From contig NZ_LT629703.1 of the NCBI RefSeq assembly GCF_900103365.1, positions 868,001 to 932,000 of the forward strand: 64,000 bases of DNA. The letters run 5' to 3'. Shown here in pieces: positions 1-64,000 of this stretch (position 1 is the stretch's first letter; every line of letters begins with the position of its first letter). The notes beneath the pieces were generated by a model. That model did not search any database, was not told the origin of the DNA, and saw only the letters and a program-made list of their open reading frames with translations. A program made the translations under genes and the position numbers. Origin of the DNA: Afipia sp. GAS231 (lineage in GTDB: Bacteria > Pseudomonadota > Alphaproteobacteria > Rhizobiales > Xanthobacteraceae).

Positions 1-87
1 TCCAATGCAATAAAGGATCCGGCGTCCGAATTTGCCGTGGTCAATTATCTGCAGCGTGCCGCCTCCGCCAACGAGACTCGTCGATAG
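1..87 (+). CDS. C-terminal end of an unidentified protein (cut by window edge)
   Basis: Frame 1 is open from the first base to a TAG at 85-87 and gives 28 residues ending NETRR. It lies 26 bp before the PpiC-type gene on the same strand, so it is probably the preceding operon member. Too little is present to name a family. Confidence 0.6.
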   Translation, partial: SNAIKDPASEFAVVNYLQRAASANETRR

Positions 88-113
88 ATCCCCCCAACCC
101 TGACAGGCGACCT

Positions 114-1115
114 ATGGCACCGCAGCTACGCGTCAAACCTGAGCTGAAGCCGGAGCCGCCCGCGCCGGTACCGATTGCGTCAGAGACCGGACCGAAGCCG
201 CCAAGCCTGCTGCACAGGTGGTTGCGCGAGCCCCTGGTCCATTTCCTTCTTGCCGGCGCGCTGATCTTCGCGATCTACGAACTGTTGAACCCGACCGCAA
301 ACCGGACCGACCGAACCAATCAGATCGCGCTCACGAAGGACGATCTACGCCAATTGGCGGTGCAATGGCTCGCGCAAGGTCGGCCACAGCCGACGGCTGA
401 TCAGATGCACGCCCTGATCGAGCAGCGGGTAAGCGAGGAGATTCTCTCCCGTGAAGCCGTGGCGCTTGGGCTCGACAAGGATGACGAGATCATCAAGCGC
501 CGGCTGGCGCAGAAGATGGATTTCCTGGCAGCAGATGTTGCCGCTTTGCAGGATCCCGGCGATGCCGAACTCAGAGCCTGGTATACGCAGAATTCGGATC
601 GCTTTGCGCTTCCGGCGCGCGCGAGCTTTCGTCACCTGTACTTCTCCTTCGATCGACCTGGTGCCCGCGACAGGGCTGCCGGAATACTCGACAAGATCGC
701 AGGTAAGGCGGCCGACACACCTGAGGTCGCTACGGTTGCCGACCCCTTCATGTTCCAAGACTACTACGCCGAACGCGCTCCCGACCAGATCGCCAAGGAG
801 TTTGGCCCGGGTTTCGCAAAGGCGGTGTTTCAGCTCAAGCCTGGTGCATGGCAGGGGCCGATCCAGTCGGGCTATGGCTGGCACCTCATATTCGTCGACG
901 CCATCGAGCCGGGCCGGGTGCCTTTGTTCGAGGAAGTTCAGTCCGACGTTAAATCCGCCTGGCTGGATCAAAAGCAGCGCGAGATCAAACGGATTGCATA
1001 CGAGGCAATGCGTGCGCGCTACACGGTCGTGGCCCCGCCCATCGAATCGGTCGACTTCGGGAGCTTGCGGAATCCTCAGGCGCCAATCGCGTCGACAAGC
1101 GTGTTGCCGCAGTGA
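114..1115 (+). CDS. Membrane-anchored PpiC-type peptidyl-prolyl isomerase (parvulin)
   Basis: This 333-residue protein has a proline-rich cytoplasmic N-terminus, one membrane helix around residues 40-58 (HFLLAGALIFAIYELL) and a periplasmic part. The SurA/PrsA-like region covers about 70-150. A parvulin domain covers about 160-275, with the typical end (FQLKPGAWQGPIQSGYGWH, then LIFVDAIEPG). Such proteins catalyse cis-trans isomerisation of prolyl bonds and assist folding of exported proteins. The stop codon overlaps the GTG start of the HupE-like gene (GTGA), so the two are translationally coupled. That suggests a role in maturation or insertion of the HupE-like protein; this is inference. 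Confidence 0.85.
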   Translation: MAPQLRVKPELKPEPPAPVPIASETGPKPPSLLHRWLREPLVHFLLAGALIFAIYELLNPTANRTDRTNQIALTKDDLRQLAVQWLAQGRPQPTADQMHALIEQRVSEEILSREAVALGLDKDDEIIKRRLAQKMDFLAADVAALQDPGDAELRAWYTQNSDRFALPARASFRHLYFSFDRPGARDRAAGILDKIAGKAADTPEVATVADPFMFQDYYAERAPDQIAKEFGPGFAKAVFQLKPGAWQGPIQSGYGWHLIFVDAIEPGRVPLFEEVQSDVKSAWLDQKQREIKRIAYEAMRARYTVVAPPIESVDFGSLRNPQAPIASTSVLPQ

Positions 1116-2143
1116 GGGCGCGATCGATACAATGGCGCGGGCTCCAGGTCGCGTTGACCGGTCTGCTGGCGGCGTTGATGGTGCTGATGCAGCCCGCGCA
1201 CGCTCACGAGATCCGGCCGGCCTATCTGCAGATCGATGAAGTCGGGCCCGGCCGCTACCAACTGCTTTGGCGAACGCCGATGCTTGCCGGCATGCGCCTG
1301 CCGGTTGTGCTGCGCCTCCCGGACGAGATTCACAATGTTGTCGAGCCTGTCGCGCAAGAGCTCTCAGATTCCCTCGTCGAACGCCAGGTCATTGACGTGG
1401 GCGCTCAGGGACTGGCGGGGAAGCGCATTGAGTTCGTGGGGCTTCAGGCTACGGTCACGGATGTTCTGGTGCGCGTGCAGATGCTGGATGGCACGCATTC
1501 GACTACGCTGGTGCGGCCGTCGCAGCCTTGGGTCGACATCGCGACGTCGCTGGGGCCTCTCGCGGTCGCGGGCGCCTATCTGTCGCACGGCATTGAGCAC
1601 ATCCTGTTCGGCTTCGACCATCTTCTATTCGTGCTCGGGCTTATCCTCATCGTGCGCAACACGCGGATGCTATTGTTGACGGTGACGGGCTTCACCGTCG
1701 CACATTCGATCACGCTCTCGCTTGCGACCCTGGGCGTTATCCATGTGCCGGGACCGCCGGTCGAGGCGTGTATTGCTCTCAGCATTCTGCTTCTGGCGAG
1801 CGAGATCCTCCGGCGGCAGCGAGGGGAACCCAGCCTGACCGCCACCTGGCCATGGGCGGTCGCTTTTGCATTCGGGCTTCTGCACGGCCTCGGTTTCGCC
1901 AGCGCCCTGATCGATATCGGTCTCCCACAAGGCGACGTTCCGATAGCGCTGCTAGCCTTCAACATCGGCGTCGAGATGGGACAGCTTGCTTTCATCGCCG
2001 CCGTTCTCGGCGTGATGCAGTTGGCTAGGCAATTTCGGATCCCCGAGACCGTCGAAAGTCGGCTGCGGACGGTCACGGCCTATGGGGTCGGCGTCGTGGC
2101 AGCGTTCTGGTTCGTTGAACGGCTGGCAGGATTTTGGGCATGA
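1112..2143 (+). CDS. HupE/UreJ family membrane protein with periplasmic N-terminal domain
   Basis: The start is the GTG at 1112, overlapping the upstream stop. Residues 1-31 form a signal peptide ending AHA. A soluble domain of about 110 residues follows. Then come about six membrane helices, beginning with a His/Asp motif HGIEHILFGFDH (159-170) and a second motif TVAHSITLSLA. These motifs are characteristic of the HupE/UreJ_2 family, implicated in nickel or metal handling. Total length is 343 residues, typical of the long secreted-domain version. No hydrogenase or urease genes are nearby, so the transported ion is unknown. Confidence is high for the family and low for the substrate. Confidence 0.85.
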   Translation: MRARSIQWRGLQVALTGLLAALMVLMQPAHAHEIRPAYLQIDEVGPGRYQLLWRTPMLAGMRLPVVLRLPDEIHNVVEPVAQELSDSLVERQVIDVGAQGLAGKRIEFVGLQATVTDVLVRVQMLDGTHSTTLVRPSQPWVDIATSLGPLAVAGAYLSHGIEHILFGFDHLLFVLGLILIVRNTRMLLLTVTGFTVAHSITLSLATLGVIHVPGPPVEACIALSILLLASEILRRQRGEPSLTATWPWAVAFAFGLLHGLGFASALIDIGLPQGDVPIALLAFNIGVEMGQLAFIAAVLGVMQLARQFRIPETVESRLRTVTAYGVGVVAAFWFVERLAGFWA

Positions 2144-2400
2144 GGACAGTGCACCTAGCCCGAAGCTCGCATCTCACCTGAGAGTCGCGATCATTCCTAT
2201 TCGAGGACATCGGCAATCGTCGCCACGCCCGCCACGAACCAAGCTTATTGGGGACGTTCATCGAAGATGAGAATAGCTTTAAGTAGAGTCTGAAAACGCT
2301 CGCGAATTTGCATCGGCCTTCAGCCGTGACATGTCAAAAATTGTCGGAACAGTGTCGGAATGGGAGTTTAAAATTCCTGGCTAAGCCATTGAAATCGTTT

Positions 2401-2474
2401 TGGAGCGGGTGAAGGGAATCGAACCCTCGTATTCAGCTTGGAAGGCTGCTGCTCTACCATTGAGCTACACCCGC
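2401..2474 (-). tRNA. tRNA-Gly(TCC)
   Basis: Read on the minus strand the molecule starts GCGGGTGTAGCTCAATGGT at 2474 and ends CACCCGCTCCA at 2401. The anticodon loop is CTTCCAA (anticodon TCC), the T-loop is GGTTCGATTCC, and the CCA is encoded. All four stems pair. Confidence 0.95.
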
Positions 2475-2583
2475 GCACGGGGATCACCTAACACGCCGCG
2501 CTGATGGCCTCAACCCGGCTCGCGGGCGGCCGTTCGCGCCCGGCCAAGGGCCGTGTTCCCCGGATTCCGCGCCGGATCGGGGC

Positions 2584-2612
2584 TTAACAGCGGCAGAATC
2601 GCTGCCTATATT
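2584..2612 (+). promoter_or_regulatory. Predicted sigma70-type promoter of rreB
   Basis: TTAACA (2584-2589) and TATATT (2607-2612) are separated by 17 bp, a near-consensus housekeeping promoter. Transcription would begin near 2619, about 12 nt before the extended Shine-Dalgarno of rreB. The transcript to the hairpin ending at 2800 would be about 180 nt, close to the small mRNA size reported for rreB. Confidence 0.55.
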
Positions 2613-2630
2613 GATGTTTCCACAACCAAC

Positions 2631-2691
2631 GAAAGGAGGTGATCCAGTGTCTCTTACCAAGCGCTGTCACCTCGCTGGGATCGCCCGCTAG
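2631..2691 (+). CDS. rreB: rreB: 14-residue peptide gene with 17-nt Shine-Dalgarno (SD 2631-2647, ORF 2647-2691)
   Basis: GAAAGGAGGTGATCCAG at 2631-2647 is the exact complement of 17 nt at the 3' end of 16S rRNA (from the known alphaproteobacterial 16S tail). Its last G is the first base of the GTG start at 2647. The ORF encodes MSLTKRCHLAGIAR and stops with TAG at 2689-2691. This matches the published rreB gene of Bradyrhizobiaceae (ribosome-regulated expression in Bradyrhizobiaceae): 14 residues, GTG start, 17-nt SD. In that work the mRNA associates with 30S subunits and is weakly translated. A near-consensus promoter lies upstream and a terminator at 2769-2800. Confidence 0.9.
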
Positions 2692-2768
2692 GCTCTGCAA
2701 GGCTAACGAGCTTTGAAGGTCCGGCATCGGGGCGCTCTCAGCCCTGGACCAGCGAGCACAAATAATGG

Positions 2769-2800
2769 GGCGCGACGGGAGCAATCCCGCCGCGCCTTTT
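2769..2800 (+). terminator. Rho-independent terminator of rreB
   Basis: A 12-bp stem (2769-2780 with 2785-2796, one mismatch), a GCAA loop and a TTTT run follow rreB. It would close a small transcript of about 165-180 nt. Confidence 0.75.
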
Positions 2801-2841
2801 ATTTTGGGGATGTTTGGCGAGACGCGCGAAGCGCGAACCTC

Positions 2842-3054
2842 TCACACCGTCCGCCGCTGCCGGATTCGTTCCCACACCGAAACGGCGGCGATCAGGGCGC
2901 CGAACGACCAGGGCAGCACGGCACCATAGGGTTCGACGCTGAGCAGCATGGCCAGGATGCTCGTCACCAGACAGAGCATCTTCGCGACAGCGCTTTGTCC
3001 GAACAGCGAGAAAAGAAATGGCAGGAACAGGACGAACAACGCGACGACGGTCAT
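2842..3054 (-). CDS. Small membrane protein, 70 residues
   Basis: The product is hydrophobic, with two to three helices (VVALFVLFLPFLFSLFG, MLCLVTSILAMLLSV and a third segment around 50-60), and ends in a basic tail WERIRQRRTV. The frame stays open much further upstream, but the upstream part is Arg/Pro-rich and overlaps another candidate gene, so the ATG at 3054 is preferred. No clear ribosome-binding site is seen. Function unknown. Confidence 0.5.
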   Translation of the reverse strand: MTVVALFVLFLPFLFSLFGQSAVAKMLCLVTSILAMLLSVEPYGAVLPWSFGALIAAVSVWERIRQRRTV

Positions 3055-3104
3055 GTGCTGATATTTCGTTGTTCGAAAGCTTGTGATCGGCAAAGGGCTC
3101 GCGA

Positions 3105-3296
3105 TCAGAAGCCGCAGAGATTGACCGAGCGTGGGCGCGGGCCGCGGCGGCTCTCGATGATTCGCTCGCCGCCATTGGTGGCCGAACTGCCGTAGTAGCG
3201 GTGATGGCCGGAGACGTCGTGCCAGTCGCCGGCCTGCGTCGATGCGTTCGATCGGGTGGCGACATCGCTGATGATCGTGGCGGGCTGGCGTGACAT
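3105..3296 (-). CDS. Hypothetical protein, 63 residues
   Basis: The product starts MSRQPATIISDVATRSN and is polar without membrane segments. The ATG at 3296 has GGAGA about 7 nt upstream, better than the in-frame ATG at 3306-3308. No family is recognised. It could be a conserved small soluble protein, or chance coding in GC-rich DNA. Confidence 0.4.
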   Translation of the reverse strand: MSRQPATIISDVATRSNASTQAGDWHDVSGHHRYYGSSATNGGERIIESRRGPRPRSVNLCGF

Positions 3297-3512
3297 GACC
3301 GTCTCCATGATGGCTGCGCAGTTCCTGCGTTCTGCTCATCAGTCGTGCACGCGCCGGGGCGCGTTCAAGCGGGGGTGGATATATCGTGTTTCCGGAGTGT
3401 TTCGTCGCGGCCGGCTGCACGGTGCCAGGTTTCAAAAACCGGTTTGTCGGGATATGCCGCGTCCGAACGTCCTTGAACGGCAACAGGTCCCGCCAGCAAA
3501 CGAGGAGAACCC

Positions 3513-3917
3513 ATGCTTTACGCCATTCTGGCCTATCACGTCGAAGCCGAGGTCATGTCCTGGACGCCCGAGCAGGACGCGGCACTGATGACCAATCTGC
3601 TCGCCGTCCATGACCGGCTCAACGCGCACAAACTGCTCGGCCCGACGGCCCGGCTGGGCGGTACCGCCAAGGCCCGCACCCTTCGCGGCCCGGGCGCCGG
3701 CATGGTGCTGGACGGGCCGTTTGCCGAAACGAAAGAGCAGTTGCTGGGGTTCTACATGGTCGACTGCGCGGACGAGGACGCAGCCCTCGGCGTCGCCCGC
3801 GACCTGCGCCGGGTCAATCCGACGGCGGTCTACGAGATCCGTCCGATCGCGCTCTACCTCCCCGGGGCGGTGATCCCGGAGACGGCGGCGGAGGGACCGG
3901 TTTACGGGGAGCCGTAA
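3513..3917 (+). CDS. YciI-related (DGPF-type) protein
   Basis: This 134-residue protein begins MLYAILAYHVEAEVMSW and contains the DGPFAETKEQLLGFYMVD segment typical of DGPF-type YCII-related proteins, often found beside sigma factors. The fold is a ferredoxin-like dimer; a catalytic activity is not established. GAGGAGA lies 8 nt before the ATG. No sigma-factor gene is adjacent here. The 3' end overlaps the convergent small membrane-protein gene at 3814-4074. Confidence 0.85.
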   Translation: MLYAILAYHVEAEVMSWTPEQDAALMTNLLAVHDRLNAHKLLGPTARLGGTAKARTLRGPGAGMVLDGPFAETKEQLLGFYMVDCADEDAALGVARDLRRVNPTAVYEIRPIALYLPGAVIPETAAEGPVYGEP

Positions 3918-4074
3918 CCTTGCGGACCGCCCAGGCCGCCAGCAGCAGGACGGCCGCGGCCACGGCACTGACCAGTTCAAACAGCGCGCTGACGACATCG
4001 AGCAGGCCGAGCCAATCCAGGATCCAGATCAACACCAGGATCAGGAACAACATCGTCGTCAGCGTATCGAGCAT
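3814..4074 (-). CDS. Small membrane protein, 86 residues
   Basis: Residues 1-50 form two hydrophobic helices (LTTMLFLILVLIWILDWLG and VSAVAAAVLLLAAWAV). The tail is basic and proline-rich. It converges with the YciI-like gene and shares about 100 bp with it on the opposite strand. The last 30 residues lie inside that overlap and may be longer than in relatives. Function unknown. Confidence 0.5.
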   Translation of the reverse strand: MLDTLTTMLFLILVLIWILDWLGLLDVVSALFELVSAVAAAVLLLAAWAVRKVTAPRKPVPPPPSPGSPPRGGRARSDGSRRPPSD

Positions 4075-4210
4075 CAGGCTCTATCTCTCTCCCGGCGGCT
4101 TGGTCGCGGCGCCGTCTGGAGAGGTTCAAGACTGGTCATGGCTCCCAATCGGCTTGCGGGGACCGGAGGCTTCGGGGTTAAGTCCGCGCCGAAGTTTCGG
4201 GAGCGGAACG

Positions 4211-4456
4211 ATGAAATACATTCCCCTGATTGTCTTCGTGGCCTCGTTGTCTTCTTCCGCTGCCGCCGAGGATTGCTGGATCTATCCGCCGGGTCGCGCG
4301 CGGTTTGCATGTGCCAGTGCGCAGCATCCGGGGTTGGTCGCCAGGCGTGAACACTGCCAGCAGGAAGCTCAAAGTATGAGCGTCAATAGCAGGCGTGGCA
4401 CGCAAGGCCTCGCTTTTCGGGACTATGTGATGTCCTGCATGCAGCGCGGTCATTAG
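4211..4456 (+). CDS. Small exported protein, 81 residues
   Basis: A signal peptide (MKYIPLIVFVASLSSSAAAE) precedes a mature part of about 60 residues with four cysteines. The start at 4211 has GGGAGCGG about 8 nt upstream; the frame is open further upstream but without initiation signals. Family not recognised. Confidence 0.6.
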   Translation: MKYIPLIVFVASLSSSAAAEDCWIYPPGRARFACASAQHPGLVARREHCQQEAQSMSVNSRRGTQGLAFRDYVMSCMQRGH

Positions 4457-4483
4457 GTTTTCGCGCACTCAGCCGAACCGGCG

Positions 4484-5581
4484 CTACTGCCGCAAGCCGG
4501 CCTGCCGCAGCAGCGGCAGCACCCGCTCGATGAAGAACGGCAGTTCATCCCTAAAGTTGACGAATGACAGCGTGACGCCGTCGATTCCGGCGGCGTTGAG
4601 CCACAGCAATTCGTCGACGATCTTTTCCGGCCGGCCGATCAGCGGATGCGAACTGAGGCCGCCGGCATAGCGCTTGCGCTCGTTGAAGATCTCGTTGGTG
4701 TCGAGCTGGCGATTCCGGCGCGACATGTTCATGTGGTAGTCGACCGCTTCGGTGTCGGCATTCGCAACGGCGTAATGCTGGTAGTAGTCTTCCGCCTCGC
4801 GGTCGGTCTCGCGGCACACCACATGCGTCGTGGTGATGATCTGCAACGGGCGGCCCTCGGCGTTGCGCTGGGCGGCCAGCGCCCGCACCGGCGGCAGTCC
4901 CTCCCCGGCGACGCCGAGCACGGTGACCAGGAGATCGCTGGTCTTCATCGCGAATGCCCGTCCCGCCGGTGAGGACGCCGCCGACATCGTCAGCGGCCGT
5001 GGCCGTTGCACCGGCTGCGGCTTTCCAATCACGCCGGTCAGCTTGTAGAATTCGCCGTCGTGATCGAACCGCTCCGTCGAGGTGAAGATCCGGTTCATCA
5101 CCTCGAACCATTCCAGCCCCTGCTCGTAGCGGCGATCATGCTCGGCCAGCGCATGCCCGAACATGTCGAACTCGCCCTGATTCCACCCGGCCACGATGTT
5201 GAGCCCGGCGCGGCCGCCGCTGACATGGTCGACCGTCACCAGCGCCTTGGCCGCGAACACCGGATGGACGACCGGCACATGCACCGTGGAAAAGATCGTG
5301 ATCTGTTCGGTCATCGCGCTCAGTGCCGCGGCAAACGTGAAGGTCTCGTAGCACAGGGTGCGGACATCGAGCTCGCCGCCAAATCCCTTCCAGCGCGCGA
5401 TCGGCAGGATGAACTCGAAGCCGGCGCGGTCGGCCATTTGGGCGACCTCGGCAATATCGGCCCAGTCCGCCCGCCAGCGCTCCGGCACTTTCGTAATCGC
5501 GATGCCGCCGTCGGCGTTGAGGGAAAACAGGCCAAGCTTGAGCTTGTTGGCGTTGTGGAGCGCGTTGGCGAGTTGGGGCAC
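4484..5581 (-). CDS. LLM-class flavin-dependent monooxygenase
   Basis: This is a 365-residue bacterial-luciferase-like TIM barrel. Its N-terminus (KLGLFSLNADGGIAITKVPE), the EFILPIARWKGFGG segment and the GRAGLNIVAGWNQGEFDMFG motif resemble FMNH2-dependent enzymes of the RutA / SfnG (dimethyl sulfone monooxygenase) group. Such enzymes oxygenate small organosulfur or nitrogen compounds with FMNH2 from a separate reductase. No reductase or sulfonate transporter is adjacent, so the substrate is open. Length fits the family. Confidence 0.85.
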   Translation of the reverse strand: MPQLANALHNANKLKLGLFSLNADGGIAITKVPERWRADWADIAEVAQMADRAGFEFILPIARWKGFGGELDVRTLCYETFTFAAALSAMTEQITIFSTVHVPVVHPVFAAKALVTVDHVSGGRAGLNIVAGWNQGEFDMFGHALAEHDRRYEQGLEWFEVMNRIFTSTERFDHDGEFYKLTGVIGKPQPVQRPRPLTMSAASSPAGRAFAMKTSDLLVTVLGVAGEGLPPVRALAAQRNAEGRPLQIITTTHVVCRETDREAEDYYQHYAVANADTEAVDYHMNMSRRNRQLDTNEIFNERKRYAGGLSSHPLIGRPEKIVDELLWLNAAGIDGVTLSFVNFRDELPFFIERVLPLLRQAGLRQ

Positions 5582-5767
5582 GCGGGAGGCCTGTGGTGGC
5601 GCGAAGGTACAGGTATCCTGCTATGGGCGTTCGGGGGATGCAAATGGCAGTGGTCGGGGCGCAGAGCCCGCCTTGCTACTTTGCATGGGGTTGATTTCGA
5701 TATTTTGGTTGGGTGCCGCAACTCGGTCAGTCACAGCCCGCCTACGCCCTTCCGCCTTCGCTCTTTG

Positions 5768-5849
5768 AGCTACGGCGGACAAGTCGGCGCGGCAGCCTTC
5801 GCTACGAGGGTGGCTTGCCTAGCCGTAGCTCGCGGCGCGAGCGAAGGCT
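5768..5849. repeat. Nested inverted repeat abutting tRNA-Tyr
   Basis: AGCCTTCGCT (5794-5803) pairs with AGCGAAGGCT (5840-5849), and GAGCTACGGC (5768-5777) pairs with GCCGTAGCTC (5822-5831). The sequence resembles a dispersed palindromic repeat that I recall from Bradyrhizobium genomes. The right arm touches the encoded CCA of tRNA-Tyr. Confidence 0.6.
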
Positions 5850-5934
5850 GGTGGGGGAAGAAGGACTCGAACCTTCGAAGTCATAAGACGGCTGATTTAC
5901 AGTCAGCTCCCTTTGCCACTCGGGACACTCCCCC
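5849..5934 (-). tRNA. tRNA-Tyr(GTA)
   Basis: On the minus strand the sequence begins GGGGGAGTGTCCCGAGTGG at 5934 and ends with the encoded CCA at 5849-5851. The anticodon arm is CTGACTGTAAATCAG (anticodon GTA). A long variable arm is present, as expected for a class II tRNA. The acceptor stem pairs over seven positions. Confidence 0.95.
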
Positions 5935-6136
5935 GTCCAACAGCATCGCAAGCCAGACCGCTAAGAGGCGGCGGATCAGGCCATGGATGACGTTAAATCC
6001 GGGAGCCGATGGCGAGCTCCCGGTCGGGCGCGTTTATGGGCGAAGGGGGGTGGCAAAGTCAACCAAGACAAGCCATCAAATCCGCCGCGGAAGGGCCCAA
6101 ATTGCCATAATCCGGAACCCGTGACAGAAGCTTCCC

Positions 6137-6964
6137 ATGAGCGATCGCGATCGAAAACCGCCGTTCCGCCGTGGCGGCGGCAAACCCTTCGAAAAAGGCC
6201 GAAAACCGGGCGGCCGACCGACCTGGCGGGACCGCGACAGCAGTCCGGACGGGCCGGTGATTCTCTATGGCTGGCACACGGTTTCGGCCGCTTTGGCCAA
6301 CCCGGAGCGCGGAATCCGCAGGCTATTGCTGACCGAGAACGCCGCCCGCCGGCTCAGCGACGAGAATATCGACACCAAGGTCACCCCCGAAATCGTCCGA
6401 CCGAGCGAAATCGACGCCCGGCTCGGGCCCGACGCCGTCCACCAGGGCCTGCTGGCGGAGGCCGATCCCCTGCCCTCGCCTGACCTCGAGACGCTGCCCC
6501 AGGAAGGCATCGTGCTGGTGCTCGACCAGATCACCGATCCGCACAATGTCGGCGCCATCCTGCGCTCGGCGGCGGCCTTTGCGGTCAAGGCGATCGTCAC
6601 CACCGCCAGGCACAGTCCGGAGGCGACCGGCGTGCTGGCCAAGTCAGCCTCGGGCGCACTGGAAATGGTGCCTGTCGTGACCGTGCAGAACCTCGCCCGC
6701 GCGCTGAACGAGCTGAACGAGCTGGGCTTCCTGACGGTCGGCCTCGACAGCGAGGGCAGCACGGACCTTGCCGCAGTCGAACTGCGGCAGCCGCTGGCGC
6801 TGGTGCTGGGCGCCGAGGGCAAGGGCCTGCGGCAATTGACGCGCGAGACCTGCAACGTGGTGGCCCGCCTCGACATGCCCGGCGAGATCAAGAGCCTCAA
6901 CGTCTCGAACGCCGCGGTGCTGGCGCTCTACATCGGTGCGTCCAGGCTCGGTCTGATGAAATAG
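6137..6964 (+). CDS. rlmB: 23S rRNA 2'-O-methyltransferase RlmB (SpoU/TrmH family)
   Basis: This 275-residue protein has a basic N-terminal tail, a substrate-binding domain (about 40-110: VILYGWHTVSAALANPERGI) and a SPOUT catalytic domain. SpoU motif 1 is DQITDPHNVGAILRSAAAF, motif 2 LVLGAEGKGLRQLTRETC and motif 3 GEIKSLNVSNAAVLALY. RlmB methylates the 2'-OH of G2251 in 23S rRNA with SAM. Distance to tRNA-Tyr is about 200 bp. Confidence 0.9.
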   Translation: MSDRDRKPPFRRGGGKPFEKGRKPGGRPTWRDRDSSPDGPVILYGWHTVSAALANPERGIRRLLLTENAARRLSDENIDTKVTPEIVRPSEIDARLGPDAVHQGLLAEADPLPSPDLETLPQEGIVLVLDQITDPHNVGAILRSAAAFAVKAIVTTARHSPEATGVLAKSASGALEMVPVVTVQNLARALNELNELGFLTVGLDSEGSTDLAAVELRQPLALVLGAEGKGLRQLTRETCNVVARLDMPGEIKSLNVSNAAVLALYIGASRLGLMK

Positions 6965-7019
6965 AAACGCCCGCTCGCTTGATGCGAACGGGCGCTGAAA
7001 TCTTCAAACGATCATTTGA

Positions 7020-7490
7020 TCAGTAGTAGCGGCGCAGCACGTGGCGGCCGTAGTACGGCGAGTAGCCGCGGTGGTAGCCCATGCGCTGCGCGTGATAGTA
7101 GCTGACGCGCGGCGCGTAGGTGCCATAGTGGCGATAACCGTAATGCGGCTGATAGCCATAATGCGGGCGGTAGCCGTAGTGGTGACGGTAGCCGTAGTAC
7201 GGACGGTGATAGCCGTAGCCGTAACCCGACACCGAACCTTCTTCGTAGGTCCGAACCGGCGCAAAGTTGCCCGGGCCGGTATAGGTCGGGCCCTGGTTGA
7301 CGTAGTAGTACTGCTGCTCCGGAGCGGCGAGCCGCTCATGGGCCCAACCGCAGGGGTTGCAGCCGTAGTCGACGACCGGCGCCGGCGCGACGTAAACCGG
7401 CGCCCCGCAAGGGTTGTAGCCGCACGCAAAAGCGGGCGCCGCGGCCATGACCGCGACCGCCGCAACCAATCCAGTAAACAATTGACGCAT
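7020..7490 (-). CDS. Exported Tyr/Gly/His-rich repeat protein
   Basis: The start at 7490 has AGGAGAG 7 nt upstream and begins a signal peptide MRQLFTGLVAAVAVMAAAPAFA. The mature part has CGYNPCGAP and CNPCGW motifs and a low-complexity tail of repeated YGYRPHYGY-like units. The protein is 156 residues. The frame is open upstream to 7595, but that extension translates a dispersed repeat (7553-7597) and is not coding. Many Bradyrhizobium genomes carry such His/Tyr-rich secreted proteins of unknown role. Confidence 0.75.
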   Translation of the reverse strand: MRQLFTGLVAAVAVMAAAPAFACGYNPCGAPVYVAPAPVVDYGCNPCGWAHERLAAPEQQYYYVNQGPTYTGPGNFAPVRTYEEGSVSGYGYGYHRPYYGYRHHYGYRPHYGYQPHYGYRHYGTYAPRVSYYHAQRMGYHRGYSPYYGRHVLRRYY

Positions 7491-7552
7491 TACTCTCTCC
7501 TGTAGGTGTTTTCGTTGACGCAGTTTCTTGAAGTGTTTGGCTTCTTGTTTGA

Positions 7553-7597
7553 GCATGATCTTTTCGGAAAACCGGTGCCCACTTTTTCGGATCATGC
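7553..7597. repeat. Dispersed palindromic repeat, GCATGATC...GATCATGC type
   Basis: The ends GCATGATC (7553-7560) and GATCATGC (7590-7597) are perfect inverted copies around a conserved centre with ACCGGTGCCCAC. I recognise it as a family scattered between genes in Bradyrhizobium and relatives. Confidence 0.75.
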
Positions 7598-7598
7598 G

Positions 7599-8063
7599 CT
7601 AGTGTGGAACGTTCTGCGGAATACGCGGCCTGAAATCGCGACGGCCCTGCTCCTGCGGCGCGTAGATGATCGCCGGCGGATCGACCGGCACGCTGGACTG
7701 CGCCGGCAGCGGCGCCGACTGCGCCGACCATGATTCATGATAGCTCTCGGCCGGCTGCGGCAAGCGGCGGTTGGCCGGCGGTTCGACTTCCAGGCGCCCG
7801 TAACCGGGCAGATGGCCTGCGCTCGGATAGTAGTGGCCGACGTTCGGAACCGGATCGATATAGCGGCCACCGTAAACGGTCGGCTGCACCTGCCAGTTCT
7901 TGCCGAGACCCCATTCGCCCTCGACCGCCGCATAGGAGGCGTCGACGCCGTTAATGACGACGGGCACGCCGGGGCGACCGGGAATCACGATATCAAACCC
8001 GCCGCCGGCAAACGCCGTCGACGTCATCGCCATCAAGATTGCCAGTGTTACGCCAATGCGCAT
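7599..8063 (-). CDS. Exported hypothetical protein, 154 residues
   Basis: A signal peptide (MRIGVTLAILMAMTSTAFAG) precedes FDIVIPGRPGVPVVINGVDAS and a proline-rich C-terminal half. The same-strand neighbour at 7020-7490 is also exported; a repeat lies between them. No enzymatic motif is visible. Confidence 0.7.
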   Translation of the reverse strand: MRIGVTLAILMAMTSTAFAGGGFDIVIPGRPGVPVVINGVDASYAAVEGEWGLGKNWQVQPTVYGGRYIDPVPNVGHYYPSAGHLPGYGRLEVEPPANRRLPQPAESYHESWSAQSAPLPAQSSVPVDPPAIIYAPQEQGRRDFRPRIPQNVPH

Positions 8064-8308
8064 CGCTTGGGATCCCCGCCTTCCTCGACGGGCAATCTAA
8101 TCCAACGCACAACCTCAGGGGTTAAAGCGGCGGGCCAAACTGCCGGTAAGCCTAACGCGCCAGCCTCGATGCCAGTTCAATTGCGAGAAATCGCGATAGC
8201 CAAACGTTAACGTCGCGGCCCCGGCCGGTGCGGCGGGCGGCTTTTATTGTCATTTGACCGGCAATATCGCACCATCGCGGCTCCCGAACCGCTGGAAATG
8301 CCCTGCCA

Positions 8309-9961
8309 ATGCCGCCTTCCGAAAAGCCTGCGAAGCAACAGCCGAAAAACGTGCTCTGGATCATGTGCGACCAGCTTCGCTACGACTATCTCGGCTGTAC
8401 CGGCCACCCCGTGCTGAAGACGCCGAACATCGATGCGATGGCCAAGCGCGGCGTGCTGTTCTCCAACGCCTATGTGCAATCGCCGATCTGCGGCCCGTCG
8501 CGGATGTCGTTCTACACCGGCCGCTATATGCGTTCACACGGCTCGCACTGGAACGGCTGGCCGTTGCGGATCGGCGAACCGACGCTCGGCGATCACTTGA
8601 AGAAGATCGGCGTCCGCAATGTGCTGGTCGGCAAGACCCACATGGCGCCCGACCTCGAAGGCCTGAAGAATCTCGGCATCGCGCCCGACTCGATCATCGG
8701 CGTGCACGTGTCGGAATGCGGCTTCGAACCCTATGAGCGCGACGACGGCCTGCATCCGACCGGACGCCCTCGCCCGGCCTACGACGAGTATTTGCGCCAG
8801 CAGGGCTACAACGCCGACAATCCGTGGGAGCACTGGGCCAATTCCGGCGCCGACGCCGACGGCTCCCTGCAAAACGGCTGGCTGCTGGTTCACGCCGACA
8901 AGGCCGCGCGCGTCCCCGAAGAGCATTCCGAGACGCCCTACATGACGCGGCGCGCGATGGATTTCATCGCGGAGGCCGAAGACGATGGCCGCCCGTGGTG
9001 CCTGCATCTGTCCTACATCAAGCCGCACTGGCCCTATATCGCGCCGGAGCCCTATGCCAGCATGTACGCCACGTCAGACGTGCAGCCCGCGATCCGCTCC
9101 GACATCGAACGCGACAACGCGCATCCGGTGTTCGCCGCCTACATGAACATGCGCTATTCGAAAAACATGTCGCGCGACGAGGCCCGCGAAAAAGTCATTC
9201 CGACCTATATGGGCCTGATCAAGCAGATCGACGACCAGATGGGCGTCTTGATGCAGTTCCTCGACGTACGTGGCCTGCTCGACAGCACCATGATCGTGTT
9301 CACGTCGGATCACGGCGACTATCTCGGCGATCACTGGATGGGCGAGAAGGATCTGTTCCACGAACAGTCCGCGAAAATCCCGCTGATTGTGATCGATCCG
9401 TCGGCGGCTGCCGACGGCACGCGCGGCACGGTGTGCGACGCGCTCGTCGAGGGGATCGACCTCGCGCCGACCTTCATCGATTATTTCGGCAGCAAACCGC
9501 CGGACCATATTCTGGAGGGCCGTTCGCTGCTGCCGCTGCTGCACGCACACAAACCGGCCGACTGGCGCAAGGTGGTGTTCTCCGAATACGACTACGCCAT
9601 GCAGGATGTCCGCCTGATGCTGGGACAGCCGATCGAGCGCTGCCGGCTGTTCATGGTGTATGACGGCCGCTGGAAATTCATCCACGCGTCGGGTTTTCGC
9701 CCCATGCTCTACGACCTCGACAGCGATCCGGAGGAATTTTGCGATCGCGGCGCCGATCCATCCTGCGCCGATGTGGTCGCGCGGCTGCAGGCGGAGTTGC
9801 TCGACTGGGCGCTGCATCCGAAGGGACACATCACCACGCCGAACGAAAAGATCGCCAATTATGCGAACCAGCAATTGCAGGTGAAAAACGGCGTCCTGAT
9901 CGGCATCTGGGACGAGACCGAACTCGGTGCGATCAGGGAGAAGATCGGAATCAAGCCTTGA
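8309..9961 (+). CDS. C-type sulfatase / phosphonate monoester hydrolase-like enzyme
   Basis: The protein has 550 residues of the alkaline phosphatase superfamily. The sulfatase signature CGPSR occurs at 61-65; Cys61 is the expected formylglycine residue. Metal ligands are visible as MCDQ (Asp21) and TSDHGD (Asp334/His335). The family hydrolyses sulfate, phosphate or phosphonate esters; the substrate is not evident. No signal peptide is present, so it is cytoplasmic. The formylglycine-generating enzyme is not in this window. The convergent neighbour is the NdvC-like gene. Confidence 0.85.
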   Translation: MPPSEKPAKQQPKNVLWIMCDQLRYDYLGCTGHPVLKTPNIDAMAKRGVLFSNAYVQSPICGPSRMSFYTGRYMRSHGSHWNGWPLRIGEPTLGDHLKKIGVRNVLVGKTHMAPDLEGLKNLGIAPDSIIGVHVSECGFEPYERDDGLHPTGRPRPAYDEYLRQQGYNADNPWEHWANSGADADGSLQNGWLLVHADKAARVPEEHSETPYMTRRAMDFIAEAEDDGRPWCLHLSYIKPHWPYIAPEPYASMYATSDVQPAIRSDIERDNAHPVFAAYMNMRYSKNMSRDEAREKVIPTYMGLIKQIDDQMGVLMQFLDVRGLLDSTMIVFTSDHGDYLGDHWMGEKDLFHEQSAKIPLIVIDPSAAADGTRGTVCDALVEGIDLAPTFIDYFGSKPPDHILEGRSLLPLLHAHKPADWRKVVFSEYDYAMQDVRLMLGQPIERCRLFMVYDGRWKFIHASGFRPMLYDLDSDPEEFCDRGADPSCADVVARLQAELLDWALHPKGHITTPNEKIANYANQQLQVKNGVLIGIWDETELGAIREKIGIKP

Positions 9962-9976
9962 ATGCGAGGGCACGCA

Positions 9977-11647
9977 TCAATGCAATTGACCAGAAGCCTC
10001 GTTCGACCAGCGTTCGGACTGTAGCTCGGAGGACTTGCCCTCTGAAGATTTTCCCTCGCGCACCTGCAACAGCGTAAAGCCCAGCAGCAGATAGATCGCG
10101 CAGGTCCACAACGATTGCCAGTTGGCAACGCCTTCGTTGAAGCCGATGTAGACGGCTGCCAGCGCCAGCAAGCCCGCGAACACGACTTCGGCAACCGGCC
10201 GCGCACCCGAGCGGGGATGGCTGAGCAGCGAGAGCGTCGTGAACGGTACGACGGCCATGGTCAGGGTAGCGAACGGGAAATCGCGCCAGCGCCCGTCGAA
10301 CACCAGACCCAGCGCGGTTTCCACCGATGTCAGCGTGATCGCGATCAGTGTAATGCCGAGCAGCGTCGTCATGAAGGTCTGGGTGCGGCGTTCGGCAGGC
10401 CCGAGGATATCGAGAAACACCGGGACCGGGCGCCCCGACATCAAGGCTTGCGTCGACAACAGCGGCGCGGCGATGGCTGCCGCCAGCAGCGCGCCTTGCC
10501 GTAGCCAGCCGTCGAAGCCGAAACTTTCATAGATCAGCTTGTCGATGCCGACACCGAGCAGCACCCCGCTCGTTGTCGCGGATATCGCAACCGCCATCCA
10601 CGACGAAAATCCCGGCGACGACGGTCGACGCCGCAGTGTCAGCCCTGCCGTGAGAAAGATCAGGACGCAGAGCGCGAGCCCGCCCGCCATCTGCCATTTC
10701 CAGAGCGGGTAGTTTCCGATCGCAACGCCCGCCGGATATTTCAGCTGGCGCTCACCCGCATTGAACACGCCCCAATAGCCGCCGACGGTGCCTTCCCACT
10801 TGCGCTTCCACGGCTCGTCATAGGCCTCGAACAGATTGACGCGAAACTTCTCGACCCTCGCCCGTTCGAGAATCTCGGCAATGAAGCGCGCCTGATTGAT
10901 GCGGGAGGCCACCGCGACCTCGCGCATCCGTCCCTGGCTCGGCCAGCCGGTCTCGCCGATCAGGATCTCCTTGCCGGGAAAGGCGACCGTCAACTGCTTG
11001 CGGACTTCATCGACATGCGCCGCGGCGTCTTCGGCGCGGGGCGGAACGTCCTCCCAATAGGGCAGGAAATGCACGGTGACGAAATCGACATCGGCGGTCA
11101 TTTCCCGGTAGCGCAGCCAGAACTCCCAGACATCGGCGTAGGTCACGGGAACATGGACGCGCGATTTGGCCGAGCGGATGAATTCGCGCAGGTCCGACAC
11201 CGTCATCTCTCCGCGCAACAACACCTCGCTGCCGACGATGAGCGACGTCACCACGCCCGGGTTGTCGTTGGTCAGCGCGACCGCGTGATTGATCAGCAGC
11301 ACGTTCTTGGCGCGATCGCGCCCGATCCAGACGCCGAGCAGAACTTTCAGCCCGGCTTTGGACGCCAGCTCGGGGACCTTGTCCAAACCGTTATCGATCG
11401 AATAGGTGCGGATGCATTTGGTGACCTTGGCAAGCTCGCCGAGATCTTCCGCGATCTGCTCCGGACTAACGATCAGATGCGGATTATGCGGCGTCTGTTC
11501 GCCGCGAAACGGCGCGTAGGACACGCATTCCAGTTTGGCCTCGGGATCGATCGGCGCGCGCACCAAAGTGACCGGCGAGGCCAGCCACCACCACGCCGCA
11601 GCAATGCATCCGATCGAAACAAAGAAGAGCGCCAGTGGCGTGCGCAA
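9977..11647 (-). CDS. NdvC-like GH17 membrane protein (beta-1,6-glucan synthesis)
   Basis: This 556-residue protein has one N-terminal helix. A periplasmic GH17-like domain spans about 40-310, with VGSEVLL (likely acid/base Glu) and ILIGETGWPSQG (likely nucleophile Glu). About eight C-terminal membrane helices follow. This matches NdvC of Bradyrhizobium japonicum (about 62 kDa), needed for beta-1,6 linkages in cyclic beta-(1,3)(1,6)-glucans. No ndvB-like synthase is next to it here, so it may be a paralogue. It is divergent from the GH1 gene across 166 bp. Confidence 0.8.
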   Translation of the reverse strand: MRTPLALFFVSIGCIAAAWWWLASPVTLVRAPIDPEAKLECVSYAPFRGEQTPHNPHLIVSPEQIAEDLGELAKVTKCIRTYSIDNGLDKVPELASKAGLKVLLGVWIGRDRAKNVLLINHAVALTNDNPGVVTSLIVGSEVLLRGEMTVSDLREFIRSAKSRVHVPVTYADVWEFWLRYREMTADVDFVTVHFLPYWEDVPPRAEDAAAHVDEVRKQLTVAFPGKEILIGETGWPSQGRMREVAVASRINQARFIAEILERARVEKFRVNLFEAYDEPWKRKWEGTVGGYWGVFNAGERQLKYPAGVAIGNYPLWKWQMAGGLALCVLIFLTAGLTLRRRPSSPGFSSWMAVAISATTSGVLLGVGIDKLIYESFGFDGWLRQGALLAAAIAAPLLSTQALMSGRPVPVFLDILGPAERRTQTFMTTLLGITLIAITLTSVETALGLVFDGRWRDFPFATLTMAVVPFTTLSLLSHPRSGARPVAEVVFAGLLALAAVYIGFNEGVANWQSLWTCAIYLLLGFTLLQVREGKSSEGKSSELQSERWSNEASGQLH

Positions 11648-11813
11648 GGCCGTCGATCCTGTCCTCAGGGCGTGCTTGTCGGTGGATGTTCACGCCGTTT
11701 GCGCGACTTCACCTGACCTCGTAACATGTCAATTCGACCAGCATCAAGGTCGGCCGCGAAGGGTAAGCTCTGCTTTTGCCGCATATTTGCCTCGATCCCG
11801 AACACGTGAAGCG

Positions 11814-13292
11814 ATGTCATTGCCAGGATTTTCCCGACGCCAGTTTGCCAAAATTCTGGGCTGGACGACGCTCGGATTGTCCGGCGCCACCGGGGCTCGC
11901 GGCGCCGATGCGCCGGCTGATCGGCGCAGGGAAATAACAGGCGCCCCACCCGGCTTTCCGGACGGCTTTCTGTGGGGCACGGCCACGTCCTCCTATCAGA
12001 TCGAAGGCGCCGTCAACGAGGACGGCCGTGGCCCGTCGATCTGGGACCTTTTCGCGCGCAAGCCCGGCGCGATCTCGGATTGGAGCACGGGAGAAGTGGC
12101 CTGCGACCATTATCATCGGTACCGGGAAGACGTTCAACTGATGAAGGCGCTGGGCGCAAAAACCTATCGGTTTTCGATCGCATGGCCGCGCGTTTTCCCG
12201 GATGGTACCGGCACGCCGAACCCCAAAGGTCTCGACTTCTACGACCGCCTGCTCGACGAACTACTGGCAGGCGGGATCGAGCCGTTTGCAACGCTGTATC
12301 ACTGGGACCTGCCGCAGGCGCTGCAGACCCGCTTCGGCGGCTGGACCTCCCGCGACACGTCAAAGGCGTTCGCGGATTACTCAGCCTATGTCGCCGGCCG
12401 CCTGAGCGACCGGGTCAAACACTTCTTCACGATCAATGAATGCTCGAGAACGGTGTCGCTCGGCCACCAATACGGCTCCGACGCCCCCGGCCTGAAATTA
12501 CCGCAGGCGGAAGTGAACCAGGTCCGGCACCACATCGCCCTTGGACACGGTCTTGCCGTGCAGGCGATCCGCGCCCAGGCGCGCGCCGGGACCAAGGTGG
12601 GCCCGGCGGAAAATGCCGTGAGCTGTATCCCCGCGATCGATACGCCGGCGAACGTCCGCGCCGCCGAGATCGCGATGCGCGAACTCAATGCCGGTTATCT
12701 GACCGTGATGATGGAGGGAAAATACACCGACGCTTATCTGGCGCAGGCCGGCAACGACGCGCCGAAGTTCACGCCAGACGATCTGCGCATCATTTCATCG
12801 CCGGTCGATTTCGTCGGACTGAACATCTATATGCCCGATCATTACGTCGTCGCTGCCGACAATGGGCGCGGGTTCACGCTGGCGCCCTTCCCCGCATCGT
12901 TTCCGCATATGGACGCGCCCTGGCTCAGATTTGGCCCCGAGACGATGTACTGGACGCCGCGCCATGTCGCCAAACTGTGGAACGTGAAGTCGATCTATAT
13001 CACCGAGAACGGCACGTCGGGGACCGACCAGGTGGCCGCCGACGGCGGCATCTCGGACCTCGATCGCGTGATGTATCTGCGCAATTACCTCGCGCAGTTG
13101 CAGCGCGCGACATCCGAGGGCGTGCCGGTGCACGGCTATTTTCTGTGGAGCCTCTTAGACAATTTCGAATGGTCGGATGGATTCGAGAAACGCTTCGGTC
13201 TCTACCGGGTCGATTTCGATACCCAGCGTCGCACGCCAAAACTCAGCGCCTCGTTCTATCGCGAGACCATCGCGCGTAACGCGGTGGTGTGA
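11814..13292 (+). CDS. Tat-exported GH1 beta-glucosidase
   Basis: The preferred start at 11814 gives 492 residues. It begins with a twin-arginine signal SRRQFAKILGWTTLGLSGA. The GH1 barrel follows: FLWGTATSSYQIEGAVNEDG at the start, acid/base Glu209 in TINECSRT, and nucleophile Glu398 in YITENGTSG. GH1 enzymes hydrolyse terminal beta-glucosides. The acid/base motif is NEC rather than the usual NEP. The longer open frame from 11535 crosses the divergent gene and lacks start signals. Export to the periplasm would place it with the GH17 protein. Confidence 0.9.
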   Translation: MSLPGFSRRQFAKILGWTTLGLSGATGARGADAPADRRREITGAPPGFPDGFLWGTATSSYQIEGAVNEDGRGPSIWDLFARKPGAISDWSTGEVACDHYHRYREDVQLMKALGAKTYRFSIAWPRVFPDGTGTPNPKGLDFYDRLLDELLAGGIEPFATLYHWDLPQALQTRFGGWTSRDTSKAFADYSAYVAGRLSDRVKHFFTINECSRTVSLGHQYGSDAPGLKLPQAEVNQVRHHIALGHGLAVQAIRAQARAGTKVGPAENAVSCIPAIDTPANVRAAEIAMRELNAGYLTVMMEGKYTDAYLAQAGNDAPKFTPDDLRIISSPVDFVGLNIYMPDHYVVAADNGRGFTLAPFPASFPHMDAPWLRFGPETMYWTPRHVAKLWNVKSIYITENGTSGTDQVAADGGISDLDRVMYLRNYLAQLQRATSEGVPVHGYFLWSLLDNFEWSDGFEKRFGLYRVDFDTQRRTPKLSASFYRETIARNAVV

Positions 13293-13839
13293 TGAGGGCG
13301 TGAACCCACAATTAGAGTCGGCGGACGTCTGCTTTGGTACCCATAGCGGACTCAAGTCGGACGTCGCGCCATTTCCGAAAAGTGCCAATATCGGAAGTGA
13401 CCAGCACTATTCGATCACCTCACCCACGCGGGAAAGGAAGGGACGCGGGAACTTCTTGAGACGGATTACGAGCATGTACTTCCTGGCGCCCTCGAACCTC
13501 GAGAGCGTTGCTATTTTCTACTTTGCGGCCACCGCCAACGGCGTGATTGGAGTGGCCTATGCGCGGAATAAGATTTCAGGGAAATGGCTCTTCCGATTCA
13601 AAGCGCTGCAACAGGGCTCACCGTTAGAGTTCCCTCGCAGGTCATAACCATATCCCGCCGCTCGGGTTGCGGGAGCAATTTCAGGTTTTTCGTTTCAGCC
13701 GCAGCCTTGGGAACTGCTGTTGTCCTGCCCCCTGCTACGGGTAGCGCCCAGACATTGCCACGAACCTGAACGAGCTTGTCGCGGCTTCGCCATCACGCAA
13801 AGCGATCCAATCGGTTTGCTCGAACCCAAGGGTGGGGAC
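13293..13839. other. 547-bp spacer with degraded-looking sequence
   Basis: No convincing gene. A 57-codon frame at 13474-13647 (MYFLAPSNLESVAIFYF...) reads like protein but lacks a Shine-Dalgarno and may be a remnant. The stretch near 13320-13370 resembles decayed repeat sequence seen again near 19910-19960 (tGCTTTggt... and GCTTTgggtcaaaAGC). Confidence 0.4.
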
Positions 13840-14268
13840 ATGAAGTATATGACCCGGTTCCTTGCGGCAATTGTCCTAATCCTAACTGTGTCGGAGGCGT
13901 GTGCTGCAATACGCATCTCGAATGATCACGGCGGTCGGATCGCGACTTACGTCGTCAAATATCAGCGACTGGCCTCATCCGGCGAATCCGTGATCATTGA
14001 TGGTCTCTGCGCCTCGGCATGTACCATTATCCTGGGCGAGCTCCCCCGAAACAGAATCTGCGTGACGTCGCGCGCGACTCTCGGCTTCCATGCGGTTTGG
14101 AATTACGATCCCAACGGGCGTACCTTCACCGATCCCGAAGCGACCTTGATGCTGTACTCGACGTACCCGGCGCCGGTGCGCCGCTGGATCGCACGTCGGG
14201 GCGGCCTCACACCTCACATCATGTTTTTGAGCGGAAAGCCATTGCAGGCGATGTATCGCTCGTGTTGA
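13840..14268 (+). CDS. Small exported ClpP-like (COG3904-type) protein
   Basis: This 142-residue protein has a signal peptide (MTRFLAAIVLILTVSEACA). A ClpP/crotonase-like core shows DHGGRIATY and then GLCASACTIILGE. The C-x-S-x-C pattern is shared with the proteins at 53201 and 60965. The family is annotated as predicted periplasmic protein with no proven activity; the serine sits where ClpP-type proteases have their nucleophile. It is shorter than its two relatives here but ends naturally. GGTGGGG precedes the ATG. Confidence 0.7.
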   Translation: MKYMTRFLAAIVLILTVSEACAAIRISNDHGGRIATYVVKYQRLASSGESVIIDGLCASACTIILGELPRNRICVTSRATLGFHAVWNYDPNGRTFTDPEATLMLYSTYPAPVRRWIARRGGLTPHIMFLSGKPLQAMYRSC

Positions 14269-14289
14269 CCAGAGACGCGGAACGTATAC

Positions 14290-15168
14290 CTAGCTTTTTT
14301 GTCGCTTCGTCTTGGGAAGCACCATCCTGCCCTGTGAAGCAATGCCCTCCCATTTGGCGGACCAGGTGATTTCCGAGGCGGAGGATCGCTCGATGCCCTT
14401 CTGATCCCACGCCCCCTGCAGCGCAAACAGGGCGCCTTGGGGATCGACACATCGCACGATCCAGCAATCATCGGGCAACTCGATAGGCCCTTGGAGAACC
14501 CGACCGCCGCGAGCATTGACCCGCCTGGCCGCCGCGCCGACGTCGTCGACATTGAAGTAATGGAGCCAACACGCCTGCGATACGCCCGGAAGCTTGGTGA
14601 GCATGCCGCCGATCGTCTGCCCGGCCGCCGAAAACAATTCATACACGCTTGCCGGGTCGGCTTCGGCGGAGGCCTGTTGCCAGCCGAGAAGCTCGCCGTA
14701 AAACGGAAAGACCTTGCTTCGGTCTTCAGCCAGCAACTCGTGCCAGCCCACACGCCCGGGCTGGTCCAACCCGCTCGGTTGCGATTGGCCATATGTCAGC
14801 CCTGTGACCAGCGCAAGCGTCGCTCCTTGCGGATCGGCGACCACCGCAATGCGGCCGATGTTGCTGTCGGTCGGCGATACCAGGATCGCGCCCCCAAGCC
14901 GGCGGATCTGCGAGGTCCTCACATCCATGTCATCGACGGCGACGTAGCCGAGCCATCTCGGCGTTGCTCCCATTCGCACCCCCTCTTCGGGGAGATCCAT
15001 GAGCCCGACGACCGGAGCGTCGCCTGCAGTCAGCAGCGTGTAGGCAAGTTCCGGGCTCGACGCATCTTTCACGGTCCAGCCGACGACCTCGGCGTAAAAG
15101 GCAGCCGCCGACGGCCTGTCCGTCGTCAGAAGCTCATACCAAGCGAAGCGTCCGAGTTGATCGACCAA
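14290..15168 (-). CDS. VOC family protein with two glyoxalase-like domains
   Basis: Two vicinal-oxygen-chelate units are recognisable: residues 1-125 (RFAWYELLTTDRPSAAAFYA, WLGYVAVDDMDV) and 135-255 (VGWHELLAEDRSKVFPFYGE, WLHYFNVDDVGAAA). The duplicated FYxxxxGW pattern is typical of CFP32-like glyoxalase-fold proteins. Residues 255-292 are an extra polar tail. Substrate unknown. It is divergent from the RiPP precursor gene. Confidence 0.85.
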   Translation of the reverse strand: MVDQLGRFAWYELLTTDRPSAAAFYAEVVGWTVKDASSPELAYTLLTAGDAPVVGLMDLPEEGVRMGATPRWLGYVAVDDMDVRTSQIRRLGGAILVSPTDSNIGRIAVVADPQGATLALVTGLTYGQSQPSGLDQPGRVGWHELLAEDRSKVFPFYGELLGWQQASAEADPASVYELFSAAGQTIGGMLTKLPGVSQACWLHYFNVDDVGAAARRVNARGGRVLQGPIELPDDCWIVRCVDPQGALFALQGAWDQKGIERSSASEITWSAKWEGIASQGRMVLPKTKRQKS

Positions 15169-15312
15169 GCTAGCTTCCCCGTTCGCGCGGGCAGACGATT
15201 GCGCACTGCATCATGGCGGCAGTTCGGTATAAGCGACAAGAAATTGCCGCGATGTCGTTCATGAAGATGAATGCATCTGAACGAGCCCAACACATTTGTG
15301 TACGCGTGAATC

Positions 15313-15341
15313 TTGCTCGCCCTGTTTGCTAGGCGTAGGAT
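15313..15341 (+). promoter_or_regulatory. Possible promoter of the RiPP cluster
   Basis: TTGCTC (15313-15318) and TAGGAT (15336-15341) are spaced 17 bp, giving a start near 15348 and a short leader before the SD at 15371. The match to consensus is moderate. Confidence 0.35.
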
Positions 15342-15383
15342 CATCCCACCAAGATCGTACTTCCAGCCACGGAGGATGCGGCC

Positions 15384-15833
15384 ATGCAGCGGACGAAGCA
15401 AGCTTCGAAACAGAAGCGAATGACCAAAGCAGCAGTACCGGCGCTCGGTTTCGCCGGACTGACTTTTTCGCTGGCCGGAAGCGCGGCGGCGTCCGCGGTG
15501 CCGCCAGGCGAGCTTCAACAAAGGCCGAACTTCGCGCCCGGCCAGTTCACCACGCTCAGCGAGGAAGAACTCGCGGACGTCAGCCTCGCCACCTTCCATC
15601 TCGCCAACGATGAGAAAACCTTGAGCGGCGTGCTGCTCGCGCGGGGATGCGGTGGCTGTCGTGGCTGCGGCGGTGGCTGCGCGGCCAGAGGTTGCGGTGG
15701 CTGCAGAGGTTGCGCAGGCTGCAGAGCCTGTCGCTGCGGCGTCGGTTGCGGTGGCTGCGGCGTTGGCTGGATCGGCGTGGGGGTGGCATGCACAGGGTGC
15801 TGTGCATCATGGGGCCGCTGCCGCTGGTGCTAG
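15384..15833 (+). CDS. Cys/Gly-rich RiPP precursor (TOMM / linear azol(in)e peptide type)
   Basis: The peptide has 149 residues. Residues 15-38 are hydrophobic and signal-like (TFSLAGSAAASA). Residues 45-87 form an acidic leader (LSEEELADVSLATFHLANDE). Residues 88-149 form a core with 17 Cys, many Gly, seven Arg and no acidic residue; the leader has no Cys. The unit RGCGGCRGC occurs at 87-95 and again at 102-110. GGAGG lies 8 nt before the ATG. Cyclodehydratase and dehydrogenase genes follow on the same strand, so the cysteines are probable thiazole precursors. The product and its activity are unknown. An internal ATG at 15420 would shorten the N-terminus. Confidence 0.85.
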   Translation: MQRTKQASKQKRMTKAAVPALGFAGLTFSLAGSAAASAVPPGELQQRPNFAPGQFTTLSEEELADVSLATFHLANDEKTLSGVLLARGCGGCRGCGGGCAARGCGGCRGCAGCRACRCGVGCGGCGVGWIGVGVACTGCCASWGRCRWC

Positions 15834-15875
15834 ACAACAGCGCTCCCTGACTGTGTATCGACAAGTCACGATTTC

Positions 15876-15917
15876 ATTGGCCGGGCTCGCAAACGACCCG
15901 GCCAATTTGCTGTTTTT
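15876..15917 (+). terminator. Intra-operon hairpin/terminator between precursor and enzymes
   Basis: ATTGGCCGGG (15876-15885) and CCCGGCCAAT (15897-15906) form a perfect 10-bp stem with an 11-nt loop, followed by TTGCTGTTTTT. It lies 43 nt after the precursor stop and before the cyclodehydratase start. It could end most transcripts after the precursor, letting it exceed its enzymes. Confidence 0.65.
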
Positions 15918-15968
15918 GTTGAGGCGTTCGCTGCGCCTGGCTGGTCAGCTTGCCGATGGCGAGCGAGT

Positions 15969-18335
15969 ATGTTCCAACTTATTCGAAGATGGCCGGTGGT
16001 CGAGCTCGGCGCACAAGTCGGGCCGGGCCAAGCGTTCGTCGTGCGCCGGCAATCGGAAATGACGGGAACAGGATCAGCGTGCTGCCCGATGACAGTCAAT
16101 CGAAAGAGTCGCGCTGCGCGGCAGACCCGCAAGAGCATTTTGCGATTCGCGCCGAACTTCACCGCCTATCTGCTTCCTCCCAATGTGGTCTGTCTCTACT
16201 CGGAGAACCGCAAGTTCTTCCTGCACGGCGATCTGTATTGCGCCGTGGCGAGCGCGATCGGAAAAAATGGCAAGGCTGCGCCGGAGATCATCCGCCAGCT
16301 TTCGAAGAGTTTTCCCGTCGCCGAGATCGAGGAGGCGATCAGGCGGTTGTTGGAGCGCCGGTACGTCGTCAGTGGAGCATCGCACGCATACGCAGGCGCC
16401 GTTGATGGATATTGGGCAAGCCTCGGCCTGCCTCCCGAGGTCGCCGAAGAGAACCTGCGCAATTGGCCCGTGCGGGTGGAATCGATCGATGTCAAAGGCG
16501 CCGGCGAACTGAGCGCGGCGTTGAGCAAGCTCGGGGTTCAAATCACCCAGCGGTCGCCCAGGCTCATCATCACGCTTGTGAACGACTACCTCGAACGGCG
16601 GCTCGCCGATGTGAACACGGGACGCGTGGCCGACGGGACGCCCTGGCTGCTGGTCCAGCCGTCCGGCGTGTTTCCACTGGTGGGGCCTGTATTCAAGCCG
16701 GGCGAAAGCGCCTGCTGGACCTGCCTGTTCGATCGCATGATCCGCAATCGCGAGATCAAGGGATTTCTCGACCGCGGAGCGGCGCAAGCGGTCGCCGTAT
16801 CGCCCCTGGTCAACGACACCGTAGGACAGACCGCGATCCACTTCGCTGCGGTTGAAATCGCGAAGGCGATCGCCTCGGGATTTCGTACTGACCTCAGCGA
16901 TCACATCGCAAGCTTCGACCTGACCGGGGCTGCCATCGCCAGGCACTACGTCGCAAAACGCCCGCAATGTCGGACCTGCGGCAGCAAGAAGCTGCGGAAT
17001 CCGCGACGGGCAGCAGTGCCGATCGACATTGCCGAGGGCAGACGGCTCGTCATGACCAGCGGCGGATACCGCACCGTGACGTCGCGAGCCACCGTGGCGC
17101 GGTTCCGCAAACATGTCAGTCCGCTGACCGGCGTGGTGTCGCGGCTCGAGCGGATCGAGGCCGATCCGCCGATGAACACCAATTTTTTCGCCCACCACAA
17201 TTTCTCTGCGCCGGCCTGGAACGTCGACCAGCTCAGGTCCGCCCTGAGCGGCGGCAGCTTCGGCAAGGGCTCCACGGCCGAGCAGGGCGAGGCGAGCGCG
17301 CTGATGGAGGCGATCGAGCGCTACTCGGGCATTTTCCAGGGTGACGAGATCAGGACGAAGCGCCGCTTTGCCGATTTCGCTCCCGGTGACGCTCTTCTTC
17401 CCAACGACGTCCAGTTCTTCAGCGACACGCAGTTTCAAAACAGGCATGCCCCGCAGCCGGACGATTCACATCCGGTTCCCGAACCGTTCGACCCCTCGAC
17501 CAGGACCGAGTGGTCGCCGGTCTGGTCGTTACGCGACAAGCGCTTCAAATATCTTCCGACCGGCCTGCTGTATTTTTTCTATGGCGGCTTCCACACGGAT
17601 TCCAACGGGTGCGCGGCCGGCAACACCCGCGAGGAGGCCATCGTTCAAGGCTTCCTCGAACTGGTCGAACGCGATGCCTACGCGATCTGGTGGTACAACC
17701 GCGTGCGGCGTGCCGAAGTGGACCTCACGCAATTCGAGGATTCCTACGTGCGGGATCTTCAAGACCAGTTTGCCGATGCGGGGCGCCGGCTCTGGGTGCT
17801 CGACATCACCAGCGATCTCGGCATTCCCTCCTACGTTGCGATCATCCACTGGATGCAGAACGGACGCGAAAATATCGAGTTCGGTTCCGGCTCGCATTTC
17901 GATCGCCGCATAGCTCTGCTGCGTTCCCTCACCGAGCTGACCCAGTTCATGTCGATTGGCATGATGGACGGCGGAAGCGGCGAGAAACCGTCGCTTGACG
18001 GTGTCACGCCGCTGCGGCTGGACGATTATCCGTTCCTGATCCCCAGCGACAATCCAATCGTCCCGCCGGCGCCAGGCATCAAGGTGCACGACAATACGCG
18101 CGACCAGGTCAATGCCTGCGTCGAGATTGCGGTCCGAGCAGGATACGATTTCCTCGTGCTCGACCAGACGCGGCCCGACGTCGAGGTCCCTGTCGTCAGA
18201 GTGCTTGTTCCAGGCTTGCGGCATTTCTATCGCCGCTTCGGGCCCGGCCGGCTTTACGACGTCCCGGTGAAGCTTGGGCTGCTGGATCGCCCGCGACTGG
18301 AGAGCGAACTCACTCCGTTCCTGCCGCACACCTGA
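15969..18335 (+). CDS. TOMM cyclodehydratase: fused ThiF-like leader-binding and YcaO domains
   Basis: This 788-residue protein joins two modules. Residues about 55-360 are the ThiF/E1-like TOMM docking module with two CxxC pairs (Cys249/252 and Cys334/337), a likely structural zinc site; it binds the precursor leader. Residues about 385-788 are a YcaO domain with ATP-binding signatures (GKGSTAEQGEA at 432-442, MEAIERYSG, GNTREEAIVQGFLELVERDA). YcaO enzymes use ATP to cyclise Cys, Ser or Thr onto the preceding amide. The annotated start is uncertain: ATG at 16059 or 16089 lies closer to the first conserved segment (RFAPNFTAYLLPPNVV). GTG at 18350 follows its stop by 14 nt. Confidence 0.9.
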   Translation: MFQLIRRWPVVELGAQVGPGQAFVVRRQSEMTGTGSACCPMTVNRKSRAARQTRKSILRFAPNFTAYLLPPNVVCLYSENRKFFLHGDLYCAVASAIGKNGKAAPEIIRQLSKSFPVAEIEEAIRRLLERRYVVSGASHAYAGAVDGYWASLGLPPEVAEENLRNWPVRVESIDVKGAGELSAALSKLGVQITQRSPRLIITLVNDYLERRLADVNTGRVADGTPWLLVQPSGVFPLVGPVFKPGESACWTCLFDRMIRNREIKGFLDRGAAQAVAVSPLVNDTVGQTAIHFAAVEIAKAIASGFRTDLSDHIASFDLTGAAIARHYVAKRPQCRTCGSKKLRNPRRAAVPIDIAEGRRLVMTSGGYRTVTSRATVARFRKHVSPLTGVVSRLERIEADPPMNTNFFAHHNFSAPAWNVDQLRSALSGGSFGKGSTAEQGEASALMEAIERYSGIFQGDEIRTKRRFADFAPGDALLPNDVQFFSDTQFQNRHAPQPDDSHPVPEPFDPSTRTEWSPVWSLRDKRFKYLPTGLLYFFYGGFHTDSNGCAAGNTREEAIVQGFLELVERDAYAIWWYNRVRRAEVDLTQFEDSYVRDLQDQFADAGRRLWVLDITSDLGIPSYVAIIHWMQNGRENIEFGSGSHFDRRIALLRSLTELTQFMSIGMMDGGSGEKPSLDGVTPLRLDDYPFLIPSDNPIVPPAPGIKVHDNTRDQVNACVEIAVRAGYDFLVLDQTRPDVEVPVVRVLVPGLRHFYRRFGPGRLYDVPVKLGLLDRPRLESELTPFLPHT

Positions 18336-18349
18336 AAGGCCGGTCTTCC

Positions 18350-19807
18350 GTGCGCGCTCCCCGCAAAAAGCCGACCAGGAAGATCGCGTCCGTCATCACC
18401 GCCCGATTGAACGGTCATTTCTCCCTGCAGATGCAGGCGGACGGGAGCATCACCGTCTTCGTGGACGGCTATTCCGTCAATCTGGGACAATTGAGCACGG
18501 CCGCGATGGACCGCGCGCGAAATTTGACCGATGGCCTGCCGCTCGCGTCCTTTGCCGGCAAGAGCGCCATCGCGAGGGAAGTCGACGTCCTGGTGCATCG
18601 ACTGGCGCGGCACGGGCTGCTCGAATATCGCCTGTCTTTTCCGCGTGACGAGCAGGTTCTCGTGGTCATCGAGCCCCAGGTCCCTGACTACTGGCCGCAA
18701 CGCGCAAGGCTCGGTGAGGGTGACAGCGTCGTGTTGTCGCGCTTTGCCAACCTGCGCCGGCGCGGCAACGAGATGGTACTGGAATCGCCGCGCTCAGGCG
18801 CGCTGTTTCGAATTGGCGATCCCGCGATTGCCGCCACCCTCGCTGCGCTGTCGCGGCCTCAGAAGATCAGCAGGCTTCGCCGCCATGTGACCTTCTTCAA
18901 CCTCGATCTGTTCGAACTGCTGCTGGATAGCCAGTTCCTGCTCAAGCTCGATGCGAACAGCGGCGACGGCCTTCGGGTGAATGAAGGCGACGGCAATCTT
19001 GTTCTCTGGGATTTCCATGATCTCGTGTTTCACACGCGGAGCACGGAGGGCCGACAGGCCAATCCGGTTGGCAGCACCTTCGCCTATGCAAGCGTTGTTT
19101 CACCGCTGCCCGCGGTGCGTCCGCCTTGGCCCGGCAAGAAGATCGACCTGCGCAAATTCTTCACCTGGGATCCGATCTCGCCCTTCCTAAAGCTGTTGCG
19201 CGACCGCCATTCAGTCCGAGATTTCGATGACGAGCATCCGGTCACGCTCGCCGAACTCGCGCGCTTTCTCGACACCACAGCCCGCGTCCTGTCGGAATGG
19301 AAGAGCGATGCGAATTTCGAAGGCGGTCCTGAGATCACCTACAGCACAAGACCCTATCCATCGGCCGGTAGCGCGTACGAACTGGAATTGTATCTGACGG
19401 TCTCGAACTGCGAGGGGCTTGCACGCGGACTTTACCACTACGACGCGGGCGGTCACGCGCTGGTGGCGATCGGGGCCTCCGCACAGCAACTCCAGGCACT
19501 TTTGGCGGCAGCCGAGTTTGCCATGGACGCACCCGGTCCGCCTCAGGTCTTGATCACGATCGCCGCGCGTTTTGGACGGATCTCCTGGAAATACAGCTCA
19601 ATCGCATATTCGCTGATCCTGAAGGATGTCGGCAGCATGATCCAGACGTTCTACCTGACGGCGACCGATATGGGCCTTGGTGGCTGCGCCATCGGCACCA
19701 GCAACATCGATCTGTTTGCAAAAATGACGGGGCTCGAATTCCACGTAGAGGGTCCGGTCGGTCAATTCGCGCTCGGACGCGGCAAGAAGCTGCTGGTCGC
19801 AAACTAG
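18350..19807 (+). CDS. SagB-type FMN dehydrogenase of the TOMM cluster
   Basis: This 485-residue protein has a GTG start with GAAAGG 10 nt upstream. Residues about 270-485 form the nitroreductase-like SagB domain: RHSVRDFDD, RPYPSAGSAYELELY, and a C-terminal FMN-binding stretch SWKYSSIAYSLILKDVG followed by ATDMGLGGCAIG. The N-terminal 250 residues are the extension often seen in ThcOx-type proteins. In TOMM pathways this enzyme oxidises azolines to azoles with FMN. It is the last gene of the cluster; no transporter or protease follows. Confidence 0.9.
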   Translation: MRAPRKKPTRKIASVITARLNGHFSLQMQADGSITVFVDGYSVNLGQLSTAAMDRARNLTDGLPLASFAGKSAIAREVDVLVHRLARHGLLEYRLSFPRDEQVLVVIEPQVPDYWPQRARLGEGDSVVLSRFANLRRRGNEMVLESPRSGALFRIGDPAIAATLAALSRPQKISRLRRHVTFFNLDLFELLLDSQFLLKLDANSGDGLRVNEGDGNLVLWDFHDLVFHTRSTEGRQANPVGSTFAYASVVSPLPAVRPPWPGKKIDLRKFFTWDPISPFLKLLRDRHSVRDFDDEHPVTLAELARFLDTTARVLSEWKSDANFEGGPEITYSTRPYPSAGSAYELELYLTVSNCEGLARGLYHYDAGGHALVAIGASAQQLQALLAAAEFAMDAPGPPQVLITIAARFGRISWKYSSIAYSLILKDVGSMIQTFYLTATDMGLGGCAIGTSNIDLFAKMTGLEFHVEGPVGQFALGRGKKLLVAN

Positions 19808-20080
19808 AGAGCCGCCTCCATTTTTGCTTCAACGATGGAGTCATATGGCCGGAGGCCTAGGCCCTGGCCTCAAGGACCCCACATTAAAGTAGTTTCATCC
19901 GACCGGGGCGGAGCAAGATTGGCAGCTTTGGGTCAAAAGCTGCCCTGACGCCCCCGAATCGCGACTTCTGTTTTACCCCCAGCAACGGACATCGGGTGAC
20001 GGACGCGCTGGCCGCCGGTCATGACGCGGCGGTGCAGATGATTGATACCTTGGCTGGGCGCTTATGAGTCCACGCCCTGG

Positions 20081-21388
20081 CTAGTCACCCTTGCGCAATC
20101 CCTTGCCCAGCGCTTCGTACATCAGCGTCTTCAGCGCCAGTTGAATCCGCCCGCCCTGCGTCGGCGAATGTACCATGAAGATCGCGAACAGATCGTCGAC
20201 GGGGTCCACGAAGTAGAACGCACCGTTGGCGCCGTCCCAGCGATATTCGCCGAGCGGCCACGTCGTCCCCGGCGGCGGCGACGTGCGCACGGCGAAGCCC
20301 AGACCGAAGCCGCTGTTCGGCGACGGAAAATAAAATGGATCGTGGATGATGCCGGTCTCGGGGCCGATCTGGTCCTTCGTCATCAGCGCCACGGTCTCGG
20401 GCTTGAGATAGCGTTTGCCGTTGAGCTCGCCCTTGTTGAGCAGCATCTGCAGGAAGTGCGAGTAATCCCCGATCGTCGTGTTGAGTCCTGCGCCGCCGGA
20501 TTCAAAGCGCCGCGGCAGTCTCGGATCGATAATGCCGGCCAGCGGACGCTTGAAAATATCGGCCTTCAACGGCCGCGCAATGCGCGGCCAGTCTTTTTCG
20601 TTCGCAACAAAATAGTCAGTATCGGGCATCACGAGCGGATCGAACAGCCTTTGCTTTTCGAACTGGAACAGCGACAGCCCCGACACCACCTCGACGACGC
20701 GGCCGAGCACGTCGACCGAATGGCCGTAGTCCCAGCGCACACCCGGCTGGTCGGCGAGTGGCAGTTTGGCGATGCGGTCGGCGAATTCGGCGTTGTCGGG
20801 ATCCCCCGCGAACAATTCAGGATCACCGTAAAGTCTGCGCACCACGCCTTCGCCGTAAAATCCGTAGGTGATCCCGGACGTATGCCGCAGCAGGTCCTTG
20901 ATCGTGATCGGCCGCTTCAACGGCACCAACCTGAGCGGCCGTTGGCCGACCTCATCGGAATCGTCGATGCCCACTTTGGCATCGGCAAACGCCGGAATGT
21001 ATTTCTGGACGGGATCGTCAATCGAAAGCTTGCCGTCTTCCACCAACATCATCACAGCGACCGAAGTCACCGCCTTGCTCATCGAATAGACCTGAAAAAT
21101 GGTGTCTGCCGTCATCGGCGCCTGGGTGGCGGGATCCCGCACGCCGAAACTTTCGAGATAGACCGGCTTGCCGTGCTGCTGAATCAGCAGGACACCGCCG
21201 GGAATCTTGTCGGCGGCGATCTCCCTGCGGATGAGATCGCCAAAGCTGTCGAGCGCCGCACGCGAAAAGGTCGGCGCCTCGGGAGCAGCCGATTCCGCCC
21301 TGGCGGTGCCCGCGCCCACGGACAGGGCGGCGACAAGCGCGACGACGATCGCGAAACGGCTTTCGCGCCAAGTTCCGGCATCTGGCAT
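20081..21388 (-). CDS. Exported class C beta-lactamase-like serine hydrolase
   Basis: The protein has 435 residues and a signal peptide (VALVAALSVGAGTARA). The SxxK catalytic motif SMSK is at 102-105, with a YGHS motif as the second element. The fold is the beta-lactamase/esterase EstB type. Such proteins include esterases and D-amino-acid amidases; antibiotic hydrolysis is not implied. It ends 273 bp from the SagB gene, in convergent orientation. The next gene upstream on its strand is the Bug-type receptor. Confidence 0.85.
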   Translation of the reverse strand: MPDAGTWRESRFAIVVALVAALSVGAGTARAESAAPEAPTFSRAALDSFGDLIRREIAADKIPGGVLLIQQHGKPVYLESFGVRDPATQAPMTADTIFQVYSMSKAVTSVAVMMLVEDGKLSIDDPVQKYIPAFADAKVGIDDSDEVGQRPLRLVPLKRPITIKDLLRHTSGITYGFYGEGVVRRLYGDPELFAGDPDNAEFADRIAKLPLADQPGVRWDYGHSVDVLGRVVEVVSGLSLFQFEKQRLFDPLVMPDTDYFVANEKDWPRIARPLKADIFKRPLAGIIDPRLPRRFESGGAGLNTTIGDYSHFLQMLLNKGELNGKRYLKPETVALMTKDQIGPETGIIHDPFYFPSPNSGFGLGFAVRTSPPPGTTWPLGEYRWDGANGAFYFVDPVDDLFAIFMVHSPTQGGRIQLALKTLMYEALGKGLRKGD

Positions 21389-21417
21389 CAGCGACTTCCC
21401 CGGGGTTTCGAGTTCGC

Positions 21418-22383
21418 CTAGTTCGTAATCTTGTATCCCGTCGCCTTGACGATCGGCTGCCAGAAAGCGGTGTTCGCGGCGAGTTCGCGCGTCAGACCTT
21501 CGGGCGTCGAGCCGACCGGGATCAGGCCGATCGCGAGCAGCTTTTCCCGGATCTCGGGCCTGGCGAGTGCTGCGGCCGCCGCCTCACTCACCTGTTTGGC
21601 GAACGCGGGTGAGGCGCCTGCCGGCAGCCACATGCCGTACCAGGCGTCCGCCACCAAATCGATGCCGAACTCCTTCAGGGTCGGCACCTCGAGGAACGGC
21701 GAACGCTCGGCACTGGTCACCGCCAGAACCTTGACGCCACCGGCGCGGTGCTGCGGGATCGCGTCGGTCAGGGTGCCGATCGCGAACGGCAAATGACCGC
21801 CGATCAGGTCGTTCATGATCGGCGCGCCGCCGCGATAGGCTACGCGCGTCAACTTGATGCCCAGCACCTCCTCGAGCCGCGATCCGGCGAAATGCGGAAT
21901 GGTGCCGTTGCTCGGCACGCCGAACGTCGCCTTGTCCGGGTTGGCCTTCAGCCAGGCCACGAACTGCGTAAAATCCCTGGCATCCACGGCCGGACCAATC
22001 ACGACACAGAACTCGAAACGCGCCAGTTGCGAAACCGGCACGAAGTCTCTGGCCGTATCGAACGTCGGCTGCGTTTCGACCATCGGCAGCAGATACATCG
22101 TCGGCCCCGTGGTCACGAGGATGGTGGTGCCGTCGGGATTGGCTGATTTCGCCGCCTTGATCCCGATCAGCCCGTCGCCGCCGGTACGGTTCTCGACAAT
22201 GATGTTACGATCGAGCGGCTGGCTCATATTCTGCGCCAGCACCCGGCACAGCGCGTCGCCGCCGCCGCCGGCTGCGAACGGGAAGATGATCTTGGTCAGC
22301 GGGCCGGATTGCGCCGACGCTTCGCCCGCGATCGCCGCCAGCGCGCAGGCCGCGCCTCCAGCGAGAAAATCCCGGCGCCTCAT
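21418..22383 (-). CDS. Bug-family (TctC-like) tripartite tricarboxylate receptor
   Basis: This 321-residue periplasmic solute-binding protein has a Tat-like signal (MRRRDFLAGGAACALAAIAG). It shows the IIFPFAAGGGGDALCR, VENRTGGDGLIGIKAA and YRGGAPIMNDLIGGHLPFAI segments of the family. These proteins bind small carboxylates. The membrane subunits TctA/TctB are absent nearby, as is common for orphan Bug proteins. It lies 29 bp upstream of the serine hydrolase on the same strand, so the two may be co-transcribed. Confidence 0.85.
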   Translation of the reverse strand: MRRRDFLAGGAACALAAIAGEASAQSGPLTKIIFPFAAGGGGDALCRVLAQNMSQPLDRNIIVENRTGGDGLIGIKAAKSANPDGTTILVTTGPTMYLLPMVETQPTFDTARDFVPVSQLARFEFCVVIGPAVDARDFTQFVAWLKANPDKATFGVPSNGTIPHFAGSRLEEVLGIKLTRVAYRGGAPIMNDLIGGHLPFAIGTLTDAIPQHRAGGVKVLAVTSAERSPFLEVPTLKEFGIDLVADAWYGMWLPAGASPAFAKQVSEAAAAALARPEIREKLLAIGLIPVGSTPEGLTRELAANTAFWQPIVKATGYKITN

Positions 22384-22443
22384 CCCCGTCCTCCCGAACC
22401 ATTTTCCACTACATCAGCCCGCGGCACAGGCAGCAATCCGAAA

Positions 22444-23139
22444 TTAGGCCAAGGCCGTCTCGACGATGGTCCTGATGCCGATGGCAATCGTGGCGGCTCC
22501 CACCGCAGCCTGCAGGCCGTGATTGGCAAAGGTGAGCCAGCGTGCCGTGACCGCCAGCGGCACCGCGATCAACGTCGACAGCGCGCCCATTCCGATCATC
22601 GAGCCGATCCCGAACAGCGCGACATAGCCGAGCCCGACCGCGGGACTGGGCGCCTGCGATACCGTCAGCACCAGAAGTGCTGCGGAGCCCGCCATACCGT
22701 GCATCAGGCCGACCAGCAGGGTGCGCCAGCGGAAACCGTGTTCATGGGCATGCGTGGTGCGGGCATGCGGCGCGATTTCGCCGGCGTGGCTATGGGCGTG
22801 AAAATGCACCGTGCCGTCGCCATGGCCATGCCGGTGAAAATGCACCCGGTCGCGCCACAGCCGCCACAATACATGCGCGCCGAGGCCGACCAGCATGACG
22901 CCGACAGCGGTCTCGATCGGCCGGGCCAGGCCGTCGGGGATGGCGTGGCCGAGCAGCAGGGCGGCGCCGGCAAAGGCGAACAGGGTCAGGGTATGCCCGA
23001 GCCCCCAGGTCAGGCCGTGCCTGACGATATCCCCGACCTGGCTGCGGCGCGCGGCGATGCTGGATACGGCGGCGATATGGTCGGCCTCGAGCGCATGTTG
23101 CATGCCGAGCAAGAAGCCAAGCCCCAAAATTCCGAACAT
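22444..23139 (-). CDS. Nickel/cobalt transporter-like membrane protein with His-rich loop
   Basis: The ATG at 23139 has AGGGGG 5 nt upstream and is preferred over the TTG at 23175. The 231-residue product has about six helices. Near the N-terminus is the NiCoT signature HALEADH (His15, Asp20, His21), followed by GLGHTLTLF. A His-rich cytoplasmic loop (VHFHRHGHGDG, VHFHAHSHAG) probably binds metal. Family knowledge points to Ni/Co transport or efflux; direction is unknown. Confidence 0.8.
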   Translation of the reverse strand: MFGILGLGFLLGMQHALEADHIAAVSSIAARRSQVGDIVRHGLTWGLGHTLTLFAFAGAALLLGHAIPDGLARPIETAVGVMLVGLGAHVLWRLWRDRVHFHRHGHGDGTVHFHAHSHAGEIAPHARTTHAHEHGFRWRTLLVGLMHGMAGSAALLVLTVSQAPSPAVGLGYVALFGIGSMIGMGALSTLIAVPLAVTARWLTFANHGLQAAVGAATIAIGIRTIVETALA

Positions 23140-23330
23140 GCGCCCCCTGCTCTCTGCCGATACATCAAATACCAAGCCGAAGCCCTTGTCAGGTCAAGGC
23201 TTCAACTCGCCACATTCCCCGGACTGCCAAACCGGAACTTCACACCGGTTTGAAGATCGCACAACCCTCGAAAGCGGAACATGCGCGCCCGCCCCCGGTT
23301 GCCCCGGCTCACACCTCTGGGAGAACCCAC

Positions 23331-23783
23331 ATGACAAAATTCGGAGTTTTGGGCGCCGCCGCCCTGGTTGCATCCGCGCTCGCCACCCCCGCGATGGCGC
23401 AGGAAGTCGTCTACAACCCCGGCTATTGCGCGCAGTTCTATCCAAACGCCAATTGCCAGAACAAGGGACCGGGTAATCCCGTCCGCGGCGGCTACTACCA
23501 AGGTCAGGTCTACCAGAACCAGGACTGGCAGGATCAGGGCTATCGGCACGACCGCCGCTGGCGTAACAGCTACAACCGCTATGACAATGACGGTGGCTTC
23601 TGGCCGGGCGACGTCGCAGCCGGCGTGGTCGGCGGCGCCGTAGGCACCGCCGCCGCGATTGCCACCGCCCCATTCGCCGCGCCGCCGATCGGTGGTGACA
23701 ATTATGCGCGACTCAACGGGTTCGTCTGCACCCCCGGCACCTGGTTCCGTGGCGAAGATGGACGGCGGCATCTCTGCCAGTGA
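23331..23783 (+). CDS. Exported hypothetical protein, 150 residues
   Basis: The ATG at 23331 follows GGGAGA by 6 nt. The signal peptide is MTKFGVLGAAALVASALATP followed by AMA. The mature part has a Gln/Tyr/Arg-rich low-complexity region, a Gly/Ala hydrophobic stretch (AAGVVGGAVGTAAAIATAPF) and a C-terminal CTPGTWFRGEDGRRHLC motif. It is followed by a strong terminator. Function unknown. Confidence 0.75.
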   Translation: MTKFGVLGAAALVASALATPAMAQEVVYNPGYCAQFYPNANCQNKGPGNPVRGGYYQGQVYQNQDWQDQGYRHDRRWRNSYNRYDNDGGFWPGDVAAGVVGGAVGTAAAIATAPFAAPPIGGDNYARLNGFVCTPGTWFRGEDGRRHLCQ

Positions 23784-23804
23784 GGCAGATGCACCGGATT
23801 AATG

Positions 23805-23831
23805 AAAAGGCGGCCATTCGGCCGCCTTTTT
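23805..23831 (+). terminator. Rho-independent terminator
   Basis: AAAAGGCGGCC (23805-23815), loop ATTC, GGCCGCCTTTTT. The perfect stem followed by Ts lies 22 bp after the exported-protein gene. Confidence 0.85.
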
Positions 23832-23942
23832 CATGCCTGGCCATCGGTTCCTGGGTTCTGGCCCTTTGCGGACAAGTCTGGTATTCGAGCCGCCGAAGAC
23901 GCGTTGGCTAAAGCTTTGTGGCCTGCCAATCCGCTTCAATTC

Positions 23943-24017
23943 GCCGGTTTAGCTCAGCGGTAGAGCAGCGGTTTTGTAAACCGAAGGTCGGGAGTTCAAT
24001 CCTCTCAACCGGCACCA
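23943..24017 (+). tRNA. tRNA-Thr(TGT)
   Basis: The sequence begins GCCGGTTTAGCTCAGCGG and ends AACCGGCACCA with encoded CCA. The anticodon loop is TTTGTAA (anticodon TGT). D, anticodon and T arms are normal. A degenerate copy of its 3' end occurs at 29454-29484. Confidence 0.95.
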
Positions 24018-24054
24018 GTTTCTCCTGAAATGTAGCCCCGCTTTTGCCGCATGC

Positions 24055-24125
24055 GGCCCCCTTGGGTAGCGGCACTGCCGCCCCCTGGGTAGCGGCAGCG
24101 CCGCCCCCTGGGTAGCGGCACCGCG
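24055..24125 (+). repeat. Three 23-bp direct tandem repeats
   Basis: The word GGGTAGCGGCA occurs at 24064, 24087 and 24110, a constant 23-bp period, within units rich in CCGCCCCCT. The array starts about 40 bp after tRNA-Thr. Confidence 0.75.
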
Positions 24126-24176
24126 ATGTCAGCCGTTCTGCGTCGCAATTGCGGAACTGATCTCATTGGCTCGAAA

Positions 24177-24788
24177 TCATTCCGTGAGATGGTTTCCATT
24201 GATCGTTCCGCGCGACGCCAATTGCGGCGATTGCTGGCGTATCTCGCGTGATCCCGGCCGCTCCGCCGGATCGCGCCCGAGCGTTGGCTTCAACTCCACA
24301 AGATCGATGAAGGCGTCAGCTTGACGCCTTAGATCGTCAGCCACCATCGGTGGCTGGCTGACAATGGTAGAGACGACTGTCACATGGACGCCACGGCGCT
24401 GCACCGCTTCCAGGAGCGGACGGAAGTCGCCATCGCCCGACAACAGAAACATCCGGTCGACATGATCGGCAAGGTCCATCGCCTGGACCGCGAGCTCGAT
24501 ATTCATGCTGCCCTTCACTTTCCGGCGACCGCTGGCGTCAATGAACTCCTTGGTGAGCTTGGTGACGACGGTGTAGCCGTTATAGTCCAGCCAATCGATC
24601 AGAGGGCGAACCGATGTATACTCCTGATCCTCGATGATCGTCGTGAAATAGAACGCGCGCAGCAGCGTGCCGCGGCTCTGGAATTCCTTGAGCAGACGCT
24701 TGTAATCGACATCGAAACCGAGCGCCCTGCAGGTCGCGTAGAGATTGGCGCCATCGATAAAGAGCGCGATCTTGTCGGACGTTAACAT
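24177..24788 (-). CDS. NYN-domain (LabA/DUF88-like) protein
   Basis: The ATG at 24788 has AGGAGG 8 nt upstream; the GTG at 24794 would sit too close to it. The 203-residue protein shows the PIN-like/NYN fold: FIDGANLY with an acidic residue, the middle acidic segment KGSMNIELAVQAM, and LSGDGDFRPLLEAVQRRG. Families of this type are putative Mg-dependent RNases. The C-terminal 45 residues are polar and probably disordered. It is the first gene after tRNA-Thr and reads back towards it. Confidence 0.85.
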   Translation of the reverse strand: MLTSDKIALFIDGANLYATCRALGFDVDYKRLLKEFQSRGTLLRAFYFTTIIEDQEYTSVRPLIDWLDYNGYTVVTKLTKEFIDASGRRKVKGSMNIELAVQAMDLADHVDRMFLLSGDGDFRPLLEAVQRRGVHVTVVSTIVSQPPMVADDLRRQADAFIDLVELKPTLGRDPAERPGSREIRQQSPQLASRGTINGNHLTE

Positions 24789-24972
24789 CAGCACTGCCTC
24801 CTAATTCGAGATATGCCGTCAGCCGCGCGGGCTCTGCTTACAAATTGGAAGGCTGGTCGACCTGACGAGACAGGTGGCGCTAGCGAACCGGAGGAGAGTT
24901 CGTCGGTGCACCCGAGGCGCTGTCGCGTCGGCTCACCGGTTGAGTCGCATGATTCGGGCGCACCGTACGAAG

Positions 24973-25236
24973 CTACCCGGTCGCCTTGGGATCAGTTCGA
25001 GTGGGGCCGCCGAGAGCGGCCGCACTCGCCTCGAGGAAGGCAAGATAGTTTTCATAGCAAGCCAAGAAGCCAAAATCGACCAGTTCAAGGGCAGCTTCCC
25101 ATGAGCCCACACCGGGCGCGGATCCTGCGCCTCCATGAACAACGTATGGTCGGAAGTTGCTGCCGTTCTGCCGGAATCTTGCTTCCGGTCGAATGTCGTT
25201 CGAGCAGTGGATCAGTTGCAGGCTTGGCTTTGACAT
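24973..25236 (-). CDS. Hypothetical protein, 87 residues
   Basis: It begins MSKPSLQLIHCSNDIRPEA. The central part is GSWEAALELVDFGFLACYEN, an amphipathic helix-like stretch. GGGG lies 7 nt before the ATG. Composition looks protein-like, but the family is not recognised and an overlapping frame on the other strand also stays open. Confidence 0.4.
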   Translation of the reverse strand: MSKPSLQLIHCSNDIRPEARFRQNGSNFRPYVVHGGAGSAPGVGSWEAALELVDFGFLACYENYLAFLEASAAALGGPTRTDPKATG

Positions 25237-25728
25237 ATCAATCCCCAGAGTTGATGACGGGACACGAAACGTCTTTCGTAAAAGCACACGGGTTTGACCA
25301 AGCGGGTTTCCCGACAACGGCACCGACGCAGCGTCCAATGCGACCAGGTCGATTCGGCTCTCCCGCCAGCGTAATCACGGAGGCCTGCCGGACCATTGAA
25401 CGCAGGTTGATCCGTACGTTACGTACGGTTGAGAAGAGCATACTTAGGTTTAGGATCGAAAAGCTGAGCTTCGCGGCAGACGAACGCCACACCTCTTCCC
25501 GCTGCGATATCCAGTAGTCGACAATGCGCGTTCCGCGATTGTCAGGCCGGGTCGCGGAGACGAGGAACGGCCGCGACCGAAAAGCGCTTTACGGCGCGGC
25601 GTATCGCGCTGCACCATACTTTCAAGCCTTGAAAAGCTGCTAGGATGCAGTTCGTTGGAAGGCCAAGCTGTTGCCGCTGATGCTCATGATCGCCTGACGA
25701 TGCGGCGCGGGCCGGATGGCCGAATGCC
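25237..25728. other. 492-bp spacer upstream of the histidine kinase
   Basis: No supported gene. It contains a perfect palindrome at 25412-25428 (reported separately) and probably the promoter of the kinase operon. Confidence 0.4.
25412..25428. promoter_or_regulatory. Perfect 17-bp palindrome, possible operator
   Basis: CCGTACGT-T-ACGTACGG has 8-bp arms around one base, 300 bp upstream of the kinase/FixJ-like regulator operon. It partly resembles FixJ-type recognition sequences (GTAMGTAG). The role is inferred only from symmetry and position. Confidence 0.35.
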
Positions 25729-27483
25729 ATGCGCAACCAGAGACTAAAATCCTGGCGCTCGGCTGAGCAATCGCTGCTCGGCGGCATGGCGCTCGCATCA
25801 CTGACGGCCGCTTGCATCTGGCTCGTGCTCGGTCCTGCCCCGGAGGTTGCCGACTATTTGATTGCGGTCGCGCTGCTCTTCGCCCTGTTTCTCGCCTCGT
25901 TGATCGTGATGCACCTGGTAGGAAGCACCCGCAGGCAAATGGAAGCAGCACTCGAGAGCCGGGCAAGCGCCGAACGGCGCGCGATCGAAGCCCTGCGTGA
26001 GAGCGAGGCGCAATGGAAGGAGGTCTTCGAGCACAACCCCGTCATGTACTTCATGGTCGATGCGGACGGCACAGTCTTGTCGGTGAACACTTTTGGTGCC
26101 GCCCAGCTTGGCTATCAGGTCCGCGAATTGCGTGGGCAATCGGTACTGACGGTCTTCTTTGAAGAAGACCGAGATGTCGTCCGAAAGAGCGTTGAAGTTT
26201 GTCTGGCGCATATTGGTCAAACGCACAGTTGGGAGATCCGCAAGGTTCGGAAGGACGGTTCGGCGCTTTGGGTTCGTGAAAACGCCAAAGCCGTGCAACG
26301 GCAGGACAACCGCTTGATCGTCCTGATCGCATGCGAGGATATCACCGAGCGCAAGGAGGCCGAAAACGCCTTGCGACAGAGTGAGAACTACCTGGCCGAA
26401 GCACAGCGATTGAGCCACACCGGCAGCTTTGGCTGGTGCGTCGCCACCGGCGAAATTATCTGGTCGGACGAAACGTTCAGGATATTCGGCTTCGACAAGG
26501 CACCTTCTGTCGCGCTCGACACGGTCATTCAACGTATTCATCCCGACGATCAAGCGCGCGCACAGCAAACCATCGACCGGGCGTCCGGCGACGGGAAGGA
26601 TTTCTATCACGAATATCGATTGTTGATGCCCGACGGTTCGATCAAACATGTCCATGCAACCGCGCATGCCGTAACCGATGCATCCGGTGGCATCGAATTT
26701 GTCGGAGCGGTGACGGATGTCACGGCACGCAAGCAAGCTGAAGAGAAACTGCAAGAGGCGCAGGCTGGACTTGCGCACGTCACGCGCGTGACGGCGCTCG
26801 GAGAGTTGGCCGCGTCGATTGCTCATGAAGTGAACCAGCCGCTTGCCGCCGTCGTCGCCAACGCCGCGGCCGCCCAGCGTTGGCTGGACCGCGACACCCC
26901 CGACCTGCAGGAAGCGCGCAGCGCTCTGGGGTCGATTGTCGATGACGGCAACCGTGCAGGCGAAGTGATCCAGCGGGTCCGTGCTCTGGTAAGCAAGACC
27001 ACCGATCAAATGGTGCCGCTCGACATCAATGAAGTCGTCAACGAGGTGATCGCCTTGCTGCACCGAGAACTGTTCGGCCACCGGATATTGCTGCGGACGG
27101 AACTCGCCGCCGTCCTCGGCCAGGTCCTCGGCGATCGGATCCAGCTACAGCAGGTCATCCTCAATCTCGTCGTCAACGGCATTGAAGCGATGCAGCCGGT
27201 CACGGACCGACCACGCAAGATGACGATCCGAACGCATCAGGAGCAAGTTGGCCAGATTCTGGTCGCGGTAACAGACAGCGGTGTCGGATTGGCCTGCCAA
27301 AACGCTGACCGGGTGTTCGACCCGTTCTTCACCACCAAGTCGGAGGGCATGGGCATCGGTCTGTCGATCTGCCGATCGATCGTCGAGTCCCATGGCGGAC
27401 GACTGTCGGCCTTCGGCAATGAAGGGCCCGGCGCGACATTTCAGTTTAGCCTGCCGGTGCATCGAGAGGACGATACGCCGTGA
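25729..27483 (+). CDS. Membrane PAS-PAS sensor histidine kinase
   Basis: This 584-residue protein has two N-terminal helices (about 15-35 and 41-65). A first PAS domain covers about 90-210 (NPVMYFMVDADGTVLSVN), a second about 220-335 (GEIIWSDETFRIFG). Then a HisKA domain with H-box ASIAHEVNQPLAAV (His366) and a HATPase with NLVVNGIEAM, DSGVGL and FDPFFTTKSEGMGIGLSI. The architecture resembles the FixL/TodS group, but I cannot identify a haem ligand. Its stop overlaps the GTG of the FixJ-like regulator, so the two form a coupled two-component system. Confidence 0.9.
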   Translation: MRNQRLKSWRSAEQSLLGGMALASLTAACIWLVLGPAPEVADYLIAVALLFALFLASLIVMHLVGSTRRQMEAALESRASAERRAIEALRESEAQWKEVFEHNPVMYFMVDADGTVLSVNTFGAAQLGYQVRELRGQSVLTVFFEEDRDVVRKSVEVCLAHIGQTHSWEIRKVRKDGSALWVRENAKAVQRQDNRLIVLIACEDITERKEAENALRQSENYLAEAQRLSHTGSFGWCVATGEIIWSDETFRIFGFDKAPSVALDTVIQRIHPDDQARAQQTIDRASGDGKDFYHEYRLLMPDGSIKHVHATAHAVTDASGGIEFVGAVTDVTARKQAEEKLQEAQAGLAHVTRVTALGELAASIAHEVNQPLAAVVANAAAAQRWLDRDTPDLQEARSALGSIVDDGNRAGEVIQRVRALVSKTTDQMVPLDINEVVNEVIALLHRELFGHRILLRTELAAVLGQVLGDRIQLQQVILNLVVNGIEAMQPVTDRPRKMTIRTHQEQVGQILVAVTDSGVGLACQNADRVFDPFFTTKSEGMGIGLSICRSIVESHGGRLSAFGNEGPGATFQFSLPVHREDDTP

Positions 27484-28145
27484 CAGTCCGCTCGACATCG
27501 CCCCGCAACGTCGCAAGCTCGGAGGAACCGATCGTCTACGTTGTCGACGATGACGCGTCGGTGCGTGAAGCGCTCAGGAATCTGTTCCGGTCGGTGGGCT
27601 TGCGGGTCGAAGTGTTCGGCTCGGGTTCGGAGTTTCTGCAGAGCAGGCTTGCGGATGTTGCCGGTTGCCTGATCCTCGACATCCGGTTGCCTCGACTGAG
27701 CGGCCTCGACTTTCAGGTCGAGCTTGCCAAAGGGGGCATCCACATTCCCATCATCTTCATGACGGGTCACGGCGATATCCCGATGACGGTCAGGGCGATG
27801 AAAGCCGGGGCTGTCGACTTTCTGACCAAGCCATTCCGCGATCAGGACATGCTGGATGCCGTGACGGCGGCGATCGAACGCGACCGAAACAGCCGAGATG
27901 AGGCCAGGATCCTCGCGGACCTGCATGCGCACTTCGCGACCCTGACTCCCCGGGAACGGGAGATCATGGCGCTGGTCACGGCCGGACTCATGAATAAGCA
28001 GATCGGGGCCCAGATCGGCCTTGCCGAGATCACCGTGAAGATACATCGCGGACACATCATGAGAAAGATGGCCGCGAAATCACTGGCCGATCTGGTCAAG
28101 ATGGCCCAGACGCTCGACATCCAGCGCCCGGCGTCGCCGCAGTAA
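27480..28145 (+). CDS. FixJ/NarL-type response regulator (REC-LuxR HTH)
   Basis: A GTG start in the GTGA overlap with the kinase stop gives 221 residues. The receiver domain (18-135) has VVDDDASVRE, phospho-acceptor Asp67 in ILDIRLPRLSG, and FLTKPF. The LuxR-type HTH (about 150-210) contains LTPREREIMALVTAGLMNKQIG and EITVKIHRGHIMRKM. It is the cognate regulator of the upstream kinase by overlap and order. Its target genes are not evident. Confidence 0.9.
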   Translation: MTVRSTSPRNVASSEEPIVYVVDDDASVREALRNLFRSVGLRVEVFGSGSEFLQSRLADVAGCLILDIRLPRLSGLDFQVELAKGGIHIPIIFMTGHGDIPMTVRAMKAGAVDFLTKPFRDQDMLDAVTAAIERDRNSRDEARILADLHAHFATLTPREREIMALVTAGLMNKQIGAQIGLAEITVKIHRGHIMRKMAAKSLADLVKMAQTLDIQRPASPQ

Positions 28146-28279
28146 CCCAACGGGGGTCAGGCAATCCGCATTCGCCGTGCAAACCTAAGTATGATTTTCC
28201 GCCCCTGATTTGCGGCGCATTCTCCCATCAAGCGGCTTGCAGCAAGAGGCATTCGGCCCGCACTTCAGGAAGCACCGCT

Positions 28280-28669
28280 TTGTCCAGCCCACCCGTCATT
28301 TCAATCATTGACGATGACGGCTCCGTTCGCGCGGCGACCTACAATCTCGTGCGGTCGCTTGGATACGTCGTTCATACCTTTGCATCGGCCGGGGAGTTTC
28401 TGCGGTCGCCCCACGTGAATGACACCTCGTGCGTGATCGCAGATGTTCGAATGCCGGCGATGAGCGGTCTCGAGCTGCAGGCTCACCTGCTTGCCGAGGG
28501 ATATCGGGTGCCGTTCATTTTCATTACGGCTTTCTCTGCCGAGAACGTGCGCGCGCAAGCACTGAAGGCGGGAGCGCACTGTTTCCTGACCAAGCCCTTC
28601 ACGGGAGAGGCGCTGAGCGGCTGCCTCGACGCTGCCCTGGGCGCGCGCGGCGCGGGAAGCAGCGAATGA
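28280..28669 (+). CDS. Stand-alone receiver-domain protein
   Basis: This 129-residue protein starts at TTG (28280) with AGGAAG 8 nt upstream. It is a single REC domain: IIDDDGSVR, Asp55 in IADVRMPAMSG, ITAFSAE and FLTKPF. There is no output domain. It lies 134 bp after the FixJ-like gene and is very similar to FixJ-type receivers. It may compete for phosphate from the same kinase (inference). Confidence 0.85.
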   Translation: MSSPPVISIIDDDGSVRAATYNLVRSLGYVVHTFASAGEFLRSPHVNDTSCVIADVRMPAMSGLELQAHLLAEGYRVPFIFITAFSAENVRAQALKAGAHCFLTKPFTGEALSGCLDAALGARGAGSSE

Positions 28670-28926
28670 CCCCGATTGGGTTGGCGCCGCATCGCGCGCC
28701 TCGCTACTCCGATCAGTCCGGTGACGACGATAAAACAACGCCATTCCACCGATATTGGCGGGTTCGAGCCGAGCATACCTATGGATAGGCGAAGCAACCA
28801 TCTGGACAAGTTGAATATCGAGGGGGACGGAATGAGACTGCGGCATCGTCGCCCCGCGGCAATCCGACGGCGCGATACCCAGTACACCACGATCAGTGAA
28901 TGGCAATTCCTCAGGAGGAGGTCGCC

Positions 28927-29091
28927 ATGCGTACAGGCCCACGCTGTTCCGAATGCGACAGTGAAGACCCCAAGATAGTATGTCTGCGAAATCCGGCGCG
29001 TGAACACTACTGCGGACGTTCCTGTCTCGGCCGAGGCCAGGAAAAATTCATTCGAATGATCCTGCGTACGAACGCAGAGGCAGCCTCATGA
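28927..29091 (+). CDS. 54-residue Cys-rich (zinc-finger-like) protein
   Basis: AGGAGGAGG lies 5 nt before the ATG. The product begins MRTGPRCSECDSEDPKIVC and contains REHYCGRSCLGRGQ: five cysteines spaced like a small zinc ribbon. It overlaps the next gene by ATGA. No family name is assigned; a DNA/RNA-binding or scaffolding role is possible but unproven. Confidence 0.7.
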   Translation: MRTGPRCSECDSEDPKIVCLRNPAREHYCGRSCLGRGQEKFIRMILRTNAEAAS

Positions 29092-29288
29092 CAAATCGTT
29101 GCGAGAATCCAGACTGCGACCGTCCCTTCGGACTGGTCCGATTCAACTGGCGCTTCGGGCAATTTTGCTCGGCCGGATGTCGCGAGAACTACAAGCGTCA
29201 GCGGGAACGAAACAGCGCCTATTGGAGATGGCTCTACAAATGCCCCGAACCGTCGCATCGCGTGCTTCAGGGAACTCGATCGGATTGA
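29088..29288 (+). CDS. 66-residue Cys-rich (zinc-finger-like) protein
   Basis: It starts in the ATGA overlap with the previous gene. The sequence MTNRCENPDCDRPFGLVRF followed by GQFCSAGCRENYKRQRER shows a CxxxxC...CxxxC pattern resembling a treble-clef/MYND-like zinc finger followed by a basic helix. The two adjacent small Cys-rich genes are translationally coupled and may act together. Confidence 0.7.
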   Translation: MTNRCENPDCDRPFGLVRFNWRFGQFCSAGCRENYKRQRERNSAYWRWLYKCPEPSHRVLQGTRSD

Positions 29289-29336
29289 ACGCCCGAATTG
29301 GGAAATGTCGATAGAGTGCGAAGCCCGGGAGTTATC

Positions 29337-29453
29337 ATGACAAGCGCACAAGCGATGATTGCCGGAGCGTTACTCGCGTGGACGCCAACGCTTCTTGTCT
29401 TCGCCTGGATCGTTCGGGACATTCGAAACACCCGCGGCGAAGAACGCGATTAA
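29337..29453 (+). CDS. 38-residue single-helix membrane peptide
   Basis: ATG at 29337 preceded by GGGAG; the peptide starts MTSAQAMIAGALLAW and continues through one hydrophobic helix (PTLLVFAWIV) to a charged tail ending GEERD. The TAA at 29451-29453 is immediately followed by the tRNA-like fragment. It follows the two Cys-rich genes by 48 bp, probably in one operon. Confidence 0.55.
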   Translation: MTSAQAMIAGALLAWTPTLLVFAWIVRDIRNTRGEERD

Positions 29454-29484
29454 GGTTCCGAGTTCAATCCCCTCAACCGCACCA
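29454..29484 (+). repeat. Degenerate duplicate of the tRNA-Thr 3' end (possible att remnant)
   Basis: The stretch contains GAGTTCAATCC, CTCAACCG and CACCA in the same order and nearly the same spacing as the T-arm, acceptor strand and CCA of tRNA-Thr (23943-24017). No 5' tRNA half is present. Such fragments are left where elements integrate at tRNA 3' ends. Confidence 0.6.
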
Positions 29485-29527
29485 TTCGTTAGCCGGAACC
29501 AACCCTCACCTTCGACGTTCTCTCCGC

Positions 29528-29767
29528 ATGAAAATTCGCGAAGAAAACTGCAACATGTTCCTGCTCGCCATCGTCACGGTGTTCACCGTGATCGTAGCGG
29601 CCAGCGCCAGTCTGGTGGAGCCGGCCGACAAGACCCCGGTCCGGTTCGCCGCGCGCGCCGAGCAGGCTCCGGCAGCCGGCAAGCCGATCGTCTATGTCGC
29701 CGACCAGCCCGCGGTTCGCGTCGTCGGCGCGCCATTCGTACCGAACACCAATCCGCGCCAGCGATAG
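29528..29767 (+). CDS. Small exported or membrane-anchored protein, up to 79 residues
   Basis: A hydrophobic N-terminal segment (MFLLAIVTVFTVIVAASAS) is followed by a short polar tail rich in Pro and Ala. The start is ambiguous between 29528 and the ATG at 29555 that begins the hydrophobic segment; neither has a strong Shine-Dalgarno. Function unknown. Confidence 0.5.
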   Translation: MKIREENCNMFLLAIVTVFTVIVAASASLVEPADKTPVRFAARAEQAPAAGKPIVYVADQPAVRVVGAPFVPNTNPRQR

Positions 29768-29952
29768 GTTTCTGCCTGCGCGATGACGGTAGCGGGGTCA
29801 TCCCGTTACCCCAGCATGTGCACGCTGGCGGGCACGATGTGTCACAGTTTTGTCACCTTGCGCGCAAAACCGACGCTGTCCCCTTCCAAATCACCAGCCG
29901 CCCTTGATTCCAGAAAAGCCATTTGATGGTGTTAGTTGGGCTGAGGTGTCTC

Positions 29953-30402
29953 ATGAAATGGATGAGGGAACGCGATCTCCTGATCGCGCAAACGATGGCG
30001 TTTGTTCAATCGGTGACCGGCAAGAAGCCGGAGGCCGAGAAGACAGTTGCGACATCCGCCACGACAAGCTCGTTCGAGCCCTCCGAGACCGCCGCCATGG
30101 TGGCGCCGATGCCCGACATCGAGGCGCTGATGGCCGAGGCCCTCGATCTGCCGAAAGCGGCATCGCGAGCAACGTCAAGCGAAGCGCCAAAGGAAATGAC
30201 ACGGGCGGTGCAGACGATCGCCCGGGCCGACCTGCGCAGCGGCTTCCAGTCTGAAATCTCCGAGATCAAGGCGCGGGTCGCCAATTTCCGCGCCCACCAG
30301 CAGCGGTTCAACCAGGAGCGCGAGGCCTATTGCAGCGCCACCATGGCCAAGGTCCACGCCACGCTGAGCGAGATGCCGACAGCGCCGCGGGCAGGCAAGT
30401 AG
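29953..30402 (+). CDS. Hypothetical protein, 149 residues
   Basis: The ATG at 29953 has GAGGTG 5 nt upstream. The product begins MKWMRERDLLIAQTMAFVQS, has a Ser/Ala/Pro-rich middle and a helical C-terminal half (EISEIKARVANFRAHQQRFN). There are no membrane segments. It may form coiled coils. Family not recognised. Confidence 0.6.
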   Translation: MKWMRERDLLIAQTMAFVQSVTGKKPEAEKTVATSATTSSFEPSETAAMVAPMPDIEALMAEALDLPKAASRATSSEAPKEMTRAVQTIARADLRSGFQSEISEIKARVANFRAHQQRFNQEREAYCSATMAKVHATLSEMPTAPRAGK

Positions 30403-30475
30403 TTCTCCTGCGCTTTCTTGAGCGTTTGGCCCCGCAACACGTGCGGGCGTTCGCATGGCAGCTGCCTTGCGACCC

Positions 30476-31324
30476 TCAGCTCTTCCCGATCTTCTCCAGC
30501 ACAGGGAGAAGATGCGCCAAAAACGCCTGCGGATCTTCGCTCATCGGAAAATGGCCGAGGCCCCTCATGATGGTGACTTCGGAACCCGGGATGCTGTTCG
30601 CTACCGCCAGCGTCTCCTCCGGCGTGCAGGAATAGTCGTATTCGCCGGACAGCAGGAACAGCGGGCAGCGGCGGGTGTCGATCTGCGCCACCCGGTCGCG
30701 GATATCGCCGTCGAGCTTGTAGAAATACAGATCGCCTTTGAAGACGCCGGGGCCACCTTGCATGTAGTGCCACAGCGTCTCCCAGCGCTCGCTGTCCGGC
30801 GCGTCGGGGCCGACCAGCCCGGAGACGATGGCGCCGCAGACTTCGCCGCCATGGACGTCCGGCCGGTGCAGGAAATTGAGATCGTAATAGGGATCGACAT
30901 GCGCGCCGGCCTGCAGGCCGATGATGGCGCGAAAGCTTTCGGGGTGTTCGAGCGCCAGATGCAACGCGATACGGCCGCCGATCGAACAGCCGATCAGGAT
31001 CGGCCGGTCGAGTTCGAGCGCTGCCGAGATCTCCAGGATCATGGTCGTGTATTGCGCCGAGGTGAGTTGATACTCCTCGTCGTGCCAACCTGACGGCGGC
31101 GACGATTTGCCGTGCCAGGGCATGTCGAAGGCGATGACGCGATGGTTCGCGGTCACGCGCGCGTCGTTCATCAGGCCGCGATACTGCCGTCCGTCGCTTC
31201 CGGCGGTATGTAGGCACAGCAGCGGCGTGCCCTCGCCCGCCTCCTCGACATAGACGCGGTGTGGCCGGCCGAACAATTCCACATGCATGTAGCGGCCGGT
31301 GATCGGCTCGAACCGCGCCTTCAT
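30476..31324 (-). CDS. Alpha/beta hydrolase
   Basis: The start at 31324 overlaps the upstream stop (ATGA), giving 282 residues. Landmarks are the oxyanion region LLCLHTAGSDGRQYRGLM, FDMPWHGKS, nucleophile elbow GCSIGG, acid region LLSGEYDYSCTPEET and catalytic His in RGLGHFPMSEDP. This set is typical of carbon-carbon hydrolases or esterases. The coupled partner gene upstream suggests joint action on a lipid-like or aromatic substrate (inference). The longer open frame to 31489 only shadows the neighbour. Confidence 0.85.
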   Translation of the reverse strand: MKARFEPITGRYMHVELFGRPHRVYVEEAGEGTPLLCLHTAGSDGRQYRGLMNDARVTANHRVIAFDMPWHGKSSPPSGWHDEEYQLTSAQYTTMILEISAALELDRPILIGCSIGGRIALHLALEHPESFRAIIGLQAGAHVDPYYDLNFLHRPDVHGGEVCGAIVSGLVGPDAPDSERWETLWHYMQGGPGVFKGDLYFYKLDGDIRDRVAQIDTRRCPLFLLSGEYDYSCTPEETLAVANSIPGSEVTIMRGLGHFPMSEDPQAFLAHLLPVLEKIGKS

Positions 31325-31689
31325 GCCACCGCTCCCTGCGCGCGCAGCTTGGCGAGCGCTTCCTTGAAGTAGCGCAGATGGGACATGAAGACCTGCAGAT
31401 TGCCTTCGGCTTTCAGAACCCGCCGCTTGATCAGTGCCAGCAGGTCGTTGGAGCCTGGCGGCGGCCGCACGCTCCAGAACTTTTGCCATTCATCTTCGGG
31501 GGCCCGCAGCGCAAAGGACGACGAAGGCATCACGAACGGGCCCCGCGTCACCGACACGATACGGCCCTCGAAGATCGCGATCAGCCAGCACGTCTGGCCG
31601 ACCTCCAGCAGAAACGTGGTCGTCAGGTAGCGTCCGCGCCGGACCAGCCCCGCATCGCCATTGACCCGCTCAGGCAGCGTCTCGATCAT
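31321..31689 (-). CDS. Small protein, possibly SCP2-like lipid-binding, 122 residues
   Basis: The protein begins MIETLPERVNGDAGLVRRGR and contains TFLLEVGQTCWLIAIFEGRI and SSFALRAPEDEWQKFWS, then a helical tail. The pattern of beta strands then an alanine/aspartate-containing binding loop resembles sterol-carrier-protein-2 domains, but I am not certain. Its stop overlaps the start of the hydrolase gene, so the two are co-translated. Confidence 0.6.
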   Translation of the reverse strand: MIETLPERVNGDAGLVRRGRYLTTTFLLEVGQTCWLIAIFEGRIVSVTRGPFVMPSSSFALRAPEDEWQKFWSVRPPPGSNDLLALIKRRVLKAEGNLQVFMSHLRYFKEALAKLRAQGAVA

Positions 31690-31795
31690 TTGGTCCCCCC
31701 TCGCATAGGTCGGGCCGCTAACGCGGCCCGTTCCTCTTGATTGACCTGCATGATGGGTGGAACGGGCGCGGCGTCAATCGCCCGCGCTTCTATTC

Positions 31796-31884
31796 TTGAC
31801 GCGTTTTCTACCGCAGATAAGTCTACGCAATCTGCGCAAGCTTGATTGCTACGCGAACCGGCATCCACTTCGCTCGAAAACGCT
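31796..31884. repeat. Dispersed repeat B, copy with about 40-bp internal insertion
   Basis: The ends TTGACGCGTTTTCT and ACGCGAACCGG...CACTTCGCTCGAAAACGCT match the copies at 35981, 41732 and 42482. About 40 bp (31810-31850) containing GCAGAT...ATCTGC are inserted at the centre. Confidence 0.7.
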
Positions 31885-32202
31885 ACTCAAAGCCAGGCGC
31901 ATACCAGCGCCACGTTGGCCGCGCAGGCGGCCAAGAGCGCGACGGTGAGCGTGAGTTGGACGCGCTCGCAGGGGGTCTGCAGGATCGTTCTCATGGCCGG
32001 AAACATCCGGCGATTCTGGCCTGGGAGTCTCGGGGATTCTTTTTTGCCGGATTCACCCCTCGTTAAGGACTCAGGAACACCCAAGAATCGGGCCGAAACG
32101 GGCAAATTCGGCCGTTAGATCGCCGACATACCTGCCCAGCCCGAAACCTGGTTACGAAACCCGGGCACGGCCTGCGCGTTGACGGTTTTACCGGAGCCAA
32201 CC
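31885..32202. other. Spacer with one weak candidate small gene
   Basis: On the minus strand 31887-31994 could encode a 35-residue single-helix peptide (MRTILQTPCERVQ, then a hydrophobic stretch ending ALVCAWL). No Shine-Dalgarno is visible. Otherwise nothing is recognised. Confidence 0.3.
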
Positions 32203-32457
32203 ATGCCCTACGCCCTGTTCTGTCACGACGCCAAGCTGAGCAAGGCCTACCCGACCGAGGCCGACGTCTGGAAGGTGGCCCAGAGCAGCGGCCTCGTGGT
32301 CGACGCCATCTCCGAGGAGGAGAAAGCCGCGCCGCGTCCGGTGCTGGACAATGATTATGAGATTCGGCCGTGCCAGCCCGACCCGCAGGAAGACCCCGCC
32401 AAAAACAAAGCCGAAGCCGAACGCGATGCCCGGCTGGAGCCGTTGCGGGGTTCGTGA
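32203..32457 (+). CDS. Hypothetical small soluble protein, 84 residues
   Basis: The ATG at 32203 is preceded by GGAG. The product begins MPYALFCHDAKLSKAYPTEA and has a charged C-terminal half (DPQEDPAKNKAEAERDARLE). It looks like a conserved small acidic protein of rhizobia, without a named domain. Confidence 0.6.
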   Translation: MPYALFCHDAKLSKAYPTEADVWKVAQSSGLVVDAISEEEKAAPRPVLDNDYEIRPCQPDPQEDPAKNKAEAERDARLEPLRGS

Positions 32458-32589
32458 GGGGCATTCGGCCGGTCATCATCCACAAGATCGGACGATCCGG
32501 TACTCCGTGGCGCGCATCGCCTGACGGCAACCCGCGGCATGCGCAAAGCCCGCTTTCACGAGCATGACGGAAAAGATGGAAAGTGCGCT

Positions 32590-32829
32590 TTACGGCGTCG
32601 CCGTTACCAGCGAGGCCTGTTCCGAAGCCAGCGAGACGCAAGCCTTGCGCCGGTGCAGTCCCCTGATCGCGCCGGTGACCTTCAGCACCTTGCCTGCCGG
32701 ACACGAGGTGTCCTGCACAAAGGCGATTTCATAGGGTGCCATGATCAACGGTTCGGATTTCAGGACTGTCTGTGCAACACAGGGCAACGCTGCCGCGGAA
32801 AAAATCAGCCCTAACGCAAAAGCACGCAT
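32590..32829 (-). CDS. Small exported protein, 79 residues
   Basis: A signal peptide (MRAFALGLIFSAAALPCVAQ) precedes a mature domain with two cysteines (DTSCPAGKVLKVTGAI ... RKACVSL) that probably form a disulfide. Similar short periplasmic proteins are common in Bradyrhizobium. Function unknown. Confidence 0.65.
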   Translation of the reverse strand: MRAFALGLIFSAAALPCVAQTVLKSEPLIMAPYEIAFVQDTSCPAGKVLKVTGAIRGLHRRKACVSLASEQASLVTATP

Positions 32830-32968
32830 GTTCGTTGTCCAACCAGCCGGCCGAACCATAATAACTCAACATGACGGAAAAGTTTCGTGCGCTGCAAAAA
32901 TTATTTTTGGCAACAGAAAAATGCGAAGCCCGCGCCTTGAAGACCCGCCTTGGCGCCCGTCCGTCAAC

Positions 32969-32997
32969 AAAAAGGCCGGCGTGAAGCCGGCCTTTTC
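32969..32997 (-). terminator. Rho-independent terminator of the Omp25/31-like gene
   Basis: AAAGGCCGGC, loop GTGAA, GCCGGCCTTTT: a strong stem flanked by A/T runs 22 bp beyond the stop codon on the minus strand. Confidence 0.85.
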
Positions 32998-33018
32998 GCG
33001 TCTGATGTCAGGCGGCGA

Positions 33019-33732
33019 TCAATACTTGGCGGCGACCGGGCCACCCCAGCCAAACCGGTAGTTCACGCCGACCTTGACGGTGTGTTCGTCGTTCCGGAAC
33101 GACCTGCCGGCGATGTCGGCCGGGCCGGTCGCGAAGGTGGTGTTGCCGAAATTGTAATACTGGTACTCGGCCTTGGCCGACCAGTTCGGGGCGAACATGT
33201 ATTCGAGGCCGCCGCCGACGGTGTAGCCGTCCTTGTGGCTGCCATTGGTGGTGAAGCCCTGCGGCACACCGGCCGCCGTTACGCCGATATTGTTGCCGTC
33301 ACGCCAGGCGTAACCGCCCTTGGCGTACAGCAGCGTCGGACCCCAGGTGTAGCCGACCCGGCCGGTCACCGAGCCGAGCTGGTTGGTATTGGAGGTCACC
33401 AGCGTCCCGCCCGGGAACAGCACGCCGTTATTGTTGCTGTTGGGCAGCCAGCTGTACTGGGCCTCGACACCCATCACCCAGTTGGGCGCGAACTGATAGT
33501 CGAAGCCGGCCTGCACGCCGCCAAGGAAGCGGGCGTCGCTGCCCTGCAGGCCGTTATTGCCTGCAAAGGCGCCGCCGAGATGGCCGCCGATGTAGAACCC
33601 GGTCCAGTTATAGACCACCGCCGGCGCGGTATAGACCGGCGCCTTGGAATAGGTGCGGGCCGGCATGTCAGCCGCGAAAGCAGGAGCCGCAAAAGCGGCC
33701 AGCGCGACAGTGCCAAGCAGAAACTTTTTCAT
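33019..33732 (-). CDS. Outer-membrane beta-barrel protein (Omp25/31-like)
   Basis: This 237-residue protein has a signal peptide (MKKFLLGTVALAAFAAPAFA). The mature part begins with the WTGFYIGGHLGGAF motif of the alphaproteobacterial OMP_b-brl family. Alternating beta segments follow (TGRVGYTWGPTLLYAKGGYAW, EYMFAPNWSAKAEYQYYNFG) and a C-terminal strand ends AAKY. It is probably an 8-stranded barrel. GGGGA lies 8 nt before the start. Monocistronic with its own terminator. Confidence 0.9.
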   Translation of the reverse strand: MKKFLLGTVALAAFAAPAFAADMPARTYSKAPVYTAPAVVYNWTGFYIGGHLGGAFAGNNGLQGSDARFLGGVQAGFDYQFAPNWVMGVEAQYSWLPNSNNNGVLFPGGTLVTSNTNQLGSVTGRVGYTWGPTLLYAKGGYAWRDGNNIGVTAAGVPQGFTTNGSHKDGYTVGGGLEYMFAPNWSAKAEYQYYNFGNTTFATGPADIAGRSFRNDEHTVKVGVNYRFGWGGPVAAKY

Positions 33733-34042
33733 CTTCGATCCCCGTTACTTACGTTGCGATATCAAACCAAACAACGTGACCTCATTTAGGTTGCTTTGGG
33801 GCAAAGCCGGTAGCAGCGATGGCGCTCAACTGTGACGGCGCGGCAACAAAGCGCTTTAGTTCCTTCGCATGTAAGGTTTTTTCCTGCGTTAATCAGGTGG
33901 TATCCCGCTTTGTTGATGTCGAAAACAACTAAGGCAAGGTTCAAGGCTCCCTGAAAAGTGATCGGATTTTGTTCACCTTTTCAGCCCCGGCAGCCGCTCG
34001 GGGGACCTGTCCGGAACCGCCTGCGGTGCGCCGCCGAACGCC
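33733..34042. other. 310-bp spacer
   Basis: Lower GC content than its surroundings. It must hold the promoter for the outer-membrane protein gene, but I cannot assign boxes with confidence. Nothing else is seen. Confidence 0.3.
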
Positions 34043-34465
34043 CTATCGCGTCATCTTTTCCATGTCGGGAAATGGCGCATAGACCGCGCCGGCGCAGGGC
34101 TCGCTGGCGTTTTCGACCAGCCGGTCGAGCCGGCCATCGACAAAGAGAATCCCGCGCTCACGCGGCTCGCGGTAGCTGCCGTCGGATTCGCGCGGGCTAA
34201 AGCGCAGGCAGGTGACATAGCGCAGCCGCCCGCCGACGACGCGCTGGACCGGCTCGGCCATCGCGGCCTCATGCACGCCGGCCGGATTGTTGAGGTAGCT
34301 CTTCATGAACGCCAGCACTTCGGTGCGGTAATTGTTCGGAAACGGCTGGTTGGCGACGCCGCGGTCGTCGGTATAGGTGATCGGCCTGCCCTCGTCGCCG
34401 CCGGCACAGGCCGAAAGCGCGATCGGCAGCACCAGGATCGCCGCAAATTTTGCTGATGTCCCCAA
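34043..34465 (-). CDS. Predicted lipoprotein, 140 residues
   Basis: The signal peptide ends in the lipobox LSACAG, so Cys20 is probably acylated. The mature part (FPNNYRTEVLAFMKSYLNNP, then YVTCLRFSPRESDGSYR) has two further cysteines. Family not named; it resembles short conserved rhizobial lipoproteins. Confidence 0.7.
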   Translation of the reverse strand: MGTSAKFAAILVLPIALSACAGGDEGRPITYTDDRGVANQPFPNNYRTEVLAFMKSYLNNPAGVHEAAMAEPVQRVVGGRLRYVTCLRFSPRESDGSYREPRERGILFVDGRLDRLVENASEPCAGAVYAPFPDMEKMTR

Positions 34466-34685
34466 GCGAAACTCTTCTATCCGGTCCTGATCCGGTCTTG
34501 GGGCACTCTTAGACCGCCCGGCGGCGAATTGGAATTCGCATCTCGGTTATCGAAAAACACCAGCCCAAAGCACCAGCCCACTTGCCATGGGGGCATGGCG
34601 CGTGGGCTGGGCCGGATATCCGCGGGCGCGGCGGGGCAATGGGGGCGATCGAGACGCGCCGGCGGATCAGTTTTATCAGCTAGTT

Positions 34686-34985
34686 TCAGCCGCGCTTGGG
34701 CGCCGGCGTCACGTGCTTGACCGCAAGTTTCGGCGCGGCGTGGGTCTTCAGCGCGCCCATGTGCTTGTGGTGGCGATGATGGCGAACGTGATGGCGGCCC
34801 ATGTGGGCATTGGCGTTCAGGAACTTCGACTTCGCCGTATCTGCCTTGATCACCGGCGCCTGCACGCTCTTGGTCACCGGAGCTTTGATGGCGGTGTTCT
34901 GGGTCGCCTTGCCGGGGGCAGCGGCAAGCACGGGCGCGGCGAGAACGGAAACGGCAACAAGCGCTGCGGAAATGGTCTTGAACAT
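34686..34985 (-). CDS. Exported His-rich small protein, 99 residues
   Basis: The ATG at 34985 has AGAGGAG 6 nt upstream. The signal peptide MFKTISAALVAVSVLAAP is followed by LAAAPGKATQ. The mature part is Lys/Ala-rich with a histidine cluster (MGRHHVRHHRHHKHMG) and a basic end. Metal or nucleic-acid binding is conceivable; no evidence for either. Confidence 0.7.
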   Translation of the reverse strand: MFKTISAALVAVSVLAAPVLAAAPGKATQNTAIKAPVTKSVQAPVIKADTAKSKFLNANAHMGRHHVRHHRHHKHMGALKTHAAPKLAVKHVTPAPKRG

Positions 34986-35273
34986 GGTTGTCTCCTCTTT
35001 CAGGGGATCGCTGGCATCTCCGGCCGGATGACCGGGCTCGCTGATCATGGAGACGACCTTAACGACCACGCGCTGAACCCCTCCTGAAGCGCGATGACGG
35101 ACTTCGTTCATCTGCATGACATCTTGGTCATGTTGCGGGTTTCGCAGTCCATCGTCCGCTCACGCAAATTTTGCGCAAATCAGGGCTGACAACCGGGAAT
35201 GTTCCGAGCCTCCGGGGGTTCAATTCACCAGGCTTCGGTGTAGGATTGCCAAACCGGCCATCAGGAGAGATGC

Positions 35274-35813
35274 ATGAATAAACTTGCCATCAGGCTTTTG
35301 ACGCTCGCCATGTTGTCGCTGACGCTCGCGGCAGCGCCCATCGTCACCGTTGTCTACGCCGCCCCGGACAACGATCCGCCGCCGCCGGACAAGGGCAAGA
35401 AGAAGAAATCCTCTGAAGCGCGCCCGGGCATCGAGCAGACCGCCTTCGCCGACGGCTATCGCGCCGCCTATGCCACCATCTACGATCGCCACGACTACGC
35501 CGCGGCAATCCCGCAGCTCAAGGCACTCGGCCGTGACGACAGCGCCGCCGTCGCCAACCTGATCGGCTACTCCTACCGCAAGCTCGGCGACTACAAGGTG
35601 TCGCAGATCTGGTACGAGCGCGCGCTCAAGGCCGATCCCAACCACGTCAAGACCTGGCAGTATTACGGCCTGTGGCAAGTCGAACAGGGCAACCGCGACC
35701 AGGCGCAATACCACCTGAACAAGATCGCCCAGCTTACCGGTACGACTAGCGAAGAATACCGCTCGCTCGCCGAAGCGATGGAAAAGCCGCCGGGCACCGG
35801 ACTGGTTTACTGA
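35274..35813 (+). CDS. Exported TPR-repeat protein, 179 residues
   Basis: AGGAGAG precedes the ATG. The signal peptide spans about residues 1-30, followed by a Lys/Asp-rich linker (KGKKKKSS). Two to three TPR units follow (DYAAAIPQLKALG, VANLIGYSYRKLGDYKVSQI, VKTWQYYGLWQVEQGN). TPR proteins mediate protein-protein contacts. It is followed by repeat sequences and a strong terminator. Confidence 0.8.
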   Translation: MNKLAIRLLTLAMLSLTLAAAPIVTVVYAAPDNDPPPPDKGKKKKSSEARPGIEQTAFADGYRAAYATIYDRHDYAAAIPQLKALGRDDSAAVANLIGYSYRKLGDYKVSQIWYERALKADPNHVKTWQYYGLWQVEQGNRDQAQYHLNKIAQLTGTTSEEYRSLAEAMEKPPGTGLVY

Positions 35814-35818
35814 TACTC

Positions 35819-35929
35819 GTGTCATTGCGAGCGGAGCGAAGCAATCCAGAGCGACGAAAAAAGTCTGGATTGCTTCGTCGCTTACGCTCCCTTGCACAAA
35901 CGCTTCGCGTTTGTCGCAGGCAATGACGA
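35819..35929. repeat. Dispersed palindromic repeat, CATTGCGAGCGGAGCGAAGCA type
   Basis: CATTGCGAGCGGAGCGAAGC AATCCAG and CTGGATTGCTTCGTCGCTTACG face each other, ending in GGCAATGACG. It matches the widespread Bradyrhizobium repeat, here with an extra segment ACGCTTCGCGT before the right end. Confidence 0.75.
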
Positions 35930-35933
35930 ACAA

Positions 35934-35971
35934 AAAAACGCCGGCGCAGCAACTAGCTGCGCCGGCTTTTT
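35934..35971. terminator. Bidirectional terminator between TPR and S10 peptidase genes
   Basis: GCCGGCGCAGC (35940-35950), loop AACTA, GCTGCGCCGGC, flanked by A and T runs. The perfect 11-bp stem serves the convergent genes. Confidence 0.85.
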
Positions 35972-35980
35972 GTTGTTCAT

Positions 35981-36032
35981 AGCGTTTTCAAGCGAAGTGG
36001 GTACCGGTTCGCGTAAAGAAAACGCGTCAAAA
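35981..36032. repeat. Dispersed repeat B, inverted copy
   Basis: AGCGTTTTCAAGCGAAGTGG, then GTACCGGTTCGCG and AAAACGCGTCAAAA, is the reverse complement of the copies at 41732 and 42482. Confidence 0.75.
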
Positions 36033-36038
36033 ATGATT

Positions 36039-37655
36039 CTACTTCATCAGCGTCTGAACTTCCGCGCGAAACGCCTGGCGGGCCGAGTCGCGCGAATAGA
36101 ACATGTGCCCGCCGGGATAGACCACGAGCTTGACCCGGTTTGGGGTGGCATAGGCCGGCAACTGGTCGAGCTGAACCTTCGAGGCGAAATAGGGCGTCGC
36201 CAGATCGAACATCCCGTGCCCGACCAGCAATTTGAGTTTGGGATCGAACGCGAGGATCTGCCGGAGCTGCCGCACCGACTCGGCCGGATTTTGGCCACGG
36301 CCGAAATCCCAGGCCTTGTTCACGCTGTCGCTCAGCAAGTGGTACGAACCGTCTGGCCGCCAATTCAATTTTCGCGCGGTGAGATCGACCGCGGCGCTGG
36401 TCAGAGGCGCCAACAGCGGATCGCCGGAGGGATCGCCGAACAGATAGTAGCTGGAATCCGGATAGGGATCGAACCCCGAAACCGAGGCGTCGTAACGCCC
36501 GGTCACCCGGCCGTTGCGGCGATCGAACTCGCGGCGGAATTCGCCGATGTCGAAACGACCGGCAAGCCGGCGGCTCACCACCTGATCGATGCCGGTCAGT
36601 TGCGCCACCTTGTCGGATAGCCGCGTCGTGGCCTCCTTGTCGGCCTGCCCTTTGATCAAGTCGGTCAGGAATTCACCCTGCGCGTAGCGCTCGACCTCGG
36701 CGAGATCGGCGCGCGTCAGCGGTCCCTTCCCTGTCTCTCTGGCCTCGCGCGCCACCGCAGCCATGGTCGGCAGGCTGTAGACAAATTGCAGCAGGCTGGA
36801 GCCGGAATAATCGCGGAAGTCGAGCACAGGCGAAACCAGGATCAGCCCGCGTACGCCTACGCCCTGCTGGGTCTGTAGTTCGCGCACCACCTTGGGTCCG
36901 CGAATGCCGCCATAGCTTTCGCCGGCGACGTATTTCGGCGACAGCAGGCGATCGGACTTTTCCAGCCAGCGCCGGATCACCAGCGCGATCGAACTGACGT
37001 CGCCGTCGACCGAGAAGAACCGCTTGCGCACGTCGTCGCCGGACGCCACGAAGCGGCTGTAGCCGGTCCCGACCGGATCGATGAAGACGAGATCGGTAAA
37101 GTCGAGCCAGGTTTCGGCATTGGGCAACAGGTCGGGCGAAGCGGAAGCGACCGCGCCATCGCCTGATATCGACAGCCGCCACGGCCCGGCATCGCCGAGT
37201 TGCAGCCAGGCCGAGGACGCGCCCGGCCCGCCGTTGAACAGAAACGTCACCGGCCGGCTGGCGCGGTCGGCGCCGTCAAGCTGGTAGGAGGTGTAGGCGA
37301 TATCGGCCTGCGGCTCGCCCTTGTCGTCGAAAATGCGGATCGAGCCCGCGGTCGCGGTGAAATTGAGGGTGCGCCCGGGCAGCGCCAGCGTCTGTTTGGT
37401 CGTTGAGTCCGGCGGCAGGCGATGTTGTTCGGCAGCGGCCGGCGCATTGGCATTGGGACCGTCGCCGCCGCGGCGGGCTCCACCCTTCTGGCCTTCGGGC
37501 GGTGGCGCTGACGTCGTCGCGGCAGGTTGTTGCTGTGACGGCGGCGGCGTTTCGTCGTCGGCCCAAGCATCGTTCCAGGCAGCGGTCGTGATCGAAACAG
37601 CAAGAAGCGCCATCATCATGCGCGCGTGGCGCTTCATCGCCGGTCCGATACCCAT
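36039..37655 (-). CDS. Exported S10 family serine carboxypeptidase-like protein
   Basis: The ATG at 37655 has AGGGAGG upstream, giving 538 residues. A signal peptide is followed by a Pro/Gly-rich linker. The S10 motifs are FLFNGGPGASSAWLQLGD, catalytic Ser in GESYGGIRG, catalytic Asp in GHGMFDLATP and catalytic His in YPGGHMFYS. The family removes C-terminal residues from peptides, usually at acidic pH. It is common in Bradyrhizobium but the substrate is unknown. Confidence 0.85.
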   Translation of the reverse strand: MGIGPAMKRHARMMMALLAVSITTAAWNDAWADDETPPPSQQQPAATTSAPPPEGQKGGARRGGDGPNANAPAAAEQHRLPPDSTTKQTLALPGRTLNFTATAGSIRIFDDKGEPQADIAYTSYQLDGADRASRPVTFLFNGGPGASSAWLQLGDAGPWRLSISGDGAVASASPDLLPNAETWLDFTDLVFIDPVGTGYSRFVASGDDVRKRFFSVDGDVSSIALVIRRWLEKSDRLLSPKYVAGESYGGIRGPKVVRELQTQQGVGVRGLILVSPVLDFRDYSGSSLLQFVYSLPTMAAVAREARETGKGPLTRADLAEVERYAQGEFLTDLIKGQADKEATTRLSDKVAQLTGIDQVVSRRLAGRFDIGEFRREFDRRNGRVTGRYDASVSGFDPYPDSSYYLFGDPSGDPLLAPLTSAAVDLTARKLNWRPDGSYHLLSDSVNKAWDFGRGQNPAESVRQLRQILAFDPKLKLLVGHGMFDLATPYFASKVQLDQLPAYATPNRVKLVVYPGGHMFYSRDSARQAFRAEVQTLMK

Positions 37656-37931
37656 CCGCGTCGACCTCCCTGTTTGCCGCAGTGTAACCGACACCAACGC
37701 GAGCCGGCAGGGTTCACAAGGGGTTGGGAAATTAAGGATTGTTCATCTCGGCATCCGCGGCCCGCGCAATGGCCAGCGCCCTCCTGAAGTGCGACGAAGT
37801 GACCGAAGTGACATTCATCACACACACATCTGCCACCGACGGCGTATTTGATCCTGTGGACCATAACAAGGTAGTGGATTCGCCGACGGCTGTCGGTTCG
37901 GATCGCCGCCCCCCTTTGGATGGATATTGGA

Positions 37932-38597
37932 ATGAAGCGTGCAATTGCCGTTTGTGTTGGCCTGTTGGCGACCGTCGTGGCGGCAGCGGCGGAACAGCCG
38001 GTTGCGATCGTCGAAGAGGTTCAGGGCAAGGTCACCGGCGCGGAGTTCATGGACTATCTGACGCCCAAGACGGTGATCAAGCTCGGGGCTGATAGTTCGA
38101 TCGTCATCAGCTACCTGAAGTCCTGCCGACGGGAAAAGATCGCCGGAATTGGTACGGTCATTGTCGGCACCGACGAGAGCCTGGTGCACCTAGCTTCCGT
38201 CAAGGACGAAAAGACCGAGTGCGACGCCAGCCACGCGCACGCGACCACCAAGGAAACCAGCGAGGTCGCCGCCACCGTCGTGCGAAGCCTCGGAAAGAAC
38301 GACACGTCGATCAAGCCGCAGCTCACCCTCTACGGGGCGTCTCCGCTCGTGCAAGCCACCGGGCGCGGCACCCTGCTCGTCGAACGGCTCGATCTATCCG
38401 GCGAACGCCAGCAGATCGAACTCGACGGCAGGCAGGCAAAAGGAAAATTTTACGATTTCGCCGCCGCCGACAAGGCACTGAGCCCCGGCGGCATCTATTC
38501 CGCGAAATTCAAGTCGTCCCAGATCGTCTTCCAGGTCGACGCGCAGGCCAGGCCGGGAGCGACGCCGATTGTCGGTCGCCTGGTGCGGATGGATTGA
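37932..38597 (+). CDS. Exported protein preceding a CHASE2 cyclase
   Basis: This 221-residue protein has a signal peptide (MKRAIAVCVGLLATVVAAAA). The early beta-rich segment (AIVEEVQGKVTGAEFMDYL, VIKLGADSSIVISYLKSC) resembles the FecR/PqqD-like ferric-sensor beta sheet region found in partners of CHASE2 proteins. It ends 22 bp before the likely start of the cyclase gene, on the same strand. A role in sensing or modulating the periplasmic CHASE2 domain is inferred. Confidence 0.6.
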   Translation: MKRAIAVCVGLLATVVAAAAEQPVAIVEEVQGKVTGAEFMDYLTPKTVIKLGADSSIVISYLKSCRREKIAGIGTVIVGTDESLVHLASVKDEKTECDASHAHATTKETSEVAATVVRSLGKNDTSIKPQLTLYGASPLVQATGRGTLLVERLDLSGERQQIELDGRQAKGKFYDFAAADKALSPGGIYSAKFKSSQIVFQVDAQARPGATPIVGRLVRMD

Positions 38598-38619
38598 GGG
38601 GCGTGCCGGACCTGCGGTC

Positions 38620-40782
38620 TTGAATATCGGACGCACCACCCGCGACCTGGCTGCGATCGCCGCCATCGCGCTGATCTGCGCCGCCGTTTCCGTTTCCCCG
38701 CCGCTTGGGGCCGTCCATGGCTGGTCGATCGATATTCTCACCGCGTTACGCTCGGAGATGTTCGGCAAGCGGCATGATCCGGCCTCCTCACCCGCCGTCG
38801 TCGTCGCGATCGACGAGGAGAGCTATCGCGCGGCCCCCTTCAAGGGCTCGCCGACGCTGACCTGGACCAGTGAGATCGGCCGCGTGCTGGGCGCGATTGT
38901 CGAAGGCGGGGCCAAGGTCGTCGGATTTGACATCGTCATGCCGACGTCGCTCGAACAATCCGAGATCCCTTTCGGCGACGGCGTGCTCGGCGACAAGGTC
39001 CGCGGCTTCGACCGCGATTTCCTTCGCGCCCTCGCCTCCGCAGGCAGCGCCGGCAAGGTGGTGCTAGGCGAGCAACTGCTCGACGACCAGCCAATCCGCC
39101 CGTCGCAGGGACAACGCATTGCCGTCCGCCAGCAGCAGAATATCAGGCCGCTCAACGTCTACACCGATAGCGACGATGTTGTTCGCCGGGTGCCACTCAC
39201 CTTCCCGGTCAGCGGCACCGCACAGTTGCCCGGGATGGCGCTTGAACTGGCGTCGCGCGCACTGACGGCTTCCCCCGAATTCGCAGCCGACGGCACGGTG
39301 ATCCTCGCCGGCTACCGTATTCCGGGCGAGGTGGCGAATACCATGACCGTCAATTTCGAAGGCGGTGCGGATGACGTCCCGACTTTCTCGTTCGCGGATC
39401 TGCGCTTCTGCGCCACCGGCAACGACAAGGATTATTTTCGGCGCTGGTTCGACGGCAAGGTCGTCATCTTCGGCACCGTGCTGGACGCCGAGGACCGCAG
39501 ATTGACCTCAAAGAGGTTCGCGACCGGCCGCGAAGGCGCGCGCGCGCCGCGCTGCACCGCCGAAACCAAGCCGGTGAACGTCGGCTTCAAGCGCAGTTCG
39601 ATCGCAGGTGTGTATATCCATGCGACCGCCGTCAACAACCTGATCCGGCAAGACGCCGCCATTGAGCTCGGCGGCTTGCCGATCTTCCTGATCGCCACCC
39701 TGGTCGCGGCGTTTGCGGCCACCGCCGCGCGGCTGCTCAAGCCGATCAGCGCGGCTTTCGCCTATGCCGGGTTTGCCGTTGTCGCCGTGGCTGGCGCTGC
39801 GGTCGTGTTTAACCACGCGGTGGTCATTCCCGTTGCCGAGCCGTTCCTGGCCGGGCTCGCAGCGCTCGCCGCCATGGTCGGCTATCGCTTCGTCGTTTCC
39901 GACAAGGACCGGCGGTTGTTGGCGAACAGCTTTGCGCTCTACCTCGCCCCTGACGTGATCGAGCGGATGCTGAGATCGAACAAGCTGCCCGAGCTCGGCG
40001 GCGAGAACCGCAACGTGACGATTTTCTTTTCCGACATCGAAGGTTTTTCGCAGATCGCCGAGAAAATGCCCGCCCACGACCTGATGCATCTGATGAACGA
40101 ATATCTGTCCGAGATGACCGATATCATCGAGCGCCATGGCGGCTATGTCGACAAATATATCGGCGACTCCATCGTCGCACTGTTCGGCGCGCCGGCCGAT
40201 GACCCCCACCATGCCGCGAATGCCGCGCGGGCAGCGCTCGATTGCAGCGCGCGCCTCGCCGAGCTCAACCGTGAATCCGCCACGTTCCGGAACTGCAAGC
40301 TGGCGCAGCGCATCGGGATCAATTCCGGCGAGGCCCTGGTCGGCAATTTCGGATCGCGGAAGCGTTTCAACTATTCCGTCATGAGCGACGCGGTGAACCT
40401 GGCGTCGCGGCTCGAAGGCGCCAACAAGTTCTATGGCACCTCGATCATTGCCTCCGAGACCACCGTTGCGATCGCCGGCGATGCATTCGCCTGGCGCGAG
40501 CTCGACACCGTCCGCGTCAAGGGACGCACCCAGGCGCTCACGGTTTACGAGCTGGCGGCCCTGGCGGCCGACCTCGCAGACCCGCAGGCGGCGATGCTTG
40601 CCGACTACGCCGAGGGACTTGCGCACTGGCGCGCCGGTGAATTCGACCTTGCGGAAAAGTGCTTTGGCCGGTCGGCCGAGACCGACAGGCCCGCCGCGAT
40701 CTTCCGCGAGCGTGCGCAGGAGATGGCCGCCCAGCCGCCCGGCGCGGAATGGGACCCGATCCGGACCCTGCAGGAAAAGTAG
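38620..40782 (+). CDS. CHASE2-domain adenylate/guanylate cyclase
   Basis: About 720 residues. One N-terminal helix is followed by a periplasmic CHASE2 domain, three membrane helices (about 340-420) and a class III cyclase domain with metal-binding FSDIEGFSQIAEKM and GDSIVALFGAP and the transition-state region INSGEALVGNFGS. A short TPR-like tail ends the protein. It makes cyclic nucleotide in response to an extracytoplasmic cue. The frame is open from 38569; TTG at 38620 is my best start because it avoids most overlap with the upstream gene, but this is uncertain. Confidence 0.85.
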   Translation: MNIGRTTRDLAAIAAIALICAAVSVSPPLGAVHGWSIDILTALRSEMFGKRHDPASSPAVVVAIDEESYRAAPFKGSPTLTWTSEIGRVLGAIVEGGAKVVGFDIVMPTSLEQSEIPFGDGVLGDKVRGFDRDFLRALASAGSAGKVVLGEQLLDDQPIRPSQGQRIAVRQQQNIRPLNVYTDSDDVVRRVPLTFPVSGTAQLPGMALELASRALTASPEFAADGTVILAGYRIPGEVANTMTVNFEGGADDVPTFSFADLRFCATGNDKDYFRRWFDGKVVIFGTVLDAEDRRLTSKRFATGREGARAPRCTAETKPVNVGFKRSSIAGVYIHATAVNNLIRQDAAIELGGLPIFLIATLVAAFAATAARLLKPISAAFAYAGFAVVAVAGAAVVFNHAVVIPVAEPFLAGLAALAAMVGYRFVVSDKDRRLLANSFALYLAPDVIERMLRSNKLPELGGENRNVTIFFSDIEGFSQIAEKMPAHDLMHLMNEYLSEMTDIIERHGGYVDKYIGDSIVALFGAPADDPHHAANAARAALDCSARLAELNRESATFRNCKLAQRIGINSGEALVGNFGSRKRFNYSVMSDAVNLASRLEGANKFYGTSIIASETTVAIAGDAFAWRELDTVRVKGRTQALTVYELAALAADLADPQAAMLADYAEGLAHWRAGEFDLAEKCFGRSAETDRPAAIFRERAQEMAAQPPGAEWDPIRTLQEK

Positions 40783-40926
40783 CGGACAACAGCGAACGGG
40801 CCCCTATTTCGGTTAACTAGACCTTGGTTTATGACGACCAGACAGGTCGCCAGAGGCGATCGCCCGGTTTCGTTTCACCTGCGGATGCTATATCGAAGCT
40901 GCACCGAAGCTTAGAGTACGCGTTTC

Positions 40927-41706
40927 ATGACCCGCCCGAAGCGATATGACCGGATTGCGTTCGTTGCCAGCGCAAGCGCGGAAGCACAGGCGGCGCTGGC
41001 GCAACTGACCGCGCTCTACGGCAATCACAATGCCGACGATGCCGACGTCGTGGTCGCGCTCGGCGGCGACGGCTTGATGCTGCAGACGCTGCACGCCCAT
41101 ATGCGCTCGGACAAGCCGATCTACGGCATGCATCGCGGCACCGTCGGCTTCCTGATGAACGAATTCACGACGCACGACCTGCATACGCGGCTGGCGGCGG
41201 CGCGGGAATCCCTGATCAACCCGCTCTTGATGCGGGCCACCGACGTCCACGGTGCGGTGCACCTGCATCACGCCATCAACGAAGTCGCGATGTTTCGGCA
41301 GACCTATCAGGCGGCGCGCCTGCGCATCCTGATCGACGAGCACGAACGCATGGCAGAGCTGATCGCCGACGGCATCCTGGTGGCAACGCCCGCGGGCTCC
41401 ACCGCCTACAATCTTTCCGCGCAGGGACCGATCCTGCCGATCAATGCGGCGCTGCTGGCGCTGACCCCGATCAGCGCGTTCCGGCCACGGCGCTGGCGCG
41501 GCGCCCTGCTCCCCAACACCGCCTTTGTGGTGATCGAGGTGCTGGAAGGCGACAAGCGCCCGGTGGCGGCGGTGGCCGACCATGACGAGGTGCGCGACGT
41601 CCGCCGCGTCGAGGTGCTGTCGGACAAGACGATCTCGATGCGGATGCTGTTCGACCCCGGCCACAGCCTCGAGGAACGCATCCTGCGCGAGCAGTTCGGG
41701 CATTAG
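40927..41706 (+). CDS. nadK: NAD kinase
   Basis: This 259-residue protein has the catalytic GGDG motif ([15 protein letters not shown]), the [10 protein letters not shown] segment and the NAD-binding loop [22 protein letters not shown] kinase makes NADP from NAD and ATP. Length matches short alphaproteobacterial forms. A hairpin (AGAGCC...GGCTCT at 41705-41720) follows the stop. Confidence 0.9.
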
Positions 41707-41731
41707 AGCCTGCCGGCTCTAATGGTTTTCG

Positions 41732-41782
41732 TTTTGACGCGTTTTCTTAACGCGAACCGGACCCACTTCGCTCGAAAACGCT
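41732..41782. repeat. Dispersed repeat B
   Basis: TTTTGACGCGTTTTCTTAAC, GCGAACCGGACCCACTTCG and CTCGAAAACGCT follow the nadK hairpin. It is the standard uninterrupted form of the family. Confidence 0.75.
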
Positions 41783-41904
41783 ATGTAAATTCCGCCCGAC
41801 CACCCCTCCCCGGACCTCGGTTTGCAACCATTCGTTAACCGGCGACGCGATATGGTTAACGCCAGTATACCGTTTTGGCCGCGGTATGCGCTTAGGGCCG
41901 AACC

Positions 41905-42450
41905 ATGTATCGCATCGACTTCAACAAGCTGCGATTTCTGATCTGCGACGACAATCCGCACATGCGCCGCATCCTGCGCACGCTGCTGCATTCGTTCGGC
42001 GCGCGCGAGGCCTATGAGGCCGAGGACGGCGCCACCGCGCTCGAAATGTACAGCCACTACGTCCCTGATATCGTCATCACCGACTGGTCGATGCCGATCT
42101 TCGACGGTCTCGAACTGGCGCAAATGATCCGGCAGCCGGAATCCAAGGGCAACCCCTACGCGCCGATCATCATGCTGACCGGCCATTCGGAAAAGCGCCG
42201 CGTGACGGTGGCGCGCGATGCCGGGGTCACCGAGTTTCTGGCCAAGCCGATCTCGGCCAAGGGGCTGTACCAGCGCATCCTCAACGTCGTCGCCAATCCG
42301 CGCCCGTTCATCAAGACCAAGACCTATTTCGGCCCGGATCGCCGGCGCAATACCAACAATGCCTATATCGGCCCCGAGCGGCGCGTCGGCGGCGAAGTCG
42401 AAGTCATGCAGCAGCCGTCGTTGCTCGACAAGGCGCGATCCAGCGTCTAG
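41905..42450 (+). CDS. CheY-like response regulator with short C-terminal extension
   Basis: This 181-residue protein has a receiver domain at 9-135 with acidic pocket Asp15/Asp16, phospho-acceptor Asp60 in VITDWSMPIFDG, IIMLTGHSE and FLAKPIS. The C-terminal 50 residues carry the repeated motif FGPDRRR ... IGPERR, frequent in alphaproteobacterial single-domain regulators. It lies 110 bp upstream of an Hpt-domain gene, so phosphorelay with that protein is likely (inference). Confidence 0.85.
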   Translation: MYRIDFNKLRFLICDDNPHMRRILRTLLHSFGAREAYEAEDGATALEMYSHYVPDIVITDWSMPIFDGLELAQMIRQPESKGNPYAPIIMLTGHSEKRRVTVARDAGVTEFLAKPISAKGLYQRILNVVANPRPFIKTKTYFGPDRRRNTNNAYIGPERRVGGEVEVMQQPSLLDKARSSV

Positions 42451-42480
42451 AGCCCGGTTCTAAACCGGGCTCTAGTTTTT
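42447..42480 (+). terminator. Rho-independent terminator overlapping the stop codon
   Basis: CTAGAGCCCGGTT (42447-42459) pairs with AACCGGGCTCTAG (42463-42475) around a 3-nt loop, followed by TTTTT. The stem includes the stop codon of the response-regulator gene. Confidence 0.85.
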
Positions 42481-42481
42481 G

Positions 42482-42533
42482 TTTTGACGCGTTTTCTTAA
42501 TGTGAACCGGTACCCACTTCACGCGAAAACGCT
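42482..42533. repeat. Dispersed repeat B, slightly diverged copy
   Basis: TTTTGACGCGTTTTCTTAAT, GTGAACCGGTACCCACTTC and ACGCGAAAACGCT directly follow the terminator. Confidence 0.75.
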
Positions 42534-42559
42534 CTAGTGCAGGTTTGAGGGAAACCATC

Positions 42560-43138
42560 ATGGCGAAAGAAAAGCCGGGCAGACTGGAAGTCCAGTCCTT
42601 CGCCGATCATCACGTCATCACGCAGCCCAATCCCTTGCGCAAGGTGTTGCTGCGCGTTCCGGAATCCGATCTCGATGATCCCGTCGCCCGGGCGGAAAAG
42701 GCGCTGGCGGGACTGTCGGGCGAATTCAAGAACTGGATGACCATCGAAGCGGACCGCCTGTCCGCCGCGCATGCCGCGATCCTGCGCGAGGGTTTTACCG
42801 ACGACAATCGCGAAGAGCTGTTTCGCGCTGCCCATGACATCAAGGGCGACGCTGCGACTTTTGGCTTTGCTTCCGCAGGTGTCGCCGCCGAAAGCCTGTG
42901 CCGCATCATCGAACACGCACCGGAACTCGATAAAGTGCCGGCGAACCTGATCGCCCATCACATCAACGCGATCCAGGCGATCGTGCGCGAGCGCACCAAG
43001 CTCGACACGGCAGTGATGGCTCCCGCGCTGAGCCGGCAGCTGCGCGGTATCGCCGACGAATTCCTCGCTTACGCCAACCGCGACCGCCCCGAACACCTCG
43101 AAGCCATTCTGGCGCCGAGCATCATTCCGGCGGAGTGA
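42560..43138 (+). CDS. Hpt-domain phosphotransfer protein
   Basis: This 192-residue protein starts at the ATG at 42560 behind GAGGGAAA. The Hpt motif FRAAHDIKGDAATFGF holds the phospho-accepting His92 within a helical bundle (about 60-150). The N-terminal 50 residues are unrelated. Such proteins relay phosphate between receivers; the neighbouring CheY-like regulator is the obvious partner. Confidence 0.85.
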   Translation: MAKEKPGRLEVQSFADHHVITQPNPLRKVLLRVPESDLDDPVARAEKALAGLSGEFKNWMTIEADRLSAAHAAILREGFTDDNREELFRAAHDIKGDAATFGFASAGVAAESLCRIIEHAPELDKVPANLIAHHINAIQAIVRERTKLDTAVMAPALSRQLRGIADEFLAYANRDRPEHLEAILAPSIIPAE

Positions 43139-43153
43139 GCGGCCTAAATGGCT

Positions 43154-43273
43154 GTCGTCCCTGCGAACGCAGGGACCCATACGCCGCGGCCTATCGTTTA
43201 GAACAAATTGGTAGACGGCTTTCGCGTCCCACAAACGCCTGTGGTTATGGGTCCCTGCGTTCGCAGGGACGAC
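43154..43273. repeat. Long inverted repeat, CGTCCCTGCGAACGCAGGGA type
   Basis: Left arm CGTCCCTGCGAACGCAGGGA CCCAT and right arm ATGGGTCCCTGCGTTCGCAG GGACG enclose about 65 bp. Each arm is itself a small palindrome. A dispersed Bradyrhizobium-type repeat between convergent genes. Confidence 0.8.
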
Positions 43274-43296
43274 GTCTGATGTGTGGAAAGAGTCGA

Positions 43297-44463
43297 TTAC
43301 GCCGCGATCAGGTCGTGCCCGTTGGCATCCTCGGCAACCAATTCCTCGCAGAACATGCGGGCTTCCTCGCGGGCCGACTCGGTGGCGAAGCGCCGAAGCA
43401 GGATCAGCAAGGGTTCGGCGGCCTGGCGATCGGTCTCGCAATGGGTCAGCACCCGCTCGACCATACTCCGGCGCAATCGCGCGGCGCCGCCAAGGCTGTC
43501 GACATATCCGGTCTCGTGGCTGACCTCGAGCGCCACGCGGAAGGCGGCGAAAGTGGATTCGGGGAAACCGGCGCGGATCAGCAGCGCCTGCAGGCTGGCG
43601 CCGCCGCGGTCGTGCAGCAAGGCCGAGACGCGGGCCAGCGGCAGGCCGGACAATTCGGCCAGCGCCGAATCGAACAGTTCGAGATTACCCGACAATAGCG
43701 CCCGCAGGATCAGGCCGGCGGTCAGTTGCCCGGTGGCGCGCAGATGCCGCACCAGCCCCTGCATGTCCTCGCCGCCGGAACGCGCCGCGATGTTGACGGT
43801 CGAGCGCTCGCGCGCCTCGCTCGCCATCCGCCCTGCCCGGTCGGCACTGAGCCAGTTGCGCGAAACGACGAATTGCGCCAGCGTATCGGAGAGCTTTGCG
43901 ACCAGCGCCAGCCGCGTGGCGGCGGGCAGGCCTTCCAGCACCAGCATCGATTCCCGGATCGCGGCGAGATGGCCGTGACGTTCGACGATGCGGTCCCATG
44001 AAAACGGCGCCAATTCCGCATAGGCGTTTTCGATCAATTCGAGCGCGGCGGCCGCGGAGCCTACTTCGGCAATCGCAGCCGACACCGACGGCGGCAGATT
44101 GATGCGACGCGCGATCGCGCATTGCATCTCGCCATTGCCGGTCGCGACGATGTCGACGAGGTCGGCATCGATCAGAAGCGGAGAGTGTTCGAGGATCGGC
44201 AGCGCGATCGAGGTCTGGTCGAGCGACAGCGCCTGCACGATGGCGGCCGGCGCTTCCGAGCTGCGCGCGAACACTTCCGCCATGGCCTGGCGAACCAGCG
44301 GCGACGGATCGTCGAGCAGCATCAGCAGCGCGCCTTCGGCGGCGATGCGATCGTCCTCGGAAAGATCTGAAATCAACCAGGCCCGCGCCAAAGACCGCGT
44401 CGCCTCTGCCCGCTCGCCTGCCGGAGCGGTACGTATCCAACTGATGAACTGCCGAACGATCAT
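43297..44463 (-). CDS. DUF2336 domain-containing protein
   Basis: This 388-residue protein is all-helical, HEAT-like at the N-terminus (LLMLLDDPSPLVRQAMAEVF, ILEHSPLLIDADLVDIVA). It follows the DUF2336 pattern common in alphaproteobacteria, often located with receiver and Hpt genes. No catalytic motif is visible; a scaffold role is plausible. ATG at 44463. Confidence 0.75.
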   Translation of the reverse strand: MIVRQFISWIRTAPAGERAEATRSLARAWLISDLSEDDRIAAEGALLMLLDDPSPLVRQAMAEVFARSSEAPAAIVQALSLDQTSIALPILEHSPLLIDADLVDIVATGNGEMQCAIARRINLPPSVSAAIAEVGSAAAALELIENAYAELAPFSWDRIVERHGHLAAIRESMLVLEGLPAATRLALVAKLSDTLAQFVVSRNWLSADRAGRMASEARERSTVNIAARSGGEDMQGLVRHLRATGQLTAGLILRALLSGNLELFDSALAELSGLPLARVSALLHDRGGASLQALLIRAGFPESTFAAFRVALEVSHETGYVDSLGGAARLRRSMVERVLTHCETDRQAAEPLLILLRRFATESAREEARMFCEELVAEDANGHDLIAA

Positions 44464-44739
44464 GGTCCTGCCGGCTTACGCAACCTGAAAGACACCATGA
44501 CGCGGTGCCACTGTCATAGAAAATAAACCATGACGCTTAACAAAGGGTTCACCATAAACGGCTGGTTTTATTGACGTTTTGTTAAGGGTGCGGGGATGGG
44601 CTTTTAGCCCCTCGCGTTTCCCGGATGCTGCGCAACGCGCAGTGTTGCGCTGCTGGTCCGGGGTCCATCGCATCTAGGTCCCGGCTCTGCGACGCACCGC
44701 TAAGACGCGCTGCGCCGCGTCCGGGACACGAGCGTTCAG

Positions 44740-45783
44740 CTAGCTGAACGTGCCGTTGCGATCGCTGAAGAGATCGAGCCGGCCCGGCGGGCGGACCTCG
44801 GGGGTTTGCCCCGAGAGCGATGTCGTCGCCGCATTTGACGCCACCGACACCGACGTCAGCGAAGAACCGCTACCCCACAATTCCTGGACCGCCGGCGAGA
44901 TCGGCTCAGAGCGTTCGCCGGCCTGGAACAGCGAGCGGAAGATCGGCTGCGGTTGCGCCGAGGCAGTCTTGAGATCGGCCGACGATGTCGCGGTCACCGG
45001 CGCGACGGCGCGCGAATCCGGAAAACTCGAGAGGTAGGCGGCCGTGTCGATCGACATCGACGGAGATGCGCTCGCCACCGTGACGCTGCGCTTGATATCA
45101 CCGCCGACTGCCGCCATCGCGGTCTGCGTTGCCGATGAATTGGCGGCGCTGGCGTAGCGCGAAGTCAGCACCGAATAGACTTGGGAGACGCTGCGGGCTG
45201 AGCCGGAGCGATCGTAGAAGATCGAACGGTTGGCCGCGGCTGCGTTCGGAAACATCTGCGCGGCGTTGGCGTTCGGACTGTCCTCGGCGCTCGATATCAG
45301 TTTGCCGGCGCCGCCGACGCCCATGAAATGCGCCATATAGAGTTCGGCGTCGGTCGGGCGGCGACCGATCTTGCCGGTCAATTTGAAGCTGTTGGACTGG
45401 GTCAGCACGCCCGCCATCGACGAGGCCGCATCGGGATCGTCGCGCAGCTTCATGACCGCGGCCCGATCCGAGGGATCGCTGACCGAATAACTGCCGGAAG
45501 GATTCTTGGTGATGGCGTCGGCATATTTGCCGTAACCGAGCTGGCTGCCCGCTTCCTTCACCGTCCCGAGCCAGGTCTGGTCGATGAACTGAAACAGCCC
45601 CCGCGCCGACGAGGTCGAGGCGGACGCCTTCGGATTGAAGTTGGATTCCATCTTCGCGGTGGTGAGCAGATATTCGAAGCTGGCGCCGGTGGTCGAGGCA
45701 GCCTGCTTGATCGAGCCTGCGATCTTCACGCGCGTGGGATCAACACCTGCCGCAGCCGTGGCGTTTATTGTGTCGACCGACAT
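44740..45783 (-). CDS. Lytic transglycosylase (SLT domain) protein
   Basis: The preferred start at 45783 gives 347 residues. The SLT-type domain (about 15-200) includes the catalytic Glu region LLTTAKMESNFNPKASA and SARGLFQFIDQTWLGTVKEA. The C-terminal half is Ser/Ala/Thr-rich and disordered. No signal peptide is evident, which is unusual for a murein hydrolase; flagellar or secretion-linked transglycosylases can lack one. The frame extends to 45870 without start signals. Confidence 0.8.
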   Translation of the reverse strand: MSVDTINATAAAGVDPTRVKIAGSIKQAASTTGASFEYLLTTAKMESNFNPKASASTSSARGLFQFIDQTWLGTVKEAGSQLGYGKYADAITKNPSGSYSVSDPSDRAAVMKLRDDPDAASSMAGVLTQSNSFKLTGKIGRRPTDAELYMAHFMGVGGAGKLISSAEDSPNANAAQMFPNAAAANRSIFYDRSGSARSVSQVYSVLTSRYASAANSSATQTAMAAVGGDIKRSVTVASASPSMSIDTAAYLSSFPDSRAVAPVTATSSADLKTASAQPQPIFRSLFQAGERSEPISPAVQELWGSGSSLTSVSVASNAATTSLSGQTPEVRPPGRLDLFSDRNGTFS

Positions 45784-45912
45784 ATGCTTGGTGCCCCGCT
45801 CCCCGCGAAACGACCCCTCTTTGGCCCCCACGAGCTCCCGATCGCAAAGGCCAGTGTTACACTGCAGCAATCATGGTTAACGGCGAGTTAAGAATTAGTT
45901 CACGCTGCCCCG

Positions 45913-46704
45913 TCAGGGCTGGGCCTCGTAATAGTGGGCGACCTGGTCGATCTCGTCCGCCGTCATCTGGCGGGCGATATTGCGCATCTGCTGGCTGATG
46001 TCGTTGCGCCGAGTCCCGGACGCGAACGCTTGCAACTGCGCTTTGACATAGACGGCCGACTGGCCGCCAAGCCACGGGCTGCCGGCCTTGTTGTCGATGT
46101 CGCCGTGGCAGGAGCCGCAGGGTGCGATGTTGCGCATCGGCGCACCGGTCGTAACGATCGCAGGCGCAATAATCTTCGGGTCCAGATTGCTCGACGGCAC
46201 CCGCGGCAAATAAGCGTAGTAGGCGGCGACATCGAGCATGTCCTGGTTGCTCATGGTGGCCGCGAACGGACTCATGACCACATTGACCCGCGCGCCGGTC
46301 TTGAAGTCGTTCAGTTCCTTGTAGGTGACCGCGGCAAACTGCCCGGCAAGGTTCGGTGAATTGGCGTCGCTGACGCCCTGCGGCCCGTGGCAGATCGCGC
46401 AGCGCTGCGCCAGCGTCGCGCCGCGGCCGATCGAAACCTGATTGGGTTTTGTGAGCATCTCCGAGGTCATCACGACATTCGAAGTCTTGAAGTCGGGCTG
46501 AATCGCGTTTCCTTGCGAAGACACCCTCGGCACGCCGGCAGCACTACAGATCGCGTCCCAGATGCCACTCAGTTTCAGGTCCGGCTGCGCCAGCGGCAGC
46601 AAGATCAGGCCGGTGATGGTAGCCAGAACCGCGATGCCGGCGGTAACGCCGACGCTGATGCTGAACCAGGGATTGCGGCGCGAGAACAGCGGCTGGTCGC
46701 TCAT
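45913..46704 (-). CDS. Diheme cytochrome c of the ba3-type oxidase operon
   Basis: This 263-residue protein has one N-terminal membrane anchor (VTAGIAVLATITGLILLPL) and two heme c motifs, CAICH and CGSCH, each followed by a c553/c4-like fold. It starts in the ATGA overlap with the stop of subunit I, so it is co-translated with the oxidase. It probably delivers electrons to the CuA site. It is the last gene of the operon. Confidence 0.85.
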   Translation of the reverse strand: MSDQPLFSRRNPWFSISVGVTAGIAVLATITGLILLPLAQPDLKLSGIWDAICSAAGVPRVSSQGNAIQPDFKTSNVVMTSEMLTKPNQVSIGRGATLAQRCAICHGPQGVSDANSPNLAGQFAAVTYKELNDFKTGARVNVVMSPFAATMSNQDMLDVAAYYAYLPRVPSSNLDPKIIAPAIVTTGAPMRNIAPCGSCHGDIDNKAGSPWLGGQSAVYVKAQLQAFASGTRRNDISQQMRNIARQMTADEIDQVAHYYEAQP

Positions 46705-48326
46705 CGGCTGGCTCCGACATAGACCGCGGGCACGTTGGTTTCCTTCAGCACCATCAACTGCGCAATCGGATAGCCGTAATTGACGACCGTAAGACCGACC
46801 ATCAGCGCCAGCCAGAGCCCAAAGCTGTTCAGCGCGGCCGGGATCCGCGCCGGCATGTGCAGGGGCACGGCGAAGCGGTAGGCGTCCGCCTCGCTATTGG
46901 CGGCCCACTGGCCGCGGATCAGCACGGTGAGAAACAACGCGCCTGAAATCAGCAGAATGAATCCGCCGACCGCCGACATCGCCACCGAAAACGCCTGCGG
47001 CGAAATCGCGGGATTGGCGTAGTCGTAGAATGCCATGCGGCGCGGCATGCCGAGAATGCCGACATAGTGCCACGGGAACGTGGTGACGATCATGCCGATG
47101 AACCAGAGCCAGAGCTGCGTGCGCATCAGCCCAAAGCTTTCCAGCGCGCGGCCGGTGAGATGCGGCCACAGGTCATAGGCGATCGCAAAATACATGATGA
47201 CGATGGCGCCGCCGAAGATCAGGTGGAAATGGCCGGTGATCCACTGCGTGTTGTGGATGCTGGCATCGAGCTGATAGCTCATGTTGATCAGCCCGCCGGC
47301 GCCGCCGAAGCCGAGCATCACCAGCGACAGCGCGGTCGCCAGCATGATCGGGTTTTGCCAGGGCAGCGCGGTCACCCATCCGAACGCACCGCGGCCGCCG
47401 CGCAGCCGGCTGGCAATCTCCGCCGAAGCGCAGATCGTGAACACCGTCAGAAGCGTCGGCAGTGCGACGAGGCCGGTGAACACCGAATGCATGAACTTGA
47501 AGCCGGCGCCGACCTGCGGATCGGCAAACAGATGATGCACGCCGATCGGCATCGCGACGACGACGAACAGGATGAAGGAAATCCGCGCCATGGCGTCGCT
47601 GTAGAGCCGGCCGCCGATCGCGCGCGGAAAGATCGTGTAATAGGCGATGTAGGTCGGGATCAGCCAGAAATAGACGATCGCGTGCAGCGTCCAGGAAAAG
47701 AACACCCGCGCCAAGCCGGCATCGATGGTGTCCTTCAGCCCGAGCGCCACCGGCAATATCTGGAAGATGATTTCGAGCGCCGCCCCGACCGCGGTCCAGC
47801 CCCAGAGATACGAGCCCGCAACATTGGCGAACATCGCCAGCGGCACCGGCTTGTCCGGATTTTCGCGCTTCCAGATCGCCATGTTGATCGACATCAGCGC
47901 GACCCATATCCATGAGCCGACCACGACCATCACGACGCCGATGTAATAGAAGGGATTGCCGACCATCGGCGGATAGAACGTATACAGCACGGAGGCGAGC
48001 CCGAGCGACACCGGGATCATCGCCACCACGGCGCCGACCGCGACCAGGAAGAACCCGGCCCATGCCCAGCGGCGGCCGACCAGCGGCTTTTCCAGCGCGG
48101 ATTCGGTAATCGCATAGCCGAAGCCCATCGCAACCAGGGTCGGAAACACGTAGCCCATTGCTGAGCCGTGCGCGGTGACCGAGCGATAATAGAATTCCGG
48201 ATTGAAGTGCCAGGCATTCAGCGGGCTGCGCACGAACATCTGCCAGGCGCCAAGCACCAACGCCGCGCCGAACACGATGAAGGCGAGCCAGAAATGCGCA
48301 AGGATGAGCCGCTTGTTAGTCAACAC
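46701..48326 (-). CDS. B-family (ba3-type) heme-copper oxidase subunit I
   Basis: This 541-residue protein has about 13 helices. Ligands are visible: low-spin heme His in SVTAHGSAMGY, CuB His plus cross-linked Tyr in LHAIVYFWLIPTY (H-x3-Y), CuB His pair in IGVHHLFAD, and heme a3/b His pair in GHFHLIFGG. The H-x3-Y spacing and the FWLIPTY and GAGGLINMSYQLD segments match the Thermus ba3 group rather than A-family aa3 oxidases. It reduces O2 to water while pumping protons. Upstream subunit II overlaps it by 11 bp. Confidence 0.9.
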   Translation of the reverse strand: MLTNKRLILAHFWLAFIVFGAALVLGAWQMFVRSPLNAWHFNPEFYYRSVTAHGSAMGYVFPTLVAMGFGYAITESALEKPLVGRRWAWAGFFLVAVGAVVAMIPVSLGLASVLYTFYPPMVGNPFYYIGVVMVVVGSWIWVALMSINMAIWKRENPDKPVPLAMFANVAGSYLWGWTAVGAALEIIFQILPVALGLKDTIDAGLARVFFSWTLHAIVYFWLIPTYIAYYTIFPRAIGGRLYSDAMARISFILFVVVAMPIGVHHLFADPQVGAGFKFMHSVFTGLVALPTLLTVFTICASAEIASRLRGGRGAFGWVTALPWQNPIMLATALSLVMLGFGGAGGLINMSYQLDASIHNTQWITGHFHLIFGGAIVIMYFAIAYDLWPHLTGRALESFGLMRTQLWLWFIGMIVTTFPWHYVGILGMPRRMAFYDYANPAISPQAFSVAMSAVGGFILLISGALFLTVLIRGQWAANSEADAYRFAVPLHMPARIPAALNSFGLWLALMVGLTVVNYGYPIAQLMVLKETNVPAVYVGASR

Positions 48327-48879
48327 AGATCAGCCTCCGCTTCGACGCCATCAGGTTAAGGAACGCGGTTTTGTCGACCACCTTGACCTTGCCCCACATG
48401 CCCTGATGCCCGATGCCGCAAAATTCCTGGCACGGCATCACATGATCGCCCGGCGCCTTGAAGCGGATCGGCAGTTCGGAGACGTAGCCCGGCACCAGCA
48501 TGGTGTTGATGTTGGTGCCCTCGATCAGAAGACCATGCACCACGTCGGCGCTGGTGGCGCGGAACTTGATCGGCGTTTCCGACGGCACCACAACGCATTG
48601 CGGCGTGAAGGAATATTGCTGACCGATCGCGCGCACGGTAACGGACCCGTCGGCCTCGACCGAGCTCCCGAGATTGCTTTCGACGAACTCGCCGGAAAGA
48701 TGCAGCGTCTTCGGGTCCGCGGTTTCGACATGGCCCTGCGGCATCGTTGCCTGATGGATGCCGATATAGGTCGCCATGCCAACGAGAACGCCGACGATCA
48801 CGATCGACAGAACAGCCCATCGCCGCTCGATGCGGGCGGCGACCGCTTCGCCGATGCCGTGGTCTACCTCGCTCGTCAT
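48316..48879 (-). CDS. Cytochrome oxidase subunit II with CuA site (ba3-type)
   Basis: The ATG at 48879 has GGAG upstream, giving 187 residues. One membrane helix (about 22-45) is followed by a cupredoxin domain. The CuA ligands are His in ADVVHGLLIEG and Cys/Cys/His/Met in CQEFCGIGHQGM. It accepts electrons from c-type cytochromes and passes them to subunit I. The length is short, as in B-family enzymes. It starts 2 nt after the stop of the IIa-like gene. Confidence 0.9.
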   Translation of the reverse strand: MTSEVDHGIGEAVAARIERRWAVLSIVIVGVLVGMATYIGIHQATMPQGHVETADPKTLHLSGEFVESNLGSSVEADGSVTVRAIGQQYSFTPQCVVVPSETPIKFRATSADVVHGLLIEGTNINTMLVPGYVSELPIRFKAPGDHVMPCQEFCGIGHQGMWGKVKVVDKTAFLNLMASKRRLICVD

Positions 48880-48881
48880 GG

Positions 48882-49058
48882 TCACACGCTCCGCGGCAGA
48901 AACACGAACAGATAGAACGCAAACCACAACGCGATCACGACCGCGGTCGCGATGCCCGCCACCGCAACGGCGCCGCCGGGACCGGAGCGGACGATGGCGT
49001 CGACGCGCTCTTCCTCGGAGCCAAGTGTCGCCGCCTGCGGCGGGGTTGAATTGATCAT
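48882..49058 (-). CDS. 58-residue subunit IIa-like peptide of the ba3-type oxidase
   Basis: The ORF begins MINSTPPQAATLGSEEE and has one hydrophobic helix (AVAVAGIATAVVIALWFAFY) ending LPRSV. It sits between the triheme cytochrome gene and subunit II, exactly where ba3-type operons carry the single-helix subunit IIa (CoxIIa). GAGG lies about 7 nt before the ATG. Identification rests on position, size and topology. Confidence 0.75.
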   Translation of the reverse strand: MINSTPPQAATLGSEEERVDAIVRSGPGGAVAVAGIATAVVIALWFAFYLFVFLPRSV

Positions 49059-49066
49059 GACGCGCC

Positions 49067-50314
49067 TCAGTTCAGCGTTGCCGCGCGAAGTTCATTGGCC
49101 TGCCGCGCCGAAACCGGCTCGCCGCGATTGCCCCAGGACGTACGGATGTAGGTAACGACCGCCGCGACCTCGTCGTCGGACAACCGGTGCGCAAACGGTG
49201 GCATGCCGTAGGGCATCGGATTGCCTGACGTGCCCGGCGGATAGCCGCCATTGAGCACCATCCGGATGGCGTTGACGGCCGAAACCATCTGGATCGACTG
49301 GTTGCCGGCCAGCGGTGGGTAGTGCGGCGGCATGCCGAGCCCCACCGCGCCGTGGCAACTGGCGCATTCGCGATCGTAGATCTGCTTGCCGAGCGAGAGC
49401 AGCAGGCTGCTTTCCGCCGACGGCAGCGGCGTCGACGGCTTCTCCGGCGATGTGCCCTGCGCGAGGCTCTTCAGATAGACCGCCATCGCGCGGGTGTCGT
49501 CGTCGTTGAGATATTGCAGGCTGTTGTAGACCACTTCCGCCATCGGCCCGTAGACCGCGCCGCGGGTCGAAACGCCCTTGCGCAGATAGTCGGAGATTTC
49601 CTCGAGGCTCCAGTCGCCGAGGCCGGCTTCCTTGTTCGAGGTCAGCGAGGGTGCGTACCAGTTCTGCATCGGAATCAGCCCGCCCTCGAAGGCCTGCGAT
49701 TCCGAACTGCCGCCGAGCGCGTTGATCGCGGTGTGGCACATGCCGCAATGGCCGAGCCCTTCGACCAGATAGGCGCCCCTGTTCCAGTCGGCGGACTTGG
49801 TCGGATCGGGCTTGAACTCGCCCTCCCTGAAGAACAGCGTGCGCCATCCGAGGATCAGCGAGCGGTTGTTGAAGGGAAATTTCAAGTCGTGTTCGCGGTT
49901 GGGCTGCTTCACCGGCGGAATCGAACGCAGGTAAGCGTAGATCGCGTCGCTGTCTTCACGCGTTACCTTTGTGTAGGACGCAAACGGCATCGCCGGATAG
50001 ACCAGCCCGCCATCGGGGAAGCGCCCGTTGTGCATCATCTGGAAAAACTGGTCGGACGTCCACATGCCGATGCCGGTTTGCGGATCGGGCGTGATGTTCG
50101 AAGTATAGAGCGTGCCGAACGGCGTCTTCATCGGCAGGCCGCCGGCAAAGGTCTTGCCTTCACGCGCGGTGTGGCAGGCGATGCAATCGCCGGCACGGGC
50201 GAGGTATTCGCCCTTTTTCAGGAGCGCCGCATCCTGCGCATTGGCCTGTGTCACGCCGATCAGCAGCAACATGGCGGCGAAGGCCGGCAGCAGCGCTTTC
50301 AAGGTTCTCGGCAC
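49067..50314 (-). CDS. Triheme c-type cytochrome
   Basis: The GTG at 50314 has AAGGAG 9 nt upstream and begins a signal peptide (MPRTLKALLPAFAAMLLLIG). Three heme c motifs follow: CIACH, CGMCH and CASCH. The 415-residue layout matches the cytochrome subunit of membrane alcohol/aldehyde dehydrogenases (AdhB-like). No dehydrogenase subunit is adjacent, so here it probably feeds electrons to the ba3-type oxidase. It lies 8 bp upstream of the IIa-like gene. Confidence 0.85.
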   Translation of the reverse strand: MPRTLKALLPAFAAMLLLIGVTQANAQDAALLKKGEYLARAGDCIACHTAREGKTFAGGLPMKTPFGTLYTSNITPDPQTGIGMWTSDQFFQMMHNGRFPDGGLVYPAMPFASYTKVTREDSDAIYAYLRSIPPVKQPNREHDLKFPFNNRSLILGWRTLFFREGEFKPDPTKSADWNRGAYLVEGLGHCGMCHTAINALGGSSESQAFEGGLIPMQNWYAPSLTSNKEAGLGDWSLEEISDYLRKGVSTRGAVYGPMAEVVYNSLQYLNDDDTRAMAVYLKSLAQGTSPEKPSTPLPSAESSLLLSLGKQIYDRECASCHGAVGLGMPPHYPPLAGNQSIQMVSAVNAIRMVLNGGYPPGTSGNPMPYGMPPFAHRLSDDEVAAVVTYIRTSWGNRGEPVSARQANELRAATLN

Positions 50315-50330
50315 AGGCGCGATCTCCTTT

Positions 50331-51047
50331 TCAGTTCGGCTCACTGCCGCATGCCAGCGGCATCGGCAGGCTGCCTTGCTTGGCGAACGACGGGTCCGTC
50401 GGCGCCGGACGCGACGACAGGTAGGCGGCCACTGCCTTGACGTCGTCTTCGGTCAGGAGGCCTGCGACGATCTGCATGCAGTCGGGTACCGCCGCCGTCC
50501 GTGTGCCGTAACGCCAACCGCCAAGCTGCGCGCTGATGTAGCTTGCGCGCAGGCCGAGCAGACCCGGGATCGCCGGCTCCATACCGCCGAAGCTCGCGCC
50601 ATGGCAGCCCGCGCAGGCCGGCACGCCGCGCTGCGGATCGCCGCCGGTCGCGATCTGCTCGCCGCGCGCGAGGATTTCCTTGCTGACGGTGGGAATGGCC
50701 GGCGGCGGAAACGGCGGCCGCAGCGAGGCAAAATGTTCGGCGATCTTCTTCAGGTATTCGTCGGGCAGGAATTCCAGCAGATAGTTCATCGGCGGGTATC
50801 TTCGCCGCCCGTCCCGGAACGCCACCAGCTGGTTGTAGAGATAGCCTGCCGGCTTGCCTGCCAAACGCGGGAAGTAGACGTCGCTGGTGCCCTCGCCCTC
50901 GGCGCCGTGACACGACGCACAGGCCAACACGCGCGCGGCCATGGTGTCGGGCGCGCGCTCGGTGGCGGGTGTCTGCGCCTGCACAGCGCCAAGCGGCAGC
51001 GCGATCGAAGCAAGCAGCGAAACTATCGGCAGGAATCGATGCGTCAC
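50331..51047 (-). CDS. Diheme cytochrome c (c4-like)
   Basis: This 238-residue protein starts at GTG 51047 with GGGGC upstream. A signal peptide (MTHRFLPIVSLLASIALPLG) precedes two heme c motifs, CASCH and CAGCH, in two similar c4-type halves. It is the first gene of the six-gene oxidase operon and a likely electron carrier. The gap to the triheme gene is 16 bp. Confidence 0.85.
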   Translation of the reverse strand: MTHRFLPIVSLLASIALPLGAVQAQTPATERAPDTMAARVLACASCHGAEGEGTSDVYFPRLAGKPAGYLYNQLVAFRDGRRRYPPMNYLLEFLPDEYLKKIAEHFASLRPPFPPPAIPTVSKEILARGEQIATGGDPQRGVPACAGCHGASFGGMEPAIPGLLGLRASYISAQLGGWRYGTRTAAVPDCMQIVAGLLTEDDVKAVAAYLSSRPAPTDPSFAKQGSLPMPLACGSEPN

Positions 51048-51155
51048 CGTTATTGCCCCATCTCGACGACGAGATGGAACACTTGCACATCACCTCCACG
51101 GTAGCAACGAAGCTCAATGGCTTCGCTGCCCGGTTTTGACATGGATCAATTGAAT

Positions 51156-51596
51156 CTATTTGCGATACACGTCGGCCGGATCGAAATGCCTGTCCGCATC
51201 GACAAATGACAACCGTGTGTCGCCGCCGGCACCGTCGATCTTGCGATAGAAGCAGGAGTGCCGCCCGGTGTGGCAGGCCGCGCCGTGCTGCTCGACACGA
51301 ATCCAGATCGCGTCCTGATCGCAATCCATTCGCATCTCGATCACGCGCTGGGTGTGTCCGGAGCTCTCGCCCTTGCGCCACAGCGCCTGGCGCGAACGGC
51401 TGTAGTACCAGGCTTCGCCGCTCGCGATCGTCTTGCGCAGCGCCTCGTCGTTCATGTGTGCGACCATCAGCACGTCGCCGGTCACGGCATCGGTCGCCAC
51501 GCAGGTCAGAAGACCCGACGCGTCGAATTTGGGCTGGAATGCCAGCCCCTCCTCGCGGTCTTTAGTTTCAGCGTCTTGGATATCAGCAGTAGACAC
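51156..51596 (-). CDS. hisI: Phosphoribosyl-AMP cyclohydrolase
   Basis: This 146-residue protein has the signature SRSRQALWRKGESSGHTQRV, the Mg site MRMDCDQDAI and zinc cysteines in HGAACHTGRHSCFYR. It catalyses the third step of histidine synthesis (opening of the adenine ring of PR-AMP). It lies 30 bp after folE on the same strand. Separate HisI (without HisE) is normal in alphaproteobacteria. Confidence 0.95.
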   Translation of the reverse strand: MSTADIQDAETKDREEGLAFQPKFDASGLLTCVATDAVTGDVLMVAHMNDEALRKTIASGEAWYYSRSRQALWRKGESSGHTQRVIEMRMDCDQDAIWIRVEQHGAACHTGRHSCFYRKIDGAGGDTRLSFVDADRHFDPADVYRK

Positions 51597-51626
51597 GGGC
51601 AGCCCTCGCGGAAATCGAAGCGAGGG

Positions 51627-52331
51627 TCAGCGCAGCCCTCGCACCATGGACAGGAAACGCGCCTGCTCCGCCGGATTGTCGCGGAACATGCCGGTATAGC
51701 GGCTGGTGAACGTCATCGCACCGTGCTTGGCGACGCCGCGCACCGACATGCAGGTATGCTCCGCCTCGATCACGACCGCAACGCCGCGGGGTTTAAGAAT
51801 TTCGTCGACGGCGGCTGCAATCTGCGCCGTGAGATGTTCCTGGGTCTGCAGGCGGCGTGCGAAGATGTCGGTCAGCCGCGCCAGCTTCGACAAGCCCACC
51901 ACCCGTTCGACCGGCGTATAGGCGATATGCGCCCTGCCGTAGAACGGCATCATGTGATGCTCGCACTGCGAGGTGAATTCGATATCGCGGATCAGGACGA
52001 AATCGTCATAGCCCGCGGTCTCGCCAAAGGTGCGGTCGAGCACCTCGGCCGGGCACTGGTGGTAACCCTGATAGAGTTCGTCGAAGGCCTCGACCACGCG
52101 GCGCGGGGTATCCAGCAAACCCTCGCGGGCGGGGTTCTCGCCGATATAGTTCAGCAGCGTGTGCACGGCCGCTTCGGCCTCGGCACGCGACGGGCGCGGC
52201 TGGTCGGCGCGGACGGCGGCGGCCAGGAATTCAGAGGGATCGAGCTCGGCGGGGCGGGGTTCCGGCGCCACGTCAGGCGCCTTGATTTCGGAGCCCTTGC
52301 CGGGGCGGAGGGATTTGATCAGCGCGTCCAT
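51627..52331 (-). CDS. folE: GTP cyclohydrolase I
   Basis: This 234-residue protein shows zinc and active-site motifs: [40 protein letters not shown] and [13 protein letters not shown]. FolE makes dihydroneopterin triphosphate for folate synthesis. The N-terminal 45 residues are a variable extension. folE-hisI is the gene order expected in Bradyrhizobium. Confidence 0.95.
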
Positions 52332-52575
52332 GTCTTCTCCGTTCGACCGGTCCTTGGGACCGGAGTGTCACCGGGCAGACGGGGCGGTTTGGCCGCCGGG
52401 CGCCTGAGTCCCATCATATTATACGATGGCAGCCGAATTTGTTGCCGTTTCGGGTGCCGCCTGCGAAACGGCCGGGCTGTTTTTCCGTCGTTCCTGTCCA
52501 TATATAGGACGGTGAAACCCTGTCGCCAAGGGACATACAAGGGCACTTACGCAGGCCCGCCCGGGACCCCGATCT

Positions 52576-53025
52576 ATGCTGAACGACATCTACAACAAGC
52601 GGATCATCGAACTGGCGGGCAATATCCCCCGCCTCGGCCGCCTCCCCGATCCCGACGCCAGCGCCACCGCCCATTCCAAGCTGTGCGGCTCGACCGTCAA
52701 GATCGACCTCAAGATGGACGGGCCCGTGGTCACCGATTTCGCCCATGACGTAAAGGCCTGCGCACTCGGCCAGGCCTCCTCCTCGATCATGGCAAGCCAC
52801 GTCGTCGGCTCGACCGCCGGTGAGCTGCGCGAATTGCGCGAGACCGTGCGCAAGATGCTGAAGGAGAACGGCAGCCCGCCGCAAGGCAAATGGGCCGATA
52901 TCGGCCTGCTCGAACCGGTGCGCGACTACAAGGCCCGCCATGCCTCGACCATGCTGACCTTCGACGCCGTGGTCGACGCCATCGGCCAGATCGAAGCCAA
53001 GGCCAGCCAGCCGGCCTTGGCGTAA
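52576..53025 (+). CDS. IscU/NifU-N-like iron-sulfur scaffold protein
   Basis: This 149-residue protein has two of the usual three cluster ligands: Cys in HSKLCGSTVKID and in DVKACALGQASSSIMA. The third position reads ARHASTMLTF, where true IscU proteins have Cys. This variant is typical of a conserved alphaproteobacterial family. It may bind a cluster with another ligand or act in transfer. Divergent from folE. Confidence 0.8.
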   Translation: MLNDIYNKRIIELAGNIPRLGRLPDPDASATAHSKLCGSTVKIDLKMDGPVVTDFAHDVKACALGQASSSIMASHVVGSTAGELRELRETVRKMLKENGSPPQGKWADIGLLEPVRDYKARHASTMLTFDAVVDAIGQIEAKASQPALA

Positions 53026-53028
53026 GTC

Positions 53029-53180
53029 GTCATGCCCGCCAACGGGTCTCGCCTTCGGCGAGCCCGATGACAGGCTCCGGCGGGCATCCAGTACGCCGTG
53101 AATTCTCGATTGATCTCAAAAGCCGCGACGTACTGGATCATCCGCCCCAGTGCGCAATTGCGCACAAGGCGGATGATGAC
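53029..53180. repeat. Dispersed repeat, GTCATGCCCGCC ... GCGGGCATCCAGTACGC type
   Basis: Two nested inverted parts are visible: ATGCCCGCC/GGCGGGCAT and CATCCAGTACGCCG / GCGACGTACTGGATCATCC, then TCCGCC...GGCGGATGA. It matches a widespread Bradyrhizobium intergenic repeat. Confidence 0.75.
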
Positions 53181-53200
53181 ACCGTTTGTGCAGTTTGACT

Positions 53201-54133
53201 TTACTTCCCGGCCTGGCCCGGCCCGGTCGCCGCACCGCCGGTCGGAACCACCGCCTCGGCGGTCTTGGTTGATTTCACGACCTGCGGCGGCGCATCGCCT
53301 TCGACCGCGGAACTGACGAAGCGGTCCTGGGTCGGCTTGGCCTTCACCTCAGTGGGTTTCAATTCGGCCACCGGGATCGACGAGCTGTCATGTGGCAGCA
53401 CATCGGCAACCGCGTCAGTGGTGACGAGATGGGTCAGCCGCAACTCGGTCGCCGACAATTCGTGCAGGTCTTCCCAAGGTGGCACGCTGAGTGCGAGCGA
53501 CAACAAATCGCCGGCGCCGCCCATGTCAAACGTGTATTTGGCGAGACGGCCGATGTCCCGTTCCACGATCATCAGATCCTGCGCGTTATAGCTTGCCGCC
53601 TTGGCATCGTCGGCGCGATCGCCCATCCAGATCTGGTGGACGCGGACGTGGGCCTCTTCCGGCACGTAACGGGCCTTGCCCGAGAGCAGCAGGAACACGC
53701 ACATCGACTCGCACCAGGCGTGCGGCACGATGCGGGCGCGTTCGCCCTGCGCGGTCTGGGTCCGCACCGTGACGCCGACCGTCGTCATCGCGCCGAGACT
53801 GCGGAAACGCCGTCCGAGCGCGATGGAATCGTTGACCGAACCGCCGCTGGAATCCAGCACGATGGTGGCGCCGTCGAGTTGGCGGTCACGCGCGAATTCG
53901 TCGAATTCCTTGGGACTGTCAGAGGTGACGATGCCGACGGCGGAGATCCAACCCTTGCAGTCGGGCTGACACGCGGCCCAGCTGAAGTGCATCGGCAATT
54001 TACGTTCTTCAAGGGTCGTGCCGGCCAGCGCCGAATTGCCCAGCGTCGTGATCACGCCCGGCAATCCGAGACAGATGGCGGTGGCGCCGAGAAGCGCCCA
54101 GCCGCGAATTTTTTGCGACCTGACAAACCTCAA
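53201..54133 (-). CDS. Exported ClpP-like (COG3904-type) protein
   Basis: The TTG at 54133 with AAGGA 6 nt upstream gives about 310 residues. After a signal/anchor helix, the core has LDSSGGSVNDSIALGRRF (Ser-Gly-Gly region as in ClpP/SppA-like folds) and HAWCESMCVFLLLSGKARYV with C-x-S-x-C. The tail is Pro/Thr-rich. The serine placement suggests a peptidase-like fold; activity is unproven. Two relatives lie in this window (13840, 60965). An in-frame TTG at 54151 is possible. Confidence 0.75.
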   Translation of the reverse strand: MRFVRSQKIRGWALLGATAICLGLPGVITTLGNSALAGTTLEERKLPMHFSWAACQPDCKGWISAVGIVTSDSPKEFDEFARDRQLDGATIVLDSSGGSVNDSIALGRRFRSLGAMTTVGVTVRTQTAQGERARIVPHAWCESMCVFLLLSGKARYVPEEAHVRVHQIWMGDRADDAKAASYNAQDLMIVERDIGRLAKYTFDMGGAGDLLSLALSVPPWEDLHELSATELRLTHLVTTDAVADVLPHDSSSIPVAELKPTEVKAKPTQDRFVSSAVEGDAPPQVVKSTKTAEAVVPTGGAATGPGQAGK

Positions 54134-54370
54134 TTTGGTTCCTTCCCCCAAGCCCGATAAACGAGCGGTGGCAATGGCCCCCGATTAACGCTTCTTGATT
54201 CTGTCATCGAAGCGTTATCAAAACGGTAACCGTGCTGACGTGTAGCGTCCATAAGACCTTTGCTGCAGCGCCGCTCGCGCGGTGCGATAATTGCAAACTG
54301 TGGCGTAAATATCTGCGCGGACTTGGTTCCCTGCTTGGGAACCACCGGAAAACTACGTACATAGTTCAAC

Positions 54371-54721
54371 ATGTCGCCAGCAGATCACCCTTCGTCACCT
54401 CACAAACTATGCACGGAATGTGCCAGCACCGTGCAGCGCCTGCCGCGCAACGCCGGCCGCGCGCTGATCTGGGTTTACAGACATACGCTGTCGCCGCTGG
54501 TCGGTTACAACTGCCGGCACCTGCCGACATGTTCAGTCTATGGCGACGAGGCGATCGAACGTTTCGGACTATGGGGCGGCGGCTGGATGACGCTGGCGCG
54601 GATATTGCGCTGCCAGCCCTGGGGAACTTCCGGGATCGATAACGTACCGCAGACGAGACCGCCGAACGCACGGTGGTATGCGCCATGGCGCTACGGACGC
54701 TGGCGCGGCGTCAACGCCTGA
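54371..54721 (+). CDS. yidD: Membrane protein insertion efficiency factor YidD
   Basis: This 116-residue protein shows the YidD signature: LIWVYRHTLSPLVG, CRHLPTCSVYGDEAIERFG and ARILRCQPWG. YidD assists YidC-dependent membrane insertion. It is not next to rnpA/rpmH here, as is usual in Bradyrhizobium. Confidence 0.95.
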   Translation: MSPADHPSSPHKLCTECASTVQRLPRNAGRALIWVYRHTLSPLVGYNCRHLPTCSVYGDEAIERFGLWGGGWMTLARILRCQPWGTSGIDNVPQTRPPNARWYAPWRYGRWRGVNA

Positions 54722-54802
54722 TGCATTCGCATTGCTGACCCGCGTGGAACTTTGGTTCCCGTCGCACATTGTTTTGATGCTCCCGCAGGGAGGAAGCAAA
54801 CA

Positions 54803-54967
54803 ATGCGCTGGAAAATCAGCCACAGCCATGACCCCCGGCAGATCGACTTGCTGGCGATCCTTGTGTTGATCGTCGTGATCGTAGCCGCCTGGCGTTACTT
54901 CGGCGACAGACCCGAGCCACAGAATCCGACAGCCTTCATCGTGCCCAGCCAAAGCGTGCGATGGTAA
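54803..54967 (+). CDS. Small single-helix membrane protein, 54 residues
   Basis: GGAGGAAG lies 6 nt before the ATG. The product MRWKISHSHDPRQIDLLAIL continues into one hydrophobic helix (VLIVVIVAAWRYFG) and a polar tail. It converges with the gene at 55000-56223. Function unknown. Confidence 0.65.
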   Translation: MRWKISHSHDPRQIDLLAILVLIVVIVAAWRYFGDRPEPQNPTAFIVPSQSVRW

Positions 54968-54999
54968 TTGCAGGCGCGATGGCAATCGAAGCGACGCGA

Positions 55000-56223
55000 T
55001 CAGCGGCCGAACCAGAAGAAACCGTTTCTGGGCTGCGGCCCGACCGGCGCAGGCGGTCGCGGTTTCCGCGGGCGTGGCGGCGGTGATGGCGGCTCTGTCG
55101 ACGAGGTCGCCGCGGGACTCGTGGTGCCGTCATCCGGTAGCCTGACCGACAGCAGCACATTCGATTCATGCGTCCGCCAGCGATAGCCGATGCCGAAATC
55201 GATGGGCTGCGCCCGCCGGAACAGTTCGGCGTAGGATTCCTGATAACGCCCCGGGAATTCGCTGATCGGTCCGGCGTAACGGCCGAACGGGAAGAACCGC
55301 CATTTCTTCGCGCTGTAATAAGTGAGCGGAATTCCGGAGTCGTCCTGGATGATGGTGGTGCTGTTGGCGAGCAGGAAATCGCGCGTCGTGGTGAAATTGC
55401 CGGAGTGCAGCAGATAGGACGCGCTCTTGATCAGGCTGTTGCCGGGCGCCAGCGTGGCGCAGAACTTCAGGAAGCCGCTCGCCCTGACGCCGGAATTGGA
55501 AAGGTCGGTCGAGAAATAATACAGAGTCTTTTCGGCTCCATCGGCGCCTGCAAACATGATGCGCGTCCCGCGCACCGCACTGGCCGGACCTTCGCCAACC
55601 GGATGAACCACGCCCTGATCGTCGATCGTCACCGGCGTGACCGACTTGAGCGTCTTGCCCGAGCGCGCCAGAAACACATAGAGCACCGGCAAGGTGCCGC
55701 TGATCTGGCCGGCATGCAGATCGACCTTCATCTGCTTGGTGATGAAGAAGCTGAAGCTCAGGATCGAACCCATCGAGTGTTCGACGTTGTAGAGCGCCGC
55801 ACCGATGCCGCCGCGCGGCAATTTCGTCAGATCCGGCACCGAGCCCGGCGGTTCCAGCGCGGCCAGCACGTAGGTCGTCGCCTTGGGATAGAAGGCGTTG
55901 GCATAGAGAAAATCCGGTCCCGAGAACATGTAAAACATGGTCGGCCGCGGCGCCGCCAGGTTGGTGTCCGACCAGGCGCGAATTCTTGATATCTGGCGCT
56001 GCTCGAGCTGAGCGAAGGCTGAATCGAAGAATTTTGCGTGCCGCTGCCAGCTGGGGTCCTTGGTGAGCGGCATCAGCGGCGAGTCGGCCGACGGCATCAT
56101 TCCGGCGAGAAATTTCGCGGTGTCGTCGATGCTTGCCGCGTCGGCGGCACGGCCGGAAGATACGGCCGCGAACAGGAACGCAGCGACCAGGGTTACAACT
56201 CGCACAGATTGCATCATGCTCAT
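55000..56223 (-). CDS. Exported protein with proline-rich tail, coupled to APC permease
   Basis: The ATG at 56223 overlaps the permease stop (ATGA), giving 407 residues. A signal peptide (VRVVTLVAAFLFAAVSSGRA) precedes a globular domain with FLYANAFYPKATTYVLAALE, ALYNVEHSMGSILSFSFFIT and TLYYFSTDLSNSG. The C-terminal 45 residues are Pro/Arg-rich. I do not recognise the family. Tight coupling suggests it acts with the transporter. The frame continues upstream through the permease in another reading. Confidence 0.7.
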   Translation of the reverse strand: MSMMQSVRVVTLVAAFLFAAVSSGRAADAASIDDTAKFLAGMMPSADSPLMPLTKDPSWQRHAKFFDSAFAQLEQRQISRIRAWSDTNLAAPRPTMFYMFSGPDFLYANAFYPKATTYVLAALEPPGSVPDLTKLPRGGIGAALYNVEHSMGSILSFSFFITKQMKVDLHAGQISGTLPVLYVFLARSGKTLKSVTPVTIDDQGVVHPVGEGPASAVRGTRIMFAGADGAEKTLYYFSTDLSNSGVRASGFLKFCATLAPGNSLIKSASYLLHSGNFTTTRDFLLANSTTIIQDDSGIPLTYYSAKKWRFFPFGRYAGPISEFPGRYQESYAELFRRAQPIDFGIGYRWRTHESNVLLSVRLPDDGTTSPAATSSTEPPSPPPRPRKPRPPAPVGPQPRNGFFWFGR

Positions 56224-57590
56224 TCGCGACCCGGCACCGATGTCGCGGGCTCGCCTGCCCGCCGGCGGAAAACGGCGTAAATCAAAAGTGCTGAAAGCAT
56301 GATCAAAATACCAAAGGCCGACTGCAATGGGCGCTGGGTCAAAAGATAGTACATCATGAAACCGGTCACGAGCAGGAAAACCGCTGGCGTCACCGGGTAT
56401 CCCCAGGCGCGATAGGGCCGCGGCAGGTTCGGCTGCGTGATGCGCAGCTTGATGACGCCGAGCACGGTGAAGAACGAACAGAACAGCAGCGCAAACTGGA
56501 TGAAGTCGAGCACGGCCTCGAAGCTGCGCGTAAACAGCATCAGCGTCGCGACGACAAGTTGAAACAGGATCGCGTAGGCCGGTGCGCCACCGGTCGACCT
56601 GACGGAAAACACCCGCAATATCGGAATGTCCTCGCCCATCGTCATCATCACGCGCGGTCCGATCCACATCATCGCGCTGATCGAGGAAATCAGCCCCAGG
56701 CAAATCATCGCGCCGACGATGCGGCCACCGAACGCGCCGAAAATGTGACTGCCTGAAATCCGGGCAACATCGAGTTGCCCCGCCAGTTCGCCGATCGGCG
56801 CGGTGTGCAGAAACACGGCATTGAGTGCGACATACAGCACCAGCACGATCAACGTCCCCGTCAGCATCGCGCGCGGCACGTTGCGCTCCGGCTGGTGCAC
56901 CTCACCGATGATGTAGGTCGCGGCGTTCCAGCCGGAGAACGAATACATCACGAACACCAGGCTGATCGCGAACGGCGCGCTGGCGATATAGCTGAAGTCG
57001 GAAGCGGACGGCGCGAAGCTGACCGGCTGCGGCGTGCCGATCACGAATCCGCAGACCAGGAAGGCCACGATCAGCAACACCTTGAGGATGGTCGCGATCA
57101 ACTGAAAGGTCGAGGAGTGGCGGACGCCGGTCAGTTGCACCAGCGACACCAGCCAGACCACGCCAACAGCAAGCAACAGCGGCGGCGCGTTGGGGAAGAC
57201 CGATTTGCCGTATTCGCCGAACGCCATCGCGGCCAGCGCCACCGGCGCCGCGAAGCCGACAGTGGCCGACACCCAACCGGCCAGAAAACCGAAGGCCGGG
57301 TGATAGGCCCGGCCGAGAAAGTTGTACTCGCCGCTCGAGCGCGGAAACATCGCGCCGAGCTCCGAGTAGGAAAATACCCCGCACAGGGCGACCACGCCGC
57401 CGACGGTCCACAGCAACAGGATCGAAAAGCCGGACGGGATGTCCTTGACCTGGAATCCGAGGCTGGTGAAGACGCCGACGCCGATCATGTCGGCGACGAC
57501 AATCGCGATCGCTACCAGGACCGAAACGGTCGAGCCGCTGCCGGGGAGCGGTCCGGTCAAAGCCGCGCTTCCCGTATCTGATGCCGCCAT
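56220..57590 (-). CDS. APC-family amino acid permease
   Basis: The protein has about 456 residues and about 12 helices. The first helix carries GVGVFTSLGFQVKDIPSG (TM1 motif of APC transporters); TM3/TM6 segments include FSGWNAATYIIGEVHQPERN. It resembles LAT-like exchangers with unknown substrate. The start is uncertain between 57590 and upstream codons to 57659. Downstream it overlaps an exported protein gene by ATGA. Confidence 0.85.
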   Translation of the reverse strand: MAASDTGSAALTGPLPGSGSTVSVLVAIAIVVADMIGVGVFTSLGFQVKDIPSGFSILLLWTVGGVVALCGVFSYSELGAMFPRSSGEYNFLGRAYHPAFGFLAGWVSATVGFAAPVALAAMAFGEYGKSVFPNAPPLLLAVGVVWLVSLVQLTGVRHSSTFQLIATILKVLLIVAFLVCGFVIGTPQPVSFAPSASDFSYIASAPFAISLVFVMYSFSGWNAATYIIGEVHQPERNVPRAMLTGTLIVLVLYVALNAVFLHTAPIGELAGQLDVARISGSHIFGAFGGRIVGAMICLGLISSISAMMWIGPRVMMTMGEDIPILRVFSVRSTGGAPAYAILFQLVVATLMLFTRSFEAVLDFIQFALLFCSFFTVLGVIKLRITQPNLPRPYRAWGYPVTPAVFLLVTGFMMYYLLTQRPLQSAFGILIMLSALLIYAVFRRRAGEPATSVPGRE

Positions 57591-57911
57591 ATCGGACCGT
57601 ACCTTCAGTGCCGCACGCCTGAATGCCTTCATGGTGCAGGCTGCAGCCGCCCAATTCAAGCAGCGTTAACAATGATTTAAATCGAAGTCAGATTCGGTGT
57701 CTAAATACCTTTCGCCAAATTGTCGCCATGGCCGGCGCGGTGCGACTTTGCGAAAGGCGCGTGGCAGGCCCACAATCGCGACACGATTTCATGGTCTCCT
57801 TATGGCTTCCGGATGTGGGGAGTTTTTCCGGAAGCTTAACGTCGCCTAAACACGTACGAGGATACGCCGTTAACGGTTGATCTCTTGGGTAGTTCTTGGG
57901 GCAAGGGGTGG
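57591..57911. other. Intergenic region between divergent permease and lipoprotein genes
   Basis: It is AT-rich near 57665-57715. An inverted pair CTTCCGGA...TCCGGAAG lies around 57806-57836. The promoters of both genes should be here, but no box pair is convincing. Confidence 0.35.
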
Positions 57912-59219
57912 ATGGTCGGAGCTAATCCGAAATTCCAGATTGCTGATCGTGCCTACCCGGCAGCTTTGCCGGGCACACGTCGTCATGCCCTGCCCGTACA
58001 CCATGTCTTACCCGTTCGGCGGCACTGGCTTGCGATGGCTGCGTTGTTTGTGCCGCTGTCGTTCGTTCTGGTTCAATGCGGCAAGGCACCAAGCGCCGGC
58101 ATGCTGGCGGCGAACTCGCAGGGCGCCGGCGACAGCTTCGATGAACGCTTCCCCAAGCCGCAATTCAACGACCGCTTCCCCACCGCGAACGAAAGCCTGA
58201 CCCAGATTCAGAAGCAGGTCGCGCTCGCACCGCCCCAGCAGCGCACGGTTCGCACCGAGCCGATCCGGGTGGCATCGCTGAACCCGACCTTGACCCTTCC
58301 CAAGCCGACCGAGCGCGAAGAATTGACCACGCTGGTCAGCATGAAATCGTCCGCCTTCCCCTATTTCGGCAACAATCCGCGCTCTGACGCCCCGTTCCTC
58401 AATATCTCGAACGGCGAACGCAAGGGCCACCGCAGCTACGGTGGCCGGGTCTACTGGCAAAATGAGACCTACAACGACAACCGCGTGCTGGTACATGTCC
58501 CCGAGACGTTCGATGCCCGCAAGCCCGGCGTGATCGTGGTGTTCTTCCACGGCAACGGCGCGACGCTGGAGCGCGACGTTCGCGACCGGCAACTGGTTCC
58601 GCAGCAGATCTCGGATTCGGGCGTCAACGCCGTGTTGCTGGCGCCGCAGCTCGCGGTCGACGCCGCCGATTCCAGCGCCGGAAAATTCTGGGAGCCCGGC
58701 GGCTTCAAGCGCTTCATCGATGAGTCGGCCAGCCACCTCGCCCGTCTCTACGGCGATCCGAAGTCGGCGCAGACCTTCGCCAACATGCCGATCGTGATCA
58801 TCGGCTACAGCGGCGGTTTCCTGCCGACCGCGTGGAGCCTTGAGGTCGGTGGCGTCTCCAACCGCGTCCGCGGCGTGTTCCTGCTCGACGCCGTTTACGG
58901 CGAACTGGACAAGTTCGCATCGTGGATCGAGAAAAACCGTTCCGGCTTCTTCGTCAGTTCCTACACCCGCTACACCAAGCCGCGCGACCGGGAGCTGATG
59001 GAGATGCTCCGCGGCAAGGGCATTACCGTCACCGAGAACATGGATGGACCGCTACGGCCCGGCAGCGTTGTGTTCGTGCAGACGCGCGACGGCGTCAGGC
59101 ATCGTGATTACGTGACGCAAGCCTGGACGGAACATCCCGTCAAGGAAGTTCTGGCGAAGATGGCCGAACAGCCGGCGTTCACCAGAATGGCCAGCGCGCC
59201 GTCGCCTGCGAACCGGTAA
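57912..59219 (+). CDS. Alpha/beta-hydrolase-fold lipoprotein
   Basis: The start at 57912 is one of several possibilities (57885, 58035). A helix with lipobox LVQCG (Cys near residue 56 of this version) indicates a lipoprotein. A linker of about 60 residues leads to a hydrolase domain: VVFFHGNGATLERDV near the oxyanion hole and nucleophile elbow IIGYSGGFLP. A late acidic/His site is less clear. Substrate unknown. Confidence 0.75.
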   Translation: MVGANPKFQIADRAYPAALPGTRRHALPVHHVLPVRRHWLAMAALFVPLSFVLVQCGKAPSAGMLAANSQGAGDSFDERFPKPQFNDRFPTANESLTQIQKQVALAPPQQRTVRTEPIRVASLNPTLTLPKPTEREELTTLVSMKSSAFPYFGNNPRSDAPFLNISNGERKGHRSYGGRVYWQNETYNDNRVLVHVPETFDARKPGVIVVFFHGNGATLERDVRDRQLVPQQISDSGVNAVLLAPQLAVDAADSSAGKFWEPGGFKRFIDESASHLARLYGDPKSAQTFANMPIVIIGYSGGFLPTAWSLEVGGVSNRVRGVFLLDAVYGELDKFASWIEKNRSGFFVSSYTRYTKPRDRELMEMLRGKGITVTENMDGPLRPGSVVFVQTRDGVRHRDYVTQAWTEHPVKEVLAKMAEQPAFTRMASAPSPANR

Positions 59220-59378
59220 CCGGCGCCGCGCTGTCCTAACTCCCCCTACCCACGGTTTCGCGCGAAAAAGCTTCGCATAAAGATGTGATGTTGATGGTCG
59301 CGTGATTTGCGTCACGCCGCATTGTTCGGCGAACGCACGCGCCATAGGGTACGGCCATCAGGGGATGCAATTTCGGGG

Positions 59379-59711
59379 ATGGGATTGCAGGAAGGCTTAT
59401 ACAAGGTTGAATTTCATACTGTTCATGGAACCGGCACCGGCGTGATTTACGCCATCAACGGCAAGCCCCGCGGCGGCAATTCGGCTTTCGCCTTTATCGG
59501 AAGCTATGCCGACAAGCCCGACGGCCTTCAAGCCAGGGTGACGACGCAACGCCACAATGCCGATCCGGCGTTCAAGCCGCTGTTCGGAACCGACATGATC
59601 ACGCTGACGCTGAAGGGGGCGGAGGATGGCAGCATGGTGGACTTCGAAGGCGCTGCGCTGCAATTGCCCGGCGTTCGTTTCCGGGCGATCCTGACGCGGA
59701 TATCGGACTAA
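59379..59711 (+). CDS. GrlR-like regulatory protein
   Basis: The ATG at 59379 with CGGGG upstream gives 110 residues. The protein starts MGLQEGLYKVEFHTVHGTGT and has GVIYAINGKPRGGNSAFAFIG, matching the GrlR fold (an eight-stranded beta barrel) first known as negative regulator of type III secretion in E. coli. Rhizobial members occur without type III genes, as here, so the role is unknown. Confidence 0.75.
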   Translation: MGLQEGLYKVEFHTVHGTGTGVIYAINGKPRGGNSAFAFIGSYADKPDGLQARVTTQRHNADPAFKPLFGTDMITLTLKGAEDGSMVDFEGAALQLPGVRFRAILTRISD

Positions 59712-59736
59712 CTCCGATAACGGTTTTCGGGAAAGG

Positions 59737-60900
59737 TCACACCCGACCAATCGTTTCCTTCGGTTTGGTCAGGAACACCATCACCAGCGCCAGCACGACA
59801 AAGGCCGCCGCGACGTAGCCTGCCGCGTGCAGGAGGTCGTGCGCGTACAGAAAACCGCCGATCGCGGATCCGACGGCCTGGCCGACATAGAGCACCGACG
59901 TGTTGAGCGACACCGAGGCGGACGCAAGCTGTGGTGCCGCGCCGACCAGCCGCACCTGCTGCATCGAATTGGTCGAAGCAAAGCCCAGCCCCCAGATCGA
60001 AACCGCCGCCACCATCAACGGATAGATGCCGGCGCTAAGCGCCCACCCGGCGACACCGGCCAGCAGCAACACCGTGAACAATACCGATGTCTTCCAGGCG
60101 CCCCAGGAATCGACGATCCGGGTAGCGATCGCAATGCCGATGAAGCCGCACATGCCGTAGCCTGCGAACGCCAGGCTGATCGCGTCGGGTCCGGCACCGG
60201 TCAACTTAGCCAGCAGCGGCCCCATGAAGGTGAACACCACGAACTGCCCGGACATCTGCAACGTCGTGATCGAAAGCAACGATATGATCGTCCGGTTGCG
60301 GCCGACATCGGTCCATGTCTTGAGATCGACCGGCGACCCCATCAGTCCGCCCGGCAGGCGCCATGCCAGCAGCAGGAAGCTCAGGCAGCCGAGCACGCCA
60401 ATGCCGCCATAGGTCGTGCGCCAGCCGTAACGGCTGGCGACGAACGTAATCAACGGCAGACCGATCGCCGCCGCGAGCGACCAGCCGAGAAAGATATAAG
60501 CGATGGTAGAGCCGCGCTTCTGCACCGGCACGATCAGGGCTGCGGTTCCCGCCGCCTGCGGCGTGTAGAGGGCGCCGACCGCCAGCATGATCAGGCGAAG
60601 CACCAGCAGGCTGCCATAGTCAGGCGCGAAAGCGGAGGCCGCATTGGTGAGCGCGAGCACCAGCAGCGTCACCGTGAGCAAGGTGCGGCGCTCGATCCTC
60701 GAGGTCAGCCATGCGGAGACCGGCGAGCCGATGCACAGCACCACCGCGCCAAAGGTAATCAGCAATCCGGCGGTCGTGACGCTGACGCCGAGACCGTCTG
60801 ACAACTCCCTGAGCATGCCGGCCGGCGCCAGTACCGAGCAGCCGGTGACGATGTTGCCGAGCATCAATGCAGTGGGAGCGAAGCGTTTCACCGCGTGCAT
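59737..60900 (-). CDS. MFS efflux transporter
   Basis: This 387-residue protein has 12 helices. The motif SPVSAWLTSRIERRTLL is the loop 2-3 signature of DHA1-type major facilitator proteins. The sequence resembles arabinose-efflux-like (AraJ/YdhP) transporters. There is no regulator next to it. Substrate unknown. Confidence 0.9.
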   Translation of the reverse strand: MHAVKRFAPTALMLGNIVTGCSVLAPAGMLRELSDGLGVSVTTAGLLITFGAVVLCIGSPVSAWLTSRIERRTLLTVTLLVLALTNAASAFAPDYGSLLVLRLIMLAVGALYTPQAAGTAALIVPVQKRGSTIAYIFLGWSLAAAIGLPLITFVASRYGWRTTYGGIGVLGCLSFLLLAWRLPGGLMGSPVDLKTWTDVGRNRTIISLLSITTLQMSGQFVVFTFMGPLLAKLTGAGPDAISLAFAGYGMCGFIGIAIATRIVDSWGAWKTSVLFTVLLLAGVAGWALSAGIYPLMVAAVSIWGLGFASTNSMQQVRLVGAAPQLASASVSLNTSVLYVGQAVGSAIGGFLYAHDLLHAAGYVAAAFVVLALVMVFLTKPKETIGRV

Positions 60901-60964
60901 ATATCATCTGGCAACTTTAATGCAACTGCATCCACCTCAATCTAGGCCGACGCGCGCGATGCCA

Positions 60965-62293
60965 TCAATGCGCGGCCGGCGTTGCCACCGCAGGCGACAC
61001 CGGCTTCACGCCGGGCCACATGCTGCCTGGTTCAGGCCGTGTGGCCGTCACACGCGCCGCCGGTGATGCGATGAAGGCGGGCGGCCCGGAAGAGCGCGGG
61101 ACGATCGTCGGTTCGCCGGCCCGGCAGGATGCTGCCACCTTTTTCCACGTGTCCTCGAGCCCGGCTGCGTCGAACTCCAGTTTGCTCTGCGTGGGATTGC
61201 CGTTCGCCAGCTGAATATTTTCTTCGATCTGTACGCGCGGCGTCGACAGCAGAGTTATCAGCGTGTCCGACTCCATGATCAGGTTCCAGAATGCATAGTT
61301 GCCGGCCGTACCGCCCGCCCTGAGGAAAGAGAACCGCTTCTCCGGACCGAGCAGCAACTCCACCGAATTGGCGGGTTTTACATCCTTGCTGATCTCGTGA
61401 AGAAATGTGAGACGGGCGCCATCCCCGTTGCGACAGGCAAGCCGCCACCCTACCCTTCGAAAATCAGAGCTATCGGGCTTTTTGACGAGAGCGGTCTTGA
61501 AAATACTGCCGCGCGGCAAAGACTCCAGCGTCCACGGTCCTTCGATGGTGGATCGTGTGTCGATGCCGAAACGGTAAAGTTCGGCCCGTGTCAGGGCGTG
61601 AATGCTCTCGAATTTTACGGTCTTGATCAGGTCGTCCAGCTCACGACTGATGCCCATGGAAGCGACAAAGGCCGCGCGCTCGCGGTTGGCTTTTTCCATG
61701 CCGCGTTCCCTGAACTGCTCTTCCAGCCGCGGCGGCGGATGGCCGTGCACCACCAGTGTCAGCCTGGAATTATGCACGCCTACCACCGCGTCGGTCGCGA
61801 CCTCGCGCGTCGTGGCGCCGAGAAACAGGTAGCTGCAGGCCGAGTTGCACATCGCATTGCGAGTCTCCAGTTGAGCCTCGACCTCACCGCCGCCGGTCTT
61901 GATCTTGAGACAGGCCGCGTCAACCTGGGTCCCCCCCGCGCAGGCGGCAGCTACGGTCCGGCCGATCCGCGCGATCGCCTTCCGGCTGCGCAGCAGGCGG
62001 CCGATGACATAGGATTGCTCGACAACGCCGCCCGGTGAATGGAAATAGATCGGACGCTTCGTGTCTTTGACTGCGGAAAGGAAGCGACGAACCCGCGCGG
62101 CAGCCTCCGTGTCGACTTCGCCTTCAGCGGCAATCCAGCGATCGCAGCCCGGCCCGCATGAATCGGCCGGGCCCTTCGCGTTATAAATGATGAACTTCGG
62201 CGCAAATCCGTGCTTTTCGGCTTCCGATGGTTCGGCGCGGAGCTCGCCGTGGATCAGCAGCAATGCGACGACGAGGAGAAGACGGGAAATCAT
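60965..62293 (-). CDS. Exported ClpP-like (COG3904-type) protein with long C-terminal domain
   Basis: The ATG at 62293 begins a signal peptide (MISRLLLVVALLLIHGELRA), total 442 residues. The core has YFHSPGGVVEQSYVIGRLLR and AMCNSACSYLFLGATTREV (C-x-S-x-C). A C-terminal domain of about 180 residues follows, ending in a Pro/Ala-rich tail. It is the third member of this family in the window. Activity unproven. Confidence 0.75.
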   Translation of the reverse strand: MISRLLLVVALLLIHGELRAEPSEAEKHGFAPKFIIYNAKGPADSCGPGCDRWIAAEGEVDTEAAARVRRFLSAVKDTKRPIYFHSPGGVVEQSYVIGRLLRSRKAIARIGRTVAAACAGGTQVDAACLKIKTGGGEVEAQLETRNAMCNSACSYLFLGATTREVATDAVVGVHNSRLTLVVHGHPPPRLEEQFRERGMEKANRERAAFVASMGISRELDDLIKTVKFESIHALTRAELYRFGIDTRSTIEGPWTLESLPRGSIFKTALVKKPDSSDFRRVGWRLACRNGDGARLTFLHEISKDVKPANSVELLLGPEKRFSFLRAGGTAGNYAFWNLIMESDTLITLLSTPRVQIEENIQLANGNPTQSKLEFDAAGLEDTWKKVAASCRAGEPTIVPRSSGPPAFIASPAARVTATRPEPGSMWPGVKPVSPAVATPAAH

Positions 62294-62609
62294 CAGACCG
62301 GAACAACCAGGCCAAAGTGCGGGAACAGGTAGTGAGGCTAGACAATGCACGTCTGCCTAGCAACCCTTTGTCGAAGACTGCCGCCCTGGATGACAAGCGG
62401 ATGACCGCCAATTGTCACGACCGCCAAACGGCACCGGCACGATCTCCGGCCACGCCGTTTATTTTGCAGCGACGAATTGCAACCTCAATCACTCCCTGGG
62501 ACCGGCATCGTCAGCTCAAGAACCGGATTGCAACGCCCGAATCCCCTGCTATACCGCTGCTTCCGCTTACCTGCGCTCGTTCGCAGGAGTGAGCTTGAGG
62601 AGACCGATA
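62294..62609. other. Leader/promoter region of thrS
   Basis: No gene supported. It contains the predicted promoter at 62528-62555. No T-box-like or other regulatory leader structure is recognised. Confidence 0.4.
62528..62555 (+). promoter_or_regulatory. Predicted thrS promoter
   Basis: TTGCAA (62528-62533), 16 bp spacer, TATACC (62550-62555). Transcription would start near 62562, leaving a 5' leader of about 48 nt that contains the SD GAGGAG. Confidence 0.4.
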
Positions 62610-64000
62610 TGCCTGACCAGAACACGCCTGCCCCGGGATTCCAGTATGGCCTTGCGAACTTGAAGCCGGCCGATCCCCAGATGAAAATCGCCGTCACCTT
62701 CCCCGATGGCGCCACCCGCGAATATCCCAAGGACACCACGGGCCTCGATATCGCCAAGGGCATCTCGCCGTCGCTCGCCAAGCGCACCGTGGCGATGGCG
62801 CTGAACGGCGTCATCGCCGACCTCAACGATCCGGTTTCGCACGATGCCAGGATCGAGCTGATCAACCGCGACGATCCCCGCGCGCTGGAACTGATCCGGC
62901 ATGACGCGGCGCATGTGCTGGCCGAAGCCGTGCAGACGCTGTGGCCGGGCACGCAGGTGACGATCGGCCCGGTGATCGAGAACGGATTCTACTACGACTT
63001 CTTCCGTAACGAGCCGTTCACGCCGGAAGATTTCGCCGCGATCGAAAAGAAGATGCGCGAGATCATCGCGCGCGACAAACCGTTCACGAAAGAGGTCTGG
63101 TCGCGCGAGAAGACAAAACAGGTATTCCGCGACAAGGGCGAGGCCTTCAAGGTCGAGCTGGTCGACGCCATTCCCGGCGACGAACCGATCAAGATCTATT
63201 TCCAGGGCGACTGGTTCGACCTCTGCCGCGGTCCGCATATGTCGTCGACCGGCAAGGTCGGCACCGCCTTCAAGCTGATGAAGGTCGCGGGCGCCTATTG
63301 GCGGGGCGACAGCAACAACCCGATGCTGACGCGTATCTACGGCACGGCGTTTGCCAAGCAGGAAGAACTCGACGCCTATCTGAAGCAGATCGAGGAAGCC
63401 GAGAAGCGCGATCACCGCCGGCTCGGCCGCGAGCTCGACCTGTTTCATTTCCAGGAGGAAGGCCCAGGCGTCGTGTTCTGGCACGCCAAGGGCTGGACCA
63501 TCTTCCAGGCGCTGATCGCCTATATGCGGCGCCGCCTGACCGGCGATTACAGCGAGGTCAACGCACCGCAGATCCTCGACAAGAGTTTGTGGGAGACCTC
63601 GGGCCATTGGGACTGGTACCGCGAGAACATGTTCGCGGCGCAATCGGCCGGCGACGAGGCCGAGGACAAGCGCTGGTTCGCGCTGAAGCCGATGAACTGC
63701 CCCGGCCATGTGCAGATCTTCAAGCACGGGCTGAAGAGCTATCGCGACCTGCCGTTGCGGCTGGCCGAATTCGGTGTGGTGCACCGCTATGAACCGTCGG
63801 GCGCCATGCACGGCCTGATGCGCGTGCGCGGCTTTACGCAGGATGACGCGCATGTGTTCTGCACCGAAGCCCAGCTCGCCGAGGAATGCCTCAAGATCAA
63901 CGATCTGATCATGTCGACCTATGCCGATTTCGGCTTCGAGGGCGAACTCACGGTCAAGCTGTCGACCCGGCCCGAGAAGCGCGTCGGCACTGACGAGATG
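62610..64000 (+). CDS. thrS: Threonyl-tRNA synthetase, 5' part (cut by window edge)
   Basis: The ATG at 62610 follows GAGGAG by 7 nt. The frame is open to the window end (463 codons). The TGS domain is near the N-terminus ([16 protein letters not shown]), then the editing domain ([39 protein letters not shown]). The start of the class II catalytic core follows (ARGHEL-like motif region [31 protein letters not shown]). ThrRS charges tRNA-Thr. An N-terminal extension of about 25 residues precedes the usual start. Confidence 0.95.

Follow-up and report, generated by a model that had tools for sequence, protein, structure and literature searches.

A putative linear azole-peptide RiPP cluster with a cysteine-rich precursor and a regularly present VOC gene in Afipia sp. 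GAS231

Our analysis of a 64,000-nt stretch of the Afipia sp. GAS231 genome (contig NZ_LT629703.1, positions 868,001 to 932,000; here referred to as the window) revealed a compact locus comprising a cysteine-rich precursor, a fused ThiF-like/YcaO heterocyclase, a SagB-family dehydrogenase and, divergent from them, a gene encoding a VOC protein of the glyoxalase/bleomycin-resistance superfamily. Judged by its gene content, the locus very probably encodes a linear azole-peptide (LAP/TOMM-type) RiPP pathway, and it looks like a known pathway type in an apparently new form, with the VOC gene as a regularly present fourth member. Three features that characterize LAP/TOMM pathways are present: an azoline-forming YcaO protein with a leader-binding domain, a SagB/McbC-type dehydrogenase, and an adjacent small precursor with a conserved leader and a Cys-rich core. 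The initial annotation had proposed a compact TOMM-type RiPP cluster; with the family cut-offs, the co-occurrence of the genes and the fourth gene, this is still the best-supported reading. The precursor, YcaO and SagB genes were correctly listed in it, but the divergent VOC gene, a stem-loop, the organization of the leader and the additional precursors had been omitted.

The precursor and its processing enzymes

The precursor gene (15384..15833, forward strand) encodes a 149-amino-acid peptide, and its ATG is preceded by a Shine-Dalgarno-like GGAGG at a distance of 8 nt. Recounting the composition reproduced the earlier description in full: residues 1 to 87 are free of Cys, and the 62-residue core (residues 88 to 149; 15645..15830, forward strand) contains 17 Cys, 22 Gly, 7 Arg, 1 Ser and 1 Thr and no Asp or Glu. 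The unit RGCGGCRGC had been reported as an exact duplication, and two exact copies do start at residues 87 and 102 of the protein; however, the DNA of the copies differs, so that their identity holds at the protein level only, and the first copy starts one residue ahead of the 62-residue core. The peptide ends with the tail CCASWGRCRWC (15798..15830, forward strand), and the pattern CC.[SR]WG.CR.C is found at the C terminus of 56 of the 67 precursors that we tabulated. The adjacent Cys pair of this tail could give rise to a bithiazole. The predicted structure of the precursor was uninformative (mean pLDDT of 47.5), and the precursor matched no family in Pfam, NCBIfam or PHROG. One of its homologues (P0129) carries a UniRef name of the heterocycloanthracin/sonorensin type, i.e., Cys-Xaa-Xaa bacteriocins that presumably share a Gly/Cys-repeat core with the window peptide. 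This label is not supported, given that NCBIfam, which we take to hold a heterocycloanthracin precursor model, returned 0 families for the precursor at an E value of ≤0.1.

Downstream of the precursor, the fused cyclodehydratase and the SagB dehydrogenase named in the initial annotation were both confirmed by family models above their cut-offs. The fused leader-binding/ThiF-like and YcaO protein is encoded on the forward strand by a frame that opens at position 15969; since most of the 120 homologues listed are approximately 748 amino acids long, a start at 16089 is likelier, which yields a 748-amino-acid protein (16089..18335). It passes NCBIfam model TIGR03604 narrowly (221.9 bits; cut-off of 219.25) and TIGR03882 with a wide margin (146.7 bits; cut-off of 36.9), and databases already label its homologues as TOMM leader-binding proteins. 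Among solved proteins, it is nearest to two heterocyclases of cyanobactin pathways, LynD (E value of 5e-142) and TruD. The LynD alignment runs nearly from end to end (YcaO residues 17 to 743 of 748) and retains the NGxAAGNTxEEA...ELVERD block, which we take to be part of the ATP site. The SagB-family dehydrogenase (485 amino acids; 18350..19807, forward strand) matches PF00881, carries a ThcOx N-terminal domain (PF22767) and passes TIGR03605 (186.9 bits; cut-off of 78.4). CyaGox is its nearest solved relative (E value of 6e-51 over 355 aligned residues), and McbC is a far weaker one (E value of 1.3e-6). The microcin B17 logic invoked earlier is thus apt in so far as a YcaO/SagB azole RiPP is concerned, but the nearest solved enzymes are LynD/TruD and CyaGox. 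A 457-amino-acid open frame opposite the YcaO gene (16074-17447, reverse strand) was taken as a high-GC shadow ORF.

From this gene content we infer a route in which the leader segment LSEEELADVSLATF would dock onto the fused heterocyclase at its N-terminal part, and the YcaO domain of this enzyme would use ATP to convert core cysteines to thiazolines; the ThcOx-like SagB protein would then oxidize these to thiazoles. The predicted product is a linear cationic peptide, rich in Arg and Gly and very dense in thiazoles, the mass of which would fall by approximately 340 Da if all 17 Cys reacted.

Distribution of the cluster in related genomes

The initial annotation had raised the case of YcaO/SagB loci that lack the Cys-rich ORF. 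We observed the opposite. The leader was found in 85 of 195 same-genus genomes, each of which also has a close YcaO, and a close YcaO without the leader occurs in a single genome, G571, which is 81% complete and holds a 245-residue YcaO end piece. Among 35 linked loci (window included), SagB was detected in 33 by ORF clustering and in one more (L010) by tblastn; the stretch of a further locus, L026, ends inside YcaO. Precursor, YcaO and SagB genes adjoin in the linked loci, and this adjacency holds down to a leader identity of 39% (L045) and is also seen at 35% in L083, from a genome (G238) of another family of the order. Across 32 loci, the distances of leader, VOC, YcaO and SagB sequences correlate (Mantel r of 0.73 to 0.95; 0 of 999 permutations as high), much of which could be explained by shared host ancestry alone.

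Beyond the genus, an order-level search retrieved the leader in 7 and YcaO in 8 of 397 genomes, one of these YcaO proteins (G137) being only 39% identical. At the class level, a broader leader profile retrieved 1 of 385 genomes, the organism's own, and a plasmid collection contained the leader in one Bradyrhizobium record. Several divergent fused YcaO proteins of 34 to 39% identity (G457:C1:4138073, G487:C1:6584429, G559:C11:82289, G476:C3:2944 and G137:C155:15424) apparently belong to other TOMM families. In locus L084 (G212:C149:57567-59691; genome 88% complete), the YcaO match is in two pieces, one with a stop codon, and may represent a broken gene or an assembly error. A carbamoyltransferase gene lies directly 5′ of the precursor-YcaO-SagB genes in L083 (L083:5808-7508).

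The divergent VOC gene

The fourth gene (14290..15168, reverse strand) encodes a two-domain VOC protein of 292 amino acids (PF18029/PF00903) and is divergent from the precursor gene. ORF clustering placed it in 34 of the 35 YcaO-linked loci. It occurs in the same 85 of 195 same-genus genomes as the precursor leader, and in 84 of these 85 the two genes adjoin divergently. It stays in the locus despite a changed gene order in L045 and L084, and it is missing from the stretches examined at L031 and L083. The VOC fold is supported by the Pfam match and by structure-search matches; among the matches listed, the model is nearest to Rv0577 and then to AbxF, in fold as well as in sequence. The identity to these two-domain proteins is 29%, and the genomic setting of the window gene differs from theirs. 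Eight aromatic residues (W10, Y11, W72, Y75, W142, W201, Y204 and F205), all on predicted strands, are invariant in the 19 aligned VOC proteins, as are H143 and E144. At the other VOC strand positions inspected, we found no second or third conserved His/Glu ligand, and the usual metal triad of VOC proteins, which we take to consist of His/Glu ligands, is not evident in this protein. As side observations, G576 has a second VOC match (40% identical) away from its leader matches, and L096:7026-8649 harbors a second divergent precursor-VOC pair, which is additional to the full cluster of the same genome and has no YcaO within the 16-kb stretch examined.

Collectively, these data make the VOC protein a candidate binding/self-protection protein or tailoring enzyme. 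Bleomycin-binding proteins protect producers by binding the drug, and by analogy we give an about even chance to the view that the VOC protein binds the azole product and thereby protects the producer cell. Bleomycin-binding proteins were not among the best 50 matches each of Foldseek and VIA, which does not count against a role of this kind. The fold match itself is silent on thiazole binding, and AbxF, among the closest VOC structures, is titled as an enzyme. A somewhat less probable alternative, with the same chemistry in the rest of the pathway, is that the VOC protein acts on the peptide as a tailoring enzyme, as AbxF does in an antibiotic pathway, and is not a resistance protein. This alternative draws on the nearest matches after Rv0577 being AbxF, titled as catalyzing spiroketal formation, on the two invariant residues H143 and E144, and on the way in which the gene tracks leader and YcaO through 85 genomes; against it speak the lack of an evident conserved metal triad, the orientation of the gene, which diverges from the enzyme genes instead of following their direction, and the VOC gene not being seen near L031 and L083.

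Neighboring genes and comparison with known systems

A dedicated exporter or immunity gene is common, though not universal, in LAP/TOMM pathways. No dedicated exporter or protease gene, including a PatA/PatG-type one, recurs in most of the 35 linked loci, and apart from ORFs overlapping the precursor, the genes shared by over one-third of these loci are limited to VOC, YcaO and SagB. No peptidase S8 was detected among the 16 window proteins scanned (precursor excluded). Genes for an uptake-type peptide ABC transporter do lie within 10 kb of some linked loci (ABC_tran/oligo_HPY in 11, BPD_transp_1 in 9 and SBP_bac_5 in 10 of 35; names from the annotation of L031), mostly among loci of a single related group, on varied sides and at varied distances. 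They are located at approximately +5 to +10 kb in L008-L011, L020-L022 and L024 and upstream in L028 and L031. Since they are of the uptake type and vary in position, they are unlikely to be a dedicated exporter, but they may have a role in this group of loci. An OpgC gene is present near 6 of the 35 loci. The window neighbors scanned include GH1, luciferase-like, SpoU, sulfatase, GH17, beta-lactamase-family, TctC and histidine kinase proteins, a NicO-like protein that scores just under the cut-off, and some proteins without a match.

The enzymes resemble those of cyanobactin pathways, with a fused leader-binding and YcaO protein like LynD/TruD, aligned nearly end to end, and a ThcOx-type oxidase like ThcOx/CyaGox. 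In contrast to cyanobactin precursors with their short cassettes, the window peptide has one long core of 62 Cys-rich residues; a signal-peptide-like N terminus and a VOC partner further set the locus apart, and we do not class it as a cyanobactin cluster because a protease/macrocyclase gene does not recur in it. With LAPs such as microcin B17, phazolicin and klebsazolicin, the locus shares YcaO and a dehydrogenase, but its core is much longer and almost purely Cys based, its leader lacks a family match, and it has a VOC gene and no recurring exporter. Anabaenasin TOMM clusters, as described in the accessible part of PMC4603692, likewise have Gly- and Cys-rich precursors; however, they are cyanobacterial and encode separate C and D proteins, unlike the fused protein of the window, and the string "rhizob" occurs 0 times in that part of the paper.

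Azole peptides are known from rhizobia, with phazolicin bearing an azole at every third residue (PMC7136475 and PMC6783444, in the text available). In 2019, only two RiPPs from the order Rhizobiales were counted as characterized in the available text of PMC6783444, and the TfuA-related clusters of Bradyrhizobium are of a different type according to the accessible part of PMC8120280. One alternative is that the locus encodes a microcin B17-like LAP that targets gyrase or the ribosome. The presence of YcaO and a dehydrogenase, the weak relationship of McbC to the SagB protein and the precedent of phazolicin, a ribosome-targeting LAP from a rhizobium (available text of PMC6783444), are compatible with it. 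We nevertheless consider it unlikely, as the enzymes are much nearer to cyanobactin enzymes, the core offers one Ser and one Thr, and no exporter recurs.

Our searches of the literature, with few subscription papers within reach, brought up no description of the cluster among the matches listed. If the LAP/TOMM-type reading is true, 85 of the 195 sampled genomes of the genus are equipped to make a ribosomal peptide of unusual thiazole density, for which the literature searched gave neither a product nor a function; a role in rhizosphere competition would be plausible. The compact cluster, consisting of a precursor, two enzymes and one candidate resistance gene, should be easily rebuilt in a laboratory host. 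It would allow one to test whether cyanobactin-type heterocyclases handle many cysteines within one extended core, whether Sec can serve as the exit route of an azole peptide, and whether a VOC protein can protect against ribosomal thiazole peptides.

The leader and the additional precursors

The leader combines two distinct elements. Residues 16 to 36 (15429..15491, forward strand) form a hydrophobic stretch that follows a basic N terminus (charge of +6) and ends with A-x-A, resembling a signal peptide. In 24 of 24 aligned precursors, A34 and A36 are invariant and the residue between them varies; in a wider alignment, A36 is retained in 16 of 16 sequences and A34 is substituted in L083 and L084. 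This layout suggests that the peptide may leave the cell by Sec and not by a dedicated ABC exporter, a proposal for which the case is about balanced, as the best 14-residue mean hydropathy is a modest 1.62 and the sequence is conserved beyond what a generic signal peptide would require. A cut at A-x-A would leave residues 37 to 87 on the core, so that a second protease would be needed.

The second element, residues 58 to 71 (15555..15596, forward strand), is a probable heterocyclase recognition motif, as suggested by the alignment of 24 precursors, in all of which E61, E62, D65, V66, L68, T70 and F71 are invariant. The window precursor reads LSEEE in this segment and most relatives read LGEEE, which resembles the LAELSEE motif published for cyanobactin leaders (PMC5460452 and PMC4558948, in the text available); the shared LSEE is suggestive at most. 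PDB searches with the leader returned no cyanobactin precursor chain, and the matches at E values of 0.66 to 0.79 were unrelated proteins.

The 85 leader-bearing genomes contain 134 leader matches, one of which (G411) spans model positions 1 to 25 only. More than one match was found in 22 genomes, which together account for 71 matches, with a maximum of seven in G448, and the extra precursors are scattered through these genomes. Our table of 67 precursors combines two sources, may include the same genome twice and leaves out L106 (the same as L037) and L105 (at a contig end). It comprises 24 orphans, with no close YcaO in the stretch examined, and 43 linked precursors, a count that includes L018 and L030, both on contigs that stop short of where YcaO would be expected. 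The orphans retain the leader and differ in the core, and the number of Cys per whole precursor ranges from 5 to 21. Within the 195 genomes, YcaO accompanies the leader without exception, which is compatible with a single enzyme pair processing several precursors. Six orphans from several genomes (L097, L098, L099, L104, L109 and L112; three copies in G448) resemble one another in their short-Cys cores and end in nearly the same Pro-rich basic tail.

A more ambitious reading would place the peptides in a Sec-exported thiazole peptide family distinct from the LAPs known so far. A single chromosomal heterocyclase/oxidase pair would serve the scattered precursors, the CC tail would form a bithiazole-type head group, and a two-domain VOC protein of the Rv0577/AbxF type would sequester the product as self-protection. 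As a whole, we regard this combination as possible but doubtful. Less probable still is a nonantibiotic role, modeled on the bufferin-like logic of Cys-rich metal or redox peptides, in which a partly cyclized, metal- or redox-active peptide would reside in the periplasm or be secreted. The signal-peptide-like leader, the very high Cys content, the scattered extra precursors with 5 to 21 Cys each and the lack of an exporter recurring alongside would suit such a peptide, but a heterocyclase and a dehydrogenase would remove its thiols, and no metal-related gene is shared by a majority of the linked loci.

Constraint on the reading frame and the intercistronic stem-loop

Compared with seven relatives, the precursor shows dN/dS ratios of 0.05 to 0.23 in the core and 0.17 to 0.36 in the leader. 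Synonymous change thus exceeds nonsynonymous change in both parts, which indicates a genuine, constrained reading frame with purifying selection on its Cys-rich core. Relatives of the precursor were found at at least 46 loci in a scan of GTDB genomes, 41 of these 46 in records named Bradyrhizobium, and 3,688 of 4,220 candidate database proteins matched it at an E value of ≤0.001. The repetitive GGC/TGC DNA does produce several overlapping frames, but the notion of a GC-rich chance ORF without relation to the enzymes was ruled out, its probability being negligible in the face of the core dN/dS, the relatives at these GTDB loci, a leader detectable in other families of the order and the YcaO found in 85 of 85 leader genomes.

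Upstream of the precursor, we read a weak promoter-like pair from the sequence, TTGCTC and TAGGAT with a 17-nt spacer (15313..15341, forward strand). Among the upstream regions of the 43 linked precursors, ATCTTGC occurs in 19 and GGCGTAG in 21. A scan for promoter and terminator consensus sequences yielded nothing useful; it did not list the TTGCTC/TAGGAT pair, and its loop limit misses the 11-nt loop of the stem-loop between the precursor and YcaO genes. This stem-loop, ATTGGCCGGG-N11-CCCGGCCAAT followed by a T-rich stretch (15876..15906, forward strand), begins 42 nt 3′ of the precursor stop codon. The pattern GGCCGG-N5-20-CCGGCC lies within 200 nt of the stop codon in 38 of 43 linked precursors versus 1 of 24 orphans, and there are 24 other occurrences in 1.23 Mb of these loci; TTGGCCGGG-N5-13-CCCGGCCAA was found at a single place in the organism's own genome. 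The element is a probable attenuator/terminator or processing signal. On the simplest reading, it would be an attenuator that probably lowers transcription into the enzyme genes and so keeps the precursor above the enzymes. In 22 loci the stem letters are near invariant, with one pair altered on both sides in some, an invariance that is partly due to selection, since these loci were picked for having the stem-loop. Within this chosen set, the conservation of the stem letters seems to exceed what a generic terminator would require.
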